From an uncultured Halomicronema sp. (GTDB lineage Bacteria > Cyanobacteriota > Cyanobacteriia > Phormidesmidales > Phormidesmidaceae), in the NCBI GenBank assembly GCA_937899725.1, contig CALCCA010000029.1, positions 1 to 52,369 of the forward strand: a stretch of DNA of 52,369 bases. The letters are read 5' to 3'. The notes below the pieces were generated by a model that was not told the origin of the DNA, made no database searches, and was given only the letters and a program-made list of their open reading frames with translations. Below, piece by piece: positions 1 through 52,369 of this stretch (its first letter is position 1; each line of letters begins with the position of its first letter). The translations under genes and the position numbers were made by a program.

Positions 1-51
1 CAGCTTATCGGACGCCGCTACAATATGGCAAGAAACTTAGTTTCCAGAGTA

Positions 52-831
52 CTAAACGTACCGGGTCAAACTCACGCGGTAGCGTTCTTTTTTAGTGATC
101 ATGATGTCGCCAATTTCTAACCGGCCCTTACCGCGAATCGCCACGAGATCCCCCGCCTTTAAGGGATGACTGGCGTGTTTCATCGGCTTCCAGTTCACCC
201 GCACATCGCCAGTGTTGATCAGGGTCACCATCTTGCTGCGCGACATGCCAAACCCCGCCGAGGCAACCGCATCTAGCCGGAGTGAGGCTTCCACCGTGGT
301 CATTTCTTTTTTCTTTGGGGCGCGGATGCGCAGTTCGCTCCACTCGATTGGTCGGGTTTGCACCGGCACCGATCGCACTTGGTTCAGGCTCGCTGCCAAA
401 AACTCGACCAGTTCTGGCACGACGATCGCCTGAGCCCCGCGTTCCCCCAAAACGATAATGTCACCGACCTTGTCGCGCACAATGCCAGTGCCTAGCAGCG
501 AGCCCAAAAAGTCTCGATGGGTGGCCGTGTCGAACAAAAAATTGCCGGCAATTGAGAGTAACGTCAGGGGTATCTCCGTCGGCTCCAGCGGAATTTCGGT
601 GCGGGCGATCGCGGCCCGCTGCCGCTCGGCTTGGGGATAGCCGCCCCAGACGATGAGGTGCACCTCAGTCAACCGCTGAAAGATTTCCTGCGCCTCGGCG
701 AGCTCAGGTGGTGATAAAAAATCAGTCGTGATCACTTCCCAAGTGCGAATCGCTTGCTCAGCCTGGTCTAACACTCGCGTCAGCGCAGCGAGATTATCGA
801 CTGATTTCAACAGGGCTTCCTTGGGCAACAT
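52..831 (-). CDS. Photosystem II S4 domain protein (YlmH-like RNA-binding)
   Basis: Protein of about 259 residues. The C-terminal part (residues about 180-245) has the S4 RNA-binding pattern: SLRLDAVASAGFGMSRSKM, then INTGDVRVNWKP and LKAGDLVAIRGKGRLEIG. The N-terminal two thirds match the YlmH-like layout of the cyanobacterial and plastid family named photosystem II S4 domain protein. The family's exact role is not established; RNA binding is expected from the fold, and the link to PSII comes from family naming. I chose the ATG at 831, which gives MLPKEALL, because the 15 codons upstream look non-coding. It is divergent from psbQ with about 180 bp between them. Family assignment is good; function is uncertain. 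Confidence 0.85.
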   Translation of the reverse strand: MLPKEALLKSVDNLAALTRVLDQAEQAIRTWEVITTDFLSPPELAEAQEIFQRLTEVHLIVWGGYPQAERQRAAIARTEIPLEPTEIPLTLLSIAGNFLFDTATHRDFLGSLLGTGIVRDKVGDIIVLGERGAQAIVVPELVEFLAASLNQVRSVPVQTRPIEWSELRIRAPKKKEMTTVEASLRLDAVASAGFGMSRSKMVTLINTGDVRVNWKPMKHASHPLKAGDLVAIRGKGRLEIGDIMITKKERYRVSLTRYV

Positions 832-1013
832 CGCGGCGACAAATACCAACTTGCAACAGGTTTCTCTCTCCCTCATTGTGTCGCTAATTGCTCAGATTCA
901 ACATTTTCTTGCGGTGATCGGTCGCTTGGGCCACCGAGGAGAGCGGTAACATGAGAACAGAGCCCGCCAGCTCTACTCAGGTTTACGCAAGTTGCAGCGA
1001 GAGGATGAGCCTC

Positions 1014-1469
1014 ATGAAACGTTTTCGATTTCGATCACTCTTAGGATTATTGTTCGCGGTCGTTTTAGTGGGCCTCATGGGCTGCGGCGGCTCTAACGTT
1101 GCCGGGCCGACGACCTACTCCAGTGAGCAAATCGCTCAACTAGACATCTACACGCCGCGAGTGGCCGAACTGCGCGATCGCTTTCCTGAGTTGGAGGGGT
1201 ATCTGCAAAGTAAAGACTGGGTCAACATCAGCGCTTTTATCCACGGGCCGATGGGTGAGCTGCGAGCCAACCTGGGTCGGGTGACGGCGCGGTTGCTGCC
1301 CGCCGATGCCGAGCAGGCCCAGTTTTATGCCGCCGAGATTGGCACCCATCTCGAAAAGCTCGATGCCGCGGCCGCCGAGTACAACCAAATTGAAGCGGCC
1401 AAGCAATATCGTGAGGCGTTAGACGACTTTGATGCCTTCTTGGCGCTTGTGCCTGAGCCGTCGGTATAG
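1014..1469 (+). CDS. psbQ: Photosystem II lipoprotein PsbQ (CyanoQ)
   Basis: Extrinsic lumenal PSII subunit that stabilises the oxygen-evolving side. About 151 residues: a basic, hydrophobic signal followed by a lipobox around LMGCGG, so it should be lipid-anchored in the thylakoid membrane, as known for CyanoQ. The mature part is helical, starting with the YSSEQIAQLDIYTPRVAELR segment and ending with a run of short helices (AAEYNQIEAAKQYREALDDF), which fits the four-helix PsbQ bundle. The start at 1014 (MKRF) is preferred because GAGG at 1001-1004 lies about 9 nt upstream; the in-frame ATG at 1005 is too close to it. The oxidase gene follows after only 8 nt, which suggests cotranscription. 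Confidence 0.88.
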   Translation: MKRFRFRSLLGLLFAVVLVGLMGCGGSNVAGPTTYSSEQIAQLDIYTPRVAELRDRFPELEGYLQSKDWVNISAFIHGPMGELRANLGRVTARLLPADAEQAQFYAAEIGTHLEKLDAAAAEYNQIEAAKQYREALDDFDAFLALVPEPSV

Positions 1470-1477
1470 GTGCCATT

Positions 1478-2665
1478 GTGCGGATAGTGATCATTGGCTG
1501 TGGGGTCGTTGGGGCCGCGATCGCCTACGAACTCAGCCAAACCCCTCAATACTCGATCACCGTATTAGAAAAAACCATCCCGGCTCAGGGTGCCACCGGC
1601 GCAGCCCTGGGCATTGCCATGGGCGTGATCAGCCACAAGGTCAAAGGCCGCAATTGGCGACTGCGAGAAGCCAGCTTGAAACGGTATGCGGCGCTCTTGC
1701 CAGAACTGGCGGCGGTCACCGGTCAGCCGGTGCCCCACAACGCTCAGGGCATTTTGAGCCTGTGTTTTGAGGCGGCTGATTTGCCCCGATGGCAGTCACT
1801 GCAGGCGATTCGCCAGGATCAGGGCTGGCCCTTAGAGATTTGGCCCCCGGCGCAGGTGGCCACGGCCTGTCCTCATCTCAGGCTAGACACCGTGGTGGCA
1901 GGCATCTACTCGCCCCAAGATCTACAAATCGCGCCCAAAGCCCTGACCGCGGCGCTGATAGCGGGGGCACAGCAGCGGGGCGTGGCCCTGCAGGTGGCGT
2001 CGCCGGTGGTGGGGTTTGAGCGGCAGGGCGATCGCCTTGAGGCCGTGCAAACCGAGTCGGCCTGCTACGAAGCGGATTGGGTGATCGTGACGGCGGGCTT
2101 GGGCAGCGCCGACCTGACGCAGCAGTTGCAGGATCTGGGGGAACCGCTGCCATTGGTGCCGGTGTTGGGACAAGGCATTCGCGTGCGATCGCCCCAGCCC
2201 CTGGGCTTGGCCACCTTTCAACCGGTGATCAACGGCGATGATGTGCATTTGGTGCCGCTGGGCAAGCGTGAATACGGCGTTGCCGCCACGGTAGAATTCC
2301 CCGAAGATGGCAGCGTCATGCCACGACCCCAGGAAGCCGCCTTGGCCACCCTATGGCAGCAAGCGATCGCCTATTGCCCCCCTTTGCAAGAGTGTGAAAT
2401 TTTGGAGACTTGGTATGGTCTCAGGCCGCGACCGCAGGGGCAAGCAGCGCCCGTGATCAAACCATTGGCAGCAGGATCAAATGTCATTTTAGCGACTGGT
2501 CATTACCGCAATGGTGTGCTGTTGGCACCAGCAACGGCTCAAGCCGTCGTCGATTTACTCGCTGCCGAGTCTAGTTGCGACAAGGGCCAGTCATCAACGG
2601 CCTCTACTACCGATGCCCCCGCAAAAGGGCAATCACGGTCTGATCATCGACCGCATCAAAATTGA
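1478..2665 (+). CDS. FAD-dependent glycine-oxidase-like protein (ThiO/DAO family)
   Basis: A 395-residue flavoprotein of the D-amino-acid oxidase/glycine oxidase superfamily. The N-terminus has the dinucleotide fold IIGCGVVGAAIAYELS followed by the acidic strand end VLEK. The C-terminus has the family signature WYGLRPRPQGQAAPVI and ATGHYRNGVLLAPATA, typical of ThiO-like enzymes that oxidise glycine or another small amine to an imine, for example for thiamine thiazole synthesis. No thiG or thiS is nearby, so thiamine involvement is only an inference. It starts with GTG, 8 nt after psbQ. The last 25 residues or so are low-complexity (rich in S, T, K and Q) and run past the stop of the convergent phosphoribosyltransferase gene, overlapping it by 59 bp. 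Confidence 0.8.
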   Translation: MRIVIIGCGVVGAAIAYELSQTPQYSITVLEKTIPAQGATGAALGIAMGVISHKVKGRNWRLREASLKRYAALLPELAAVTGQPVPHNAQGILSLCFEAADLPRWQSLQAIRQDQGWPLEIWPPAQVATACPHLRLDTVVAGIYSPQDLQIAPKALTAALIAGAQQRGVALQVASPVVGFERQGDRLEAVQTESACYEADWVIVTAGLGSADLTQQLQDLGEPLPLVPVLGQGIRVRSPQPLGLATFQPVINGDDVHLVPLGKREYGVAATVEFPEDGSVMPRPQEAALATLWQQAIAYCPPLQECEILETWYGLRPRPQGQAAPVIKPLAAGSNVILATGHYRNGVLLAPATAQAVVDLLAAESSCDKGQSSTASTTDAPAKGQSRSDHRPHQN

Positions 2666-3248
2666 CGTACCACTGACTGATAGACCCCAGATTTGGCGGC
2701 GTCGTCAGGCAAACGGTGTGCTCCACCAAGCCTTGCAGAGTGGCCAGACTCTCGGCAGCGGCCACGGGTACCGCCACGGTAATCTGAGCGGGGTGGTAGG
2801 GCCGCAACGCGACAATCACCGCCTGCAGCGTCGCCCCCGTGGCCAGCCCGTCATCCACTAAAATAACGGGCTGATGCTTTAAGGCCGGCGGCGGGCGACC
2901 CGCCCGATACTGGCGATCGCGACGATGCAGTTCTTGCGTTTCCGCCTGAATGATGGCGTCCACTTGTGCCGGTGTGATCTCAAGGCGGCGAATCAGCGTT
3001 TTGTTGAGAATTTGCGTATCGGGCAGCGCGATCGCGCCCATCGCGAGTTCTGGCTGCGTCGGCACGCCCAGTTTACGCACCGGCCAAATGTCTAAGGGCC
3101 ACCCCAGCGCCTGAGCAATCACCGCGCCGACCGGCACGCCCCCGCGCGGCAGCGCGATCACCCAGCCGGGGCCTGCCCCAGCCACTGCCGAGAGCCGGTG
3201 CGCCAGCAATTCTCCGGCTTGGCGGCGATCGTAAAAGGTTGAAATCAT
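2607..3248 (-). CDS. Phosphoribosyltransferase family protein
   Basis: About 213 residues with the type I PRTase fold. The PRPP-binding loop is clear as VILVDDGLATGATL (around residues 130-143), and the N-terminal part has WVIALPRGGVPVGAVIAQAL, the hallmark of the stand-alone PRTase family often annotated as predicted phosphoribosyltransferase. The base or other acceptor substrate cannot be told from sequence. The ATG at 3248 is used; an in-frame GTG sits 6 nt upstream. Its 3' end overlaps the convergent FAD oxidase gene by 59 bp, so the two transcripts are antisense at their ends. Confidence 0.82.
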   Translation of the reverse strand: MISTFYDRRQAGELLAHRLSAVAGAGPGWVIALPRGGVPVGAVIAQALGWPLDIWPVRKLGVPTQPELAMGAIALPDTQILNKTLIRRLEITPAQVDAIIQAETQELHRRDRQYRAGRPPPALKHQPVILVDDGLATGATLQAVIVALRPYHPAQITVAVPVAAAESLATLQGLVEHTVCLTTPPNLGSISQWYVNFDAVDDQTVIALLRGHR

Positions 3249-3561
3249 GCACACCGCAAGGCGCTAAGTGCCGTCAGCCGTCAGCGGCTGGTAGGCCCAC
3301 AGTCTAGCACTGCCGCTCAATTGCCCTCGCCAGAGGAAACTGACAGGGGGCACCAATCACCGCTGTGAACGCCGCACCAGCTAGAGCATGTTTTTTGCCT
3401 AGGGCACGTTTTCTAGGGGCTGTCATCATCTAGGGCTAACGCTTCATCGCCAGCCTTAGCGACTGGCGGAGTGGGAAGGGCAAGCCTGACACTACTGCCT
3501 TTAGCGGCGAATTGATGACGCGCCGCAAAGTGGGAAAAACGTGTCGATTCCAACTCGCGCA
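3249..3561. other. Non-coding gap
   Basis: About 310 bp between the phosphoribosyltransferase and the small secreted protein gene. I see no convincing gene, RNA or strong hairpin. It must hold the upstream control region of the PRTase gene and the 3' end of the secreted-protein transcript. Confidence 0.4.
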
Positions 3562-3912
3562 CTAAAAATCGCTGCCCACGCCGACCGAAGTCGACCCCAT
3601 CGAATCAAAGACGGTGATACCCAGGGGCAAATCTAGTTCACCGTTCTCGTCGACGATATCATCGAAAATGCCGATGTCCGATAGTCCAGACGAATTGGAT
3701 GAATTGGGAGCTTCAAAGGTATTGATTTCCTCAGCGGCCGATTGATAAAGGTTGGGGTCAACCTCAACACTCATCCCGCGAGTCTCTAACGGGAGAAGCT
3801 GATTAGAAGCATCGCCAGGTTCTGCCGTGTCGGCAGCAGCGGGCAACGCCACGACGAAGAAAGACAAGAGCGATGCCGCTGACAGTGCCTGGCCCAATCG
3901 TAGAGTAGTCAT
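3562..3912 (-). CDS. Small acidic secreted protein, unknown function
   Basis: A 116-residue protein that I do not recognise. Residues 1-27 form a clear Sec signal peptide (MTTLRLGQ, hydrophobic SLLSFFVVALPAA), with a likely cleavage at the AAA/DT site. The mature part is short, acidic, and rich in Ser, Asn, Asp and Gly, with no cysteine pairs and no known motif; it ends in a glycine/valine/serine-rich tail. A good Shine-Dalgarno (GAGGTGA) precedes the ATG by 4 nt, which makes a real gene likely. It is transcribed alone, away from a 750 bp non-coding stretch that probably carries its promoter. Confidence 0.6.
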   Translation of the reverse strand: MTTLRLGQALSAASLLSFFVVALPAAADTAEPGDASNQLLPLETRGMSVEVDPNLYQSAAEEINTFEAPNSSNSSGLSDIGIFDDIVDENGELDLPLGITVFDSMGSTSVGVGSDF

Positions 3913-4663
3913 TTGCTCACCTCGTGAGAAGAAGAAAAGAACATGACCGCCATCCTCGTCATGGGAAGGCAGAGGGTGATTGCTAATTTAAGCCCTTGGA
4001 TCCCTTGACCACACCTATTCTTAGGTATAGCTGATACCGCTTTTGCCTGATTCAATCGTTGTCAAATCTTCGAAAATCCATCAGCAACTTAGGATCGGGT
4101 TACCTGCCTCGCGACCTATCCTCAATATCTTCTAAAAAACGTAGAACTGCGTAGGTGGTTGCACGGCTTCTTCACGGTGTAAAGTGCCATCGTCTACGAT
4201 TGTCTACTGCCGGTTTATGCGGTCACTGCATCGGCTGCCCCGATCTCGGGGCATACTGAAAACAGGTCACCAAAGTGTCGCCTGCGGGCGATTAGACGTT
4301 TTCGCCTCGGACTTTAAAACCTAGGCGAAAACGCTTTTGAGCAGTATCGCCCGACCGATATCGTCCCTGGCGAAACCATTGATGACTATGCCGCGTCATG
4401 TTCCGTAGAAACCCCTGGCCATAAGCATAATTAACGACTTAGAAAAATCTCAGTACTGAGCTGCTGATTTGGCAAACAGAATGAGTAACGAGATGGCTCG
4501 ACTGCTGACAGCATTGAGCGTCAATGAAGGCGATCTGGAGTTGACGCAATGCCTTTGTCAAAGTGTGTCATAACGACAAACTAAGGATGCTGAAGTCCGT
4601 GAAATCCAGGGTTAGAGTGCCGCTACCAGGTTGTTTTTGTCGAAAAGTGCGATCGCTGGAGTA
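3913..4663. other. Long divergent intergenic region with inverted repeat
   Basis: About 750 bp between two divergent genes for secreted proteins. It contains an 11-bp perfect inverted repeat (described separately at 4297-4333). The only candidate small ORF is 4481-4573 (+, 30 codons, MSNEMARLLTALSV...), which has no clear ribosome site and no recognisable family, so I do not call it a gene. The region probably holds two promoters; an untranslated RNA is possible but not shown. Confidence 0.4.
4297..4333. repeat. 11-bp inverted repeat, 15-nt spacer
   Basis: Arms CGTTTTCGCCT (4297-4307) and AGGCGAAAACG (4323-4333) are perfectly complementary, with a 15-nt AT-rich spacer. No gene ends on either side, so it is not a simple terminator of an annotated gene. 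It could be an operator, an RNA hairpin in a leader, or the end of an unannotated transcript. Confidence 0.6.
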
Positions 4664-5560
4664 ATGAGAAAACAAGCTATTCAGTTCAAAGCCATTTGGT
4701 TGATCAGCGCCGTTTGCAGTTGGGGAGTCGCCGCGATCACGGCCCTGCCATCGTCAGCTTCACCGCTTGCGGAAGCTCCGCTGGTTCCCGTCGACTTGGC
4801 TCAAACCCGGATCAGTCCGCCGGTGCCGCCGCTGCCCACCCCCCTGCCTGCGCCCCAAGCCCCCGCGATCGATGGCATTGTCGGTCTCTTGCCCGAACCC
4901 ACTGACGACATTGGCATCGGTCACCTCCGACCGCGAGACCTCTCATTTTTAAACAGTCCCGATTGGGCTGACAGTCCCTATCTAACGGCGAACTGGCTAC
5001 AGGCCGCGGCGATACCGATCTATATCGAGCCCAACGGCTCGCACTGGGGATGGATTGTTAATGGTTGGCTAGTGCCTAACGGTCAAACGCCCCTAGCTCT
5101 AGGTCGCGATGCCAGCTTTTCCATGCTGCAGACCTACTACGCCCTATTTTCTTTTCCCGTGACTGAAATTCGTCAGGATGGCTGGTTTCAATTTCAATAC
5201 ACGCCTGTCGGCAACGCCTGGGCGCATATCGACCATCTCAATCTGGGGAGCCTCGACCTAGCCGTCGAAACTTGGGAAAATCGATTTCTCGATATGGGCT
5301 GGGTGGAATATCGCCAGCACGGGCTATCGCAATCGCTGAACAGCGCACCCAATAGCAATTCCGGCAATATTTTGGGGCTGATTGGCCCCAACAGTTTCAT
5401 TGAGCCTTTGGCCTTCAACGGCGATTGGATGCAGGTGCGCGTGACCCAGCCCGCCGAAGGCTGTACCGTTTTGCCAGGAGCGGCCACCCAAGAAGGCTGG
5501 ATGCGGTGGCGCAATGATGATGATGGGTCGCTGGTGTGGTTTCCGCCTAAGGGCTGCTAA
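4664..5560 (+). CDS. Secreted protein with possible SH3-like segments, unknown function
   Basis: About 298 residues. The N-terminus is a signal peptide or anchor (MRKQAIQFKAIWLISAVCSW...), followed by a proline-rich linker (PPVPPLPTPLPAPQAPA, about residues 52-68). The rest is Trp- and Gly-rich beta-type sequence with segments such as AAIPIYIEPNGSHWGWIVNGW and LGLIGPNSFIEPLAFNGDWMQV, resembling bacterial SH3-like repeats, but I cannot match a named family. It ends with the conserved-looking SLVWFPPKGC, and two cysteines near the end may pair. The ATG at 4664 is preferred over a TTG at 4631. Likely exported to the periplasm or cell wall; function unknown. Confidence 0.6.
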   Translation: MRKQAIQFKAIWLISAVCSWGVAAITALPSSASPLAEAPLVPVDLAQTRISPPVPPLPTPLPAPQAPAIDGIVGLLPEPTDDIGIGHLRPRDLSFLNSPDWADSPYLTANWLQAAAIPIYIEPNGSHWGWIVNGWLVPNGQTPLALGRDASFSMLQTYYALFSFPVTEIRQDGWFQFQYTPVGNAWAHIDHLNLGSLDLAVETWENRFLDMGWVEYRQHGLSQSLNSAPNSNSGNILGLIGPNSFIEPLAFNGDWMQVRVTQPAEGCTVLPGAATQEGWMRWRNDDDGSLVWFPPKGC

Positions 5561-6000
5561 CTGAATGGGGGCGACGCGCATCGCGTCATTGCGGCCAGTC
5601 ACCGTCGCCCATCGCCCGATTGGGGGAAAAACCGTTAAGGAGCTGGCCAAGACCCAGACTTTCTACGACAAGTTCGGCCTTGATTTTAGGTGAATTTCGC
5701 CTTCAGGAAACGGCGATCGCCCCTCTAATACCAGTTCTCAGTGATCGGACTTCCGATGCAGTCTTGGAAACGCAGGGGAGCCAAGGAGCAGGGGAGCCAG
5801 ATCTGTAGCCTTATTTTAGAGAATCGGTATAACAGTGGCTGGGCAAACCGATTCAGCAGCCTTGCTAGTCACCTTTTTCGCATACTTTTTGGGGCAACGC
5901 CCTTCGAAACTGAGGCAATCTTCTCCAGTGAGGGTTTCCGGCCAAATAACACTGTGATAGCCTCCATCAGGTATGGCCTGTTTGGTTAGGGGGCGGCGGC
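5561..6000. other. Intergenic region with short repeat element
   Basis: The first 60 bp hold a weak GC-rich inverted repeat (GGGCGAC at 5569-5575 and GTCGCCC at 5604-5610) that may help end the upstream transcript. A repeat element with terminal inverted repeats occupies about 5728-5830. Short open frames here run through the repeat and look spurious. A purine-rich GGGGG tract sits 8-12 nt before the coaD GTG start and may act as its ribosome site. Confidence 0.45.
5728..5830. repeat. Short element with 11-bp terminal inverted repeats (copy A)
   Basis: The ends are ATACCAGTTCT (5728-5738) and AGAATCGGTAT (5820-5830), inverted copies with 2 mismatches, enclosing about 80 bp with no gene. The left end is identical to the inverted right end of the element at 43961-44102, and the right end resembles a motif at 51047-51065. 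It looks like a non-autonomous dispersed element of the kind common in cyanobacterial genomes. Confidence 0.5.
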
Positions 6001-6480
6001 GTGATTGCGATTTACCCAGGAAGCTTTGATCCCATCACTTTAGGGCATCTGGATATCATTACCCGTGGGAGCCGCCTGTTTGAGAAGGTGGTGGTGGTGG
6101 TCTCTTCCAACCCTCAAAAGAGTCCCTTGTTTACGGCTAAACAGCGCATTGAGCAGATTCAGGTCTCGGTCAATCACTTAAAAAATGTCGAAATCGACAG
6201 TTTTGAAGGGCTTACAGTAAGCTATGCAAGAATGAAGCAGGCTCAAGTTTTGCTACGGGGGCTGCGAGTCCTATCTGACTTTGAAAAAGAATTGCAGATG
6301 GCTCACACCAACAAGACCCTCGCCGCCGACTTAGAGACCGTTTTTTTGGCCACTTCAACCGAGTATGGCTTTTTAAGCAGTAGTCTGGTGAAAGAGATCG
6401 CCAAATATGGGGGACCAGTAGATCACCTGGTGCCCCAGCATGTTGCCCGGGACATATACCGATGCTACGACAAGACTTAA
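6001..6480 (+). CDS. coaD: Phosphopantetheine adenylyltransferase
   Basis: Fourth step of coenzyme A synthesis: transfer of AMP from ATP to 4'-phosphopantetheine, giving dephospho-CoA. At 159 residues it has the usual length. The nucleotidyltransferase motif is visible near the N-terminus ([16 protein letters not shown], with the T/HxGH-type GH), and the C-terminal ATP-binding stretch [20 protein letters not shown] matches the family's ISSTxVR region. It starts with GTG. The downstream coiled-coil gene begins just after it or overlaps it, and both are likely cotranscribed. Cytoplasmic enzyme; assignment secure. Confidence 0.96.
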
Positions 6481-6542
6481 CCCCAACCAATGCCGCCAAT
6501 GGCAGCGCTGCTGAGCGATCAGCGGTGGCTCATGAGGCACCG

Positions 6543-7229
6543 ATGAATACCAGTGAAACGGTAAAACGCCTGGATATTCAGCAGTCTTTAAACGTCTTGG
6601 AAGAGCTGATTTTAGAGAGTCCTCGGGTGCCGTTTTCTGGCCGCACGCTGATTGACGAGGACCAACTCTTAGAGCAGCTCGATCGGATCCGACTCAACCT
6701 GCCGACCGTTTTTCAAGAGGCGATGCAAATCGTGCAGCAGCGCGATCGCATCATCAGCGACGCCCAGCAATACGCTCAAGACATGATGGCAGCAGCTGAA
6801 CAAGAAGCGGCCCGCCGCCTCGACGATATGGGCATTGTGCAGCAGGCGGAACATCAGGCCCGGCAGGTCAAGCAGCAGCTTGAGCAAGATTGTGACGCGT
6901 TGCGATCGCAAACTCGCACGGAAATCGAGCAGTGGCAAACTGCGGCTGAGCAATATTGGGAAGAGACTCAACAGCAAACCGAATCCGAATGTCGCGTCCT
7001 GCGCCAGGATGCTGACGCCTATGCTGCAGAAGTGCTGCAGCGGATTGAGCATCAGTTAGCCGACATGATGCGGGTGGTGCGTAATGGCCGCACGGCGCTA
7101 CCCGCTCAGGCGACAGCGATCGAGGCGACTGTTCGCCCCCAAGAGACCACCAGTGCTAAACCCAAAGGCAATTCACTGTCGGCAGCATCGGATGCTTCTC
7201 GTCAGAGCAAACCCCGTCGCCCGCAGTAG
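6543..7229 (+). CDS. Coiled-coil protein next to coaD (DivIVA-like architecture)
   Basis: About 228 residues. After a short conserved N-terminal part (QQSLNVLEELILESPRVPF, then DEDQLLEQLDRIRLNLP) comes a long charged helical region, Gln/Glu/Ala-rich with heptads, roughly residues 60-190, and then a Ser/Lys/Pro-rich tail. The layout resembles DivIVA-type or ATP-synthase-b-like scaffold proteins that cyanobacterial genomes often carry directly after coaD. No catalytic motif. The ATG at 6543 has GAGG 5 nt upstream. An earlier ATG at 6462 would overlap coaD by 19 nt and add 27 residues of less convincing sequence. A structural or division-related role is only a guess. Confidence 0.7.
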   Translation: MNTSETVKRLDIQQSLNVLEELILESPRVPFSGRTLIDEDQLLEQLDRIRLNLPTVFQEAMQIVQQRDRIISDAQQYAQDMMAAAEQEAARRLDDMGIVQQAEHQARQVKQQLEQDCDALRSQTRTEIEQWQTAAEQYWEETQQQTESECRVLRQDADAYAAEVLQRIEHQLADMMRVVRNGRTALPAQATAIEATVRPQETTSAKPKGNSLSAASDASRQSKPRRPQ

Positions 7230-7384
7230 CGGCGGCTGAAGATCGCGGGTGATGAATTCACACCGCCCCGGGGGCGAGTGCTGTGCCGCTCCTTGCACTT
7301 TTCAGGGCTGCCCCATCCTCAATTCTGTGATGACAGTCATCGTGGGACGGCCGCAAACAACGTAAAGCTTTTCCAAGAGACCCC

Positions 7385-8017
7385 ATGCTGAGCTACTTAA
7401 AAGGCACTCTGGCCGACATTCAAAAGCAGGGCGGCCATCGAGTGATGCTGACGATGGACGTCAATCAGGTGGGTTATGACCTCCAAATTACCAGCCGCTT
7501 TTTGTCGGAGCTACCGCCCCTGGGGGAACCGCTGCAGGCGTTTTGTCATCTCCAGATTCGTGACGACCAACCAGTGATTTTCGGCTTTGCCAGCCGGTCG
7601 GAGCGAGATGTGTTTCGACAGTTAGTGAGCGTCAGTGGCATTGGCCCTCAAATGGCAATGGCGCTGCTCGATACGCTGGGGTTTCAAGAACTGATTCAGG
7701 CGGTGGTATCTGGTAACACGCGGCTGATCTCGCGCACCAAAGGGGTGGGCGCTAAAACAGCCGAGCGGCTGATCTTAGAATTGAAAACAAAGTTAGCAGA
7801 ATGGCGACAGCAGTCAGGGCTGACGCTGACGCCAGGCGGTGGCCCCATGGCCAATGTGCAAGAAGAGGTCGAAATGACTCTGCTGGCCTTGGGCTATACC
7901 AATGGTGAAATCATGCAAGCCTTGCAGGTCGTAGGGCGCAGCAGTACCTTGGCCAAGAACGACAACACAGAAGACTGGATTCGCGAAGCGATCGCCTGGT
8001 TGAGCCAATCTTCGTGA
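7385..8017 (+). CDS. ruvA: Holliday junction branch migration protein RuvA
   Basis: A 210-residue DNA-binding subunit of the RuvAB branch-migration complex, which tetramerises on Holliday junctions and recruits the RuvB helicase. The order fits: an N-terminal OB fold (MLSYLKGTLADIQ...), then two helix-hairpin-helix segments (VSGIGPQMAMALLDTLG and TKGVGAKTAERLILELK, about residues 78-130), then a linker and a C-terminal RuvB-contacting domain (EEVEMTLLALGYTNGEIMQAL). ruvB is not in this window. The next gene is rpsO after 99 bp. Confidence 0.95.
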   Translation: MLSYLKGTLADIQKQGGHRVMLTMDVNQVGYDLQITSRFLSELPPLGEPLQAFCHLQIRDDQPVIFGFASRSERDVFRQLVSVSGIGPQMAMALLDTLGFQELIQAVVSGNTRLISRTKGVGAKTAERLILELKTKLAEWRQQSGLTLTPGGGPMANVQEEVEMTLLALGYTNGEIMQALQVVGRSSTLAKNDNTEDWIREAIAWLSQSS

Positions 8018-8116
8018 CGGCAAATGGTGTGTACCCTAAGCAGCTATGTTATGCTGGATAACTCTGTGCATAAAATCTGCGCGCAAATATCTATCTGCTA
8101 AAGCACCTCGTACCCT

Positions 8117-8386
8117 ATGGCACTATTACAAGAACGCAAACAGGAACTGATCTCGGAATACCAGGTTCACGAGACCGATACTGGCTCCGCTGAAGTGCAA
8201 ATTGCCATGTTGACTGAGCGCATCAACAAACTCAGCCAGCACCTACAGGGCAATAAAAAGGATTATTCTTCTCGGCGGGGTCTCCTCAAAATGATTGGCC
8301 GCCGTAAGCGCTTGTTGTCTTACATCGCGAAGAAAGATGTCAACCACTACCGTGAACTCATCGGTCGTTTAGGCATCCGCCGCTAG
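8117..8386 (+). CDS. rpsO: 30S ribosomal protein S15
   Basis: 89 residues, the standard length. S15 binds the central domain of 16S rRNA early in small-subunit assembly and forms bridges to the 50S subunit. The family signature is present: [19 protein letters not shown], then the HL...[22 protein letters not shown] core and the C-terminal LGIRR. Immediately downstream is a short direct repeat (TAGGTATTAGC at 8385-8395 and 8399-8409). Assignment secure. Confidence 0.98.
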
Positions 8387-8431
8387 GTATTAGCGTTTAG
8401 GTATTAGCTTTGCTGATCATGGAGCGTTGCA

Positions 8432-8962
8432 ATGTCCGCTGACTCAGAGAACGATCGTCTCCCCTTTGAACCCAACCGCAAGCGGAAAAAAGGGAAAGCA
8501 GAAACGACCCCACCAGCAACTAGCAAGTCGGCTCAGCCGGTGGCTGAGAACTCCCAACGCGCTTCATCAGCAGCTAAGCCAGTCACTCGCTCGTTAAAAA
8601 AATCAGCCAAAAAGTATAGCCGCGAGGAAACCAGCATTCCTGAGGTGGTTAGCCGGCGAATGCTGAGACGCATGGTGTTTTTCTCTGGAGTTCCTGTCAC
8701 GGTGGGGATTCTGGTATTTTTTGCCAGCTATGTGGCCATTGTTCAAGGCATTGCCGAGCTGCCCAATGTCGTAGTGCTGATGGTGACGCTAGCTTGTTTC
8801 GGTTTGAGCGTTGTGGGATTAAGCTACGGTGCCCTCTCGGCCTCTTGGGAAGAAGCCGAAGAAGCTGGCTCAATGGTGGGTTTAAGCGAATTCCAAGTGA
8901 ACTTTGAGCGCTTGATCGGTGCCTGGCGGCAGACGCGCGAAGAACGGCAAAACAATTCCTAG
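8432..8962 (+). CDS. PAM68 family photosystem II assembly protein
   Basis: About 176 residues: a long, basic, Ser/Lys/Pro-rich N-terminus (residues 1-70), the conserved EETSIPEVVSRRMLRRMVFFSG stretch, and two transmembrane helices (about 85-107 and 115-135) followed by a short C-terminal tail (SYGALSASWEEAEEAGSMVG). This is the PAM68/DUF3464 layout. In plants and cyanobacteria the family assists early PSII reaction-centre and CP47 assembly in the thylakoid membrane. GGAG lies about 8 nt before the ATG. It sits 45 bp after rpsO, so cotranscription with a ribosomal protein gene is plausible. Confidence 0.85.
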   Translation: MSADSENDRLPFEPNRKRKKGKAETTPPATSKSAQPVAENSQRASSAAKPVTRSLKKSAKKYSREETSIPEVVSRRMLRRMVFFSGVPVTVGILVFFASYVAIVQGIAELPNVVVLMVTLACFGLSVVGLSYGALSASWEEAEEAGSMVGLSEFQVNFERLIGAWRQTREERQNNS

Positions 8963-9093
8963 GCCCATCACCGCCTGTGTTTTGATTGTTTGTAGGATGC
9001 CAGTAACGCGATCGCCGACGCATCTTTGACAATTCCATTCAACTAGCAGCTGAATTCAGGGATTTCCTATTTTCAGCGATCAACAGTTGTCTT

Positions 9094-9115
9094 TCTTCCC
9101 CTGATAAAGGGAAGA
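9094..9115 (+). promoter_or_regulatory. Hairpin in ilvA leader
   Basis: Arms TCTTCCC (9094-9100) and GGGAAGA (9109-9115) with an 8-nt loop, about 26 nt before the ilvA start. No T-run follows. It may be the end of the upstream transcript or a structure in the ilvA leader; no leader peptide rich in Ile, Val or Leu is seen. Confidence 0.35.
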
Positions 9116-9141
9116 TGGCTTAACCTACTGACGACTGCTGC

Positions 9142-10662
9142 ATGGCTGCTATGGCAATCGACTATCTTGAAAAAATACTCACGGCCCGAGTCTACGATGT
9201 CGCTCAAGAAACCCCTCTAGAACGGGCGCCTCGGCTGTCAGACCGGTTGGGCAACTCGCTTTATCTCAAACGCGAGGATGTGCAATCGGTGTTCTCGTTT
9301 AAGCTGCGGGGCGCTTACAACAAAATGGCGCAGGTATCGGCTGATCATCTCGCTCCCGGCGTCATTGCCGCTTCGGCGGGCAACCATGCTCAAGGGGTGG
9401 CGTTGGGGGCTAAGCATTTGGGCACTTCGGCCCTGATTGTGATGCCGGTGACCACGCCAGAGCTGAAGGTCAAAGCGGTAGAAGATCGCGGTGGTATCGC
9501 GATACTGCACGGGGAGACCTATGACGATGCCTATGCCCATGCCTGCGAACTGGCCGCAGAGAAAGGGATGACGTTGATTCATCCCTTTGATGACCCAGAA
9601 GTGATCGCGGGTCAGGGCACTATCGGCATGGAGATTTTGCGCCAGCATCAGAAGCCGATCCACGCTATTTTTGTCGCGATCGGAGGGGGGGGGCTGATTT
9701 CTGGCATCGCCGCCTATGTAAAGCGGCTGCGGCCTAACATTCGTATCATTGGCGTCGAGCCGGTGGATGCCGATGCCATGAATCAATCACTGCAGGCCGG
9801 CCAGCGCATCAAACTCGATCGCGTCGGCTTGTTTGCTGATGGGGTGGCGGTCAAGCAGGTTGGGGCAGAACCCTTTCGACTGTGTCAGCAGTACGTCGAT
9901 GAAATCATCTTGGTCAACACCGATGATACCTGTGCGGCGATCAAAGACGTGTTTGAAGATACCCGCTCAATTTTGGAACCGGCCGGGGCCTTAGCGATCG
10001 CGGGGGCTAAGGCCTATGTCGAACGGGAACACCTCTCTGGCCAGACGCTCGTAGCGGTGGCCTGCGGGGCCAACATGAATTTTGATCGCCTGCGCTTCGT
10101 GGCTGAGCGAGCAGAAATGGGAGAGCGGCGAGAGGCGATTTTTGCGGTCAACATTCCTGAAGGCGCGGGCAGTCTACGCCAGTTTTGCAAATGTCTGGGC
10201 AAACGTAATCTGACGGAATTTAACTATCGCATTGCCGACCAGGCAGAAGCTCATATTTTTGTTGGTTTGCAGGTCAAAGATCGCCAAGATGCCAACCAGA
10301 TGGCAGCGACGTTTGAAACTCACGGCTTCAAAACGCTTGATCTCACTGATGATGAACTGACGAAAATGCACCTGCGGCACATGGTGGGTGGGCGATCGCC
10401 TCTAGCCCACGATGAAGTCCTCTATCGATTTGAGTTTCCGGAAAATCCCGGAGCGCTGATGCGCTTTCTCAACGGCATGAGCCCCCATTGGAACATCAGC
10501 CTGTTTCACTATCGCAACCACGGTGCCGACTATGGCCGCATTGTCATTGGCATTCAGGTGCCCCCAGCGGAGCTGCCCCAATGGCAAGCCTTTTTGGAAA
10601 CCGTGGGCTACCGCTACTGGAACGAGAGCGATAACCCGGCCTACCGCTTATTTCTGGCGTAA
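9142..10662 (+). CDS. ilvA: Threonine ammonia-lyase (biosynthetic threonine deaminase)
   Basis: 506 residues. Catalyses the PLP-dependent deamination of L-threonine to 2-oxobutanoate, the committed step of isoleucine synthesis. The PLP lysine is in SFKLRGAYNK (Lys about 54), with the substrate loop SAGNHAQGVA and the phosphate-binding loop AIGGGGLISGIA. The C-terminal third holds two ACT-like regulatory repeats (AVNIPEGAGSLRQF and RFEFPENPGALMRF), so the enzyme is the long, feedback-regulated type inhibited by isoleucine. ATGs at 9142 and 9151 are both possible; neither has a strong ribosome site. It is followed by a 327 bp gap and looks monocistronic. Confidence 0.95.
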   Translation: MAAMAIDYLEKILTARVYDVAQETPLERAPRLSDRLGNSLYLKREDVQSVFSFKLRGAYNKMAQVSADHLAPGVIAASAGNHAQGVALGAKHLGTSALIVMPVTTPELKVKAVEDRGGIAILHGETYDDAYAHACELAAEKGMTLIHPFDDPEVIAGQGTIGMEILRQHQKPIHAIFVAIGGGGLISGIAAYVKRLRPNIRIIGVEPVDADAMNQSLQAGQRIKLDRVGLFADGVAVKQVGAEPFRLCQQYVDEIILVNTDDTCAAIKDVFEDTRSILEPAGALAIAGAKAYVEREHLSGQTLVAVACGANMNFDRLRFVAERAEMGERREAIFAVNIPEGAGSLRQFCKCLGKRNLTEFNYRIADQAEAHIFVGLQVKDRQDANQMAATFETHGFKTLDLTDDELTKMHLRHMVGGRSPLAHDEVLYRFEFPENPGALMRFLNGMSPHWNISLFHYRNHGADYGRIVIGIQVPPAELPQWQAFLETVGYRYWNESDNPAYRLFLA

Positions 10663-10989
10663 GTGAGATTCAGCATTGGACTTTTGGGCTCACGGCTGGG
10701 CAGATTCTATAGCTCGCCACTTTGGAGCAATGTTGAGAGCGGTTTAGCCAGAACTGTAAGTTCACCGCTAGCAAGCCGCAGTTTGATTAGGTAACCGATG
10801 TCTGAAATCACCATCAGATCAGCCTTTAATTCCGTAGGGCTTGCCCTTCCCAAGGGGTATTCTGCCATGTCAGGTATCAATAACACCTGTCTCTGCAGGC
10901 ATTTATCTTGACTAGAAATCTCTTCATGCGATCGCTTTTCTCAAACGCGATACAATACATTCGTTCTAGGTTGAGAGAGAAGGGAATTC
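10663..10989. other. Gap between ilvA and nurA
   Basis: 327 bp. The last 40 bp contain a plausible -10 box (TACAAT, 10951-10956) and a purine-rich ribosome site (GAGAGAGAAGGG) for nurA. A 37-codon ORF at 10798-10911 (MSEITIRSAFNSV...) has no ribosome site or recognisable similarity and is not called. No terminator hairpin for ilvA stood out. Confidence 0.4.
10951..10956 (+). promoter_or_regulatory. Candidate -10 box for nurA
   Basis: TACAAT, 33 nt before the start codon. No good -35 hexamer is seen at the usual spacing, so the call rests on the -10 match and position alone. Confidence 0.35.
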
Positions 10990-12156
10990 ATGCCAGTCAG
11001 CCCGGCTCAGATCCGCGCGGTCTTAGACGAAAAGCAGCAGCAGCTTACAGACTTTAATCAAACCATGGGGGCTGATCTCCAGCGCTATCGCAAAGCCTGG
11101 CGCGCCCTGACCGCTGAGCCCTTCGAGCAAATCGCGCCGCAGCTATCGGCACCGAGCATGGGTGCTCACTTACTTGAACCCTTGACGACGGTCAACAAAG
11201 GAGTGATTCCCAATGCTCATCAGTGGGCCAACCGCGAAGACAGCCTGGGATGGGTGAAATCAAAGCTATCCGGCATCACGACCTTTGCTGTGGATGGCTC
11301 GCAAATCTTTCCCAGCAAAGATGTCTCGCTGCCCATTGCCTTAGTGCAAATTGGCTGGTTCGAAAATCCCCATGCTGCCGACGGCGACTACACCAAAGAT
11401 ATTGCCCTCGACGTCTTGACGCCAGAGGATTTGAAAGTTGGCCATCGCGGCGACCCGGTCGATCGGCGGGTTAACATTCGCCGCTTTGAGATGGAAGTGC
11501 AGCGCCTGGTGGATTACATGGAAGCCTGTGGCCATCCTGAGCGCACCCTGGTGCTGTTTGATGGCTCCCTGGTGGTCACCTTTGCCGATGCCTTTGATCC
11601 CGAGAGTCAAAAAGCCTATGTCGATGCCATGGTCAAGCTATTACAGACCAGCCAGCGGCGGCGTGTGCCGCTGGTAGGCTACATCGACACATCCTACGCT
11701 CGCGATGTCACGACCTTGCTACAGCACTATGACTCCAAGCTCAAACCAGTAGAAGCGATTCACGATGCCCAGCTACTAGGGCGATTGATGAAATGGGGCG
11801 ATCGCACGCCGCTGCTCCGCTGCGATCGCGAGGGCATTTTGACCCACTACGGCGACCAGCAGGATCAGGTGATCTTTAGCTATTTGCAAACCAGTCGCGA
11901 TCGCCCTCCGGCCCGCCTAGAGATGCCCTACTGGCTGTGGGAAGCCGGGCTGGCAGCACCCGTGATTGACTGGGTCAAAGCGGAAGTGATCGTCGGGGGC
12001 GGCTATCCCTATGCGATTGAAACCGCTGATCAAACGGCAGTTTTACAGGCCCCCGATCGCCAGCTGTTTTATCGCATCTTGCAAGAGTGGGCTGACCGCG
12101 AAGACCTCAACGTGCAATTCTCGAAAAAGCTGGTGAGCAAACTGCGACGACGCTGA
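10990..12156 (+). CDS. nurA: NurA-domain nuclease
   Basis: 388 residues. NurA is a Mn-dependent 5'-3' nuclease that, in archaea, works with the HerA translocase in DNA end resection. The fold's acidic motifs are visible: FAVDGSQIFPS (Asp about 102), LVLFDGSLVVTFADAF (Asp about 191), VGYIDTSYARDV, and the C-terminal GGGYPYAIETADQTAVL. These match the DxS, D and C-terminal motifs of the family. Residues 1-90 are a helical N-terminal region. A HerA-type ATPase is encoded at 33.5-35.2 kb, about 21 kb away rather than adjacent, so partnership is inferred. Preceded by GAGAGAGAAGGG. Orthologues occur widely in cyanobacteria. Confidence 0.87.
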   Translation: MPVSPAQIRAVLDEKQQQLTDFNQTMGADLQRYRKAWRALTAEPFEQIAPQLSAPSMGAHLLEPLTTVNKGVIPNAHQWANREDSLGWVKSKLSGITTFAVDGSQIFPSKDVSLPIALVQIGWFENPHAADGDYTKDIALDVLTPEDLKVGHRGDPVDRRVNIRRFEMEVQRLVDYMEACGHPERTLVLFDGSLVVTFADAFDPESQKAYVDAMVKLLQTSQRRRVPLVGYIDTSYARDVTTLLQHYDSKLKPVEAIHDAQLLGRLMKWGDRTPLLRCDREGILTHYGDQQDQVIFSYLQTSRDRPPARLEMPYWLWEAGLAAPVIDWVKAEVIVGGGYPYAIETADQTAVLQAPDRQLFYRILQEWADREDLNVQFSKKLVSKLRRR

Positions 12157-12196
12157 GGGCAGCGGCCTGCCTAGCGTCTCATCCCGACATGAGAGA

Positions 12197-12733
12197 TCAG
12201 ATCGTCTCACCCAGTAAGGGCACCAGCACACAGCCTGCAATGCGCCAGGTGCTGTCGGCCTGCTGTTCCATGGGGTAGTAAGCGGTCATCCACTCGCCCA
12301 TCGGCCCCAACACCACGACCGCCTGCACGGGACTATCATCCACCCATTCCAAGTCATCAAACTCAACGGATTGAGGCCGGTAGACGGTGGCATACTGCGA
12401 TCGCACCATCGCCATAAATTGGTCAGCGGACTGAAACTGGGCTTGAATAGTTGGGCTCGCAAAGCTGAAGGCGAGCTCCGCATCATCAGCCTGAAACGCC
12501 GCCATTTGGCCTTGAATGACAGTCGTAATCGCAGCGGCATCAGCATCGGTAAGCGCATCGGCAGCAGTCTGGGAAGAGATCGACGGCGCTGGAGCGAGGA
12601 GCGGCACCTGACGAATAGTAGGAGCCTGCTCGATGAGCATCTGCTGTCGCCCCCACCAAGTGATGAGTGCCGCGATCGCCACTACTAGCCCCAACCAACC
12701 CCAAGCCTGATGACGCTTCACGGCATCGCCCAA
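12197..12733 (-). CDS. Membrane-anchored DUF4864-like protein
   Basis: About 178 residues. One N-terminal transmembrane segment (WGWLGLVVAIAALITWW) is followed by a linker and a compact alpha/beta domain: AAAITTVIQGQMAAFQADDAELAFSFAS, then FMAMVRSQYATVYRP, and a closing strand set (AVVVLGPMGEWMTAYYPMEQQ, WRIAGCVLVP). This fits the DUF4864/NTF2-like pattern, for which no function is known. The start is TTG at 12733 or GTG at 12721; neither has a strong ribosome site. It is convergent with nurA, leaving 40 bp. Probably faces the periplasm. Confidence 0.62.
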   Translation of the reverse strand: MGDAVKRHQAWGWLGLVVAIAALITWWGRQQMLIEQAPTIRQVPLLAPAPSISSQTAADALTDADAAAITTVIQGQMAAFQADDAELAFSFASPTIQAQFQSADQFMAMVRSQYATVYRPQSVEFDDLEWVDDSPVQAVVVLGPMGEWMTAYYPMEQQADSTWRIAGCVLVPLLGETI

Positions 12734-12824
12734 ATCTGGCCTACGAGCTCAGCCTAACGATATTTGGAGAGAGCTGCCAGATCACGGCATCACTGAGCGC
12801 TCACTGAACGGTGGCTCAAGGGGC

Positions 12825-13958
12825 TCAAGCCGCAAAGGGCATCGAGTCGGCATCTAAAATCGCCGTATAGAATTTCTGGAGCTGCTGGGTGGCAGCATTC
12901 CAGCCCCACTTTTCAGCTTCGATGCGGGCATTGCGGCTCATCAGTTCGCGCTCAGCCCCGCGATCTAACAGGTGTTGGGTGGCGGCGATCGCCCCATTGT
13001 CGTCTTTGGGGTCAAACAGGTAGCCGTTTTCGCCGTCGGTCACAATGTCAGGGATACCACCCGCGTTGGCCGCTACCACCGGGCAGCCCGCTGCCATCGC
13101 CTCTAGCAGCACCAGACCCAGCGTCTCTGTACGGGATGGAAAGATGAAGGCATCGGCGGAGGCATAGGCGGCCGCCAGTTCTTCCCCAGCGAGATAGCCG
13201 ACAAAGTGGGTGTGGGTATCGGCAAAGTGTTTTTCTAAGTCTTCGCGGTGGGGGCCATCGCCCACCAAGGCCAACCGAGCTTCAGGAATCGCTTCTAGTA
13301 CCGGCTTGATGCGGTCAACTTCCTTTTCTGCCGAGAGGCGACCAATGTAGAGCAGCAGGGGCGCATCGGGATGGCCCTGGCTGAGGCGATCGCGCATGTC
13401 GCGACTGGCCAATGCTGGGCGAAACAGCTCAGTATCGACTCCCCTTTGCCAAACCTGCACCCGCTCGACCCCATGGTCGCTGAGTTCCGACTGCATGGCG
13501 GTGGAGGTCACTAAATTCACCCGCGCCTGATTGTGCACGGCTTTGATCAGCTCCCACATCACCCCTTCCAACATGCCCAGGCCGTAGTGCTCCAGGTATT
13601 TGGGCAAGTGGGTATGGTAAGACGCCATGAGGGGAATGTTAAGCGTCTTGGCATAGAACAGTCCGGCCATGCCCAACACGGCAGGGTTCACGATGTGAAT
13701 CAGATCCGGGTTGAATCTTTCTAACGCTTCACCAATGGAAGGCCGCGGCAGAGCCAGCTTCAGCTCAGGATAGAGGGGAAACGCCAAGCCCGATACGCCG
13801 TGAATTTGCGCTCCCTGATAGCTTTTCAAGCCGCCTTCTGGGCAAAATACCATGACCTCATCGCCGAGCCGCTGCAGATGTTCGACCGTATGTTTGAGGC
13901 GGGTAACGATGCCGTCAACTTTGGGCAAAAACGTTTCGGTAAAGAGGGCTATGCGCAT
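12825..13958 (-). CDS. sqdX: Sulfolipid synthase SqdX (UDP-sulfoquinovose:DAG sulfoquinovosyltransferase)
   Basis: 377 residues, GT4 family. Transfers sulfoquinovose from UDP-sulfoquinovose to diacylglycerol, giving SQDG, a major thylakoid lipid. It opens with ALFTETFLPKVDGIVTRLKH and the SqdX/SQD2-type PEGG and PLYPELKLALPRP segments. The C-terminal GT4 part has LLYIGRLSAEKEVDRI and the nucleotide-sugar site SRTETLGLVLLEAMAAGCPV. It lies 150 bp downstream of sqdB on the same strand, and a large stem-loop lies between them. The pairing with sqdB makes the assignment strong. Acts at the inner face of the membrane. Confidence 0.94.
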   Translation of the reverse strand: MRIALFTETFLPKVDGIVTRLKHTVEHLQRLGDEVMVFCPEGGLKSYQGAQIHGVSGLAFPLYPELKLALPRPSIGEALERFNPDLIHIVNPAVLGMAGLFYAKTLNIPLMASYHTHLPKYLEHYGLGMLEGVMWELIKAVHNQARVNLVTSTAMQSELSDHGVERVQVWQRGVDTELFRPALASRDMRDRLSQGHPDAPLLLYIGRLSAEKEVDRIKPVLEAIPEARLALVGDGPHREDLEKHFADTHTHFVGYLAGEELAAAYASADAFIFPSRTETLGLVLLEAMAAGCPVVAANAGGIPDIVTDGENGYLFDPKDDNGAIAATQHLLDRGAERELMSRNARIEAEKWGWNAATQQLQKFYTAILDADSMPFAA

Positions 13959-13999
13959 GATCTCGTAACGGGGGCTAAAACATCACAACAAATGCTCAC

Positions 14000-14084
14000 A
14001 CACCACAAAAGAGGTTAGGTTCCACGATCCGGGTTGAAGCAATGTTGACTTCAGTGAATCTTTGAGAAACCTAACCTCTGGTGT
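14000..14084 (-). repeat. Large stem-loop between sqdB and sqdX
   Basis: Perfect 12-bp arms AGAGGTTAGGTT (14010-14021) and AACCTAACCTCT (14068-14079) enclose 46 nt. Beyond a 5-nt bulge (14005-14009) an outer 5-bp stem continues (ACACC 14000-14004 with GGTGT 14080-14084). Inside the loop a smaller hairpin forms (TGAAG 14035-14039 with CTTCA 14049-14053). In the transcript the 3' arm ends CCUCUUUUG, so it could act as a partial terminator or processing site lowering sqdX relative to sqdB. A palindromic mobile repeat is the main alternative. Confidence 0.7.
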
Positions 14085-14108
14085 CGTTAGTGACTCAGCA
14101 AAATTCAT

Positions 14109-15269
<1,161 letters not shown>

Positions 15270-15501
15270 TCAAACACTTCGCTAATACTCGCTCAATTTA
15301 TCAGCTTTGTGGCCCATAAACATAGTTTTCCGCAAAAGTTGCTCCGCCCCAAAACGGTTTCTCTATTTCTTTTGCCAGCATGTTTGGGTCAAACCGAGTG
15401 ACTTTAAGGGCTTGCGGTTTTTGCTCTACAGCGGGGCTCCAGAGCCGGCAGTTTGAGCGCACGATTCGCGATTTATTCAAGACGATTCAACTGTCTATTG
15501 A

Positions 15502-16737
15502 TCAACTCATGGCAAGTCGAAATAACCACACTTGAGTCGTTTGCTCTGGGGAAAAGTTATTGTCACTGATCAGCCAAAGGCTAGAAGTACCGTCGGGCAG
15601 CGGCGGCCCCAACGTCATGCCCTCCAAGTTATCGATCGCCGCCACCGGCAGCTCGAGCGTCGCAAAATCGAGTACCAGCTGCTTTTGAATCGGGTTGAGC
15701 TGCTCTAGGGTGGGCAGACTGGCGAAGGTTGACACATCATTGGCGCTGCCAGTAGCCAGTTGAAAAAGTTTGATTTCAAAGCCGCGAATACCATAGACCC
15801 GTTCGAGGGCGAGAAAATGTCCGCCTTGGTCAATAGCGAGGATTTCTGAAAGACCGTTGCTCACTGCGCCCAAGGGTTCAAGACTGAGAGGATAAGGGTA
15901 TTCAGCAATAAAAGTCGATTGATCAGGGCCGATGAGATAGTGCAAAAATCGGTTGACTAGGGGCTGCTCGGGATTTGGGTCAAAGTCTTGGGTCAGCGCC
16001 GATTCTGTCGCCATAAACAGGCGAAAGGGTTCAAAGGCTCCGGCACTGGAAGCGGGGCCGAGGGTAAGGGCCTCAAACCCTTGGTTGTCGCGAATGCCGC
16101 GGGCGGCAGACTCGTCAGTGGCCGCAGTGGGGACAAAGCGATCGGGAATACGAAACTCTGTTTTGAGGACGCCCGTCGCTAGATCGTATTCATTGAGGGC
16201 GGGGGGCGATTGGGTGGAGGCGACGCCTTCACTGGTAATCAGCAGCGATCGCCGGGGTGAGAGCGCCATGCCTTCGGGGTCGAGGCGATCGGCAGGATAT
16301 TCGTCACCGGCACTGTCCTTCAGGGTGGTGACCTGACGCACGTCAACGGACTGGATCTGGGGCACGCCCTGAGCGTCTAGCCCCGTTTGCATGTCGAGGG
16401 TATAAAACCGGGAGGGGGCCAGTCGGCCGCGATCGTCCGATAGGGCATAAAACAGGTCGGTTTGCGCATCGTAGGCGAGAGCTGACAAACCGCCTACGGG
16501 CGTCTCGGCAACAGTTTGCTCTGGCAAGACAGCAACATCTAACAGCTCAACGCTGAGGGGCAAAAATAGCCGATCTTCCGCACTCACCTGGGGGAAGGCA
16601 CAGCTCACCGTTGAGAGCGCCATAAAACTCAGCAGCAAGCCAGACATGGCCCTCACAATCCAGGCAGGAGCCAGCCAGCCCTGACCCTGAGCAGGTTGCT
16701 CGGTTTCCGGCATGAAACGTTTTTCCACAATCGACAT
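15502..16737 (-). CDS. Exported esterase-like protein of the phytase-like family
   Basis: 411 residues (403 if the ATG at 16713 is used). An N-terminal hydrophobic segment (IVRAMSGLLLSFMALSTVSCAF) could be a signal peptide with a loose lipobox at SC, so it may be a lipoprotein. The rest is beta-propeller-like: VGGLSALAYDAQTDLFYALSDD, then ADRLDPEGMALSP, NQGFEALTLGP, and near the end AAIDNLEGMTLGPPLPDGTSSLWLISDNNF. These repeated GLS/EGM/EAL...SDD patterns match the family known as esterase-like activity of phytase. Substrate unknown; outer location likely. It is followed on the same strand, 240 bp downstream, by sqdB. Confidence 0.72.
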   Translation of the reverse strand: MSIVEKRFMPETEQPAQGQGWLAPAWIVRAMSGLLLSFMALSTVSCAFPQVSAEDRLFLPLSVELLDVAVLPEQTVAETPVGGLSALAYDAQTDLFYALSDDRGRLAPSRFYTLDMQTGLDAQGVPQIQSVDVRQVTTLKDSAGDEYPADRLDPEGMALSPRRSLLITSEGVASTQSPPALNEYDLATGVLKTEFRIPDRFVPTAATDESAARGIRDNQGFEALTLGPASSAGAFEPFRLFMATESALTQDFDPNPEQPLVNRFLHYLIGPDQSTFIAEYPYPLSLEPLGAVSNGLSEILAIDQGGHFLALERVYGIRGFEIKLFQLATGSANDVSTFASLPTLEQLNPIQKQLVLDFATLELPVAAIDNLEGMTLGPPLPDGTSSLWLISDNNFSPEQTTQVWLFRLAMS

Positions 16738-16867
16738 CCCCTTCGGCAGTTTCTAGCCACGCAAATATCGGTTGACGGTGCCGCACTGCAAAGTTATTGG
16801 CCCCCTTGCCCCCTCGCTCCGCCGCCCCTCTGACATCAGGAACAGTCCCGCAGTTGAGCACAGGATA

Positions 16868-18856
16868 TTACCAGGCGTACCGCAGATCTTGCTGGGTCAA
16901 GTAGTTTTGCAAGTCATGAACCTGATCAGTCACGACAATCTGAGCGGGGGTGAGATTAGGCGGCTGCGCCTCTCGCAGCAGCCAGCCCGCCGTCGCTCCA
17001 GCAGCAGAACCCATACTCCATTCACCATAATGCACCCGTGTCATGGCGTTGACGATGTGCGACCCGGCAATGCTTTTGCCGCCGATGAGCAAGTTGTCAA
17101 CGCCGACAGGCACCAAGGCCTCTAGGGGGATCCGCAGCGGTTTCGCCAGTCGCTCGTTGACGCTCGCGCGAGTCGCCTCGTAGGAGGGTTGCCAATTGCG
17201 GTAGCGACAGCCGTGGATATCGATGTCGTAATGGGTGAGGGCGATCGCGGTGTTTTGAAAGTCGCGCCCGCCGCTGATATCCACCCGCAGGTCTTGTTCG
17301 GTCATCATAAATTGCTCTTGGCCATAGGCCGGTCGCCCGATGATGCGGCGGCCTTCGCGAATGTAGGGCACCATGCTGAGCCCTGATTGGGTGCGCATCG
17401 GCCCGTCCGGGCCATACAAAAACGTGAGCGGCAGCTCGGCCGTCGCTTGGTTGTCAATCAGCCATTCGGCAAAAAGTAGCGCATGATTTTCGCCATTCTT
17501 GAGGGCCGCGATCGAGAGGCCGCCCATCCAGTTTTGATATTGCCCGGTTTGCTCCAGCGCCTCTGGCCCCAGAATCAGCGGGTCATCCATGATGTTCCAA
17601 TCATTGCCCTGGGTCCAGTTGACCATGGTCATTTCGCCCGTGGTGGAGCGGCTCACCGCCGCGTCGCCCGCATAGCGGCTGACAATCCGCCGGTAATTAA
17701 ACAAGCCGCGATCGTGATACATCGGAAAGCCTTCCATGCCAAAGGCGCGGCGATGCTCAGCCTTGGGCATACCGGTTTCAAGTCGAGAGAGGGCCTGTTT
17801 GCTGCCGCCCTGGTCATCGACGATCGCCATCACAAACGGATAGGTAAAGGCTTGAGTACATTGAGGATTCGACTTCACCGGAGCGTTCAGCTCACCCAAC
17901 ACCTCTTTGCCATCGGAGCCGACGCGAAACGGCACTTGAGCCCAGGCCACCAACTCACCAGTATCGGTCGAGTCGATGACAATCATCCGCTTGCCCGGCG
18001 GCGCCTGGAGGCGAATGGGAATCTTCTCATACTGGTCAGTGCTCGACCAGGCATACCAGTCATAGAGTTCGCGCGAAAGCCGCCCTTTGGGCAGGTATTG
18101 CGGATTTTTAGGCACCCGCTTGACCGCGTAGACCGCCGTAATATTGCGCCCAGCAGTGTCAAAGGCGGCTCCCTTAAAAGCGGTCGAGGTGGCCCAGCGA
18201 CTATTGGGGGAGGCCCTTACAGCATTCTGCAAGAAGCTTTCAGCCGCAGCAGCCCCCTTCTCGGGCAGAAAGCAGAGGTCGCCGACCCAGCAGCTGTTCG
18301 TCTCATAGGTGAACTGGCGATCGCTCATGCCCGTCCAGGCGGGCAAGTCGACGGGCTGACTTCGAATCAGCCGTTTAAAGTCACGCCAGCTGGGCGAAAA
18401 GTTTTGCACCGCCCGCATCGAGCGTGATTCATCAATCGCGGATACCCCCTGTGAGCTGATCTGCCCGCCTAACCAGGGAGTCACTTCAATCAAGCAAGTT
18501 TGAGCGCCCGTGCCCATGGCGTGAGCCGCAGCCCCGACCCCCCCTAAGGAACCGCCAACCACCACCACTTCGCATTCCCACACCTCTTGGGCGCGCGGCA
18601 GCGGCGAGAGATTGGGGCGACCATTAGCTGCATGAATGTCATCTAACCCGACTAAGACCGGGCTATCAGTCAGCGACTGCCCAATCGTCGCCATCGCCAC
18701 CGGCACCTCTAGATAGCCATAAGCAACATGAAACGCTTCTAACAGCAGAATGCCACCCAACACCCCGCCCAAAACCGCCATCGATAACAGCGTCATGCGA
18801 CGTTTGCGTTGTCTCCGCTTGACGGCGCGGTGGCGATAAAGGCGGCGCGTGACCAT
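16868..18856 (-). CDS. Membrane-anchored FAD-dependent oxidoreductase
   Basis: 662 residues. A very basic N-terminus (about 21 residues, many Arg/Lys) is followed by one transmembrane helix (LLSMAVLGGVLGGILLLEAF), so the catalytic part should face the outside of the membrane. The FAD-binding fold starts at CEVVVVGGSLGGVGAAAHAM (around residue 94), with LIEVTPWLGGQISSQG after it. The C-terminal DNLLIGGKSIAGSHIVNAMTRVHY is the closing FAD motif of the FAD_oxidored family. Substrate unknown. Upstream of it is a 340 bp gap. It is followed downstream by the esterase-like gene on the same strand with 130 bp between. Confidence 0.78.
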   Translation of the reverse strand: MVTRRLYRHRAVKRRQRKRRMTLLSMAVLGGVLGGILLLEAFHVAYGYLEVPVAMATIGQSLTDSPVLVGLDDIHAANGRPNLSPLPRAQEVWECEVVVVGGSLGGVGAAAHAMGTGAQTCLIEVTPWLGGQISSQGVSAIDESRSMRAVQNFSPSWRDFKRLIRSQPVDLPAWTGMSDRQFTYETNSCWVGDLCFLPEKGAAAAESFLQNAVRASPNSRWATSTAFKGAAFDTAGRNITAVYAVKRVPKNPQYLPKGRLSRELYDWYAWSSTDQYEKIPIRLQAPPGKRMIVIDSTDTGELVAWAQVPFRVGSDGKEVLGELNAPVKSNPQCTQAFTYPFVMAIVDDQGGSKQALSRLETGMPKAEHRRAFGMEGFPMYHDRGLFNYRRIVSRYAGDAAVSRSTTGEMTMVNWTQGNDWNIMDDPLILGPEALEQTGQYQNWMGGLSIAALKNGENHALLFAEWLIDNQATAELPLTFLYGPDGPMRTQSGLSMVPYIREGRRIIGRPAYGQEQFMMTEQDLRVDISGGRDFQNTAIALTHYDIDIHGCRYRNWQPSYEATRASVNERLAKPLRIPLEALVPVGVDNLLIGGKSIAGSHIVNAMTRVHYGEWSMGSAAGATAGWLLREAQPPNLTPAQIVVTDQVHDLQNYLTQQDLRYAW

Positions 18857-19196
18857 TGTAGGGAGGTTCTTAAGGATATCTAAACGTCTCAGAGTGTAGC
18901 AACAGAAACTCTGGACGGGGCACTTTATGACTAATTATTCGAGGGAAATTCAATTCTCAGACGAATATTTCGAGATGGCAGTCCCTGCCATTTATCTCAG
19001 TCGCCTAGCCGCTAAAGCTGTGCCGATCAACACTCTCAGCGATCAGACTGCCAAGCCCTTCTGGCAACGCCGGAGAGCACAACAGCCGAGCCGCCCGAGT
19101 TATCGGCTTGTTTCAAAGCATCAAGCCGAGCAACGATGTATAGAAGTTTACGCCGCAGTTAACGCAGGCTTCTGAGGCCCAGCTGAGCGATCGCCC
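18857..19196. other. Gap with one doubtful ORF
   Basis: 340 bp upstream of the FAD oxidoreductase gene and downstream of the deacetylase gene's 3' end. It holds the doubtful 82-codon frame listed separately and presumably the FAD oxidoreductase promoter. No clear hairpin or RNA was seen. Confidence 0.35.
18927..19175 (+). CDS. Doubtful hypothetical protein
   Basis: An 82-codon open frame, the only sizeable one in this gap. The product starts MTNYSREIQFSDEYFEM and becomes basic and Gln/Arg-rich toward the end. No signal, membrane segment or family is recognisable, and the GGGG tract before the ATG is a poor ribosome site at its spacing. It ends 20 bp before the convergent deacetylase gene. 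It could be real but chance is about as likely. Confidence 0.25.
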   Translation: MTNYSREIQFSDEYFEMAVPAIYLSRLAAKAVPINTLSDQTAKPFWQRRRAQQPSRPSYRLVSKHQAEQRCIEVYAAVNAGF

Positions 19197-20057
19197 TCAG
19201 GGACACAGGTTACCAAAGTGACTACTCAGGGTTTTGAACTCGGCCCCCTGCGCCTTGGCTACCCCAATCGAAGCTGCCAGCCCATGTAAAAGCCTTTGCT
19301 CAGCGGCAGTAAGCGAGGCCGGTCGTGGCCACTGACCATCGTGAAGCACAATAATGCGCCCCTGCCCCGTCACCACCGTCTGCACAATCTCTGCCACAGC
19401 CGAGTCACTGTTGATCGAGATCTCATTGAACATGGCGATACACATGCCATGGGCGTGAGCCAGGTCAACCACCGCTTGGTCATAGCTCCCATAGGGCGGG
19501 CGAAACCAGCGAATGCGTAGATTGGGCAACTGCCAGTGCAAGAGTGCCAGACCGTCAGCAATCTCCTGCTTTTTCTGCTCCCAAGATAAGGTCGTGAGGT
19601 TGGCATGGCTGTAGGAATGCAGGGCTAATTCGTGCCCCTCAGCGACGATGCGCTCAATCAATTCGGGCCACATGGCCGCATTGCGGCCCAAGACAAAAAA
19701 GGTCGCCTTGACATCATGTGCTTGCAAAATATCGAGAATCAATGCCGTAGCTTTAGGGCTAGGGCCATCGTCAAAGGTTAAAAATATTTCTGGTGAGCGA
19801 TCGCTGAGCCAATCGCGAATGGTGTCTTGGGTTAGATCAACGCCCCCCAGCACCGGCGGCTGCAGCGGTAAGGGAATTCTTGGAAATGACGGGGTGATGC
19901 CAGTGAGGGTCACCGGATCGACGGAGCCCAGCAGCGAACTGACGGGACGAGCCCTGGCGACCGGCGGCTCCGCAGCGGGATAGACGCGGTTGACCAACAG
20001 GCCCAAGAACGCCGCAATCACCCCCCCAGATAAGAATTTCTTGAAGGATGGCATCAT
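19197..20057 (-). CDS. Polysaccharide deacetylase (NodB domain)
   Basis: 286 residues with an N-terminal hydrophobic anchor (FLSGGVIAAFLGLLVNRVY). The CE4/NodB metal-dependent deacetylase motifs are all visible: FLTFDDGPSPKAT (motif 1, catalytic base and metal Asp), HSYSHANLT (motif 2, metal His pair), WFRPPYGSYD (motif 3), and the late LHDG (motif 5 His). The enzyme should remove acetyl groups from an N-acetylated glycan, such as peptidoglycan or an exopolysaccharide, outside the cytoplasmic membrane. Which glycan cannot be told. Transcribed alone. Confidence 0.9.
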   Translation of the reverse strand: MMPSFKKFLSGGVIAAFLGLLVNRVYPAAEPPVARARPVSSLLGSVDPVTLTGITPSFPRIPLPLQPPVLGGVDLTQDTIRDWLSDRSPEIFLTFDDGPSPKATALILDILQAHDVKATFFVLGRNAAMWPELIERIVAEGHELALHSYSHANLTTLSWEQKKQEIADGLALLHWQLPNLRIRWFRPPYGSYDQAVVDLAHAHGMCIAMFNEISINSDSAVAEIVQTVVTGQGRIIVLHDGQWPRPASLTAAEQRLLHGLAASIGVAKAQGAEFKTLSSHFGNLCP

Positions 20058-20615
20058 CCTGAACGCATCGCCGGTAGCGGCGAATCACAGCGGCTTACAC
20101 TGCAAGATTATCCTTGAAATCGCCGACCAGAGAAAACGGCATCAACAAAAATTCTCATCTAGTGAATGGCCAGATGGAGTCGGCTCTCAAGCTGATTGAT
20201 TGACTTCTTTGCCCTGCCTGATCGCGTTTTCCAGTCTGGGGGCGACATCCTGTAAACGTTCGCTGCAGTCGCTTGACAACCCCAGCGGTGCCCGCCTACC
20301 TTAGGCCATGCTCCCGTAGTTTGGAGCCTGGCACTAGTAATAGTGTCAAACAACGCGATTTCAGGGTGTTGAGCTTTACAGGTGGTTACCGATGATCAGC
20401 AGGTCGCTCGTGACTAGCCCAGCCGTCCTGGCTAGCAGCTAGTCAAACCAGCGGTATCAATGCGGGTTGGCGCTCAAATAACTTCCCCAAGCCCCAACTG
20501 CGGTCAGTCAGGATTTGACCGGCTCCCATCCCGACTATCAGGGACGCTATTTTTGAGCCCCTTCCTAACGCCTGTAACCAGTTTCGAGTTTCCCTAAATT
20601 TTCCCGGTTGCTCCG
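20058..20615. other. Gap between deacetylase gene and ftsX
   Basis: 558 bp between divergent genes. I see no convincing ORF or RNA gene. Loosely complementary stretches near 20470 (GCTCAAATA) and 20550 (TATTTTTGAGC) could pair with a large intervening loop, but the match is imperfect. No ribosome site was clear for ftsX. Confidence 0.35.
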
Positions 20616-21518
20616 ATGTTAAAAGCTTTTACCAAAGCTGATTACCTAATTCGAGAAACCCTGCTGGGTCTGCGGCGCGGCGGGTGGATGAACTGGGCCG
20701 CGATTAGCACCATGACGGTGCTGCTGTTTTTGTTTGGCGTCAGTTTGCAGGCGAGCTGGCAGCTCGAGGGCTTGCTCAATCAGTTTGGTAGCCAGCTCGA
20801 AGTGTCGGTATATTTAGACAGCGGTGTGCAGGCCGATTCGTTGCAGGCGACGGTAGCGGCGCTGCCCGAGGTGACGACAGTGGAAGCGGTACCCAAAGAA
20901 GCCGCTTGGCAAGAACTGGTCACAGATCTGGGCATTTCTGATATTGCGGGGGCAACAGAACAGCTAAAAGGCAATCCGCTGGTCGATGCGCTGCGGGTTA
21001 AAGCGCGTCAGTCAGAAGCGGTGCCCACCTTAGCCGCCCAGTTACTCAATCTAGAGGGCGTCAATGAGGTGCTGTATGTTGACGAAGCGGTGCAGCGCAT
21101 CCAGCAGCTCAACGATGGGCTGCGATGGTCCAGCTTCTTCGTGATTAGCGTGCTGAGTCTGACCGCGATCGCGGTGATTACGACCACGATTCGGCTGATT
21201 GTGATGGCCCGCCGCCACGAGATTGAGGTGATGCAGCTGGTGGGGGCAACCCAAATTTGGATCTATTTGCCCTTTATCCTCCAGGGCACCTTTTTTGGCT
21301 TAGTGGGTGCTGGGGTCGCCTGGGGATTGCTCATCGGGATTCACCAATTTCTATACGAGGTGGTGAACCAGCAGCCTGACTTTATTCAATTTGTCGTGAA
21401 TGGCTTGCGCCTCACCTCTAAGCAGACGATTTTGCTGCCTTCCTCACTGCTGGGCCTCGGCTGTGCTGTGGGGCTGATGGGCAGCCTGGTAGCCGTGCGA
21501 AAATATGCGCTGCGATAG
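20616..21518 (+). CDS. ftsX: Cell division protein FtsX-like permease
   Basis: 300 residues. One transmembrane helix near residues 25-46, a periplasmic domain of about 110 residues (LEVSVYLDSGVQADSLQATV... to VLYVDEAVQRI), then three helices in the C-terminal half: the FtsX topology. The conserved cytosolic loop MARRHEIEVMQLVGAT is typical of FtsX, which with the FtsE ATPase transmits a signal to cell-wall hydrolases at division. ftsE is not adjacent here. Confidence 0.9.
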   Translation: MLKAFTKADYLIRETLLGLRRGGWMNWAAISTMTVLLFLFGVSLQASWQLEGLLNQFGSQLEVSVYLDSGVQADSLQATVAALPEVTTVEAVPKEAAWQELVTDLGISDIAGATEQLKGNPLVDALRVKARQSEAVPTLAAQLLNLEGVNEVLYVDEAVQRIQQLNDGLRWSSFFVISVLSLTAIAVITTTIRLIVMARRHEIEVMQLVGATQIWIYLPFILQGTFFGLVGAGVAWGLLIGIHQFLYEVVNQQPDFIQFVVNGLRLTSKQTILLPSSLLGLGCAVGLMGSLVAVRKYALR

Positions 21519-21633
21519 GTTGAGCAGGCGAGACAAACGTTATTCAGCCTCAACGAACGCTACTATATTGGCTCCCTAGCGCCCCTGCCCTCCACCTCAG
21601 AACGATGAACGAACGGACACATTGTGGCGCTTG

Positions 21634-21819
21634 CTATCTCCGCTCTTCCTCATCTTCGAGATAGGCGGTTTCTTCCACGTCGGTGGTATTCAGTTCGTCT
21701 TTAAAGCTCCGCAGGGTCTTGCCCAGGGCATTGCCCAGTTCAGGAATCTTTTTGGGGCCAAAAATTAAGAGGCCGACCCCCAGCACTAGAATGACTTCAG
21801 TCCAGCCAATATTAAACAT
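21634..21819 (-). CDS. tatA: Twin-arginine translocase subunit TatA/TatE
   Basis: 61 residues: a short N-terminal transmembrane helix (WTEVILVLGVGLLIFGP), the hinge FGPKKIPELG, an amphipathic helix (NALGKTLRSFKDELN) and an acidic tail (EETAYLEDEEERR). This is the TatA/E pattern, the pore-forming part of the Tat system exporting folded proteins across thylakoid and plasma membranes. TatB is usually absent from cyanobacteria. It lies downstream of the aminotransferase gene on the same strand, with about 140 bp between them. Confidence 0.92.
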   Translation of the reverse strand: MFNIGWTEVILVLGVGLLIFGPKKIPELGNALGKTLRSFKDELNTTDVEETAYLEDEEERR

Positions 21820-21961
21820 AACCAGGGCTCCGTAGAGATATCTTAAGTGAGCAAACGAATCGGTTGGGCGTCGTCAGGCAGCCCTTCAGAGCAACCCGGT
21901 GGAACGCGATTATTTCCGGAAAGAGTGGGTCAAAAACTGAATTTACCGTACCATCTTCCCC

Positions 21962-23164
21962 CTAAACGCTGGCCTTGGCTGGTTCAAACCGGATGTTGGC
22001 TTGTCGAAGCCGATGCATGGCTTCACCCAGGCGATCGCAGTCCGCAATCAGACTGACTCGCACGTAGCCTTCGCCCCCTTTGCCAAAGGCGTTCCCGGGG
22101 GTGAGCACCACCCCCGTTTGCTCTAGCACCGACAGCGCAAAATCGGTGGAAGACACGCCAGGTGGACAGGCCACCCATAGATACATCGTGGCGCGAGTTT
22201 TGGTCACCTGCCAGCCGAGGGAGGCAAACTCCTGGATGAGAAAGTCTCGCCGGGTGCGATAGCGGGTTTGTACGGCTTCTAAATATTGGTCAGGCAGCTG
22301 CAGCGCCGTCTCAGCCGCTTTTTGCAACGCCGAAAAGATGCCGTAGTCAAGATTGGTTTTGAGCGTCCGCAGGCCCTGAATGATGTGACGGTTGCCGACA
22401 ACAAACCCCACTCGCCAGCCCGCCATATTGTAAGTTTTGGAAAGGGTATGAAACTCGACCCCAATCTCTTTGGCTCCCGGAATTTCGAGCAGACTCGTGG
22501 GCTGATAGTGATCAAAGGCAAGTTCTGCATAGCACAGGTCATGCACCAGCATGATTTCGTAGCGGCGCGCAAAGGCGACAATCTCTTCAAAAAACTCGCG
22601 GGGCGCAGTCGCGGCGGTGGGGTTGTTGGGATAGTTGAAAAAGAGCACTTTGGCCTGCTCAGCCACCGCATCGGGAATGGCCGCTAGGTCAATCAGCCAG
22701 TCATTGTCTGCCGTTAACGGCAGATCGACAATTTGTCCCCCCGCGATCGCCGGGCCGCGAAAATGCGCCGGATAGGCTGGCGTAGGGACCAGCACCACGT
22801 CACCGGGATTGATATAGGCCATCGCCAGATGCGCCAATCCCTCTTTAGACCCCAGCAGCGGCAAGGCTTCACCGTTAGAGTCGAGAGTGACGCCATAGCG
22901 GCGGTGATACCAGCGGGTAATCGCTTCCCGAAAGCTACCGGTGCCCTCAAAGGGCGGGTAGCCGTGGTTAGCCGCATCTTGAATGGCACTATAGGCGGCA
23001 TCCACCACCGGCTGGGGCGTCGGTCCATCAGGATTACCCATGCCCAAATCAATCAGATCCAGCCCGCGATCGCGGGCTGCGGCTTTGAGTTCTTCTAACC
23101 GGGCAAACACATAGGGGGGCAGCCGTCGCACGCGGTCCGCCGGTTGCAGCCAATCCAGGTTCAT
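21962..23164 (-). CDS. Class I/II PLP-dependent aminotransferase
   Basis: About 400 residues, fold type I. The PLP lysine lies in HTLSKTYNMAGWRVGF, with FFNYPNNPTAA supplying the ring-binding Asn, and the C-terminal YVRVSLI contains the carboxylate-binding Arg. The N-terminal DLGMGNPDGPTP and the general pattern match aminotransferases annotated in cyanobacteria as aspartate, alanine or LL-diaminopimelate aminotransferase; sequence alone does not fix the substrate. The ATG at 23164 gives MNLDWLQPADRV; an earlier ATG at 23182 would add six residues. Third gene of a likely operon with ycf51 and the iron-type dehydrogenase. Confidence 0.85.
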   Translation of the reverse strand: MNLDWLQPADRVRRLPPYVFARLEELKAAARDRGLDLIDLGMGNPDGPTPQPVVDAAYSAIQDAANHGYPPFEGTGSFREAITRWYHRRYGVTLDSNGEALPLLGSKEGLAHLAMAYINPGDVVLVPTPAYPAHFRGPAIAGGQIVDLPLTADNDWLIDLAAIPDAVAEQAKVLFFNYPNNPTAATAPREFFEEIVAFARRYEIMLVHDLCYAELAFDHYQPTSLLEIPGAKEIGVEFHTLSKTYNMAGWRVGFVVGNRHIIQGLRTLKTNLDYGIFSALQKAAETALQLPDQYLEAVQTRYRTRRDFLIQEFASLGWQVTKTRATMYLWVACPPGVSSTDFALSVLEQTGVVLTPGNAFGKGGEGYVRVSLIADCDRLGEAMHRLRQANIRFEPAKASV

Positions 23165-23248
23165 GCTGACGATGCCTCTCATACAGAGCTCAACGCTCAC
23201 GGTCAGGTGTGCAAAATCTATCAGATTTTTGCCCCCTAGCGACCAAAG

Positions 23249-24412
23249 TTAACGCTGAGGCGTAGATTTTTCATGAGAGGGGGCCGCTGAGGCTGAGGCG
23301 TTAGCAGATTTGGTCGCTTTCATCGGTGGAGTGGTCGTGGTCACTAGCGCGCCCATGAGCGCCTCTGGGGTAACCGCAAACGGCAAGTGGTGAATATCTG
23401 AGTCCGGCTGGCAGGCAATGGTGGCCGCCTGCTGCAGTTCGCTCACTCGAACCTCCTGCATCGCCATATCAGCCAGCGTTTTGGGCAGCCCAATCGCATC
23501 GTAGAACTGAATGAGTTGCTGACGAGAGGTCGCAGCGAGAGCCGATTGCTGGGCAATTTCTTCCAAGCGCAGCTGCACCAAAATGCCATAGGCCACTTTT
23601 TCGCCGTGCAGCATGGGGTGGCTCGCTGGTAGATGGGTCAACCCATTGTGCACGGCGTGGGCCGCCACGGTGCGACATTGGGCACCACCCAAGCCGCCCA
23701 TCACCCCAGCCAACAAAACACAGGCATCGACCACTTCACGCCAGTCGTCACCGCCCGGTGCGGCCAAGGCTCCTGGGGTTTTTTGCCAGAGGAGGTCACG
23801 GAGCACTCGCGCCTGCTGCACAGCGGCGATGGTCAAGGTATGTTCTGACGCGCCACTGCTGACGAAACCTTCGTACCACTTGGCGAGGGCATCACCGATG
23901 CCCGCGATGAGGGTGCGCAGCGGCGCCGTAGCAATCAGGTCGTAATCCAAAATGAGTAAATCGGGGCAGCGATCTAACGCGACGTCATAGAGAAACGCGC
24001 CGGTTTCTGAATAGACGTTAGACAACGCTGTCCAAGCGGCACAGGTAGCCGCCGAGGTCGGCACGGTGATGACCGGCAGCTGCCTCTGATGGGCGATGAG
24101 CTTGGCAGCATCTAACGCTTTGCCGCCGCCCACCCCAATCACGACATCAGCAGCGTGAGCCTGAGCTGCCGCTTGGAGCTGGCTGAGAGCAGTTTCGCTG
24201 CAGTCATTGCCATAACTGGCTGAGCTGACAGTGAGTCCCGCCAGCGCCGGCTTCAGAAAAGGGGCGGCGATCGCGAGGGTGCGATCGCCGCCAACCAGTA
24301 GGGGGCGTTGCCCTAACCGGGCAATCACCTCGCCAACAGTCGCCAAAACTCCGGCACCGCGCCTCACCTGAGCGGGTGCCACCATCAGGGTGGGAAACGT
24401 AGGTGTAGTCAT
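23249..24412 (-). CDS. Iron-containing alcohol dehydrogenase family oxidoreductase (glycerol-dehydrogenase-like)
   Basis: 387 residues. NAD-binding motif VIGVGGGKALDAAKL (around 91-105) and substrate/metal region TVPTSAATCAAWT. Candidate metal ligands are the Asp in AGIGDALAKWYEG and the His residues in AAHAVHNGLTHLPASH and MLHGEKVAYG, as in glycerol dehydrogenase and related enzymes. The family oxidises alcohols or reduces carbonyls with NAD(P); the substrate here is unknown. The C-terminus has a Ser/Ala-rich extension. Only 17 bp separate it from the ycf51 gene upstream, so the two are almost certainly cotranscribed. Confidence 0.85.
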   Translation of the reverse strand: MTTPTFPTLMVAPAQVRRGAGVLATVGEVIARLGQRPLLVGGDRTLAIAAPFLKPALAGLTVSSASYGNDCSETALSQLQAAAQAHAADVVIGVGGGKALDAAKLIAHQRQLPVITVPTSAATCAAWTALSNVYSETGAFLYDVALDRCPDLLILDYDLIATAPLRTLIAGIGDALAKWYEGFVSSGASEHTLTIAAVQQARVLRDLLWQKTPGALAAPGGDDWREVVDACVLLAGVMGGLGGAQCRTVAAHAVHNGLTHLPASHPMLHGEKVAYGILVQLRLEEIAQQSALAATSRQQLIQFYDAIGLPKTLADMAMQEVRVSELQQAATIACQPDSDIHHLPFAVTPEALMGALVTTTTPPMKATKSANASASAAPSHEKSTPQR

Positions 24413-24429
24413 CGAGTCAAACTCAAGGA

Positions 24430-24957
24430 TTAGGTGTTGTCTTCAGCGGTAGAGGGCAAGGCTTGCAAAGCCGCTTCATCGAGCTGAATCGAGAAGGGGA
24501 TTTCGGCATCGCGTTGAGAGGCAGGCTGAATCTGCCCCAGATAGACCAAATTAGAAATGCCGCCAGATTCATGGCGAATCGTGCGCGCGCGAATGGTGGG
24601 CGTATTCCCTCGGCTGCCCAAGCGGCTCGGCTTGAGCAAATTGCTGGCGGCCTGCTGCAGGGTAGCTTCCAGCTCAGGGGGGGTGATGGTATCGGGCACC
24701 TTGATGACGATTTGAGCCGCCCCAGAGTCATAAACGGTATTAAAGGGAATCGCCCCCGGCACGGTTGTGCGGGTAAACGGCTCAAAACTCAATCCCAGCA
24801 GCCCCCCGGTGAGCACCCCCATAAAACTGGTGATCCCCACCAGTCGAAAGCGAAATCCCCAGCCCAGCAAAAATGCCAGGAGGGTAATCCCCGCCATCGT
24901 CAGAGTGGCAAGGCCGAAATACTTTGTGGCGACCAAAAATTCTGCAGGTGTTGGCAT
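24430..24957 (-). CDS. ycf51: Ycf51 family protein (DUF2518)
   Basis: About 175 residues. Two N-terminal membrane helices (YFGLATLTMAGITLLAFLLGW, then LVGITSFMGVLTGGLLGLSF) are followed by a soluble alpha/beta part (AAQIVIKVPDTITPPELEATL, YLGQIQPASQRDAEIPFSI). This matches Ycf51, conserved in cyanobacteria and some algal plastids, whose function is unknown. The ATG at 24957 gives MPTPAEFL; a start at 24987 would add ten residues that look non-coding. First gene of a likely operon with the dehydrogenase and aminotransferase. Confidence 0.82.
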   Translation of the reverse strand: MPTPAEFLVATKYFGLATLTMAGITLLAFLLGWGFRFRLVGITSFMGVLTGGLLGLSFEPFTRTTVPGAIPFNTVYDSGAAQIVIKVPDTITPPELEATLQQAASNLLKPSRLGSRGNTPTIRARTIRHESGGISNLVYLGQIQPASQRDAEIPFSIQLDEAALQALPSTAEDNT

Positions 24958-25221
24958 CGGTTTCCGGGTTTCAGCTAAAGGGGGCAAACAAACTCAAGTC
25001 TGAGTTTGCATAAAGATTCAAGTGGTTTTGAGTATTGATGTTTAGTTTCTGATCGTATCAGTTTCATCGAGCTTTGCCGAAAAGCCTATAGAGAGCTTTG
25101 GGATCAACATTGCCCTGGCTGTGGGCATACTGGCTTGCACGGTACTTTCGCGATTGAGAGTATCATGTGCCAAGCCATGCTCCCTGTGCATGGATCCACT
25201 ATTTCTATGAGGACAGGTTTC

Positions 25222-25848
25222 ATGCTGACATTTCGCCGCCGTGGAGTGGTTTCAGCTAGCGTCGCGATCGCCCTATTAGCTGCGGGCTGTGGCGAATCAA
25301 AGGTATCTCAGTGCAATCGCTTGGCTGAGATTGTCAACAAGGCGCAGGGATTTATGCCCGCCTTCGAGAGCAACATTCAAACCTTTAGTACCAATGCCGC
25401 CCAGGTTCAAAGCTTAGACGATATCAAGGCCGCTGCTGACCAGTATGTGACGGCTGTGAACGAGGTGGTCAGCGATTTAGACGACCTTGCCGTTGAACTA
25501 GACGGCACTGAGCTGGAAGATGAGGAGCTGATTGGTTATCGCGATCGCTACATTGAGATGGTCGCCGGTTTTAGCGGTGCCCTCAATCAGGCCAGCGACG
25601 CCATGGGCATCGTTCAAGAAGTTGAAGCGGAAGCTGATTTGCCCGCCAAAATCGAAGCCTCGCAGCAAGAAACGGTGCAAGCTGTCCAGCTGATTCAAGA
25701 GTTATCGGTCGAAGAATCCACCATCATCAACGAAGTCAATACCTACTGTGGTGCCGCTGGCGCCGGTGCTGCCCCCGAAGCGACGGAAGAAGAAGCGGCG
25801 CCGGGTGACGAGGCCGCTCCCGACGCCGAGGGTGACGAAGCCCCTTAA
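25222..25848 (+). CDS. Lipoprotein with acidic Ala/Glu-rich tail, unknown function
   Basis: About 208 residues. Basic N-terminus (MLTFRRRG), hydrophobic stretch and a clear lipobox (LLAAGC), so the mature protein is lipid-anchored. The body is helical (CNRLAEIVNKAQGFMPAFES, DDIKAAADQYVTAVNEV) and has cysteines near each end (SQCNRLAEI and NTYCGAAG) that could pair. The last 30 residues are Ala/Glu/Asp/Pro-rich with repeated EEAAPGDEAAP-like units. A purine-rich AGGACAGG precedes the ATG by about 6 nt. I recognise it only as a conserved type of cyanobacterial lipoprotein. A strong palindrome follows the gene. Confidence 0.68.
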   Translation: MLTFRRRGVVSASVAIALLAAGCGESKVSQCNRLAEIVNKAQGFMPAFESNIQTFSTNAAQVQSLDDIKAAADQYVTAVNEVVSDLDDLAVELDGTELEDEELIGYRDRYIEMVAGFSGALNQASDAMGIVQEVEAEADLPAKIEASQQETVQAVQLIQELSVEESTIINEVNTYCGAAGAGAAPEATEEEAAPGDEAAPDAEGDEAP

Positions 25849-26149
25849 CCCTCAGGGCAGTCGTCTGCAAAGAGCAGATCACCGTTGAACCTCAATGAAA
25901 CGCCCTCTCATCAGCTGATGAGAGGGCGTTTCAAATCTTAGCCTTTCTCCTCACCTTTGAGCAAGGAACGGGAAGAGGGAGAGCCTAGCGCTTCTTGAGG
26001 GATGGCCAGATCAGGTCTCGGCAAAGGCCGGTTCCGGCATCAGCCCACCGAGAAGCCGTATCTTCAAGCATTCCATCTGACCATACGGCAACTCGGCACA
26101 GGCCAGCGAGCTGTCGCTCCGAGGAAAATCGCGATCAGTGCTGCTGCGG
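25849..26149. other. Convergent intergenic region
   Basis: 301 bp between the 3' ends of the lipoprotein and AI-2E exporter genes. It holds the 38-bp palindrome listed separately; no further gene or RNA was recognised. Confidence 0.45.
25896..25933. terminator. Perfect 38-bp palindrome between convergent genes
   Basis: Two 19-bp arms meet with no spacer at AGCT (25913-25916); the left arm reads TGAAACGCCCTCTCATCAG. It lies 47 bp after the lipoprotein gene and could fold in transcripts from either side. Neither strand has a T-run after it, so it is not a classical intrinsic terminator; it may stabilise 3' ends or be a protein-binding site. Confidence 0.65.
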
Positions 26150-27358
26150 CTAATCCTGACTGTCTGACAGCAGCGGCGCCCCCGTCGCCGCTTTCGAGAG
26201 TATTTCGAGGGGATTGCTATCCGCTAGCTCTGCGGCCATATCAGGGGCCGGCTCAATCTCTTCACCGTCTCGACGCGCGGCCCGCATGGCCGTAAAGGCT
26301 TCCTTGACCACAACCGCGACCGGCACGGCCACAATCACCCCTAGCAGCCCGCCCACACGCGCCCCCGAAAGCAGTGAAATAAATACCCAGAAAGGATTGA
26401 GGCCAGTAAAGCTGCCGAGCACCCGAGGCGCTAAAACATTTTCGACAAGCTGCTGCACTAAGGCGGAAAGCGCCAAGACTTTTACGGCGATACTGACATC
26501 TCTCAGACCGACCAGCAGCGTCACCACGACGATGCCGACCGTGCCACCAAAGGGAATCAAGGCTGCTAAGCCAATGGTAATGCCAAACAACAGGCCGAAG
26601 GGCACCTGCACGACTAAGTAAATGACCGTCAGCGCTAGCCCCATAAAGGTGGCGATAATAAATTGGCCCAAAAAGTAATTGCGAAAGCTGAGGCGTAAAG
26701 TCTCAGAAAACAGCCGCTGAATTTTACTCGGTAACCAGCCGACAATGCCATCCCAAACATCGTCGCCGTGCTGCAACAGATAAAAGGTCAGCACGATCGC
26801 CAACACAATATCGAGGAGCTTATTGGCGGTGAATAACGCGACGCCAAAGGTGAGATTGAGCGCTTCTCCGGCAATTTGCTCAAACCGCAACTTGAGGCGA
26901 TCGTTCACCTGCTCAATCAGACCATCTAAGTTGAATGGCAGCCCCCAATTTTCAAACCGACCATCCAGCATCAACAACTGGCCTCGGCCCGAATCAAACC
27001 ATTCCGGCAGCTTGATCACGAGCTGCTGCGCCTGTTCAATCACTAAGGGCAAAATGGTGATGCCGACCGTCAGAAATAAAATCACCGCGCTGAGGAGCAC
27101 AAAAACTGACGCGAGACCTTGCTTGACCCCGAGCCGCTTGAGCCAAGAGACGGGATAGCTCAGCAAAAACGCCAGCAAAGAGGCCACAATCACCGCGACT
27201 AAGATTTCGCGGAAATAATCAAAAATTTGGGCGATCGCCCAAACGTTTAGCACGATTAGGGGAGCCGCCAATAGAATCATCAGCGTTCGCGTAAACGGCC
27301 CCAAAGATTGCCACCAGCGGGTAATCCAACTCTGCGTATGCAATTCAGATGGGGTCAT
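26150..27358 (-). CDS. AI-2E family transporter (PerM/TqsA-like)
   Basis: 402 residues with about seven or eight transmembrane helices. N-terminal pair LMILLAAPLIVLNVWAIAQI and ILVAVIVASLLAFLLSYPVSWL, a soluble segment in the middle (DGLIEQVNDRLKLRFEQIAGE), and the family's C-terminal signature region: ALIPFGGTVGIVVVTLLVG, then QQLVENVLAPRVLGSFTGLNP and GARVGGLLGVIVAVPVAVVV. The family includes TqsA, an exporter of autoinducer-2, and Na+/H+ antiporter-like members; the substrate here is unknown. Inner-membrane protein. It is divergent from the serine hydrolase gene, with 235 bp of shared upstream DNA. Confidence 0.88.
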   Translation of the reverse strand: MTPSELHTQSWITRWWQSLGPFTRTLMILLAAPLIVLNVWAIAQIFDYFREILVAVIVASLLAFLLSYPVSWLKRLGVKQGLASVFVLLSAVILFLTVGITILPLVIEQAQQLVIKLPEWFDSGRGQLLMLDGRFENWGLPFNLDGLIEQVNDRLKLRFEQIAGEALNLTFGVALFTANKLLDIVLAIVLTFYLLQHGDDVWDGIVGWLPSKIQRLFSETLRLSFRNYFLGQFIIATFMGLALTVIYLVVQVPFGLLFGITIGLAALIPFGGTVGIVVVTLLVGLRDVSIAVKVLALSALVQQLVENVLAPRVLGSFTGLNPFWVFISLLSGARVGGLLGVIVAVPVAVVVKEAFTAMRAARRDGEEIEPAPDMAAELADSNPLEILSKAATGAPLLSDSQD

Positions 27359-27593
27359 AGGTTGAGCTGTAAGGTATCCACTGCTTTTAGTTTATGGTGG
27401 CGTTGATGAAACCAGCATTGGTCGAGAGTAAGAGGTTGACACCAACCACCCCTGATTGCCGGGCCAGCCGAGTTGGCAACGCAACCTTGGGAATACAGCA
27501 GGCTTGACCTCGAACGCCGAGAGGCTCTGCCCTGCCCGCAGGGGACTCCGCCTTGCGACTTTTGCACGCTAAACCAGGACTCCTTCGTCTTTT

Positions 27594-28751
27594 ATGCTGC
27601 GACGTCATCTGTACAAACGCATCCTTTTGGTCATCGCGATCGCCCTGACAGTCGCGCTGACGCTGGCGGATTGGCGGCTGGTTTCCCGAGCCGCGACGTA
27701 TCCCGACGCACCCATCATGGCAGTGGAGTGGTATCGCCCCCTGGCCCCAGTCGCTGGACGGTATCAAACCGCGTTACCGCTGGCAACGGCGTCGCCGTCA
27801 CCAGAGTTTGCGGAGGCCCTGCAGCAGGTCTCAGAGTATGCCGCCGCCCGCAATTCGACCGGGCTCATCGTCATGCATCAAGACGCCATTGTGTTGGAAC
27901 AATACTGGCAAGGGTACGACCAAACGTCGAGGTTCAATGCGATGTCGATGTCAAAAAGCCTCGTGGGGCTCTTGATTGGTCAGGCGATCGCGGCAGGTTC
28001 CATTCCCTCACTAGACGAAGTGGCAGCCAACTATCTACCCGAATGGCGTCAAGACGAACGCAATCAGATCACGCTTAGAGACTTGCTCTATATGCAGTCA
28101 GGCCTACGCAACGAAGACAGTACCAGCAGCCCCCTGTCTGATCTCGTACAACTCTATGTCGGCTCTACCGTTGAGAAAACTGCCCTCAAGGTGCCCAGCG
28201 TCAAGCCGCCGGGGCAAGTTTTTGAATACAACAACGTCAATAGCCAAATTCTCGCGATCGTGCTGCAGCGGGCGACGGGCATGGCCTATAGTGACTACCT
28301 GTCGGCTCGATTGTGGCAGCCGTTGGCAGCTCAAGATGCAGCCGTCTGGCTCGATCGCCCCAACGGGATGGCCAAAACCTTTTGCTGCTTTTTCGCTACG
28401 GCTCGCGATTGGGCGAGAGTCGGCCAAATGCTGCTCCATCAGGGCCAGTTTGCTAACACCCGCATCATCGCCGCCAACTGGATCACCGAGATGCTGACCC
28501 CTTCACCCTTAGAAGCCACCTTCGGCAAACATATCTGGGTCGCAGCCCGCACCCCCGACCATCCCAATGTCGACACGGCGGCAACAGTCCCGTTTCTGGC
28601 GGCTGATACCTTTTTGCTCGATGGTCGAGGGCTCCAAAGGGTCTTTGTCGTGCCCTCTCAATCGCTAGTCATCGTTCGCATCGGCGAACAACCGGCAACC
28701 TGGGATGACTCAGTGATTCCCAACAGGCTAGTGAACAGCCTCGAGCCATAG
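27594..28751 (+). CDS. Serine hydrolase, class C beta-lactamase family
   Basis: 385 residues. N-terminal membrane anchor or signal (ILLVIAIALTVALTLADW). Catalytic motif SxxK as SMSKSLVGLLIG, and the second motif YxN in FEYNNVNSQIL. The third motif is a variant near LLDGRGLQRVFVVPSQSLVIVRIG, where the usual KTG is not seen. The FCCFFATARDWARVGQMLLHQG stretch is typical of the 6-aminohexanoate-dimer hydrolase/esterase branch, so an exported esterase or peptidase is more likely than a true beta-lactamase. Substrate unknown. Confidence 0.85.
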   Translation: MLRRHLYKRILLVIAIALTVALTLADWRLVSRAATYPDAPIMAVEWYRPLAPVAGRYQTALPLATASPSPEFAEALQQVSEYAAARNSTGLIVMHQDAIVLEQYWQGYDQTSRFNAMSMSKSLVGLLIGQAIAAGSIPSLDEVAANYLPEWRQDERNQITLRDLLYMQSGLRNEDSTSSPLSDLVQLYVGSTVEKTALKVPSVKPPGQVFEYNNVNSQILAIVLQRATGMAYSDYLSARLWQPLAAQDAAVWLDRPNGMAKTFCCFFATARDWARVGQMLLHQGQFANTRIIAANWITEMLTPSPLEATFGKHIWVAARTPDHPNVDTAATVPFLAADTFLLDGRGLQRVFVVPSQSLVIVRIGEQPATWDDSVIPNRLVNSLEP

Positions 28752-28835
28752 CCAATGCCTTTCAAGCGATCGCGCCTCGGTTTCGCATTTTTTTGAGTCG
28801 AACTCAGGCAGCCCTCTCCCTACCAGCCCAACAAA

Positions 28836-28864
28836 ACGGAGCGTAGCCACTGCTTACGCTCCGT
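28836..28864 (-). terminator. Terminator of ndhC-ndhK-ndhJ
   Basis: 10-bp arms ACGGAGCGTA (28836-28845) and TACGCTCCGT (28855-28864) with a 9-nt loop. Read on the minus strand the hairpin is followed by TTTTGTT, as expected for an intrinsic terminator after ndhJ. It may also stop transcripts from the serine hydrolase gene. Confidence 0.75.
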
Positions 28865-28890
28865 CAGAATCAACCTATTCGCTTGTCGAT

Positions 28891-29424
28891 CTAGTAAGCA
28901 TCCTGAAGCTCGTAGAAGTCAGGCGACACATAGTCCTTGCGCAGCGGCCAACCGACCCAATCTTCGGGCATCAGCAAGCGCTTGAGATTCGGATGGCCCT
29001 CGTAAATGATGCCGTACATGTCGTAGCTTTCGCGCTCCTGCCAATCGGCGGCTTTCCAGATCCAATAAACTGAAGGCAGGCTCGGGTTATCCCTCGGCAG
29101 GAAAACTTTAACGCGCACTTCTTCAGGATCAGTCGCATTATCGCTGACCTTAGCCAGATGATAAAAGCTGACGAGTTGCTTGCCCGGCCCTTCGTCATAG
29201 GCTCCTTGACATTGCAAATAGTTAAACCCGTAAGCAAACAGAGCCGTACACACGGGGATTAAAAACTGAGGTTCGACGGTCAGCACCTCAATGCCCAGAT
29301 GGTCAGGAGCCAGAGAATCATGGCCAAAGCCGTTTTCCGTCAGCCACTTAGAAACCGTTCCGGCCTCGACGATCGCGCCTTCCTCAGCAGTTGCGTTCTC
29401 GGGCGTTGATGGATCTTCAGCCAT
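28891..29424 (-). CDS. ndhJ: NAD(P)H-quinone oxidoreductase subunit J
   Basis: 177-residue peripheral-arm subunit of the NDH-1 complex, which moves electrons from ferredoxin to plastoquinone in respiration and cyclic electron flow. Homologue of complex I NuoC/30 kDa subunit: the C-terminal signature is clear ([39 protein letters not shown] split around residues 125-160), ending [16 protein letters not shown] strong AGGAGG lies 6 nt before the ATG, which overlaps the end of ndhK by 8 nt. Last gene of ndhC-ndhK-ndhJ. Confidence 0.96.
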
Positions 29425-30157
29425 TCGTTTCCTCCTGCTTCACGGCTTCCTGCGAGGCGGCAGACATTGGCATCCCCATAGCGGCCATCAACTCCTTCGG
29501 CGGTGCCTCATGGGTGCCCATCTGCAGATATTTACCGGTCAAAATGGGAGAAACCGACTTTAACTCATGCTGCACAGCGTGATACCGATGAGTTTGACCC
29601 AGACTGGCCTGATCCGCCCACGATTCGGTCGAGATCTTTTTGCGCAGCTTGATGATGGCATCAAAGATCGCCTCCGGACGCGGGGGACAGCCGGGAATGT
29701 ACACATCGACGGGAATCAGCTTATCAACGCCTCGTACAGCAGTGGGAGAATCCATGCTGAACATGCCACCCGTAATGGTGCAAGCTCCCATTGCAATCAC
29801 GTACTTCGGGTCTGGCATCTGCTCATACAGCCTGATTAGGGCCGGAGCCATCTTCATCGTGACGGTGCCCGCTGTGATGATCAGATCGGCCTGTCGCGGC
29901 GAGGCTCTGGGTAGCAGCCCAAACCGGTCAAAATCAAATCGCGAGCCAATCAGAGCGGCAAATTCGATAAAACAGCAGGCTGTCCCGTACAGCATCGGAA
30001 ACAAGCTCGACAACCGAGTCCAGTTGTAGAGATCGTCGACGGTGGTCAGAATGACATTTTCCGACAAATCCTGAGTCACCGTGGGCGTGCCGATAGGATT
30101 TGCTAGCCGCTCATCAGGAGCCAACATGGGTGCTTTTCCTTGAGGATTCATGACCAT
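29417..30157 (-). CDS. ndhK: NAD(P)H-quinone oxidoreductase subunit K
   Basis: About 246 residues. NuoB/PSST-type subunit carrying the N2 [4Fe-4S] cluster next to the quinone site. Ligand cysteines fit [14 protein letters not shown] (CC pair), ITGGMF preceded by GACT, and [14 protein letters not shown]. Start chosen at the ATG 30157 because AAGGAG lies 7 nt upstream; a second ATG at 30151 overlaps the ndhC stop as ATGA. Translation is therefore probably coupled to ndhC. The C-terminal tail (after about residue 205) is less conserved. Confidence 0.96.
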
Positions 30158-30510
30158 TCCAGTGCTCCTTTTCTCCAAGCATAAACAAGACCCACCACGA
30201 GAATCCCAATAAAGATTAAAGCCTCAACAAATGCTAGGAGCCCCAGCTGATTGAAGGCAACTGCCCAGGGATAGAGGAAAACGGTTTCTACATCGAAGAT
30301 GACAAAAACCAAGGCGAACATGTAATAGCGGATATTGAACTGAATCCAAGCTCCGCCAATCGGCTCCATGCCGGATTCGTAAGTCGTTTTGCGGCTAGCG
30401 CCCTCGCGCTTAGGCCGGAGAAAATAGGCAATCCCCAAAGCCAAAACCGGAACGGAGCTACAGAGGAGAAGAAATACTAATAGGTATTCGTACCCGTCTA
30501 AAACAAACAC
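30148..30510 (-). CDS. ndhC: NAD(P)H-quinone oxidoreductase subunit 3
   Basis: 120 residues with three transmembrane helices: [42 protein letters not shown], and [20 protein letters not shown]. The loop between helices 1 and 2 has the NuoA signature [21 protein letters not shown]. Membrane-arm subunit of NDH-1. It begins with GTG preceded by AGGA and ends inside the start of ndhK. First gene of the ndhC-ndhK-ndhJ operon, divergent from rubredoxin. Confidence 0.97.
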
Positions 30511-30847
30511 TGCCTGTCCTCATTCACAGCTGCATAGGTCGTAGTGTATGCGTCATCTACTTTAGTTTACATTCCGTAGAGCTTCAGAACCGACTCTGAA
30601 GTTCAATTTTTCTTAGGGTTTCTATAGGGTTTGCTGTGGCATGAGCAGGAGAGATGACAGCGCTGAACCGAGCGACGTTGTCGTTGCGCCCGGTGGGAAA
30701 AGTCAGGGAGAGACGGGGTCAAGAAACGTTCTATGTCATAATTGGTAACAATTATTTCATTTTCGTGGAAAGCTTTGCCTGACGGATGCTTGACAGCTAT
30801 CCGCAGGCTGGTTGAGGCAGCGTTAATTAGCTAAGGGGAACACCGCT
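30511..30847. other. Divergent ndhC/rubredoxin promoter region
   Basis: 337 bp holding the promoters of the ndh operon (-) and the rubA-ycf48-psbEFLJ block (+). A hairpin (CTTCAGA 30582-30588 with TCTGAAG 30595-30601) lies about 70-90 bp before ndhC, and a 7-bp dyad lies about 95-110 bp before rubA. An AAGGGGA ribosome site precedes rubA. Confidence 0.55.
30738..30755. promoter_or_regulatory. Dyad operator-like site upstream of rubA
   Basis: ATAATTG (30738-30744), GTAA, CAATTAT (30749-30755): a perfect 7-bp dyad with a 4-bp spacer, in the only AT-rich stretch of the region. Its position 93 bp before the rubredoxin start suits a regulator site, but no known cyanobacterial consensus (such as NtcA GTA-N8-TAC) fits. 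Confidence 0.45.
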
Positions 30848-31267
30848 ATGTCGACCGAACCTAATCAACCAGTAGATGAGGTCCAGGCCGTATCGGGTGA
30901 TGAGTCAGCGGGAGCTGAGGGGACGCCCGAAGAGGCGGCGATCCCGCTAACGCCAAGGGAGATGGATCAGTTTGAGTGCCTTGCCTGCGGCTATACCTAT
31001 GAGCCAGTCAAAGGGGACGATCGCGGCAATGTTCCCGCTGGGATACCGTTTCAGGATGTCCCCCTAAATTGGCGCTGCCCGGTGTGTGGCGCTCAAAAGA
31101 AGCGATTTGCCAACATTGGGCCAGCTGGCACCCCTTCCGGCTTTAAGGAAAATCTGAATTACGGGCTAGGGGTCAACGTCTTAACACCGGGGCAAAAAAG
31201 TGTGTTGATCTTCGGTGCTCTCGCCCTGGGATTTCTGTTCTTCTTGAGTCTTTATGGCTTGCGATAG
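30848..31267 (+). CDS. rubA: Membrane-anchored rubredoxin (RubA)
   Basis: 139 residues. A disordered acidic N-terminus (about 45 residues) precedes the rubredoxin domain with its iron-binding cysteines, FECLACGYTYEP and WRCPVCGAQKKRF. A single C-terminal transmembrane helix (VLIFGALALGFLFFLSLYGL) anchors it. This is the thylakoid rubredoxin found ahead of ycf48 and psbEFLJ in cyanobacteria; its known role is in PSII (and reported PSI) assembly, probably around cytochrome b559 and D1/D2 module formation. Ycf48 follows within 70 bp, so cotranscription is likely. Confidence 0.95.
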   Translation: MSTEPNQPVDEVQAVSGDESAGAEGTPEEAAIPLTPREMDQFECLACGYTYEPVKGDDRGNVPAGIPFQDVPLNWRCPVCGAQKKRFANIGPAGTPSGFKENLNYGLGVNVLTPGQKSVLIFGALALGFLFFLSLYGLR

Positions 31268-31333
31268 CTCTTGCCCCGACTGGGTTACGGGTCAATTTTC
31301 GGTCTTTGTTGTCTCTTTGGATGTCGATCTGGA

Positions 31334-32341
31334 ATGCGTGGTTTGTTAGTTTATCTGAGAAAGTTTGGGGCGATCGCAGCGGTGGCACTCCTGTGCTTCG
31401 GCTGTGGCAATGCTTTTCTACCCACCCTAGAAAACAACCCCTGGGAAATGGTCCATATTGATACGGAGGCCACCTTCTCGGATGTGGCATTCACGGGCGA
31501 TAGCAACCACGGTTGGCTGGTCGGCAGCCGCAACACCCTCTTAGAAACCCAAGACGGCGGTGAGACCTGGAACGAGCGATCGCTGGACTTAGACGATCAA
31601 AACTTTACGTTCACCTCCGTCAGCTTTGTCGACGATGAAGGCTGGGTCGCGGGCCAACCGCAAATTTTGTTGCACACCACGAATGGCGGCGACACCTGGG
31701 AGCGCGTGCCCCTGAGTGACCAGCTACCCGGCAAGCCCTTTTTGGTGGCGGCGCTCGCCCCACAGGAAGCAGAGCTGGCCACCGATGTGGGGGCCATCTA
31801 TCGCACTCGCGATGCCGGCAAAAATTGGAAAGGACTGGTGCTAGGCGCCGTTGGCGTGGTTCGTAACATGAGTCGCAACGCGGATGGCAGCTATGCCGCC
31901 GTCTCATCACGCGGCAATTTTTACTCGCTCTGGAAACCCGGTGAGTTGGAATGGCACCCTTACAATCGCGACAGCTCGCGGCGCTTGCAGAATATTGGCT
32001 TTGACCAGAGCGGTGGCCTCTGGCTGCTAGAACGGGGGGGACAAATCCAATTTTCGCCCACGGGTGAAGAAGACGATTGGCAAGAACCCGTTAACCCAGA
32101 ATTTGTCAGCAGCTGGGGCTTTTTGGATGCGGCCTATCAAACCCCAGAAGAGCTTTGGGTTTCGGGCGGTAGCGGCACCCTTTACTACAGCCCTGATGCG
32201 GGGTTGACCTGGTACAAAGATGCCGACGTGAATGAAACGCCTTCCAACCTTTACCGCATCGTCTTCAATACACCCGAGCAGGGGTTCATTTTGGGGCAAA
32301 ACGGCTATTTGTTGAGATATGCTGCCGAAAAGGCAGTGTGA
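31334..32341 (+). CDS. ycf48: Photosystem II assembly factor Ycf48 (HCF136)
   Basis: About 335 residues. N-terminal lipoprotein signal (LLVYLRKFGAIAAVALLCFGCG) followed by a seven-bladed beta-propeller with repeated BNR/Asp-box-like units: GWLVGSRNTLLETQDGGETW, GWVAGQPQILLHTTNGGDTW, and LYYSPDAGLTWY. The lumenal factor binds newly made D1 during PSII reaction-centre assembly and repair. The ATG at 31334 gives MRGLLVYL; an upstream TTG at 31271 would add 21 unlikely residues. It sits between rubA and psbE, the standard cyanobacterial order. Confidence 0.96.
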   Translation: MRGLLVYLRKFGAIAAVALLCFGCGNAFLPTLENNPWEMVHIDTEATFSDVAFTGDSNHGWLVGSRNTLLETQDGGETWNERSLDLDDQNFTFTSVSFVDDEGWVAGQPQILLHTTNGGDTWERVPLSDQLPGKPFLVAALAPQEAELATDVGAIYRTRDAGKNWKGLVLGAVGVVRNMSRNADGSYAAVSSRGNFYSLWKPGELEWHPYNRDSSRRLQNIGFDQSGGLWLLERGGQIQFSPTGEEDDWQEPVNPEFVSSWGFLDAAYQTPEELWVSGGSGTLYYSPDAGLTWYKDADVNETPSNLYRIVFNTPEQGFILGQNGYLLRYAAEKAV

Positions 32342-32445
32342 TCCCCACAAATAGTGACGTAACTACAAATCTTACTTGTGATGGAATCCTGAGTTCCGTA
32401 TCATTTAGTAATCGGATCGATACACACGTTACATGAGAGGTTGAT

Positions 32446-32694
32446 ATGGCAGGTGATACTGGCGAACGGCCATTTGGCGACATTATTACCAGTATTCGTT
32501 ATTGGGTGATCCACAGCATCACGATTCCGGCCCTATTTGTGGCAGGTTGGCTGTTTGTTAGCACTGGGCTGGCTTACGATGCGTTTGGCACACCGCGGCC
32601 TAACGAGTACTACCAGAGCAATCAGATGGAGCTACCGATTGTCTCTGACCGCTATGAAGCGGAGCAACAGATCAAAGAATTTTTGGGCGAGTAG
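32446..32694 (+). CDS. psbE: Cytochrome b559 alpha subunit
   Basis: 82 residues, the usual length. One transmembrane helix with the heme-ligand His in [20 protein letters not shown], followed by the conserved lumenal [12 protein letters not shown] and C-terminal [14 protein letters not shown]. Forms cytochrome b559 with PsbF in the PSII core, and is needed for D2 module assembly. GAGAGG lies 6 nt before the ATG. First of the psbE-psbF-psbL-psbJ operon. Confidence 0.98.
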
Positions 32695-32754
32695 TTTACC
32701 CCGAAAATCATCTCAGCAACGAGTTAGTAAGTTTTAGCAGATTGGTGAATTGGC

Positions 32755-32886
32755 ATGACAAACGCCCCTAACGAGCCCACGGTTTATCCTATTTTTACGG
32801 TCCGTTGGCTAGCGGTTCATACTTTGGCGGTTCCTAGTGTTTTCTTCCTAGGTGCGATCGCGGCAATGCAGTTTATACAACGATAG
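32755..32886 (+). CDS. psbF: Cytochrome b559 beta subunit
   Basis: 43 residues, found by reading the gap after psbE. The sequence opens [19 protein letters not shown] and has the heme-ligand His in [12 protein letters not shown], within a single helix ending in FIQR. Pairs with PsbE to hold the heme of cytochrome b559. It follows psbE after 60 bp and precedes psbL by 10 bp. Confidence 0.97.
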
Positions 32887-32896
32887 GAGCCTTTTT

Positions 32897-33016
32897 ATGG
32901 ATCGGAATCAGAATCCGAACAAGCAACCGGTCGAGCTCAACCGCACCTCTCTCTATTTGGGACTGTTGCTGGTGTTTGTGCTCGGGCTGTTGTTCTCCAG
33001 CTATTTCTTTAACTAG
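32897..33016 (+). CDS. psbL: Photosystem II protein L
   Basis: 39 residues. Short polar N-terminus ([18 protein letters not shown]) and one helix ([20 protein letters not shown]) ending in N, exactly the PsbL pattern. It sits at the PSII monomer interface near QA. The spacer from psbF is 10 nt and contains TAGGAG as ribosome site. Confidence 0.97.
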
Positions 33017-33098
33017 AGGCTGGCGCTGCAATACCGCTTGGGTATTGGTTTAATTATTCTGTGTTGTGTTGATTAAGGTTGGGTAGGAGGTTACTCGC

Positions 33099-33218
33099 AT
33101 GATTAAAAACGGACGTATCCCCTTGTGGATTGTGGCAACCGTAGCTGGAACGGGGATTTTAGTGGTTGTCGGCTTATTTTTCTATGGTGCCTACGCTGGC
33201 GTCGGTTCCGCCGTTTAG
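33099..33218 (+). CDS. psbJ: Photosystem II protein J
   Basis: 39 residues: [17 protein letters not shown], then the helix to [13 protein letters not shown], the typical PsbJ end. Located beside cytochrome b559, it affects electron flow on the acceptor side and PSII assembly. GGAGG lies about 7 nt before the ATG; it is the last gene of the operon and is followed by a clear terminator. Confidence 0.97.
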
Positions 33219-33275
33219 TCGCTCACCCAGTATTCTCAAGCTATCTGGGTAATCAACTAAATATCGGTCTTAAAA

Positions 33276-33309
33276 GTGGCTGTTTACTTCATGTAAGCAG
33301 CCGCTTTTT
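33276..33309 (+). terminator. Terminator of psbEFLJ
   Basis: 12-bp stem, 33276-33287 with 33293-33304 (two G-U pairs), 5-nt loop, then five T (33305-33309). It lies 57 bp after psbJ and is a classical intrinsic terminator. Confidence 0.82.
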
Positions 33310-33508
33310 GCGAGCCAGGGCGTCTTCTTTCAGCGACAGTTCTGAATCAGTAGAACGTTGCTGTAGTACATTCACTTGACCGCCATGTCCACAATGATTT
33401 GGCTTAGGAGGCCACTGGCCAGAACAGAATTTCCAGGTCAGAGCGCCCCCTCCCTCTGAGCATCCATCGAACGCTGATCCTGCAGCGGTCAGCGAGTTAG
33501 TCAAGGGT

Positions 33509-35167
33509 CTACTCAATACTGATGCCACCGACGGTTTCCGCAGGACGCGGGCGCGCGACAGTCGCCTTGGCAATCGTGCGATCGCGCTGGTGATGCGGCT
33601 GAAAATAGGCTTGCCAATCCTGAGGCGCATTCATCGTTTCGCCGCCATGCTGCGTGAGTCGCTTACGGACTTGGCACAGCACCGGGGTGTTGACACAAGC
33701 GCCGGAAATAATCACTTGCCCCTTAGTCAGCGAGGGCAGCTCTTTCAGCAAGTCGCGTCCCGCCGCCTCCACCCCATGTTTCAGACTTTCTTGATCTACC
33801 GGGTTAACAATGCGCATGAGAAATTGACTCATACACTGCGACAACACATCGGAATCCAGCTTGCCCGGTCGTTGGGTAATCAGCCCTACCCCCATACCAA
33901 ACTTGCGTCCTTCACTCAAAATCGTGCGCAGCACCTGTTTGCAACGGGCGGGCTCATGGGCGGGGGCAAAGCGATGGGATTCTTCGATCAAAATAAACAC
34001 GGGATAGGGCAAATAGGTCTCATCCTCAGCAGACACCAGTTCCTTAGCCGTGTTCATACGAGCCTGATAGCTCTGGCGTAGCACAGCAGCACAAATCACC
34101 TGTTGCTCTTCCTGGCTGATTTCGTTCATTTGCAGAACGGTCACCTGCCCCGGTTCAAACAGATCCTTGGGCGACAGGTGACTCATGCGATCGAAATAGG
34201 GAGAATTCGCAAGTTTTTCCAATTTCCAGGTAATTGCTGGGGCCGAAGACCCAATTTTGGGATTACCTTCATCGTCTTCGCTGGTATCGGCTTCTTCCAC
34301 GGCCCGAATCAGATCATTTACATCCCAGCGATAGTCACCTTGACGATGGCGTTTGAGAATCGTAAACCCTTTGTTGAGGATGGCCTGCTGGCGATCGCTC
34401 ATGTTGGGCAGCAGGGTCATGATGTCGTAATAGTCCAACGACGACATGCGAATGCGAATATCATCCGGCGTCAAAACTTTGACCTGAGGCGCGTAACCAT
34501 CTTCTCCCTGAAAGGCGAGGTGACCGCGCATATCCCCCAGCGTGCCATATTCGCCGTGGGGATCAAACACTAGCACTGCTGCTCGGTTGTAGGGGCGCAG
34601 CAGCTCTTCAATCAGCACGCCAGCCGTGTAAGATTTGCCCGATCCCGTCCCAGCCAAAATGGCCATGTGGGTACTCACCAGCTCCTTGACATCCAGCGCC
34701 ACGGGCACCGCTTCGTTAGGACGCAGCAGCAGCGAGCCCACATGCGCCCCGCCAATTTCTCCCACCTGCTTTTTGTTAACGACCTTAATCAAAGTGGTGT
34801 CATCGACCCGATAAACCTTGGCACCCGGATCCGGCGTCAACCGCGGGTTGATAAAGCCCAGCGCCGGGTGAAAGTAACCGATCACCTCAACCGTGACTTC
34901 ATAAATCTCAGGGTTGGGATAGGCAAACCCGACTAAAGCCGCGATCGCCTCTGGACTAATGCCCGTATCGGCGAAAGTGCGATCGGGCAGGTGGTCAATT
35001 AAACAGCGCGCAGAGATTTTTCCCAAAATGTCGAGGGTGTCTTCCCCTTGCTGGGCTTGGTAAGCCACAAACTCACCAATTTTGACCTCGCGGTTATCTG
35101 CCGTAATGAAGCGATATTCGTTGCCGGTTTCTCCCGGGCCTTTGACGGTGCCGATAACTTGCAGCAT
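33509..35167 (-). CDS. herA: HerA-type hexameric ATPase/DNA translocase
   Basis: About 552 residues. HAS-barrel-like N-terminus (LQVIGTVKGPGETGNEYRF, IGEFVAYQAQ), followed by the RecA-like motor. Walker A is AILAGTGSGKSYTAGVLIEE (around residue 173), and Walker B is VFILIEESHRFAP, with the Glu-Glu usual in HerA. Arg-bearing LRTILSEGRKFGMGVGLITQRP follows. HerA pumps DNA ends into the NurA nuclease in archaea; related HerA proteins also serve in phage defence with other partners. A NurA gene lies about 21 kb upstream. The ATG at 35167 is used; a TTG at 35188 would add seven residues. Not in an operon; it ends facing psbJ. Confidence 0.88.
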   Translation of the reverse strand: MLQVIGTVKGPGETGNEYRFITADNREVKIGEFVAYQAQQGEDTLDILGKISARCLIDHLPDRTFADTGISPEAIAALVGFAYPNPEIYEVTVEVIGYFHPALGFINPRLTPDPGAKVYRVDDTTLIKVVNKKQVGEIGGAHVGSLLLRPNEAVPVALDVKELVSTHMAILAGTGSGKSYTAGVLIEELLRPYNRAAVLVFDPHGEYGTLGDMRGHLAFQGEDGYAPQVKVLTPDDIRIRMSSLDYYDIMTLLPNMSDRQQAILNKGFTILKRHRQGDYRWDVNDLIRAVEEADTSEDDEGNPKIGSSAPAITWKLEKLANSPYFDRMSHLSPKDLFEPGQVTVLQMNEISQEEQQVICAAVLRQSYQARMNTAKELVSAEDETYLPYPVFILIEESHRFAPAHEPARCKQVLRTILSEGRKFGMGVGLITQRPGKLDSDVLSQCMSQFLMRIVNPVDQESLKHGVEAAGRDLLKELPSLTKGQVIISGACVNTPVLCQVRKRLTQHGGETMNAPQDWQAYFQPHHQRDRTIAKATVARPRPAETVGGISIE

Positions 35168-35382
35168 GATGCGGTTTTGCAATCCCAAATGCGGTTTTTT
35201 ACGGAAGGCAGATAGCCCATCTCTAAAACTGTAGCGATTCCACGGTGATTAGAATGAACTAAGTGACAGTAATCTATACCTAATCATTCAAATTAGTCAT
35301 ATCCAGAGACGAGATTCTCGAGTATTCTGGAATTTGAGCGCTAATTTGGGTTGACTATTAAGTAGACCTGGCAAGCCTTCCT

Positions 35383-35949
35383 ATGAATGACGCTTCCACT
35401 TCTGAACTGAATACCCCACTGGGCGATTCCTTACCGGCTGTGGAGGCTGCAGAGGACTCACTACAGGTCTCAGCCGAGAAGCTACCTGGTCGGCATCGGC
35501 GGATTTTGGCGTCGATTTCGATTCCTTGTCCGATTGAGCAAGTTTGGCAGGTGCTGACCGACTATGACTGTTTGTCAGATTTCATTCCAAATCTGACGGT
35601 GAGTCGCCGGTTAGACAGCGAAGAATCCGTCACCCTGCTAGAACAAGTGGGCACTCAATGTTTTCTCAACATTCAATTTTGTGCCCGAGTCGTCCTCAAC
35701 ATGGCTGAGCAGTTTCCCCACCGCATCGGCTTCACCATGGTGGAGGGCGATTTCAAATCCTTTGAGGGCGCTTGGCAGTTAGAGGCAGAGTCGGCAGATA
35801 GTGATACGACTCGTCTGCTTTACGAAATCACCGTATGTCCGCCGCGGGCGATTCCAGCCCTACTGATCGAGCGTCACTTGCGGCATGACTTGAGCCAAAA
35901 TCTACGCGCTATTCGTCAGCACACGATATCTGTAGCGGGCATCGCCTAA
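35383..35949 (+). CDS. SRPBCC family protein (START/polyketide cyclase-like)
   Basis: 188 residues. After a variable N-terminus (about 40 residues) the SRPBCC fold is visible: ILASISIPCPIEQVWQVLTDYDCLSDFIPNL, then the strand set leading to FKSFEGAWQLE and TRLLYEITVCPP, and the closing helix IERHLRHDLSQNLRAIRQ. This is the cyclase/dehydrase-like helix-grip family that binds hydrophobic ligands; cyanobacterial and plastid members are common, with unknown ligands. Divergent from herA with about 215 bp between. A terminator follows directly. Confidence 0.82.
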   Translation: MNDASTSELNTPLGDSLPAVEAAEDSLQVSAEKLPGRHRRILASISIPCPIEQVWQVLTDYDCLSDFIPNLTVSRRLDSEESVTLLEQVGTQCFLNIQFCARVVLNMAEQFPHRIGFTMVEGDFKSFEGAWQLEAESADSDTTRLLYEITVCPPRAIPALLIERHLRHDLSQNLRAIRQHTISVAGIA

Positions 35950-35977
35950 TTTCCGGAAACCTTGGCTCGACTTTTGT

Positions 35978-36004
35978 ACCCTACTCTTGACGAGTGGGGT
36001 TTTT
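35978..36004 (+). terminator. Terminator of the SRPBCC gene, abutting the next start
   Basis: 9-bp arms ACCCTACTC (35978-35986) and GAGTGGGGT (35992-36000, one G-U pair), 5-nt loop, then TTTT. The T-run ends 5 nt before the GTG at 36010, so the hairpin occupies the leader of the next gene. Confidence 0.72.
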
Positions 36005-36009
36005 AGTAC

Positions 36010-37002
36010 GTGGCTAAATCAAAATCCTGCCTGGCCAACGTCGCAGCCTGGTTACTATTGCTGGGCATCGTAGCCCTAACGGCGATCGCGTTCTTTTCTA
36101 GCAGCTACGGTTGGCCCATTTATCTTGAGCTACTCTCTCACTTCCAGCTGCAGTATTGGGTTTTGAGCACAATTAGCCTAGTTGGCATCGGGTTAACTCG
36201 CTGCAAAATTCCAGCCCTGATCGGCTTGACATGTGTGGCGGCATTGGCGACCCAAATCATTCCCTGGTATTTGCCGCCCAGCTTTGTGACTGCTAACAAT
36301 GGCAACTTCCGCATTTTGATTGTCAATATCAATCTAAACAACACTCAGTTCGAAGATGTTCTGGCCTTGGCTCGGCAAGAGGATCCCGATCTGGCCCTGT
36401 TTATGGAAGTTACCGATACTTGGCGCGATCGGCTGGACAGCCTGCTGACCAAGTTACCTTACTCATCGCGAGAGACCAGTCCGTATAATTTGCTGTACAG
36501 CCGATATCCGCTCAGTGATGTGCAGCTGATGCCGTTTGGCGAAAACAGCACGCCCAGCGTTGTCGGAACGGTCACTGTTGAAGGGCAAACAATTGCTTTG
36601 GTAGGCACTCATCCCTTGCCACCGGTGAAACCTTACGCTTTTCATTCCCGCAATCAGCAACTCTATGAACTGGGGCAATATGTGCAAACCGTAGACGCTC
36701 CCAAAATCGTGATTGGCGATCTCAATATCACGATGTGGTCGCCCTATTACAAACAACTGATGCGTAATACGGGCCTACAAAACGCTCGCCAAGGGTTTGG
36801 ACTGCTGCCAAGCTGGCCGACCAAAGGCACCTATCGGCAAATTCCAAATTGGGCGTCGCTCCTGTTCTCGATTCCCATCGACCATTGTTTGTTAAGCCCT
36901 GATCTGACTGTAGACAATGTCCAAATTGGCCCTAACGTCGGTTCCGACCATCGCCCTGTGATCATCGACCTGCGGTTATCGGCGTCAGGGGGCAGCCTAT
37001 GA
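36010..37002 (+). CDS. Membrane-anchored endonuclease/exonuclease/phosphatase family protein
   Basis: 330 residues. Three hydrophobic helices at the N-terminus (AAWLLLLGIVALTAIAFF, YWVLSTISLVGIGL, ALIGLTCVAALATQI), then the EEP catalytic domain: ILIVNINLNNTQ, DPDLALFMEVTD (metal Glu), ALVGTHPLPP, VIGDLNIT (Asp/Asn pair), and the final GSDHRPVIIDL (catalytic Asp-His). The active site probably faces the periplasm; substrates in this family range from nucleic acids to phospholipids and cannot be told here. Starts with GTG; no earlier ATG exists. The next gene begins 24 bp downstream. Confidence 0.85.
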   Translation: MAKSKSCLANVAAWLLLLGIVALTAIAFFSSSYGWPIYLELLSHFQLQYWVLSTISLVGIGLTRCKIPALIGLTCVAALATQIIPWYLPPSFVTANNGNFRILIVNINLNNTQFEDVLALARQEDPDLALFMEVTDTWRDRLDSLLTKLPYSSRETSPYNLLYSRYPLSDVQLMPFGENSTPSVVGTVTVEGQTIALVGTHPLPPVKPYAFHSRNQQLYELGQYVQTVDAPKIVIGDLNITMWSPYYKQLMRNTGLQNARQGFGLLPSWPTKGTYRQIPNWASLLFSIPIDHCLLSPDLTVDNVQIGPNVGSDHRPVIIDLRLSASGGSL

Positions 37003-37026
37003 TGAGGTCTGAAGACCTCAACAGCG

Positions 37027-37704
37027 ATGGCCGCCTTGCAACTAGAACGATATCAAGCCAAGACGGTGCAGGTTGATCGCCGTCGCGTTTACGAGATTAA
37101 CGGGCATCAATATCCGGGCGTGACCACGGTGCTATCAGTCACCAAACCCGCTGAGGCTCGTCAAGCCCTACAGGCTTGGCGGCAGCGAGTGGGGGTCGAC
37201 ACGGCGCAAGCGATTTCGAATAAAGCTTCTTCGGCAGGCACCCGCTTGCACAAACAAATTGCGACCTATCTCCGGGACGAACCGATCGCCATTACCCCCG
37301 ATTTATCCGGCTATTGGCAGTCCATAGAGCCGCTGCTCAACCAAGTGGAGGAAGCGCTTTTGGTGGAGGGAGCCGTGTGGCACGAGCAGGGCTATGCCGG
37401 GTTTCCGGATGCGGTGGTGGTCTATCAAGGACGGGTGTGCGTCTGCGATTGGAAAACCGCGATCAGACCGAAAAAGCTGGAATGGATTACGGACTACTTT
37501 CTACAGGTCGCCGCCTATGCCACGGCGATCGAGCAGGTTTATCAGGCCACCGGTATTCAGATCGAAGGCGCTTTAATTGCGATCGCCTTAGATGACAGTC
37601 CAGCTCAAACCTTTTGGCTCAGCAATGCTGACATCACCGACTATTGGCAGCAGTTTCGGCAACGTCTCGCCACCTACTACACGATTCGCCCTCGACAGTT
37701 CTGA
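37027..37704 (+). CDS. PD-(D/E)XK nuclease family protein
   Basis: 225 residues. Nuclease core readable as GTRLHKQI (motif with His about 75), then GYAGFPDAVVVYQGRVCVCDWKTA, giving catalytic Asp (about 128) and the D-x-K (Asp 141, Lys 143), then the Gln/Tyr helix LQVAAYATAIEQV. This matches the RecB/Cas4-like exonucleases, including the MGME1-type ones that start with a conserved YPGVTTVLS segment, also seen here. Likely a DNA exonuclease. It lies 24 bp after the EEP gene, so the two are probably cotranscribed; no CRISPR or cas genes are near. Confidence 0.82.
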   Translation: MAALQLERYQAKTVQVDRRRVYEINGHQYPGVTTVLSVTKPAEARQALQAWRQRVGVDTAQAISNKASSAGTRLHKQIATYLRDEPIAITPDLSGYWQSIEPLLNQVEEALLVEGAVWHEQGYAGFPDAVVVYQGRVCVCDWKTAIRPKKLEWITDYFLQVAAYATAIEQVYQATGIQIEGALIAIALDDSPAQTFWLSNADITDYWQQFRQRLATYYTIRPRQF

Positions 37705-37746
37705 GCTCAATCTCAGAGAGCTGGTTTTAACATCGTGAGCAGGATT

Positions 37747-38715
37747 TTAGCGTTTGGGGCCAGCGCTTTCGTGCTTTTCATAGGCGGCGACGATCCGCTG
37801 TACGAGGGGGTGGCGCACCACATCAGCCTGGGTAAGCTGGCAAAAGGCAATTCCTTCGACTCCAGCTAAAATTCGCTGAGCCACTGATAGCCCCGAAGAC
37901 TGATTCGTCGGCAGATCGGTTTGAGTCGTATCGCCCGTGACCACCATGCGAGATTTAAAGCCTAACCGGGTCAACACCATTTTCATTTGAGCCGGTGTCG
38001 TATTTTGCGCTTCATCAAGAATCACAAAGGCATTATTCAAGGTGCGCCCGCGCATGTAAGCCAGGGGCGCCACTTCGATGATGCCCCGCTCCATCAGGCT
38101 GGCCGTTTTTTCAGGATCAATCAGCTCGTGCAGTGCATCGTAGAGAGGGCGCAAATAGGGATTGACCTTTTGCTGCAGATCACCCGGCAAAAAGCCTAGG
38201 CGCTCACCAGCTTCAACCGCCGGACGAGTGAGGATGAGCCGCTCGTACTCATCATTGATCAACGCTTGCACACCGACCATAGCCGCCAAAAAAGTTTTGC
38301 CCGTGCCCGCCGGGCCGGAGCAAAAGATCAGATCGTTTTTTTGCAGCGCTTGAATATATTTTCGCTGACGAAAGGTTTTGGCTCTAACCACCTCGCCGCG
38401 TCGGGTGCGCGTAACGGATTCACTCTGAATTGCCCGCAGCTCATCCAACTGATCAGTATTGATCGCCTGCCGAGCAGTGAGAATATCGGCCCGACTAATG
38501 ACAGTGCCTTGACTCCAAAGTGGCTCCAGCGCCATCACGATTTGCTTGGCCTGAGAAACGGTACTGGCCGTGCCAGAAAACAGCAGATCGCGGCCGCGCA
38601 AGACAATCTGAGCGCCCGACTGTTGAGACAGGAGTTTAATATTTTCGTTTTGATGTCCGGAAAGGGCGATCGCACTTTCCGACGAAGGCAGATCGATGTG
38701 GGCTGTCTGCTGCAT
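37747..38715 (-). CDS. phoH: PhoH family ATPase
   Basis: 322 residues. N-terminal KH-like part (GHQNENIKLLSQQSGAQIVLRG), then the PhoH ATPase domain: Walker A FCSGPAGTGKTFLAAMVG, the LTRPAVEAGERLGFLPGDL segment, Walker B NAFVILDEAQNTTPAQMK, and sensor MVVTGDTTQTDLP. PhoH proteins are RNA-linked helicase-like ATPases; their link to phosphate starvation is family history rather than visible here. Third gene of rpsP-khpA-phoH, 24 bp after khpA, which fits an RNA or ribosome-related role. Confidence 0.95.
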   Translation of the reverse strand: MQQTAHIDLPSSESAIALSGHQNENIKLLSQQSGAQIVLRGRDLLFSGTASTVSQAKQIVMALEPLWSQGTVISRADILTARQAINTDQLDELRAIQSESVTRTRRGEVVRAKTFRQRKYIQALQKNDLIFCSGPAGTGKTFLAAMVGVQALINDEYERLILTRPAVEAGERLGFLPGDLQQKVNPYLRPLYDALHELIDPEKTASLMERGIIEVAPLAYMRGRTLNNAFVILDEAQNTTPAQMKMVLTRLGFKSRMVVTGDTTQTDLPTNQSSGLSVAQRILAGVEGIAFCQLTQADVVRHPLVQRIVAAYEKHESAGPKR

Positions 38716-38739
38716 GCATTAGCATCCCAGCGGGAAAGT

Positions 38740-39099
38740 TTAAGACTGTTTCTTTTTGGGTGGGGCCGGGCGTTCCCCGCGACGAGGTCGGGGCTGGCGC
38801 TCACCCGCACCGCCATCATCTGAGCCCGAACGCGCCTGATGGGCTGACTCCCCGTAGACATCCAGAGAAACCTTCTGGTCGTACAGCGCCGCAGTCGCTT
38901 CGAGCACCGTGCGAACGGCTTGAATATTGCGGCCCCCACGGCCAAACATCCGACCGCGATCGTCAGCAGAAAAAGCAACTCGCAACAAGACACGATGCTT
39001 GTCACCCAGGAATTCGACGTCAGTTTTAAGGTCGTCAGGAGAATCAAGGAAGGGCTTCATTAAGTAATGAACGAGCCCTTCGTAATCCGGTTTATCAGC
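38740..39099 (-). CDS. khpA: KH domain RNA-binding protein (KhpA-like)
   Basis: About 119 residues. KH domain with the GxxG loop in RGRMFGRGGRNIQAVRTVL, preceded by GLVHYLMKPFLDSPDDLK and VLLRVAFSADD. It has a basic Pro/Arg/Lys-rich tail (RPRRGERPAPPKKKQS) longer than in most KhpA proteins. Binds RNA; in other bacteria KhpA affects cell size and small-RNA biology. Position between rpsP and phoH is the usual cyanobacterial arrangement. The ATG at 39099 is preferred to an upstream TTG. Confidence 0.92.
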   Translation of the reverse strand, partial: ADKPDYEGLVHYLMKPFLDSPDDLKTDVEFLGDKHRVLLRVAFSADDRGRMFGRGGRNIQAVRTVLEATAALYDQKVSLDVYGESAHQARSGSDDGGAGERQPRPRRGERPAPPKKKQS

Positions 39100-39142
39100 C
39101 ATAGCTGCCAATCTCAATCTCGTTTCTAGATTTGCGGGGCTG

Positions 39143-39400
39143 TTATTCAGCCTCAGTCTTTAATTGCTCAAAGACATTCGCTTTCTCTAAAATGCGGCGC
39201 ACCGTTGGCGTTGGCTGAGCCCCTTGCTGCAGACGACGCACAATTCCCGGCACTTCCAACCGAGTTTCTTTCGTGCGGGGGTTGTAGTAGCCCAATTCCT
39301 CAAGGGGCAGACCATCGCGGCGAGTCGTGCTGGGCATCGCAACGATGCGATAGCTGACCTCACGCTTTTTACCAAATCGCTTCAAACGCAGCTTAATCAT
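39143..39400 (-). CDS. rpsP: 30S ribosomal protein S16
   Basis: 85 residues, usual length. Begins [20 protein letters not shown] and contains [20 protein letters not shown], the S16 signature. Assembles early on the 5' domain of 16S rRNA. First gene of rpsP-khpA-phoH, divergent from rpsA. Secure. Confidence 0.98.
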
Positions 39401-39730
39401 GAATGTTCAAATGCTTAATGACGCTAATGACCGAAAACAGTAAAACCTTGATCGCTAGGGAACAAGCTTTTTGTTTGCAAGTCTCCTATTTTATCAGGCT
39501 AAGCCGGTGCCGTGTCAACTCGCCGAAATTCACCTTCAAGAGTTTTGGGCGGACAGCACCCTCATTTTCGGGTATAATTCAAATCTTGCGGGAGCGAATT
39601 CTCTTCCGCCAAGCTTGTCTGCTCAAGTAGCAGAGCATTTTGTATCGGGCCCATGTCTCGTTTGTTAGCTCGGTCTTTGCGAACTAAGGAGAACACCCCA
39701 TCACGGAGAAAACGGTAGGTAAACATTAGC
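39401..39730. other. Divergent rpsP/rpsA promoter region
   Basis: 330 bp between two ribosomal protein genes. It contains a good rpsA promoter (39550-39578) with a long leader of about 150 nt before the rpsA ATG, which leaves room for autoregulation by S1, as known for rpsA in other bacteria; no specific structure was identified. Confidence 0.5.
39550..39578 (+). promoter_or_regulatory. rpsA promoter
   Basis: -10 box TATAAT (39573-39578), with CGGACA (39550-39555) as -35 at exactly 17 bp spacing. The -10 is a perfect consensus; the -35 matches TTGACA at four of six positions. Confidence 0.6.
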
Positions 39731-40723
39731 ATGGTCAATCAGGTAGAGCAGAAGAAGGATGCAGACATTGGGTTTACCCATGACGATTTTGCAGCACTGT
39801 TAGATAAGTACGACTATCACTTCAGCCCAGGTGATACCGTCGCCGGTACGGTTTTCAGCTTGGAGCCTCGGGGTGCACTCATCGATATCGGTGCCAAGAC
39901 TGCCGCCTACATCCCGATTCAGGAGATGTCGATCAACCGTGTTGAAGACCCTGATGAGGTTCTGCAATCCGATGAGACGCGTGAGTTCTTCATTCTCACT
40001 GACGAAAACGAAGATGGCCAGCTTACCCTGTCTATCCGTCGCATCGAGTACATGCGCGCTTGGGAGCGGGTGCGTCAGCTACAGCAAGAAGACGCCACTG
40101 TGCGCTCAGAAGTGTTTGCAACCAACCGAGGCGGTGCCTTGGTTCGCATTGAAGGGTTACGGGGCTTTATTCCCGGTTCACACATCAGCACTCGCAAGCC
40201 TAAAGAAGACTTGGTGAGCGAAGAGCTGCCTCTCAAGTTTTTAGAAGTCGATGAAGAGCGGAATCGTCTGGTTCTCAGCCATCGTCGGGCGCTGGTTGAG
40301 CGTAAGATGAATGGTCTCGAAGTCGGCGAAGTGGTTTTGGGCACGGTACGTGGCCTGAAGCCCTACGGTGCGTTCATTGACATCGGTGGCGTCAGCGGTC
40401 TGCTACACATCTCTGAAATTTCCCATGACCACATTGATACGCCCCACAGCGTGTTCAACGTCAATGATGAAATCAAGGTGATGATTATTGACCTCGATGC
40501 TGAGCGCGGCCGCATTTCACTGTCGACGAAGCAGCTTGAGCCGGAACCCGGTGACATGGTCAAGAATCCTGACCTGGTGTTTGAGAAAGCGGAAGAAATG
40601 GCCGAGAAATATCGGGAGCAGCTGCTCAAAAAGGCAGAAGCTGAAGCGGCTGAGGCGGCTGGTGGCAACGAGCCCGAATACTCTGAAGAAGAAGTTGAGT
40701 TTTCTGCCACGGAAGAAGATTAA
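39731..40723 (+). CDS. rpsA: 30S ribosomal protein S1 (three S1 domains)
   Basis: 330 residues, the short form typical of cyanobacteria and plastids, against six domains in E. coli. Three S1 OB folds are readable: GDTVAGTVFSLEPRGALIDIG (from about 35), the divergent second one around VRSEVFATNRGGALVRIEGL, and GEVVLGTVRGLKPYGAFIDIG with GLLHISEISHDHI (about 197-265). The tail is acidic (EPEYSEEEVEFSATEED). Binds mRNA leaders during initiation; cyanobacterial S1 binds upstream AU-rich regions. A clean terminator follows. Confidence 0.96.
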   Translation: MVNQVEQKKDADIGFTHDDFAALLDKYDYHFSPGDTVAGTVFSLEPRGALIDIGAKTAAYIPIQEMSINRVEDPDEVLQSDETREFFILTDENEDGQLTLSIRRIEYMRAWERVRQLQQEDATVRSEVFATNRGGALVRIEGLRGFIPGSHISTRKPKEDLVSEELPLKFLEVDEERNRLVLSHRRALVERKMNGLEVGEVVLGTVRGLKPYGAFIDIGGVSGLLHISEISHDHIDTPHSVFNVNDEIKVMIIDLDAERGRISLSTKQLEPEPGDMVKNPDLVFEKAEEMAEKYREQLLKKAEAEAAEAAGGNEPEYSEEEVEFSATEED

Positions 40724-40761
40724 CGCGCTCTGCTTTACCTGAGCATTTCGAGCTATTCGAG

Positions 40762-40793
40762 AGAGCCGTGACCTTGGGTTGCGGCTCTTTTTT
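40762..40793 (+). terminator. Terminator of rpsA
   Basis: 7-bp arms AGAGCCG (40762-40768) and CGGCTCT (40782-40788) followed by a run of six T (40788-40793). It lies 38 bp after the rpsA stop and excludes the GTG at 40768 as the start of the next gene. Confidence 0.82.
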
Positions 40794-40872
40794 GGGGGTT
40801 CAGCTCGGGTGGGCCATATCCCTCATAATGGTTTGGACGGCTTTCATCAAACTGGAGCAAAGTAGAGCGTTT

Positions 40873-41634
40873 ATGGTGACTGTGCGATGCCGCGATCGCG
40901 CTTTTGAGCAGATTGCCGCCATCCTGTGGGACAAGGACGGTACGCTAGCCGACTCTCATGCGTTTTTGAGACAGCTGGCCGAGGCACGATCGCAAGCCTT
41001 GGCCAGCAAATTCCCCCATCTTCGAGCACCGCTAATGGCGGCGTTTGGCTGCGCGGATGGCCAATACGACGCCGCTGGTTTAATGGCCGTTGGCACCCGC
41101 TACGAAAACGAAATTGCAGCCGCCACCTACATCGCGGCCACGGGCAAACCCTGGGCAGAGGCTGTGAGTCTGGCTCAGGTCGCCTTTGCAGAAAGCGATC
41201 ACCGCTTTGTGCGCAAAGCCGACTTCACCCCGCCTTTTTCCGCAATTCCCGAACTTTTGCGCCAAGGGCAACAGCAGGGCCTTAAACAAGCTGTGCTGTC
41301 AGGGGATACGACCGATCATATTGCCGATTTTCTCAGGCGCTATGATCTGCACGGGGCGGTAGATAGCTGGGCGGGTAGTGAAGCGCCACCGGTCAAGCCC
41401 GACCCGCAGATGGTGTGGACGGCCTGCGAGCAACTCGGCATCTTGCCAGAAAATTGCCTGGTCATTGGCGACTCGGCGTTAGATCAGCAAATCGCTCGCC
41501 GCAGCGGCTGTCGCGGTTTTGTTAGCGTCACCTGGGGTGGCAGTCCGGCGATCGCGGGGGCTGATGCAGTTTTAGAGCAACCCCAGCAGTGTCAGATGAG
41601 GACCTTCAATCAGCCCCTAAAGGAGCAAGTGTGA
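40873..41634 (+). CDS. HAD family hydrolase (phosphoglycolate-phosphatase-like)
   Basis: 253 residues. HAD motif I is ILWDKDGTLADS (nucleophile Asp in DKDGT), motif II VLSGDTTDHI, the Lys of motif III in APPVKPDPQM, and motif IV VIGDSALDQQIARRSG. The cap is helical (C1 type), as in phosphoglycolate phosphatases and related sugar-phosphate enzymes. Substrate unknown. The ATG at 40873 is used because the upstream in-frame start lies in the rpsA terminator. The stop overlaps the GTG of the next gene. Confidence 0.85.
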   Translation: MVTVRCRDRAFEQIAAILWDKDGTLADSHAFLRQLAEARSQALASKFPHLRAPLMAAFGCADGQYDAAGLMAVGTRYENEIAAATYIAATGKPWAEAVSLAQVAFAESDHRFVRKADFTPPFSAIPELLRQGQQQGLKQAVLSGDTTDHIADFLRRYDLHGAVDSWAGSEAPPVKPDPQMVWTACEQLGILPENCLVIGDSALDQQIARRSGCRGFVSVTWGGSPAIAGADAVLEQPQQCQMRTFNQPLKEQV

Positions 41635-42209
41635 CAACGGCAACCCAACTGTGGGCACTCAAAGAATGGGCGATCGCAGTGGCAGCGTTGGGCGCTGGCG
41701 ACCTAATTTTACTGGTGCGAAAGGGCGGCATCCATGAATCACGGCACTCGTTCAACATGCCCTGTGATCGAGCACTGTTGTTTCCCACCTACGAACATCA
41801 GCAGGCCAGCGCGCTGAGATCGCCCTTTCGAGCAGCGGTGACGCCACAGGCAGTGCCGGCACTAGGCGACAGGATGTCTTTGCCGTACTGGGCCGAGGTG
41901 ACACATCAGCTGCCGTTGGCAGGACAGGGAATTGTAGAAGCCCTGCAGCCGTTCCATATCTGGACAGACGATTGGCTAGCGGAGCGCCTCGCTTGGAAGC
42001 CAGAACGCCCCGCCTATGCGCTGTTGCTGCGCGTGCAGCGACTGATGGCTCCGGTGGACATTACCTATCAGGCTCACCATCAAGGCTGTCGTTCTTGGAT
42101 TACCCTGCAGGATGAGACGACTGAATTGCCCAACGGTGTTCCCGTCTTGTCCGATCAGGACTACCGCCGCCAAGTGACTCAAATTCAAGCGGCGATCGCA
42201 GGGGAATAA
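41631..42209 (+). CDS. DUF1802 family protein
   Basis: About 192 residues. Typical start TTATQLWALKEWAIAVAALGAGDLILLVRKGGIHE, then FPTYEHQQ and, near the end, HHQGCRSWITLQDE. DUF1802 is a cyanobacterial and bacterial family of unknown function. The GTG at 41631 has AAAGGAG 6 nt upstream and overlaps the HAD stop as GTGTGA, so translation is coupled. A GTG at 41589 lies inside the HAD gene and is less likely. Confidence 0.8.
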   Translation: MTTATQLWALKEWAIAVAALGAGDLILLVRKGGIHESRHSFNMPCDRALLFPTYEHQQASALRSPFRAAVTPQAVPALGDRMSLPYWAEVTHQLPLAGQGIVEALQPFHIWTDDWLAERLAWKPERPAYALLLRVQRLMAPVDITYQAHHQGCRSWITLQDETTELPNGVPVLSDQDYRRQVTQIQAAIAGE

Positions 42210-42262
42210 CGACAGCAAACTGTAACAAGACTCTTACCATAAGGCTGGGGAAGCGGGGAGCG

Positions 42263-42406
42263 ATGACGACTTTTGGGATGATGAATGTCATACAGTCTCA
42301 GTTTTGCCACGCCACCCATGCCAAAATGATTCCGAGCATCACGGACACGGATCTAGTTGATTTGGCTGCAGCCAAATCTGTAGTAGAGCAAACCCCAGCT
42401 CTTTAA
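42263..42406 (+). CDS. Possible small protein (47 residues), unknown
   Basis: Open frame ATG to TAA; the product begins MTTFGMMNVIQSQFC and continues KMIPSITDTDLVDLAAAKSV. Upstream is a GGGGAG tract only 2 to 4 nt from the ATG, closer than ideal. Codon use looks ordinary. A perfect 20-bp palindrome lies within codons 33-39, so the DNA may be conserved for that reason instead. No family recognised. Confidence 0.33.
   Translation: MTTFGMMNVIQSQFCHATHAKMIPSITDTDLVDLAAAKSVVEQTPAL
42359..42378. repeat. Perfect 20-bp palindrome
   Basis: GATTTGGCTG joined directly to its complement, centred on TGCA at 42367-42370. No loop, so as RNA it would fold poorly; as DNA it is a good candidate for a dimeric protein site, about 205 bp before the peptidase start. 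Confidence 0.55.
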
Positions 42407-42582
42407 GTAGGGATGTTGAAAAACCAGTAATCGAGAACCCTAGCAGCCATCGGTAAAACTCATTAAGAATTGCAATAAGGTTTGCGGCGCGATATTTGCA
42501 GAAATTGGTTGTGGAATAATTCTGACTCAAATGCTTGTCTAGTTAGGGTCGCCTCAGCACAATTTTTGGAGATATTCTGTTT

Positions 42583-43653
42583 GTGTTTAACCTGAAACTG
42601 TTGTGTTGCGGGACAATTGCCATTTCCCCTATGTTTGTAGAGGCCGTCGCCGCTGCCACCTTTGAGTACGGGGAAACCGCAGCCCAAGAAACCTACTTCC
42701 TCTCCTCTGAACTAGCCGGTCGCAGTGTCGGCTCCGCCCAGGAAGCCGCCACTGTGCAGTACCTCAGCGATCGCTTGGTGGAACTAGGCTACACCCCTAC
42801 CCTCCAGCCCTTCACTTACGATTTTCAGGGCACCCCCCTGACCTCCTACAACGTGATCGCTGAACGTCAGGGCACCTCTAACAAACACATCATTCTCGGG
42901 GCTCACTACGACACTGACCCCAGTAGCGCGACGTTAGATCGTTCAGTCCTAGAAGGCACCAACGATAATGCCTCTGGGGTTGGTGTGCTGTTGGAGCTAG
43001 CCGAACGTCAGGTGCTCGACCCGACTGTGACCAGTAAGTTTGTCTTCTTTGGGGCCGAAGAAATTGGCCTCGTGGGCTCGGAGTTTTATGCCAACACCCT
43101 CTCCGGGGCTGAAATTGCCAATAGCCTGTTCATGCTCAACCTCGACAGTCTGGTGTTTGGTGATTTCATGTATTTCAATGCCGGACGGGGCGCGGTGGAT
43201 AACCCAGATTGGTTCCAGTACCGCGACCTGGCTTTAGAAATTGCCGCCGAAAATGGCATCGATGCCCGTACCAATCCGGGGCTAAACAATTTTTACCCTG
43301 CCGGAACCGGCTGTTGTAGCGATTTAGAATCCTTCGACTTCTTGATGCCGGTACTGGCTGCCGAGGCGACTAACTGGAGCATCGGTGATCTTGATGGTTT
43401 CACCCAAACCGCCGATCCCCGCGTTCCCAATGGCCGCACCTGGCACGACCCGGCAACGGATAACCGGGCGTTTATCAACGAGATTTTTCCTGGCCTGATT
43501 GAGCAGCGTACCCGCGACTACACCCTCGTGCTAGACAAGCTCGTCGGTGAGGTGAATGCCAGCTATGTTTCGGTGCCGGAGCCCATGAGCACGGCGGCGC
43601 TGTTGCTGGTGGCAACGGGAAGCGGCCTGATGATGCGGCGACGGCGAGCTTAG
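42583..43653 (+). CDS. Secreted M28 family metallopeptidase with PEP-CTERM signal
   Basis: 356 residues. Signal peptide at residues 1-23, then the M28 zinc peptidase core with its metal ligands in order: ILGAHYDTDP (His, Asp), TNDNASGVGVLLELAE (Asp), FFGAEEIGLVGSEFYAN (catalytic Glu and Glu ligand), LNLDSLVFGD (Asp) and TWHDPATDN (His). The last 25 residues are a PEP-CTERM sorting tag: VPEP, a hydrophobic helix (TAALLLVATGSGLMM) and RRRRA. Such tags are processed by an exosortase and place proteins at the envelope or in the matrix. Aminopeptidase activity is expected; starts with GTG. No exosortase is in the window. Confidence 0.87.
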   Translation: MFNLKLLCCGTIAISPMFVEAVAAATFEYGETAAQETYFLSSELAGRSVGSAQEAATVQYLSDRLVELGYTPTLQPFTYDFQGTPLTSYNVIAERQGTSNKHIILGAHYDTDPSSATLDRSVLEGTNDNASGVGVLLELAERQVLDPTVTSKFVFFGAEEIGLVGSEFYANTLSGAEIANSLFMLNLDSLVFGDFMYFNAGRGAVDNPDWFQYRDLALEIAAENGIDARTNPGLNNFYPAGTGCCSDLESFDFLMPVLAAEATNWSIGDLDGFTQTADPRVPNGRTWHDPATDNRAFINEIFPGLIEQRTRDYTLVLDKLVGEVNASYVSVPEPMSTAALLLVATGSGLMMRRRRA

Positions 43654-44175
43654 CCGCCGGCCCGATGAAGAGTTTGGCGGCGGCGACTGCTGAAATATAG
43701 TTGATCCGATTTGGGTTTTGAAACGCTACAGATTTCAGGCAGCCTGGAGGAACATCCCTGCTAAGGCCAGAGGCTCTACGATTCATAGCGTTGCCTGAAG
43801 AACCGAAGAGCCTCTTTGGTCAGTTATCTGAGTGGTTCGTCTAAGGCTTGCGGCAACTCTTCTAAATCGAGGCAATACCGGTTCGTGAATCACAATTTTG
43901 CGGACGCCACTCATCACCGCAACCTCAATCTCGACGCCCTCATATTATCTGAGGCGTCTTATACCAATTCTCTGAAACTGGACTATAGATCTTCCTTTCG
44001 ACTCCGCTCAAGGAACGTCGGCTGAGCGGAGTCGTTCGCATCGCGTCTCCCCGAGGGAGAAAGCCGACTTGTCTGTGTAGCTGTAATTTGTAGAACTGGT
44101 ATTAAAACTCAATTCGTATCCCCTGGGAATACTGAAGAAGCCAGTTAAGAACGTTGTTTTGAAGGATGGGTGGCG
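43654..44175. other. Intergenic region with two inverted-repeat structures
   Basis: 522 bp between convergent genes. It holds a 9-bp inverted repeat (AGAGGCTCT 43769-43777 with AGAGCCTCT 43807-43815, followed by TT), perhaps ending the peptidase transcript, and a repeat element at 43961-44102. The open frame at 43816-44025 crosses the repeat and is not called. Confidence 0.5.
43961..44102. repeat. Short element with terminal inverted repeats and REP-type palindrome (copy B)
   Basis: Ends ATACCAATTCT (43961-43971) and AGAACTGGTAT (44092-44102) are inverted with one mismatch. Inside is a perfect 12-bp inverted repeat CGACTCCGCTCA (43999-44010) and TGAGCGGAGTCG (44023-44034), loop 12 nt; this CTCCGCTCA/TGAGCGGAG type is a dispersed palindrome I know from many cyanobacterial genomes. 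The right end is the inverse of the left end of the element at 5728-5830. Confidence 0.6.
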
Positions 44176-45585
44176 TTATGGAAAACTGGGTTTTCGCGGC
44201 GTGATCAGAGCCTGCATCGAAGTTTGCAGATCGGCAGTTAGGTCAGTGATCGCCTGACGTCGGCTGTCTTTGTAGGCAGGCCAGCGATCGCTGACTGAGA
44301 GCGGTTGCCCCACCGACAGGTAAGCGATCTGATGCCCCAAAGCCGGACGCGGAAACGGATTTTCGCCCTTGATACGAACCACCGTATCTCTGACTAACAG
44401 CAGCGTTTCGGCAAACCGTTCCACCGTCGGTTTTTCTTTGACATAAGTGCCCGTCACGGCGACAAAACTTTCGACCAATCGCATGTGCCACATGCGCAAG
44501 GCCGCCTCTTCGGCAACGCGATCGGCTAACCCGTGCTCTACTGCCGAGAGCGGATGATCGGCCTTCAAATCTTCCCGGTAGATCCAATCCCAACCGGCCT
44601 GTTCAATTTTGCGGCAGCGATCGATGACGCTGCCTTTAGGGACGATGTGAAAGAACGATTCCGCTACCTGCAGGGCGGAGTTCAATAGGCGATTGAGCCG
44701 AAATGCCAGCTCGTTTTCTCCCGGCTGAGTAGAAAAATCGACTTCGTCGAAGGCGACCTGAAAAAAGTCTGTGTAGTAAGACTCCATGATTTCCAACAGG
44801 CGATAGCCCAGCTGCAGCAATCGTGGATAAAGGGCGGCGGCGATCACGGTGGGATCACTGGCTGGCGGCACCGCTGCCGGGGTCTTAGCAATCCCCAGTT
44901 CGGCCTCTAAAGTGGTCAGCAGTTTCGTCAGGGCGCCCCAGGGCGCATCTTGATAAAAATATTGGATGCCCAACGGCACGATAAAGACTTTTTCTGAGCG
45001 CTGCGCTTTCTGCAGGTCATCTACACACCAAAACCCAAACTGGGCAATGCCAGGTTCAAAAGGACTGATGATTTCGGTGTGACCGTTATTAGCCCCTTCG
45101 GGAGCCGCCGCCAGGGGAAATTGCCCTTGGGCAAAAAGACGACGGGCTGACTTGAGCCCCTGTCGATCAACCTTGCCGCGCTGAATCGAAGTGCCCCCCA
45201 AGCGGGAGTAAAACCAGCCGACACCGTCACCAGCCCAGAGGGGAATGCCGCGATCGTAAATGAAATGGACGTGGGGCGATCGCGGGAGCGGCTTACCCAG
45301 TTTGCGACTCACAGCCGGGAGCTGATGCCACAGCAAATTCATTAAACAGTAGGCATCATCAGGACTAGGGTGACGGAAAGCAATTAAAAACCGAGCATCG
45401 CCCGCCTGAAACTGGTGGAAAAGGTCAACAAGCACTTCAGCGCCTTGAATATCAAGCTTTTTGACACTACTTTTCCACCGGAGCCAGAGGGGCAGCAGCG
45501 TTTTCGTCGCCCAAAGCACTTTGGGGTCAAACTCGGGCGGCAAAAATTCTAGCGGCGGCTGCGCACCGTGGAGCATGCTGGTCAT
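44176..45585 (-). CDS. PlsC-like acyltransferase family protein
   Basis: About 469 residues, long for a single acyltransferase domain. The acyltransferase box is visible as FRHPSPDDAYC (H-x4-D), followed by FIYDRGIPLWAG and the second motif AAAPEGANNGHTE, corresponding to the glycine-rich EG(T/S)R box of glycerophosphate acyltransferases. The C-terminal 250 residues are helical and unlike known domains. It may acylate a lipid or lysophospholipid at the membrane. The ATG at 45585 is used; a TTG at 45618 would add 11 residues. It lies 117 bp after dprA on the same strand. Confidence 0.72.
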   Translation of the reverse strand: MTSMLHGAQPPLEFLPPEFDPKVLWATKTLLPLWLRWKSSVKKLDIQGAEVLVDLFHQFQAGDARFLIAFRHPSPDDAYCLMNLLWHQLPAVSRKLGKPLPRSPHVHFIYDRGIPLWAGDGVGWFYSRLGGTSIQRGKVDRQGLKSARRLFAQGQFPLAAAPEGANNGHTEIISPFEPGIAQFGFWCVDDLQKAQRSEKVFIVPLGIQYFYQDAPWGALTKLLTTLEAELGIAKTPAAVPPASDPTVIAAALYPRLLQLGYRLLEIMESYYTDFFQVAFDEVDFSTQPGENELAFRLNRLLNSALQVAESFFHIVPKGSVIDRCRKIEQAGWDWIYREDLKADHPLSAVEHGLADRVAEEAALRMWHMRLVESFVAVTGTYVKEKPTVERFAETLLLVRDTVVRIKGENPFPRPALGHQIAYLSVGQPLSVSDRWPAYKDSRRQAITDLTADLQTSMQALITPRKPSFP

Positions 45586-45702
45586 AGCCAATCCGGATAG
45601 GGTGAGAGCCAGGCACAAGCGGGTGTGCCTCAGTTTAGGCGAAGGGCGGGGCGGTCGGGAATGCCGTGTTAAGGACTGTTGATGTCACCTTAGCCGATGG
45701 GC

Positions 45703-46824
45703 TTAATCGGTACAGCGCTGGTATTGTTGGGTCCCTGGCAGGTTGCTGACCAATCCCATCAGCTCTAGCTGCGTCAACGCACTCAAAATATCTCCGGTGG
45801 ATAGCTCCGCCACCTGCTGCACGATCGCATCCAGCGATCGCACCTCGGGCGCCACGGCCTGAAAGACCGTCTGCAGCGGTGGCGCTAAGCTCGGCAAGGG
45901 CTTGACGGTGGGTTCTGAGGCAGCGACGGGAATCGCCCCGAGCGCTTCGATCAGCGTATCTTCGCGCAAAATCATCTGCGCTCCCTGACTCAAAATATCT
46001 AAGCAGCCATGACAACGCACATTGTCTAGCGTGCCTGGTAGGGCAAACACATCGCGGCCATAATCATTCGCCAATCGGGCAGTAATCAGCGCCCCTGACT
46101 TACGCGGGGCTTCCGTCACCAACAGGGCGCGACTCAGCCCGGCAATGATGCGGTTACGCCGAGGAAAATGCACCCGTTCGGGCTGGGTGCCGGGGGGATG
46201 CTCACTCAGCAGTAATCCCGATCGCCCGATCGCCTGATGCAAGTCTTGATTGCGATAAGGGTACACAACATCGACCCCCGTCCCTAAAACGGCGATGGTC
46301 GCCCCGTCTACGTCTAAGCAGCTTTGGTGGGCTTCGCGGTCAATCCCTGCGGCCAGACCGGACAGGATCAAAAATCCCGCGCGGCTCAGGGTTTTAGTGA
46401 TGCGACGCGTCCAGCGTTTGCCATAGTCTGACGGGCTGCGGGTGCCGACGACGCCAACCCCCGGTCGCCGCTGACAAGCCGACAACAAGTCCAGATCACC
46501 CTGGTAATAAAGCACCGGGGGCGGATCGGGGATCTCATACAGCAGGTCAGGATAGGCCGCATCAGCTGGCGTCACAAACTCACCGGGGGCCGTTGCTACC
46601 TGACTCAAATCGAGTTGCGAGCGGTGTTCGGCGATCGCCCACCCCAACTTCAGTCCGATGCCCTCCACCGCCAAGAGTTGATCCGGTGAGGCCGCCCAGG
46701 CCGCTTCGAGGGAGCCAAAGTGCGTCGCCAATCGCTTTTGTAAGATCGGTCCTAACCCTGGAATCTGGCCCAAGGCAAACCACAATGCTCGTTCTTGAGA
46801 CACCGCTGTGCTCCCTGCATCCAT
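45703..46824 (-). CDS. dprA: DNA-processing protein DprA (Smf)
   Basis: About 373 residues. Loads RecA onto incoming single-stranded DNA during natural transformation. N-terminal helix-hairpin-helix-like region (LGQIPGLGPILQKRL, GIGLKLGWAIAEH), then the Rossmann core: VGVVGTRSPSDYGKR, LSGLAAGIDREAHQSCL, TIAVLGTGVDVVYPYRN, FPRRNRIIAGLSRALLVTEA, and GRDVFALPGTLDN. The C-terminal winged-helix part is present (QQVAELSTGDILSALTQLELMGLV). The ATG at 46824 was chosen because the open frame further upstream lacks any DprA-like sequence. Confidence 0.95.
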   Translation of the reverse strand: MDAGSTAVSQERALWFALGQIPGLGPILQKRLATHFGSLEAAWAASPDQLLAVEGIGLKLGWAIAEHRSQLDLSQVATAPGEFVTPADAAYPDLLYEIPDPPPVLYYQGDLDLLSACQRRPGVGVVGTRSPSDYGKRWTRRITKTLSRAGFLILSGLAAGIDREAHQSCLDVDGATIAVLGTGVDVVYPYRNQDLHQAIGRSGLLLSEHPPGTQPERVHFPRRNRIIAGLSRALLVTEAPRKSGALITARLANDYGRDVFALPGTLDNVRCHGCLDILSQGAQMILREDTLIEALGAIPVAASEPTVKPLPSLAPPLQTVFQAVAPEVRSLDAIVQQVAELSTGDILSALTQLELMGLVSNLPGTQQYQRCTD

Positions 46825-46996
46825 GGCTTTAGGATGCCCTAGGGAGTGGTGGCAGCCACAGCGGAAGAGGTTGGACAATGCCAGTAGCCGGTTCCCTCGA
46901 CGGCGTCTGCACCTCACATGCAGCCAGCGATACATCGTCGAAGGGATGACCGACCCTGGTTGCGACGGCAGCCCTGTGTCAATGGCATGAATGCTT

Positions 46997-48034
46997 CTAT
47001 TCGGAAGTTTCAGGGAGCTTGAGCGGCTGAATAGGCTGAGAAGGGTGCGATCGCTGACGAGCTGGCAACTCGGCACCGGGTCGCACGGGTGGCGGCAACG
47101 ACGATTTAGCTGGGCGGGTTAACCTCGGCGGCGGCACGTCGTCGGGGCGCGCCAGTGGAGGAGCCGCCGCGCTGCGCAGCTTTTGCAACTCGCGACGATA
47201 GAAGTCGCGCTCAGCGGCGACTTCTTGATACCGTTGTCCGAGCTTGGTTTTTTCCTCGGCGTATTCTCGCAGCACAGCCTGCAGCTCATGGATGCAGAGA
47301 TTTTGACGACGCAGGGTTGACTGTAACGCACCCGCATCAAGTTCGGCATCGTCAACAGCGGTTATGACTTCAGTCGGACTGAGCAAGGCTGCCGCTGAGC
47401 CCGATGCCGTCGTTGCTGCCGGTAACGCTGGCCGTACAGCTTGAGCACCGTCAAACGTTTCTAACTCAGTAATCATCGACTGAATCGTCTTGATCATGTA
47501 GCTCAAATTAAGGTGATGGTTGCCCAAATCACCCTTGAGGCTCCCCAGATGCTGCTTGGCCAAATTCAAGTGCTGGCTCAGATGTACCGCCATTGAACGA
47601 GCGACCCTGACCTCAGCTTCTAGGGTCAGACAATAGGCTTGCGTGTCGGGTTCAGTCGTGGGGCTGACCGGCCGCTGCCGCCCCAGATACTGCAAATAGG
47701 TTTGCAGTTCGGCATGACTCTGCTGAAACTCAATACTGAGGTGGTTAAAGGTTTGTTGCTGCTGGTCAATCAGCTCGTTAAGACGGTAGCCAATGACGTT
47801 TAAGAGATCGTGCTGCACATGGGCAAATTGCGCCAGCTCTTGTTTCAGATGAGCGATCGCCTGCTGCTGCACATTGGCGTACTTTTCGGTACTGGCCAGT
47901 TGCGACTCGACCCAGTGCTTATCTTGAACCTGGGTTTTCAACTCATTAAGCGAGTTTAAAGCTTGATCGAGAGCCTGTTGCAGCAAGCACACTCGCTGCA
48001 CCAATTTGAATTCAAGAGAACCGCTCTGTTGCAT
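46997..48034 (-). CDS. Coiled-coil protein upstream of dprA, unknown function
   Basis: 345 residues. Mostly long helices with heptad patterns: QRVCLLQQALDQALNSLNEL, a Gln-rich stretch (QQQAIAHLKQELAQFAHVQH), and in the C-terminal half RQNLCIHELQAVLREYAEEK with ERDFYRRELQKL. It ends in a disordered Pro/Arg/Ser-rich tail. No catalytic motif, signal peptide or membrane segment, so a cytoplasmic scaffold is the simplest reading. The ATG at 48034 gives MQQSG. It is followed after 172 bp by dprA on the same strand. Confidence 0.7.
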   Translation of the reverse strand: MQQSGSLEFKLVQRVCLLQQALDQALNSLNELKTQVQDKHWVESQLASTEKYANVQQQAIAHLKQELAQFAHVQHDLLNVIGYRLNELIDQQQQTFNHLSIEFQQSHAELQTYLQYLGRQRPVSPTTEPDTQAYCLTLEAEVRVARSMAVHLSQHLNLAKQHLGSLKGDLGNHHLNLSYMIKTIQSMITELETFDGAQAVRPALPAATTASGSAAALLSPTEVITAVDDAELDAGALQSTLRRQNLCIHELQAVLREYAEEKTKLGQRYQEVAAERDFYRRELQKLRSAAAPPLARPDDVPPPRLTRPAKSSLPPPVRPGAELPARQRSHPSQPIQPLKLPETSE

Positions 48035-48345
48035 AGCCGAATACAAAAATTGGAGATTAGCCGGTGACTCAATCGTGGGTTCTTAATGTAGCAAAGCCCC
48101 TCAGGAAATGTTGTTCACCACATCACACCCCTCACCGTTAGAGACAATTCTTCAACGTCGCTTAAGACTCGGTTTATCTAGAATACCGAGCAATGGCTCG
48201 AAAGTAATGCGTGAACGAGAACGGCTCATGGCTCACACGTTCTGTCCTAACGGCTACCCCGTTCTCAGCTGACCCATGCCCGACGAGCCCGAGCCCTTAA
48301 CCCAATAGGGTACGATCAAGGCCGTTCTCTGCAGTGCCTGATTGG
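48035..48345. other. Divergent gap before rsmA
   Basis: About 310 bp between the coiled-coil gene and rsmA. I see no small gene or strong hairpin; it must carry both promoters. Confidence 0.35.
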
Positions 48346-49182
48346 ATGACTTTTTCCGCCAAACCCCGCAAAAAATTTGGCCAGCATTGGCTCAAAAGTG
48401 AGCCGATTTTAGCCCAAATTGTCGCTGCGGCTGAGCTGCAGGCCAGCGATCGCGTGCTGGAAATTGGCCCTGGCACCGGCGTATTGACCCGGCGGCTGGT
48501 AACCCAGGCCCAGCATGTGGTAGCCGTTGAGCTAGATTACGACCTCTGCCGTCAGCTGATGACTCAGTTTGCTAAAACCCAAAATTTGCTGCTGCTGCAA
48601 GGGGATATTTTGCAGCTGGATCTAGCTCAGCAGCTCACCTTGGCCAACGATTTACCGATGCCCAACAAAGTCGTGGCCAACATTCCCTACTACATTACGG
48701 GGCCAATTCTGGAACGCCTGCTCGGAACGATCGCCCGCCCCCACCCTCACCCCTTTGACAGCATCGTGCTGCTCGTACAGCGAGAAATCGCTCAGCGGCT
48801 CTGTGCTCGCCCCGGCCATAAAACCTTTGGGGGGTTGACGGTCAAAGTGCAATATCTGGCGGACTGTGAACTGATCTGTGCGGTGCCGCCCAAAGCCTTT
48901 CAGCCGCCGCCCAAAGTTGATTCGGCGGTGATTCGCCTGCGCCCGCGCCCGCTAGCCACCCCCGCTAACAATCCCCAGCGGCTGCAGCAGTTGCTCAAAC
49001 TCGGCTTTGGCAGCAAACGCAAAATGCTGCGCAACAATTTAGCGGCTGTCATTGAGCGAGCGTCGCTATTAGAGCTGTTTGCTACGCTCGACATCGCGGA
49101 CAACGCTCGAGCCGAAGACCTCAGCGTTGCCGATTGGGTCGCATTGAGTAATAAGATGCTGGAGACACCGAGAGTGTCTTAA
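48346..49182 (+). CDS. rsmA: 16S rRNA (adenine1518/1519-N6) dimethyltransferase
   Basis: 278 residues. KsgA/RsmA dimethylates two adjacent adenines in helix 45 of 16S rRNA late in 30S assembly. The SAM site is LEIGPGTGVLTRRLV, and the catalytic NxPY motif is VVANIPYYITGPILERLL; N-terminal PRKKFGQHWL is the family start. The C-terminal helical domain ends with FGSKRKMLRNNL. The ATG at 48346 is used; a GTG at 48334 is possible. ispE follows after 69 bp, a common arrangement. Confidence 0.96.
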   Translation: MTFSAKPRKKFGQHWLKSEPILAQIVAAAELQASDRVLEIGPGTGVLTRRLVTQAQHVVAVELDYDLCRQLMTQFAKTQNLLLLQGDILQLDLAQQLTLANDLPMPNKVVANIPYYITGPILERLLGTIARPHPHPFDSIVLLVQREIAQRLCARPGHKTFGGLTVKVQYLADCELICAVPPKAFQPPPKVDSAVIRLRPRPLATPANNPQRLQQLLKLGFGSKRKMLRNNLAAVIERASLLELFATLDIADNARAEDLSVADWVALSNKMLETPRVS

Positions 49183-49251
49183 CCCCTGCCCCAGATTGAT
49201 GATGGCGAACTGGCGGCAGATGCGCTCGCCGACCACCTGCAGTGAGGTGCC

Positions 49252-50196
49252 ATGCATTCTTATTCTTTATTGGCTGCGGCCAAAATCAACCTGTATCTAG
49301 AAGTGGTGGGCGATCGCCCCGATGGCTATCACGAGCTAGTAATGGTGATGCAAAGCATTGGCCTTGCCGATCGCCTCACCATCCGCAGTCTCAACAGTGC
49401 CGATATTCGGCTGCAGTGCGATCATCCTCAGGTGCCCGGCGATGCCAGCAACTTGGCGCATCGGGCGGCAGCGCTGTTGCAAAACCGGTTTCCCCAAGCG
49501 ATGAAGCAGCACGGTGGCGTCGAGATTACGATTCAAAAAAATATTCCCGTCGGGGCCGGTTTAGCTGGGGGATCGGCGGACGCTGCCGCAGTATTGGTGG
49601 GCGTCGATATGCTGTGGCAGCTCGGGCTGACCCAAATTGAACTGCAAACCTTAGGGGCAGAACTCGGCTCTGATGTGCCCTTTTGCATCTCGGGGGGCAC
49701 GGCGATCGCCACCGGGCGCGGCGAACAAATTGATTCGCTGCAGGGCATCGAGCAGTTTTATGTGGTGTTGGCGAAGTATAGCTCCCTGACAATTTCTACC
49801 CCTTGGGCCTATCAGGCTTATCGGCGAGCCTTTGCGGCGACCTACGTTGATGTCAATACCGCAGGCCAAACCCGCCGCGAGGCCCTCCATTCTGGCCCGA
49901 TGGTAGCGGCAATTTATCATCAAGATGGGCCTGATATTGGCCATCACCTGCACAACGATTTAGAAAAAGTCGTCCTCACGCAGCACGCTCAAGTTCAGGC
50001 CCTGAAAGACGCCATGGCCGCCAGCGGCGGGCTCGGCACCCTGATGTCAGGGTCAGGCCCCACAGTCTTTACCCTGGCGGCCACCCGGACGGAGGCTGAA
50101 GCCATTGCGGCGCAGGTGCGATCGCAGCTGTCTGATCCCGACCTAGAACTTTGGGTCGCCCCTTTTGTATCAACCAGCGTGCAGTTTAGCCCTTAA
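49252..50196 (+). CDS. ispE: 4-diphosphocytidyl-2-C-methyl-D-erythritol kinase
   Basis: 314 residues. GHMP kinase of the MEP isoprenoid pathway, phosphorylating the 2-hydroxyl of CDP-ME. N-terminal AAAKINLYLEVVGDRPDGYHEL, ATP loop PVGAGLAGGSADAAA, and C-terminal LMSGSGPTVF are the three GHMP motifs. GAGGTG precedes the ATG. Downstream of rsmA on the same strand; supplies precursors for carotenoids, phytol and quinones. Confidence 0.96.
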   Translation: MHSYSLLAAAKINLYLEVVGDRPDGYHELVMVMQSIGLADRLTIRSLNSADIRLQCDHPQVPGDASNLAHRAAALLQNRFPQAMKQHGGVEITIQKNIPVGAGLAGGSADAAAVLVGVDMLWQLGLTQIELQTLGAELGSDVPFCISGGTAIATGRGEQIDSLQGIEQFYVVLAKYSSLTISTPWAYQAYRRAFAATYVDVNTAGQTRREALHSGPMVAAIYHQDGPDIGHHLHNDLEKVVLTQHAQVQALKDAMAASGGLGTLMSGSGPTVFTLAATRTEAEAIAAQVRSQLSDPDLELWVAPFVSTSVQFSP

Positions 50197-50341
50197 GCAG
50201 CGGTGCAGACATGACGTCTCGGTCGGGGTGAGGGGGCACCGCGATTACCCGCTAGCATTGAAATTGGGATTATTTGCCCATCGCCAAAGGCACCGGTAGA
50301 TTGCCCCGCTGAGCTTGTTTGTTAAGGAGTAGTGGCCAAAG

Positions 50342-50797
50342 ATGCAGATACAGTTTCGTGAATGTGACTTCTTTAGCCTGTGGATCTGGATTCAATTTTC
50401 CACAGTGCCCTCCACTATGGAGCAACAATACGTCGATGAGATTCTCAATTCCTGGTTCTTTATCGGCAAACTGGGGGGATTCAATGCGGAAAATCTGCAG
50501 GTGCAAGACACCGGCCTAGAAATCAGCTATATGAACTATGACAACACCCAGACCGACAGCACCCTGGTCTCGCTGATGCACAACATGGGTGACGTTGAGT
50601 ATGAAGGACTCTGGGCGCGCTGCTGGTTTGACCTGGGCACCTCTGACGCGATCGCGATCGATGTTTTGCTCAATGCCCTCAAGCAGTTCAGCCGCGACTA
50701 TGTGGCGATCGAGCAAATTATCATCGGCGGTGAAAACGAAGACTGGTCTATCCCCGATCATCACCAGCCAGACTTTGTCACAGGCGAATATAACTAA
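50342..50797 (+). CDS. DUF3531 family protein
   Basis: 151 residues: QFRECDFFSLWIWIQFSTVPS, MEQQYVDEILNSWFFIGKLGGFNAENLQ, and LWARCWFDLGTSDAIAIDVLLNALKQFSRDYVAIEQIIIGG. This is the small DUF3531 family, conserved in cyanobacteria and plants; function unknown. No signal or membrane segment. It lies 145 bp after ispE and may be in the same transcript. Confidence 0.82.
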   Translation: MQIQFRECDFFSLWIWIQFSTVPSTMEQQYVDEILNSWFFIGKLGGFNAENLQVQDTGLEISYMNYDNTQTDSTLVSLMHNMGDVEYEGLWARCWFDLGTSDAIAIDVLLNALKQFSRDYVAIEQIIIGGENEDWSIPDHHQPDFVTGEYN

Positions 50798-51046
50798 CCT
50801 GAGTTCGGGATAAGAGCATGAGGCACGCTGACCAGCCTTTTGGCGCGACAATCCTCTCTGAGGAAGGATGCCAAAGGCGGGATGGGTGTCGAGCCTCCCG
50901 CTGAGAATGGTTCACCCACCCCATTAGCCCCTCCCCAGAGGGGAAAGCAACGGGGTTTGGCTTAACCCGAACTGGCGTTAACGAGTAGACGACGACGCTA
51001 CTTCATCGATTATTTGCCAATAGATAGAGGGCCAGATTGGCAGTCT

Positions 51047-51065
51047 GGTTTCAGAGAATCGGTTT
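51047..51065. repeat. Partial copy of the repeat end motif (copy C)
   Basis: GGTTTCAGAGAATCGGTTT shares the AGAGAATCGGT core with the right end of copy A (5818-5828) and TTTCAGAGAAT with the inverted left end of copy B. No matching partner end was found nearby, so it may be a remnant or a chance match. Confidence 0.35.
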
Positions 51066-51071
51066 AAACGC

Positions 51072-51104
51072 ATGAGGCCATCAGCGTTTTGCTGATGGCC
51101 TCAT
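51072..51104 (-). terminator. Terminator of prs
   Basis: Perfect 14-bp arms ATGAGGCCATCAGC (51072-51085) and its complement (51091-51104) with a 5-nt loop, starting 30 bp after the prs stop. On the minus strand only GCGTTT follows, a weak T-run. Confidence 0.7.
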
Positions 51105-51134
51105 CATGGGGAGCTGCGCAGTTCCCGTTGCCCC

Positions 51135-52127
51135 TTAACGAAACATGCTGCTGACCGAGCTTTCTTCATGGATGCGCCAGATTGCTTCGCCGATCAGGTT
51201 AGCGACAGACAGCGTGGTCAATTGTTCAAACCGTCGCTCCTCGGGAACGGGGATTGTATTGGTCACAATCACCTCTTCAAAGATGCCAGCTGAGAGACGC
51301 TCGGTCGCCGGGGGTGAAAATACAGCGTGGGTGGCACAGGCATAAACTCGCTCAGCGCCCTGCCGCCGCAATAGGCGACCGCCTTCACAAATGGTGCCGG
51401 CGGTGTCGATCATGTCATCGACTAATACTGCCGTTTTGCCCTGCACATCGCCGATCAGATTCATCACCTCCGCCACATTGTGGGCTTGGCGACGTTTATC
51501 AATAATGGCCAGTGGCGCATCGTTGAGCTTTTTAGCAAAGGCTCGCGCCCGCGCCACCCCCCCCACGTCAGGAGAAACGACGACCAGATCTTCGATGTTT
51601 TTGTCAGCAATGTAGTTGACAATGACTGGTGAGGCGTACACATGGTCGCAGGGAATATCAAAATAGCCTTGAATCTGGGCAGAATGTAGATCCATCGCCA
51701 GCACGCGATCGGCCCCTGCTGCCGTGATGATGTTTGCTGCGAGCTTAGCGGTAATCGATTCGCGTCCGGCTGTTTTGCGATCGGCCCGCGCATATCCGTA
51801 ATAGGGAATCACCGCGGCAATCTGACGCGCCGACGCCCGACGACAGGCATCGACCATGATTAACAGTTCCATCAAGTGGTCGTTGACTGGGTAGCAAGTG
51901 GGCTGCATCAGGTAGACGTCAGAACCGCGAATAGACTCTTGAATCTGAATGTAAAGCTCGCCATCCGCAAAGCGTTTGCGAACCATTGGGCCTAAATCGA
52001 TGCCCAAATAGCGGGCCACCTCGCGGGAGAGATTAACGTTAGCCGACCCCGAAAATAGTTTAAGTCGACTGTTGTCGCTCAGGGATGGCAGTGTCGTCTG
52101 AAGCGGCAACGTGGCAGAACGAATCAC
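51135..52127 (-). CDS. prs: Ribose-phosphate pyrophosphokinase
   Basis: 330 residues. Makes PRPP from ribose-5-phosphate and ATP, the donor for purine, pyrimidine, His, Trp and NAD synthesis. The N-terminal half begins LKLFSGSANVNLSREVARYL; the ATP-binding and catalytic region RADRKTAGRESITAKLAAN contains the flexible loop, and the PRPP-binding loop is AVLVDDMIDTAGTICEGG. DLHSAQIQGYFDIP is also typical. Starts with GTG, with a 15-residue N-terminal extension over the E. coli form. Assignment secure. Confidence 0.96.
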   Translation of the reverse strand: MIRSATLPLQTTLPSLSDNSRLKLFSGSANVNLSREVARYLGIDLGPMVRKRFADGELYIQIQESIRGSDVYLMQPTCYPVNDHLMELLIMVDACRRASARQIAAVIPYYGYARADRKTAGRESITAKLAANIITAAGADRVLAMDLHSAQIQGYFDIPCDHVYASPVIVNYIADKNIEDLVVVSPDVGGVARARAFAKKLNDAPLAIIDKRRQAHNVAEVMNLIGDVQGKTAVLVDDMIDTAGTICEGGRLLRRQGAERVYACATHAVFSPPATERLSAGIFEEVIVTNTIPVPEERRFEQLTTLSVANLIGEAIWRIHEESSVSSMFR

Positions 52128-52369
52128 AGCAAGCCCCCAATTCCCAAAACATCATGGTAATGCTAACACCCTCTTTCTCGCTTTCTAGCCCACAATTGTC
52201 TTTATATCTTGGGGCATAGATCGCTCAAAATAGCCTGATTTGAGCGCAGCCTAAATGCAATCTTTCTTGAGGTTTCATTACTAAAATATTTGGTCTTGAG
52301 GGCGGGAGGTTGGAACTAGTACTCCCTGGCGGGAATACCTCGACCATTATTTAAGCCTTCAAAGCCTTC

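Follow-up and report, generated by a model that had tools for sequence, protein, structure and literature searches.

Two neighbouring genes assigned to the synthesis of sulfolipid, a lipid of the thylakoid, lie on the minus strand of the stretch analysed here (the window, 52,369 nucleotides from an uncultured Halomicronema sp.), and a hairpin occupies the spacer between them (Table 1). The product of the first gene matches the PDB chains 1i24/1qrr over practically its whole length, residues 4-386, at 634 bits; the entry gives the name SQD1, which we take to be the Arabidopsis protein. It also matches the NCBIfam model for UDP-sulfoquinovose synthase (NF041015) at full length with 465.9 bits, which does not reach the cut-off of 575. 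For the second gene, whose product contains the Pfam domains Glyco_transf_4 and Glycos_transf_1, no PDB chain matched at E 1e-30, and the best 25 of 50 NCBIfam matches included neither a SqdX-named model nor a match above its cut-off. Judged by position and family, that is by its conserved place behind sqdB and its glycosyltransferase domains, this gene is probably the sulfolipid synthase gene sqdX, a name that is partly our assumption. The available parts of earlier papers state that UDP-sulfoquinovose, the product of SqdB, is consumed by SqdX, and that RT-PCR was used in S. elongatus to follow how sqdB, sqdX and the sqdBX operon are expressed (PMC5638391); for that species such an operon is called likely (PMC7401256).

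Table 1. Genes, spacer and hairpin parts at the sqdB-sqdX locus, in the order of transcription
Feature	Position	Strand	Basis and remarks
sqdB, first of the two genes, 386 aa, UDP-sulfoquinovose synthase	14109..15269	minus	ORF; PDB and NCBIfam matches
Spacer sqdB-sqdX, 150 nt	13959..14108	minus	Sequence and ORFs
Outer stem, sqdB side, ACACC on mRNA	14080..14084	minus	Complementary to 14000-14004
Hairpin 5' arm on mRNA, AGAGGUUAGGUU, two further pairs inward	14068..14079	minus	Sequence, fold; starts after 29 nt past the sqdB stop
Interior of 46 nt with a second, weaker hairpin	14022..14067	minus	Sequence, fold
Hairpin 3' arm on mRNA, AACCUAACCUCU	14010..14021	minus	Sequence, fold
Short U-tract with 4 consecutive U, UCUUUUGUGG, at the 3' arm and past it	14003..14012	minus	Sequence
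Outer stem, sqdX side, GGUGU on mRNA	14000..14004	minus	Fold uses a shifted register
Leader of 51 nt, hairpin to sqdX start codon	13959..14009	minus	Distance count
sqdX, GT4-type glycosyltransferase, 377 aa, second gene	12825..13958	minus	ORF, Pfam

The initial annotation had described a perfect 12-bp stem with an inner hairpin in the 150-nt spacer, and both can be read directly from the letters: the arms AGAGGTTAGGTT (14010-14021) and AACCTAACCTCT (14068-14079) are perfectly complementary, with 5 G-C among the 12 pairs, and the inner stem is formed by TGAAG (14035-14039) and CTTCA (14049-14053). Of the 5-bp outer stem that it had added, the complementary letters are indeed there (ACACC at 14000-14004 and GGTGT at 14080-14084 on the forward strand), whereas the stem is weak and the fold of the mRNA prefers a slightly different register. 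The 3' arm does run into U's on the mRNA strand, as had been noted, continuing into CCUCUUUUGUGG, although with four U in a row this is only a weak U-tract. Folding of 106 nt of the mRNA strand gave -42.0 kcal/mol (z -5.6) with a main stem of 14 bp, and folding of the opposite strand gave -33.6 kcal/mol (z -3.1), with none of 200 shuffles as good in either case; the hairpin by itself, as 78 nt of the mRNA strand, folds at -29.9 kcal/mol (z -5.0, 0/200 shuffles).

Canonical intrinsic (Rho-independent) terminators likewise place a stable stem on the mRNA strand shortly past a stop codon, and their U-rich end has a possible counterpart in the four U here and in the U6-U7 of two members of the same genus. 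Unlike those terminators, the sqdB-sqdX hairpin encloses 46 nt that contain a second hairpin and has 5 G-C among its 12 pairs and four consecutive U, and since the stem is not G-C-rich and the loop is not short we do not file it as a canonical terminator. A scan for intrinsic terminators over 12000-16000, which takes loops of 3-8 only, found none, and the Rfam covariance models had no match in 13800-14300 up to E 1.

Genomes of six members of the genus were compared, and the spacers of five, including the one described here, align over the stem; the sixth (L024) has no such helix (stem z -0.4) and was therefore left out of the stem alignment and counted as a miss (5/6). Over the 14 pairs in these five congeners 97.1% of 69 cells are paired, whereas sliding the partner by 1-3 columns as a control lowers pairing to 35-57%. 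The compensatory changes for which a comparison of related spacers had been suggested are present, in that 4 pairs have changed on both sides with pairing kept, the independent changes being few because L023 is almost identical to the spacer of the window and L028 closely resembles L025. Read on the mRNA strand, the cells comprise 56 Watson-Crick, 11 G-U, 0 A-C and 2 other combinations, and the presence of G-U with no A-C fits an RNA on that strand. This strand argument comes from the congener alignment and from nowhere else, since the family-wide test over 53 strong hairpins (27 G-U vs 12 A-C) was uninformative, its coding-sequence control being identical (27 vs 12). At the 3' arm the U-tract is U4 in the window, U4 in L023, U6 in L025, U7 in L028 and UUAUU in L026. 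L028 is the same place as locus L055 of the culturable Halomicronema sp. CCY15110, and L024, with no such helix, the same as locus L053 of Oscillatoria sp. CS-180. There is good support for an element that is structured as RNA, on the mRNA strand, and against a dispersed palindrome.

For the wider comparison we took the best 30 matches and the best 80 of 412 relatives, two overlapping sets, with 110 loci in total. Twelve of these have no sqdX in the stretch and were dropped (five end within 200 nt of sqdB, seven have at least 1.2 kb behind it), while in the other 98 sqdX follows sqdB and has the same orientation; removal of repeats left 81 distinct spacers, 74 of them shorter than 450 nt, and 79 of at least 60 nt (two shorter ones were dropped), a set that leans towards near relatives. 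The best stem in the first 150 nt past the sqdB stop was scored against shuffles with a threshold of z>2.5, the z-scores being rough at 12-20 shuffles each. This score replaced a local-folding terminator score, which was rejected: of 73 spacers it accepted 43 in sense and 18 in antisense, but it also accepted 274 of 730 shuffled spacers, and its stems overran the U-tract.

A strong stem (z>2.5) was found behind sqdB in 53 of the 79 distinct spacers, and the median exceeded the threshold in 40 of 64 similarity clusters; the 26 spacers below threshold include L024. As controls, strong stems were present in 16/74 cases behind sqdX, 4/79 upstream of sqdB and 5/80 in the sqdX coding sequence. Among the 72 loci with both sites, 38 had the hairpin only behind sqdB and two only behind sqdX (p 1.5e-9, uncorrected for kinship). 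Behind other long ORFs of the same loci a strong stem occurred in 6/44 cases where the next gene is co-directional and in 5/25 where it is convergent, and behind sqdX the corresponding numbers were 1/9 and 5/12. In the genome to which the window belongs, where spacers were taken from crude longest-ORF calls and 70 of 104 co-directional ones were sampled, strong stems were seen in 19% of the co-directional spacers (n = 70), 15% of the convergent ones (n = 39) and 13% of the divergent ones (n = 30); among sqdB-sqdX spacers of 60-300 nt it was 60% of 65. Such positional conservation is, in our judgement, unusually frequent for one gene pair.

The stems themselves are unlike between genera, with unrelated arms in genera other than that of the window. 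In the Nodosilinea type the stem has 17-19 bp, lacks a U-tract and is single-copy in all four genomes searched; 8 of the 11 such and similar spacers were aligned (L070, L090 and L099, which have other stems, were omitted), with 97.4% of cells paired and 2 pairs changed on both sides. Selection appears to preserve the structure of the hairpin rather than its letters. In six loci (L032, L034, L051, L068, L072 and L083) inspection by eye indicated that the hairpin is made of short tandem repeats that stand opposite their own inverted copies, which is a possible route by which new stems arise.

All five spacers (L154-L158) of another genus of the same family (g2) have a strong stem, which ends in 4 to 7 U in four of them (L154, L155, L156 and L158, with L154 and L158 near-copies) and lies about 100 nt past the sqdB stop in L157. 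The sqdB of this genus is only 44-45% identical to that of the window and precedes an sqdX of about 80% identity, which suggests that sqdB was replaced there and that both the gene pair and a hairpin were retained. Of 20 further stretches, 13 have sqdX and a spacer longer than 30 nt, with a strong stem in 7/13; outside g2, among more distant families, only two of eight spacers longer than 30 nt have one (L159 and L164). Spacers of 14, 27 and 15 nt (L152, L153 and L169) leave no room for a stem, and four of the 20 stretches have no sqdX behind sqdB. On these counts the hairpin is common in near relatives and patchy beyond them.

The region between stem and sqdX also has regular features. The distance from stem end to sqdX start, 51 nt in the window, has a median of 54 nt over 31 similarity clusters and falls between 40 and 60 nt in 12 of these 31, against 20% expected at random placement (p 0.011). 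In the last 40 nt before sqdX the median pyrimidine share is 0.70, with 46/79 spacers at 0.70 or more, as compared with 0.45 near the approximate sqdB start (0/79 at 0.70 or more) and 0.50 before 181 other ORFs of the window's genome (9/181); the window's own spacer, at 0.575, is not extreme. In the 53 hairpins the eight positions behind the stem contain 3.64 U on average vs 2.66 at the mirror position (p 0.0011), a count that is inflated by the pyrimidine-richness towards sqdX.

The element is an intercistronic hairpin at the 3' end of the sqdB message, and most likely it would act as a leaky intrinsic terminator by which sqdB mRNA exceeds sqdX mRNA, a reading that we regard as about evenly poised between right and wrong. 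The stem would form while RNA polymerase leaves sqdB; the short U-tract would then stop part of the polymerases, and the stem would keep 3'-5' exonucleases from degrading sqdB mRNA at its 3' end. The remaining polymerases would read through the leader of about 50 nt into sqdX. As an outcome, sqdB mRNA would be in excess of sqdX mRNA, and an excess of SqdB is presumably what the cell would need. We favour this leaky terminator because the hairpin is on the right strand and in the right place, because its end is U-rich in g2 and in most members of the genus, and because it has a precedent; its four consecutive U, 5/12 G-C pairs and 46-nt interior, as well as the Nodosilinea-type stems with no U-tract, count against it, and so do the 26 of 79 spacers below threshold and the low share of stems in distant families.

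The precedent comes from S. elongatus, in which, according to the text available of PMC3219970, ORFs that share an operon can be separated by incomplete terminators, with 6:1 for phycocyanin. In that phycocyanin operon (cpc beta/alpha vs rod-linker genes) there is likewise a hairpin inside a cyanobacterial operon, proposed to result in less downstream mRNA; the phycocyanin terminator rests on transcript data, and the sqdB-sqdX hairpin, read from sequence, has a 46-nt interior and a weak U-tract. The proposal of the initial annotation, according to which the SqdB:SqdX ratio may be tuned by a leaky terminator or an RNase processing site, is plausible, and it survived two of the refuting conditions named there, many identical copies in the genome and a lack of covariation in relatives. 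The kind of mechanism is already known from the phycocyanin operon, and we found no description of an sqdB-sqdX intercistronic hairpin in the literature searched, which took in few of the subscription journals. If the interpretation is true, a structure that holds its position and changes its letters would be a simple, sequence-independent setter of the ratio of two enzymes.

To our knowledge cyanobacteria are without Rho, and non-canonical routes to transcript ends have recently been reported for them. A broader reading, which we put forward tentatively and consider rather doubtful, is that in many filamentous cyanobacteria a hairpin behind sqdB is maintained by selection irrespective of its letters, with stems replaced over time, even behind a divergent sqdB, and followed by an often pyrimidine-rich leader of about 50 nt; this would fix an SqdB excess with no regulator, and stems lacking a U-tract would end transcripts by the non-canonical routes. 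Stems in only two of the eight spacers from distant families make this broader reading slightly less likely. The natural series of stems with and without a U-tract offers a single locus for testing how cyanobacterial transcript ends are formed.

One may also consider that the hairpin stabilises or marks a processing site, with no termination: the whole message would be made and cut between the genes, and the stem would block 3'-5' exonucleases so that sqdB mRNA outlives sqdX mRNA. We think of this as possible, if on the whole unlikely, and it is the main rival because several lineages have strong stems with no U-tract and because the distance to sqdX clusters near 50 nt and the last 40 nt are pyrimidine-rich in 46/79 spacers, as if sqdX had a defined leader. 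According to the accessible sections of PMC13289151, features of canonical terminators are present at the ends of only 22% of the transcription units in S. elongatus, most units do not end by known pathways, and 75 of 163 defined ends lacking a U-tract are structured; owing to these statistics both termination and stabilisation are possible routes. The same sections, however, report stabilising structures at U-tract-less ends of S. elongatus to be largely absent, and a mere barrier would have no need of the U5-U7 that stand exactly at the 3' arm in two congeners and part of g2.

The REP-type elements of E. coli are hairpins that stabilise 3' ends, and they are repeated and share their sequence. 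The sqdB-sqdX hairpin could, like REP-type hairpins (named in the part available of PMC13289151), guard the upstream message from exonucleases, but it occurs once in the genome, and the genera do not have its sequence in common.

It would also be conceivable that the hairpin is a complete terminator of sqdB and that sqdX has a separate promoter, located within the hairpin or behind it, which we consider improbable. The genes are separable, given the seven of 110 loci with at least 1.2 kb behind sqdB and no sqdX, the U6-U7 tracts of the congeners could terminate fully, and an S. elongatus sqdB disruptant is reported, in the portion available of PMC5638391, to keep sqdX function at some level. 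Yet just 51 nt separate the stem from the sqdX start, a promoter scan of the spacer found none, and an sqdBX operon is spoken of for S. elongatus in the available parts of PMC5638391 and PMC7401256. Boxes resembling -10 elements are moreover rarer in the last 60 nt than in shuffles (2/79, 8.8 expected), a weak argument as they are depleted upstream of sqdB too (23, 49.9 expected).

The two-fold symmetry of the arms might suggest a DNA palindrome bound by a protein that regulates sqdX, a candidate that we rejected as very improbable, since the arm sequence is not conserved in relatives: the arm letters vary among congeners with pairing kept (on the mRNA strand 11 cells are G-U and 0 are A-C), the arms in other genera are unrelated, and a 46-nt interior is long for one dimer site.

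Equally improbable is a dispersed palindrome that happened to land in the spacer, or a chance inverted repeat. In 432 kb of the window's genome there are 38 perfect inverted repeats that have arms of 12 bp or more and a loop of up to 80, about one per 11 kb, so the hairpin as a bare palindrome is not extraordinary; conservation lifts it above chance. The search of the genome for further copies of the arm, which had been suggested earlier, found the exact 12-bp arm in the 7 Mb only as the hairpin's own two arms, while with up to one mismatch there were 13+12 matches vs 9+14 for a reversed-pattern control, and a query of 161 bases over the element matched only itself. A looser pattern of the arm gave 14 matches in the six genus members vs 12 for its reversed control. 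A dispersed REP- or MITE-like repeat, which the initial annotation had offered as the alternative, was accordingly rejected, with the element single-copy, mismatched matches at control level and covariation in the congeners; the Nodosilinea-type hairpin is likewise single-copy.

Two other palindromes were observed in the window. At 25896-25933, between convergent ORFs (crude calls), there is a perfect 18-bp stem with a 2-nt loop and a U-tract on neither side. At 43999-44034 lies one copy of a 36-bp palindrome (CGACTCCGCTCA, a 12-nt centre and TGAGCGGAGTCG) which is a dispersed repeat, with 95 copies in the genome at up to 2 mismatches and 0 for the control; this family shows that the genome does harbour such repeats and provides an internal contrast to the single-copy hairpin.
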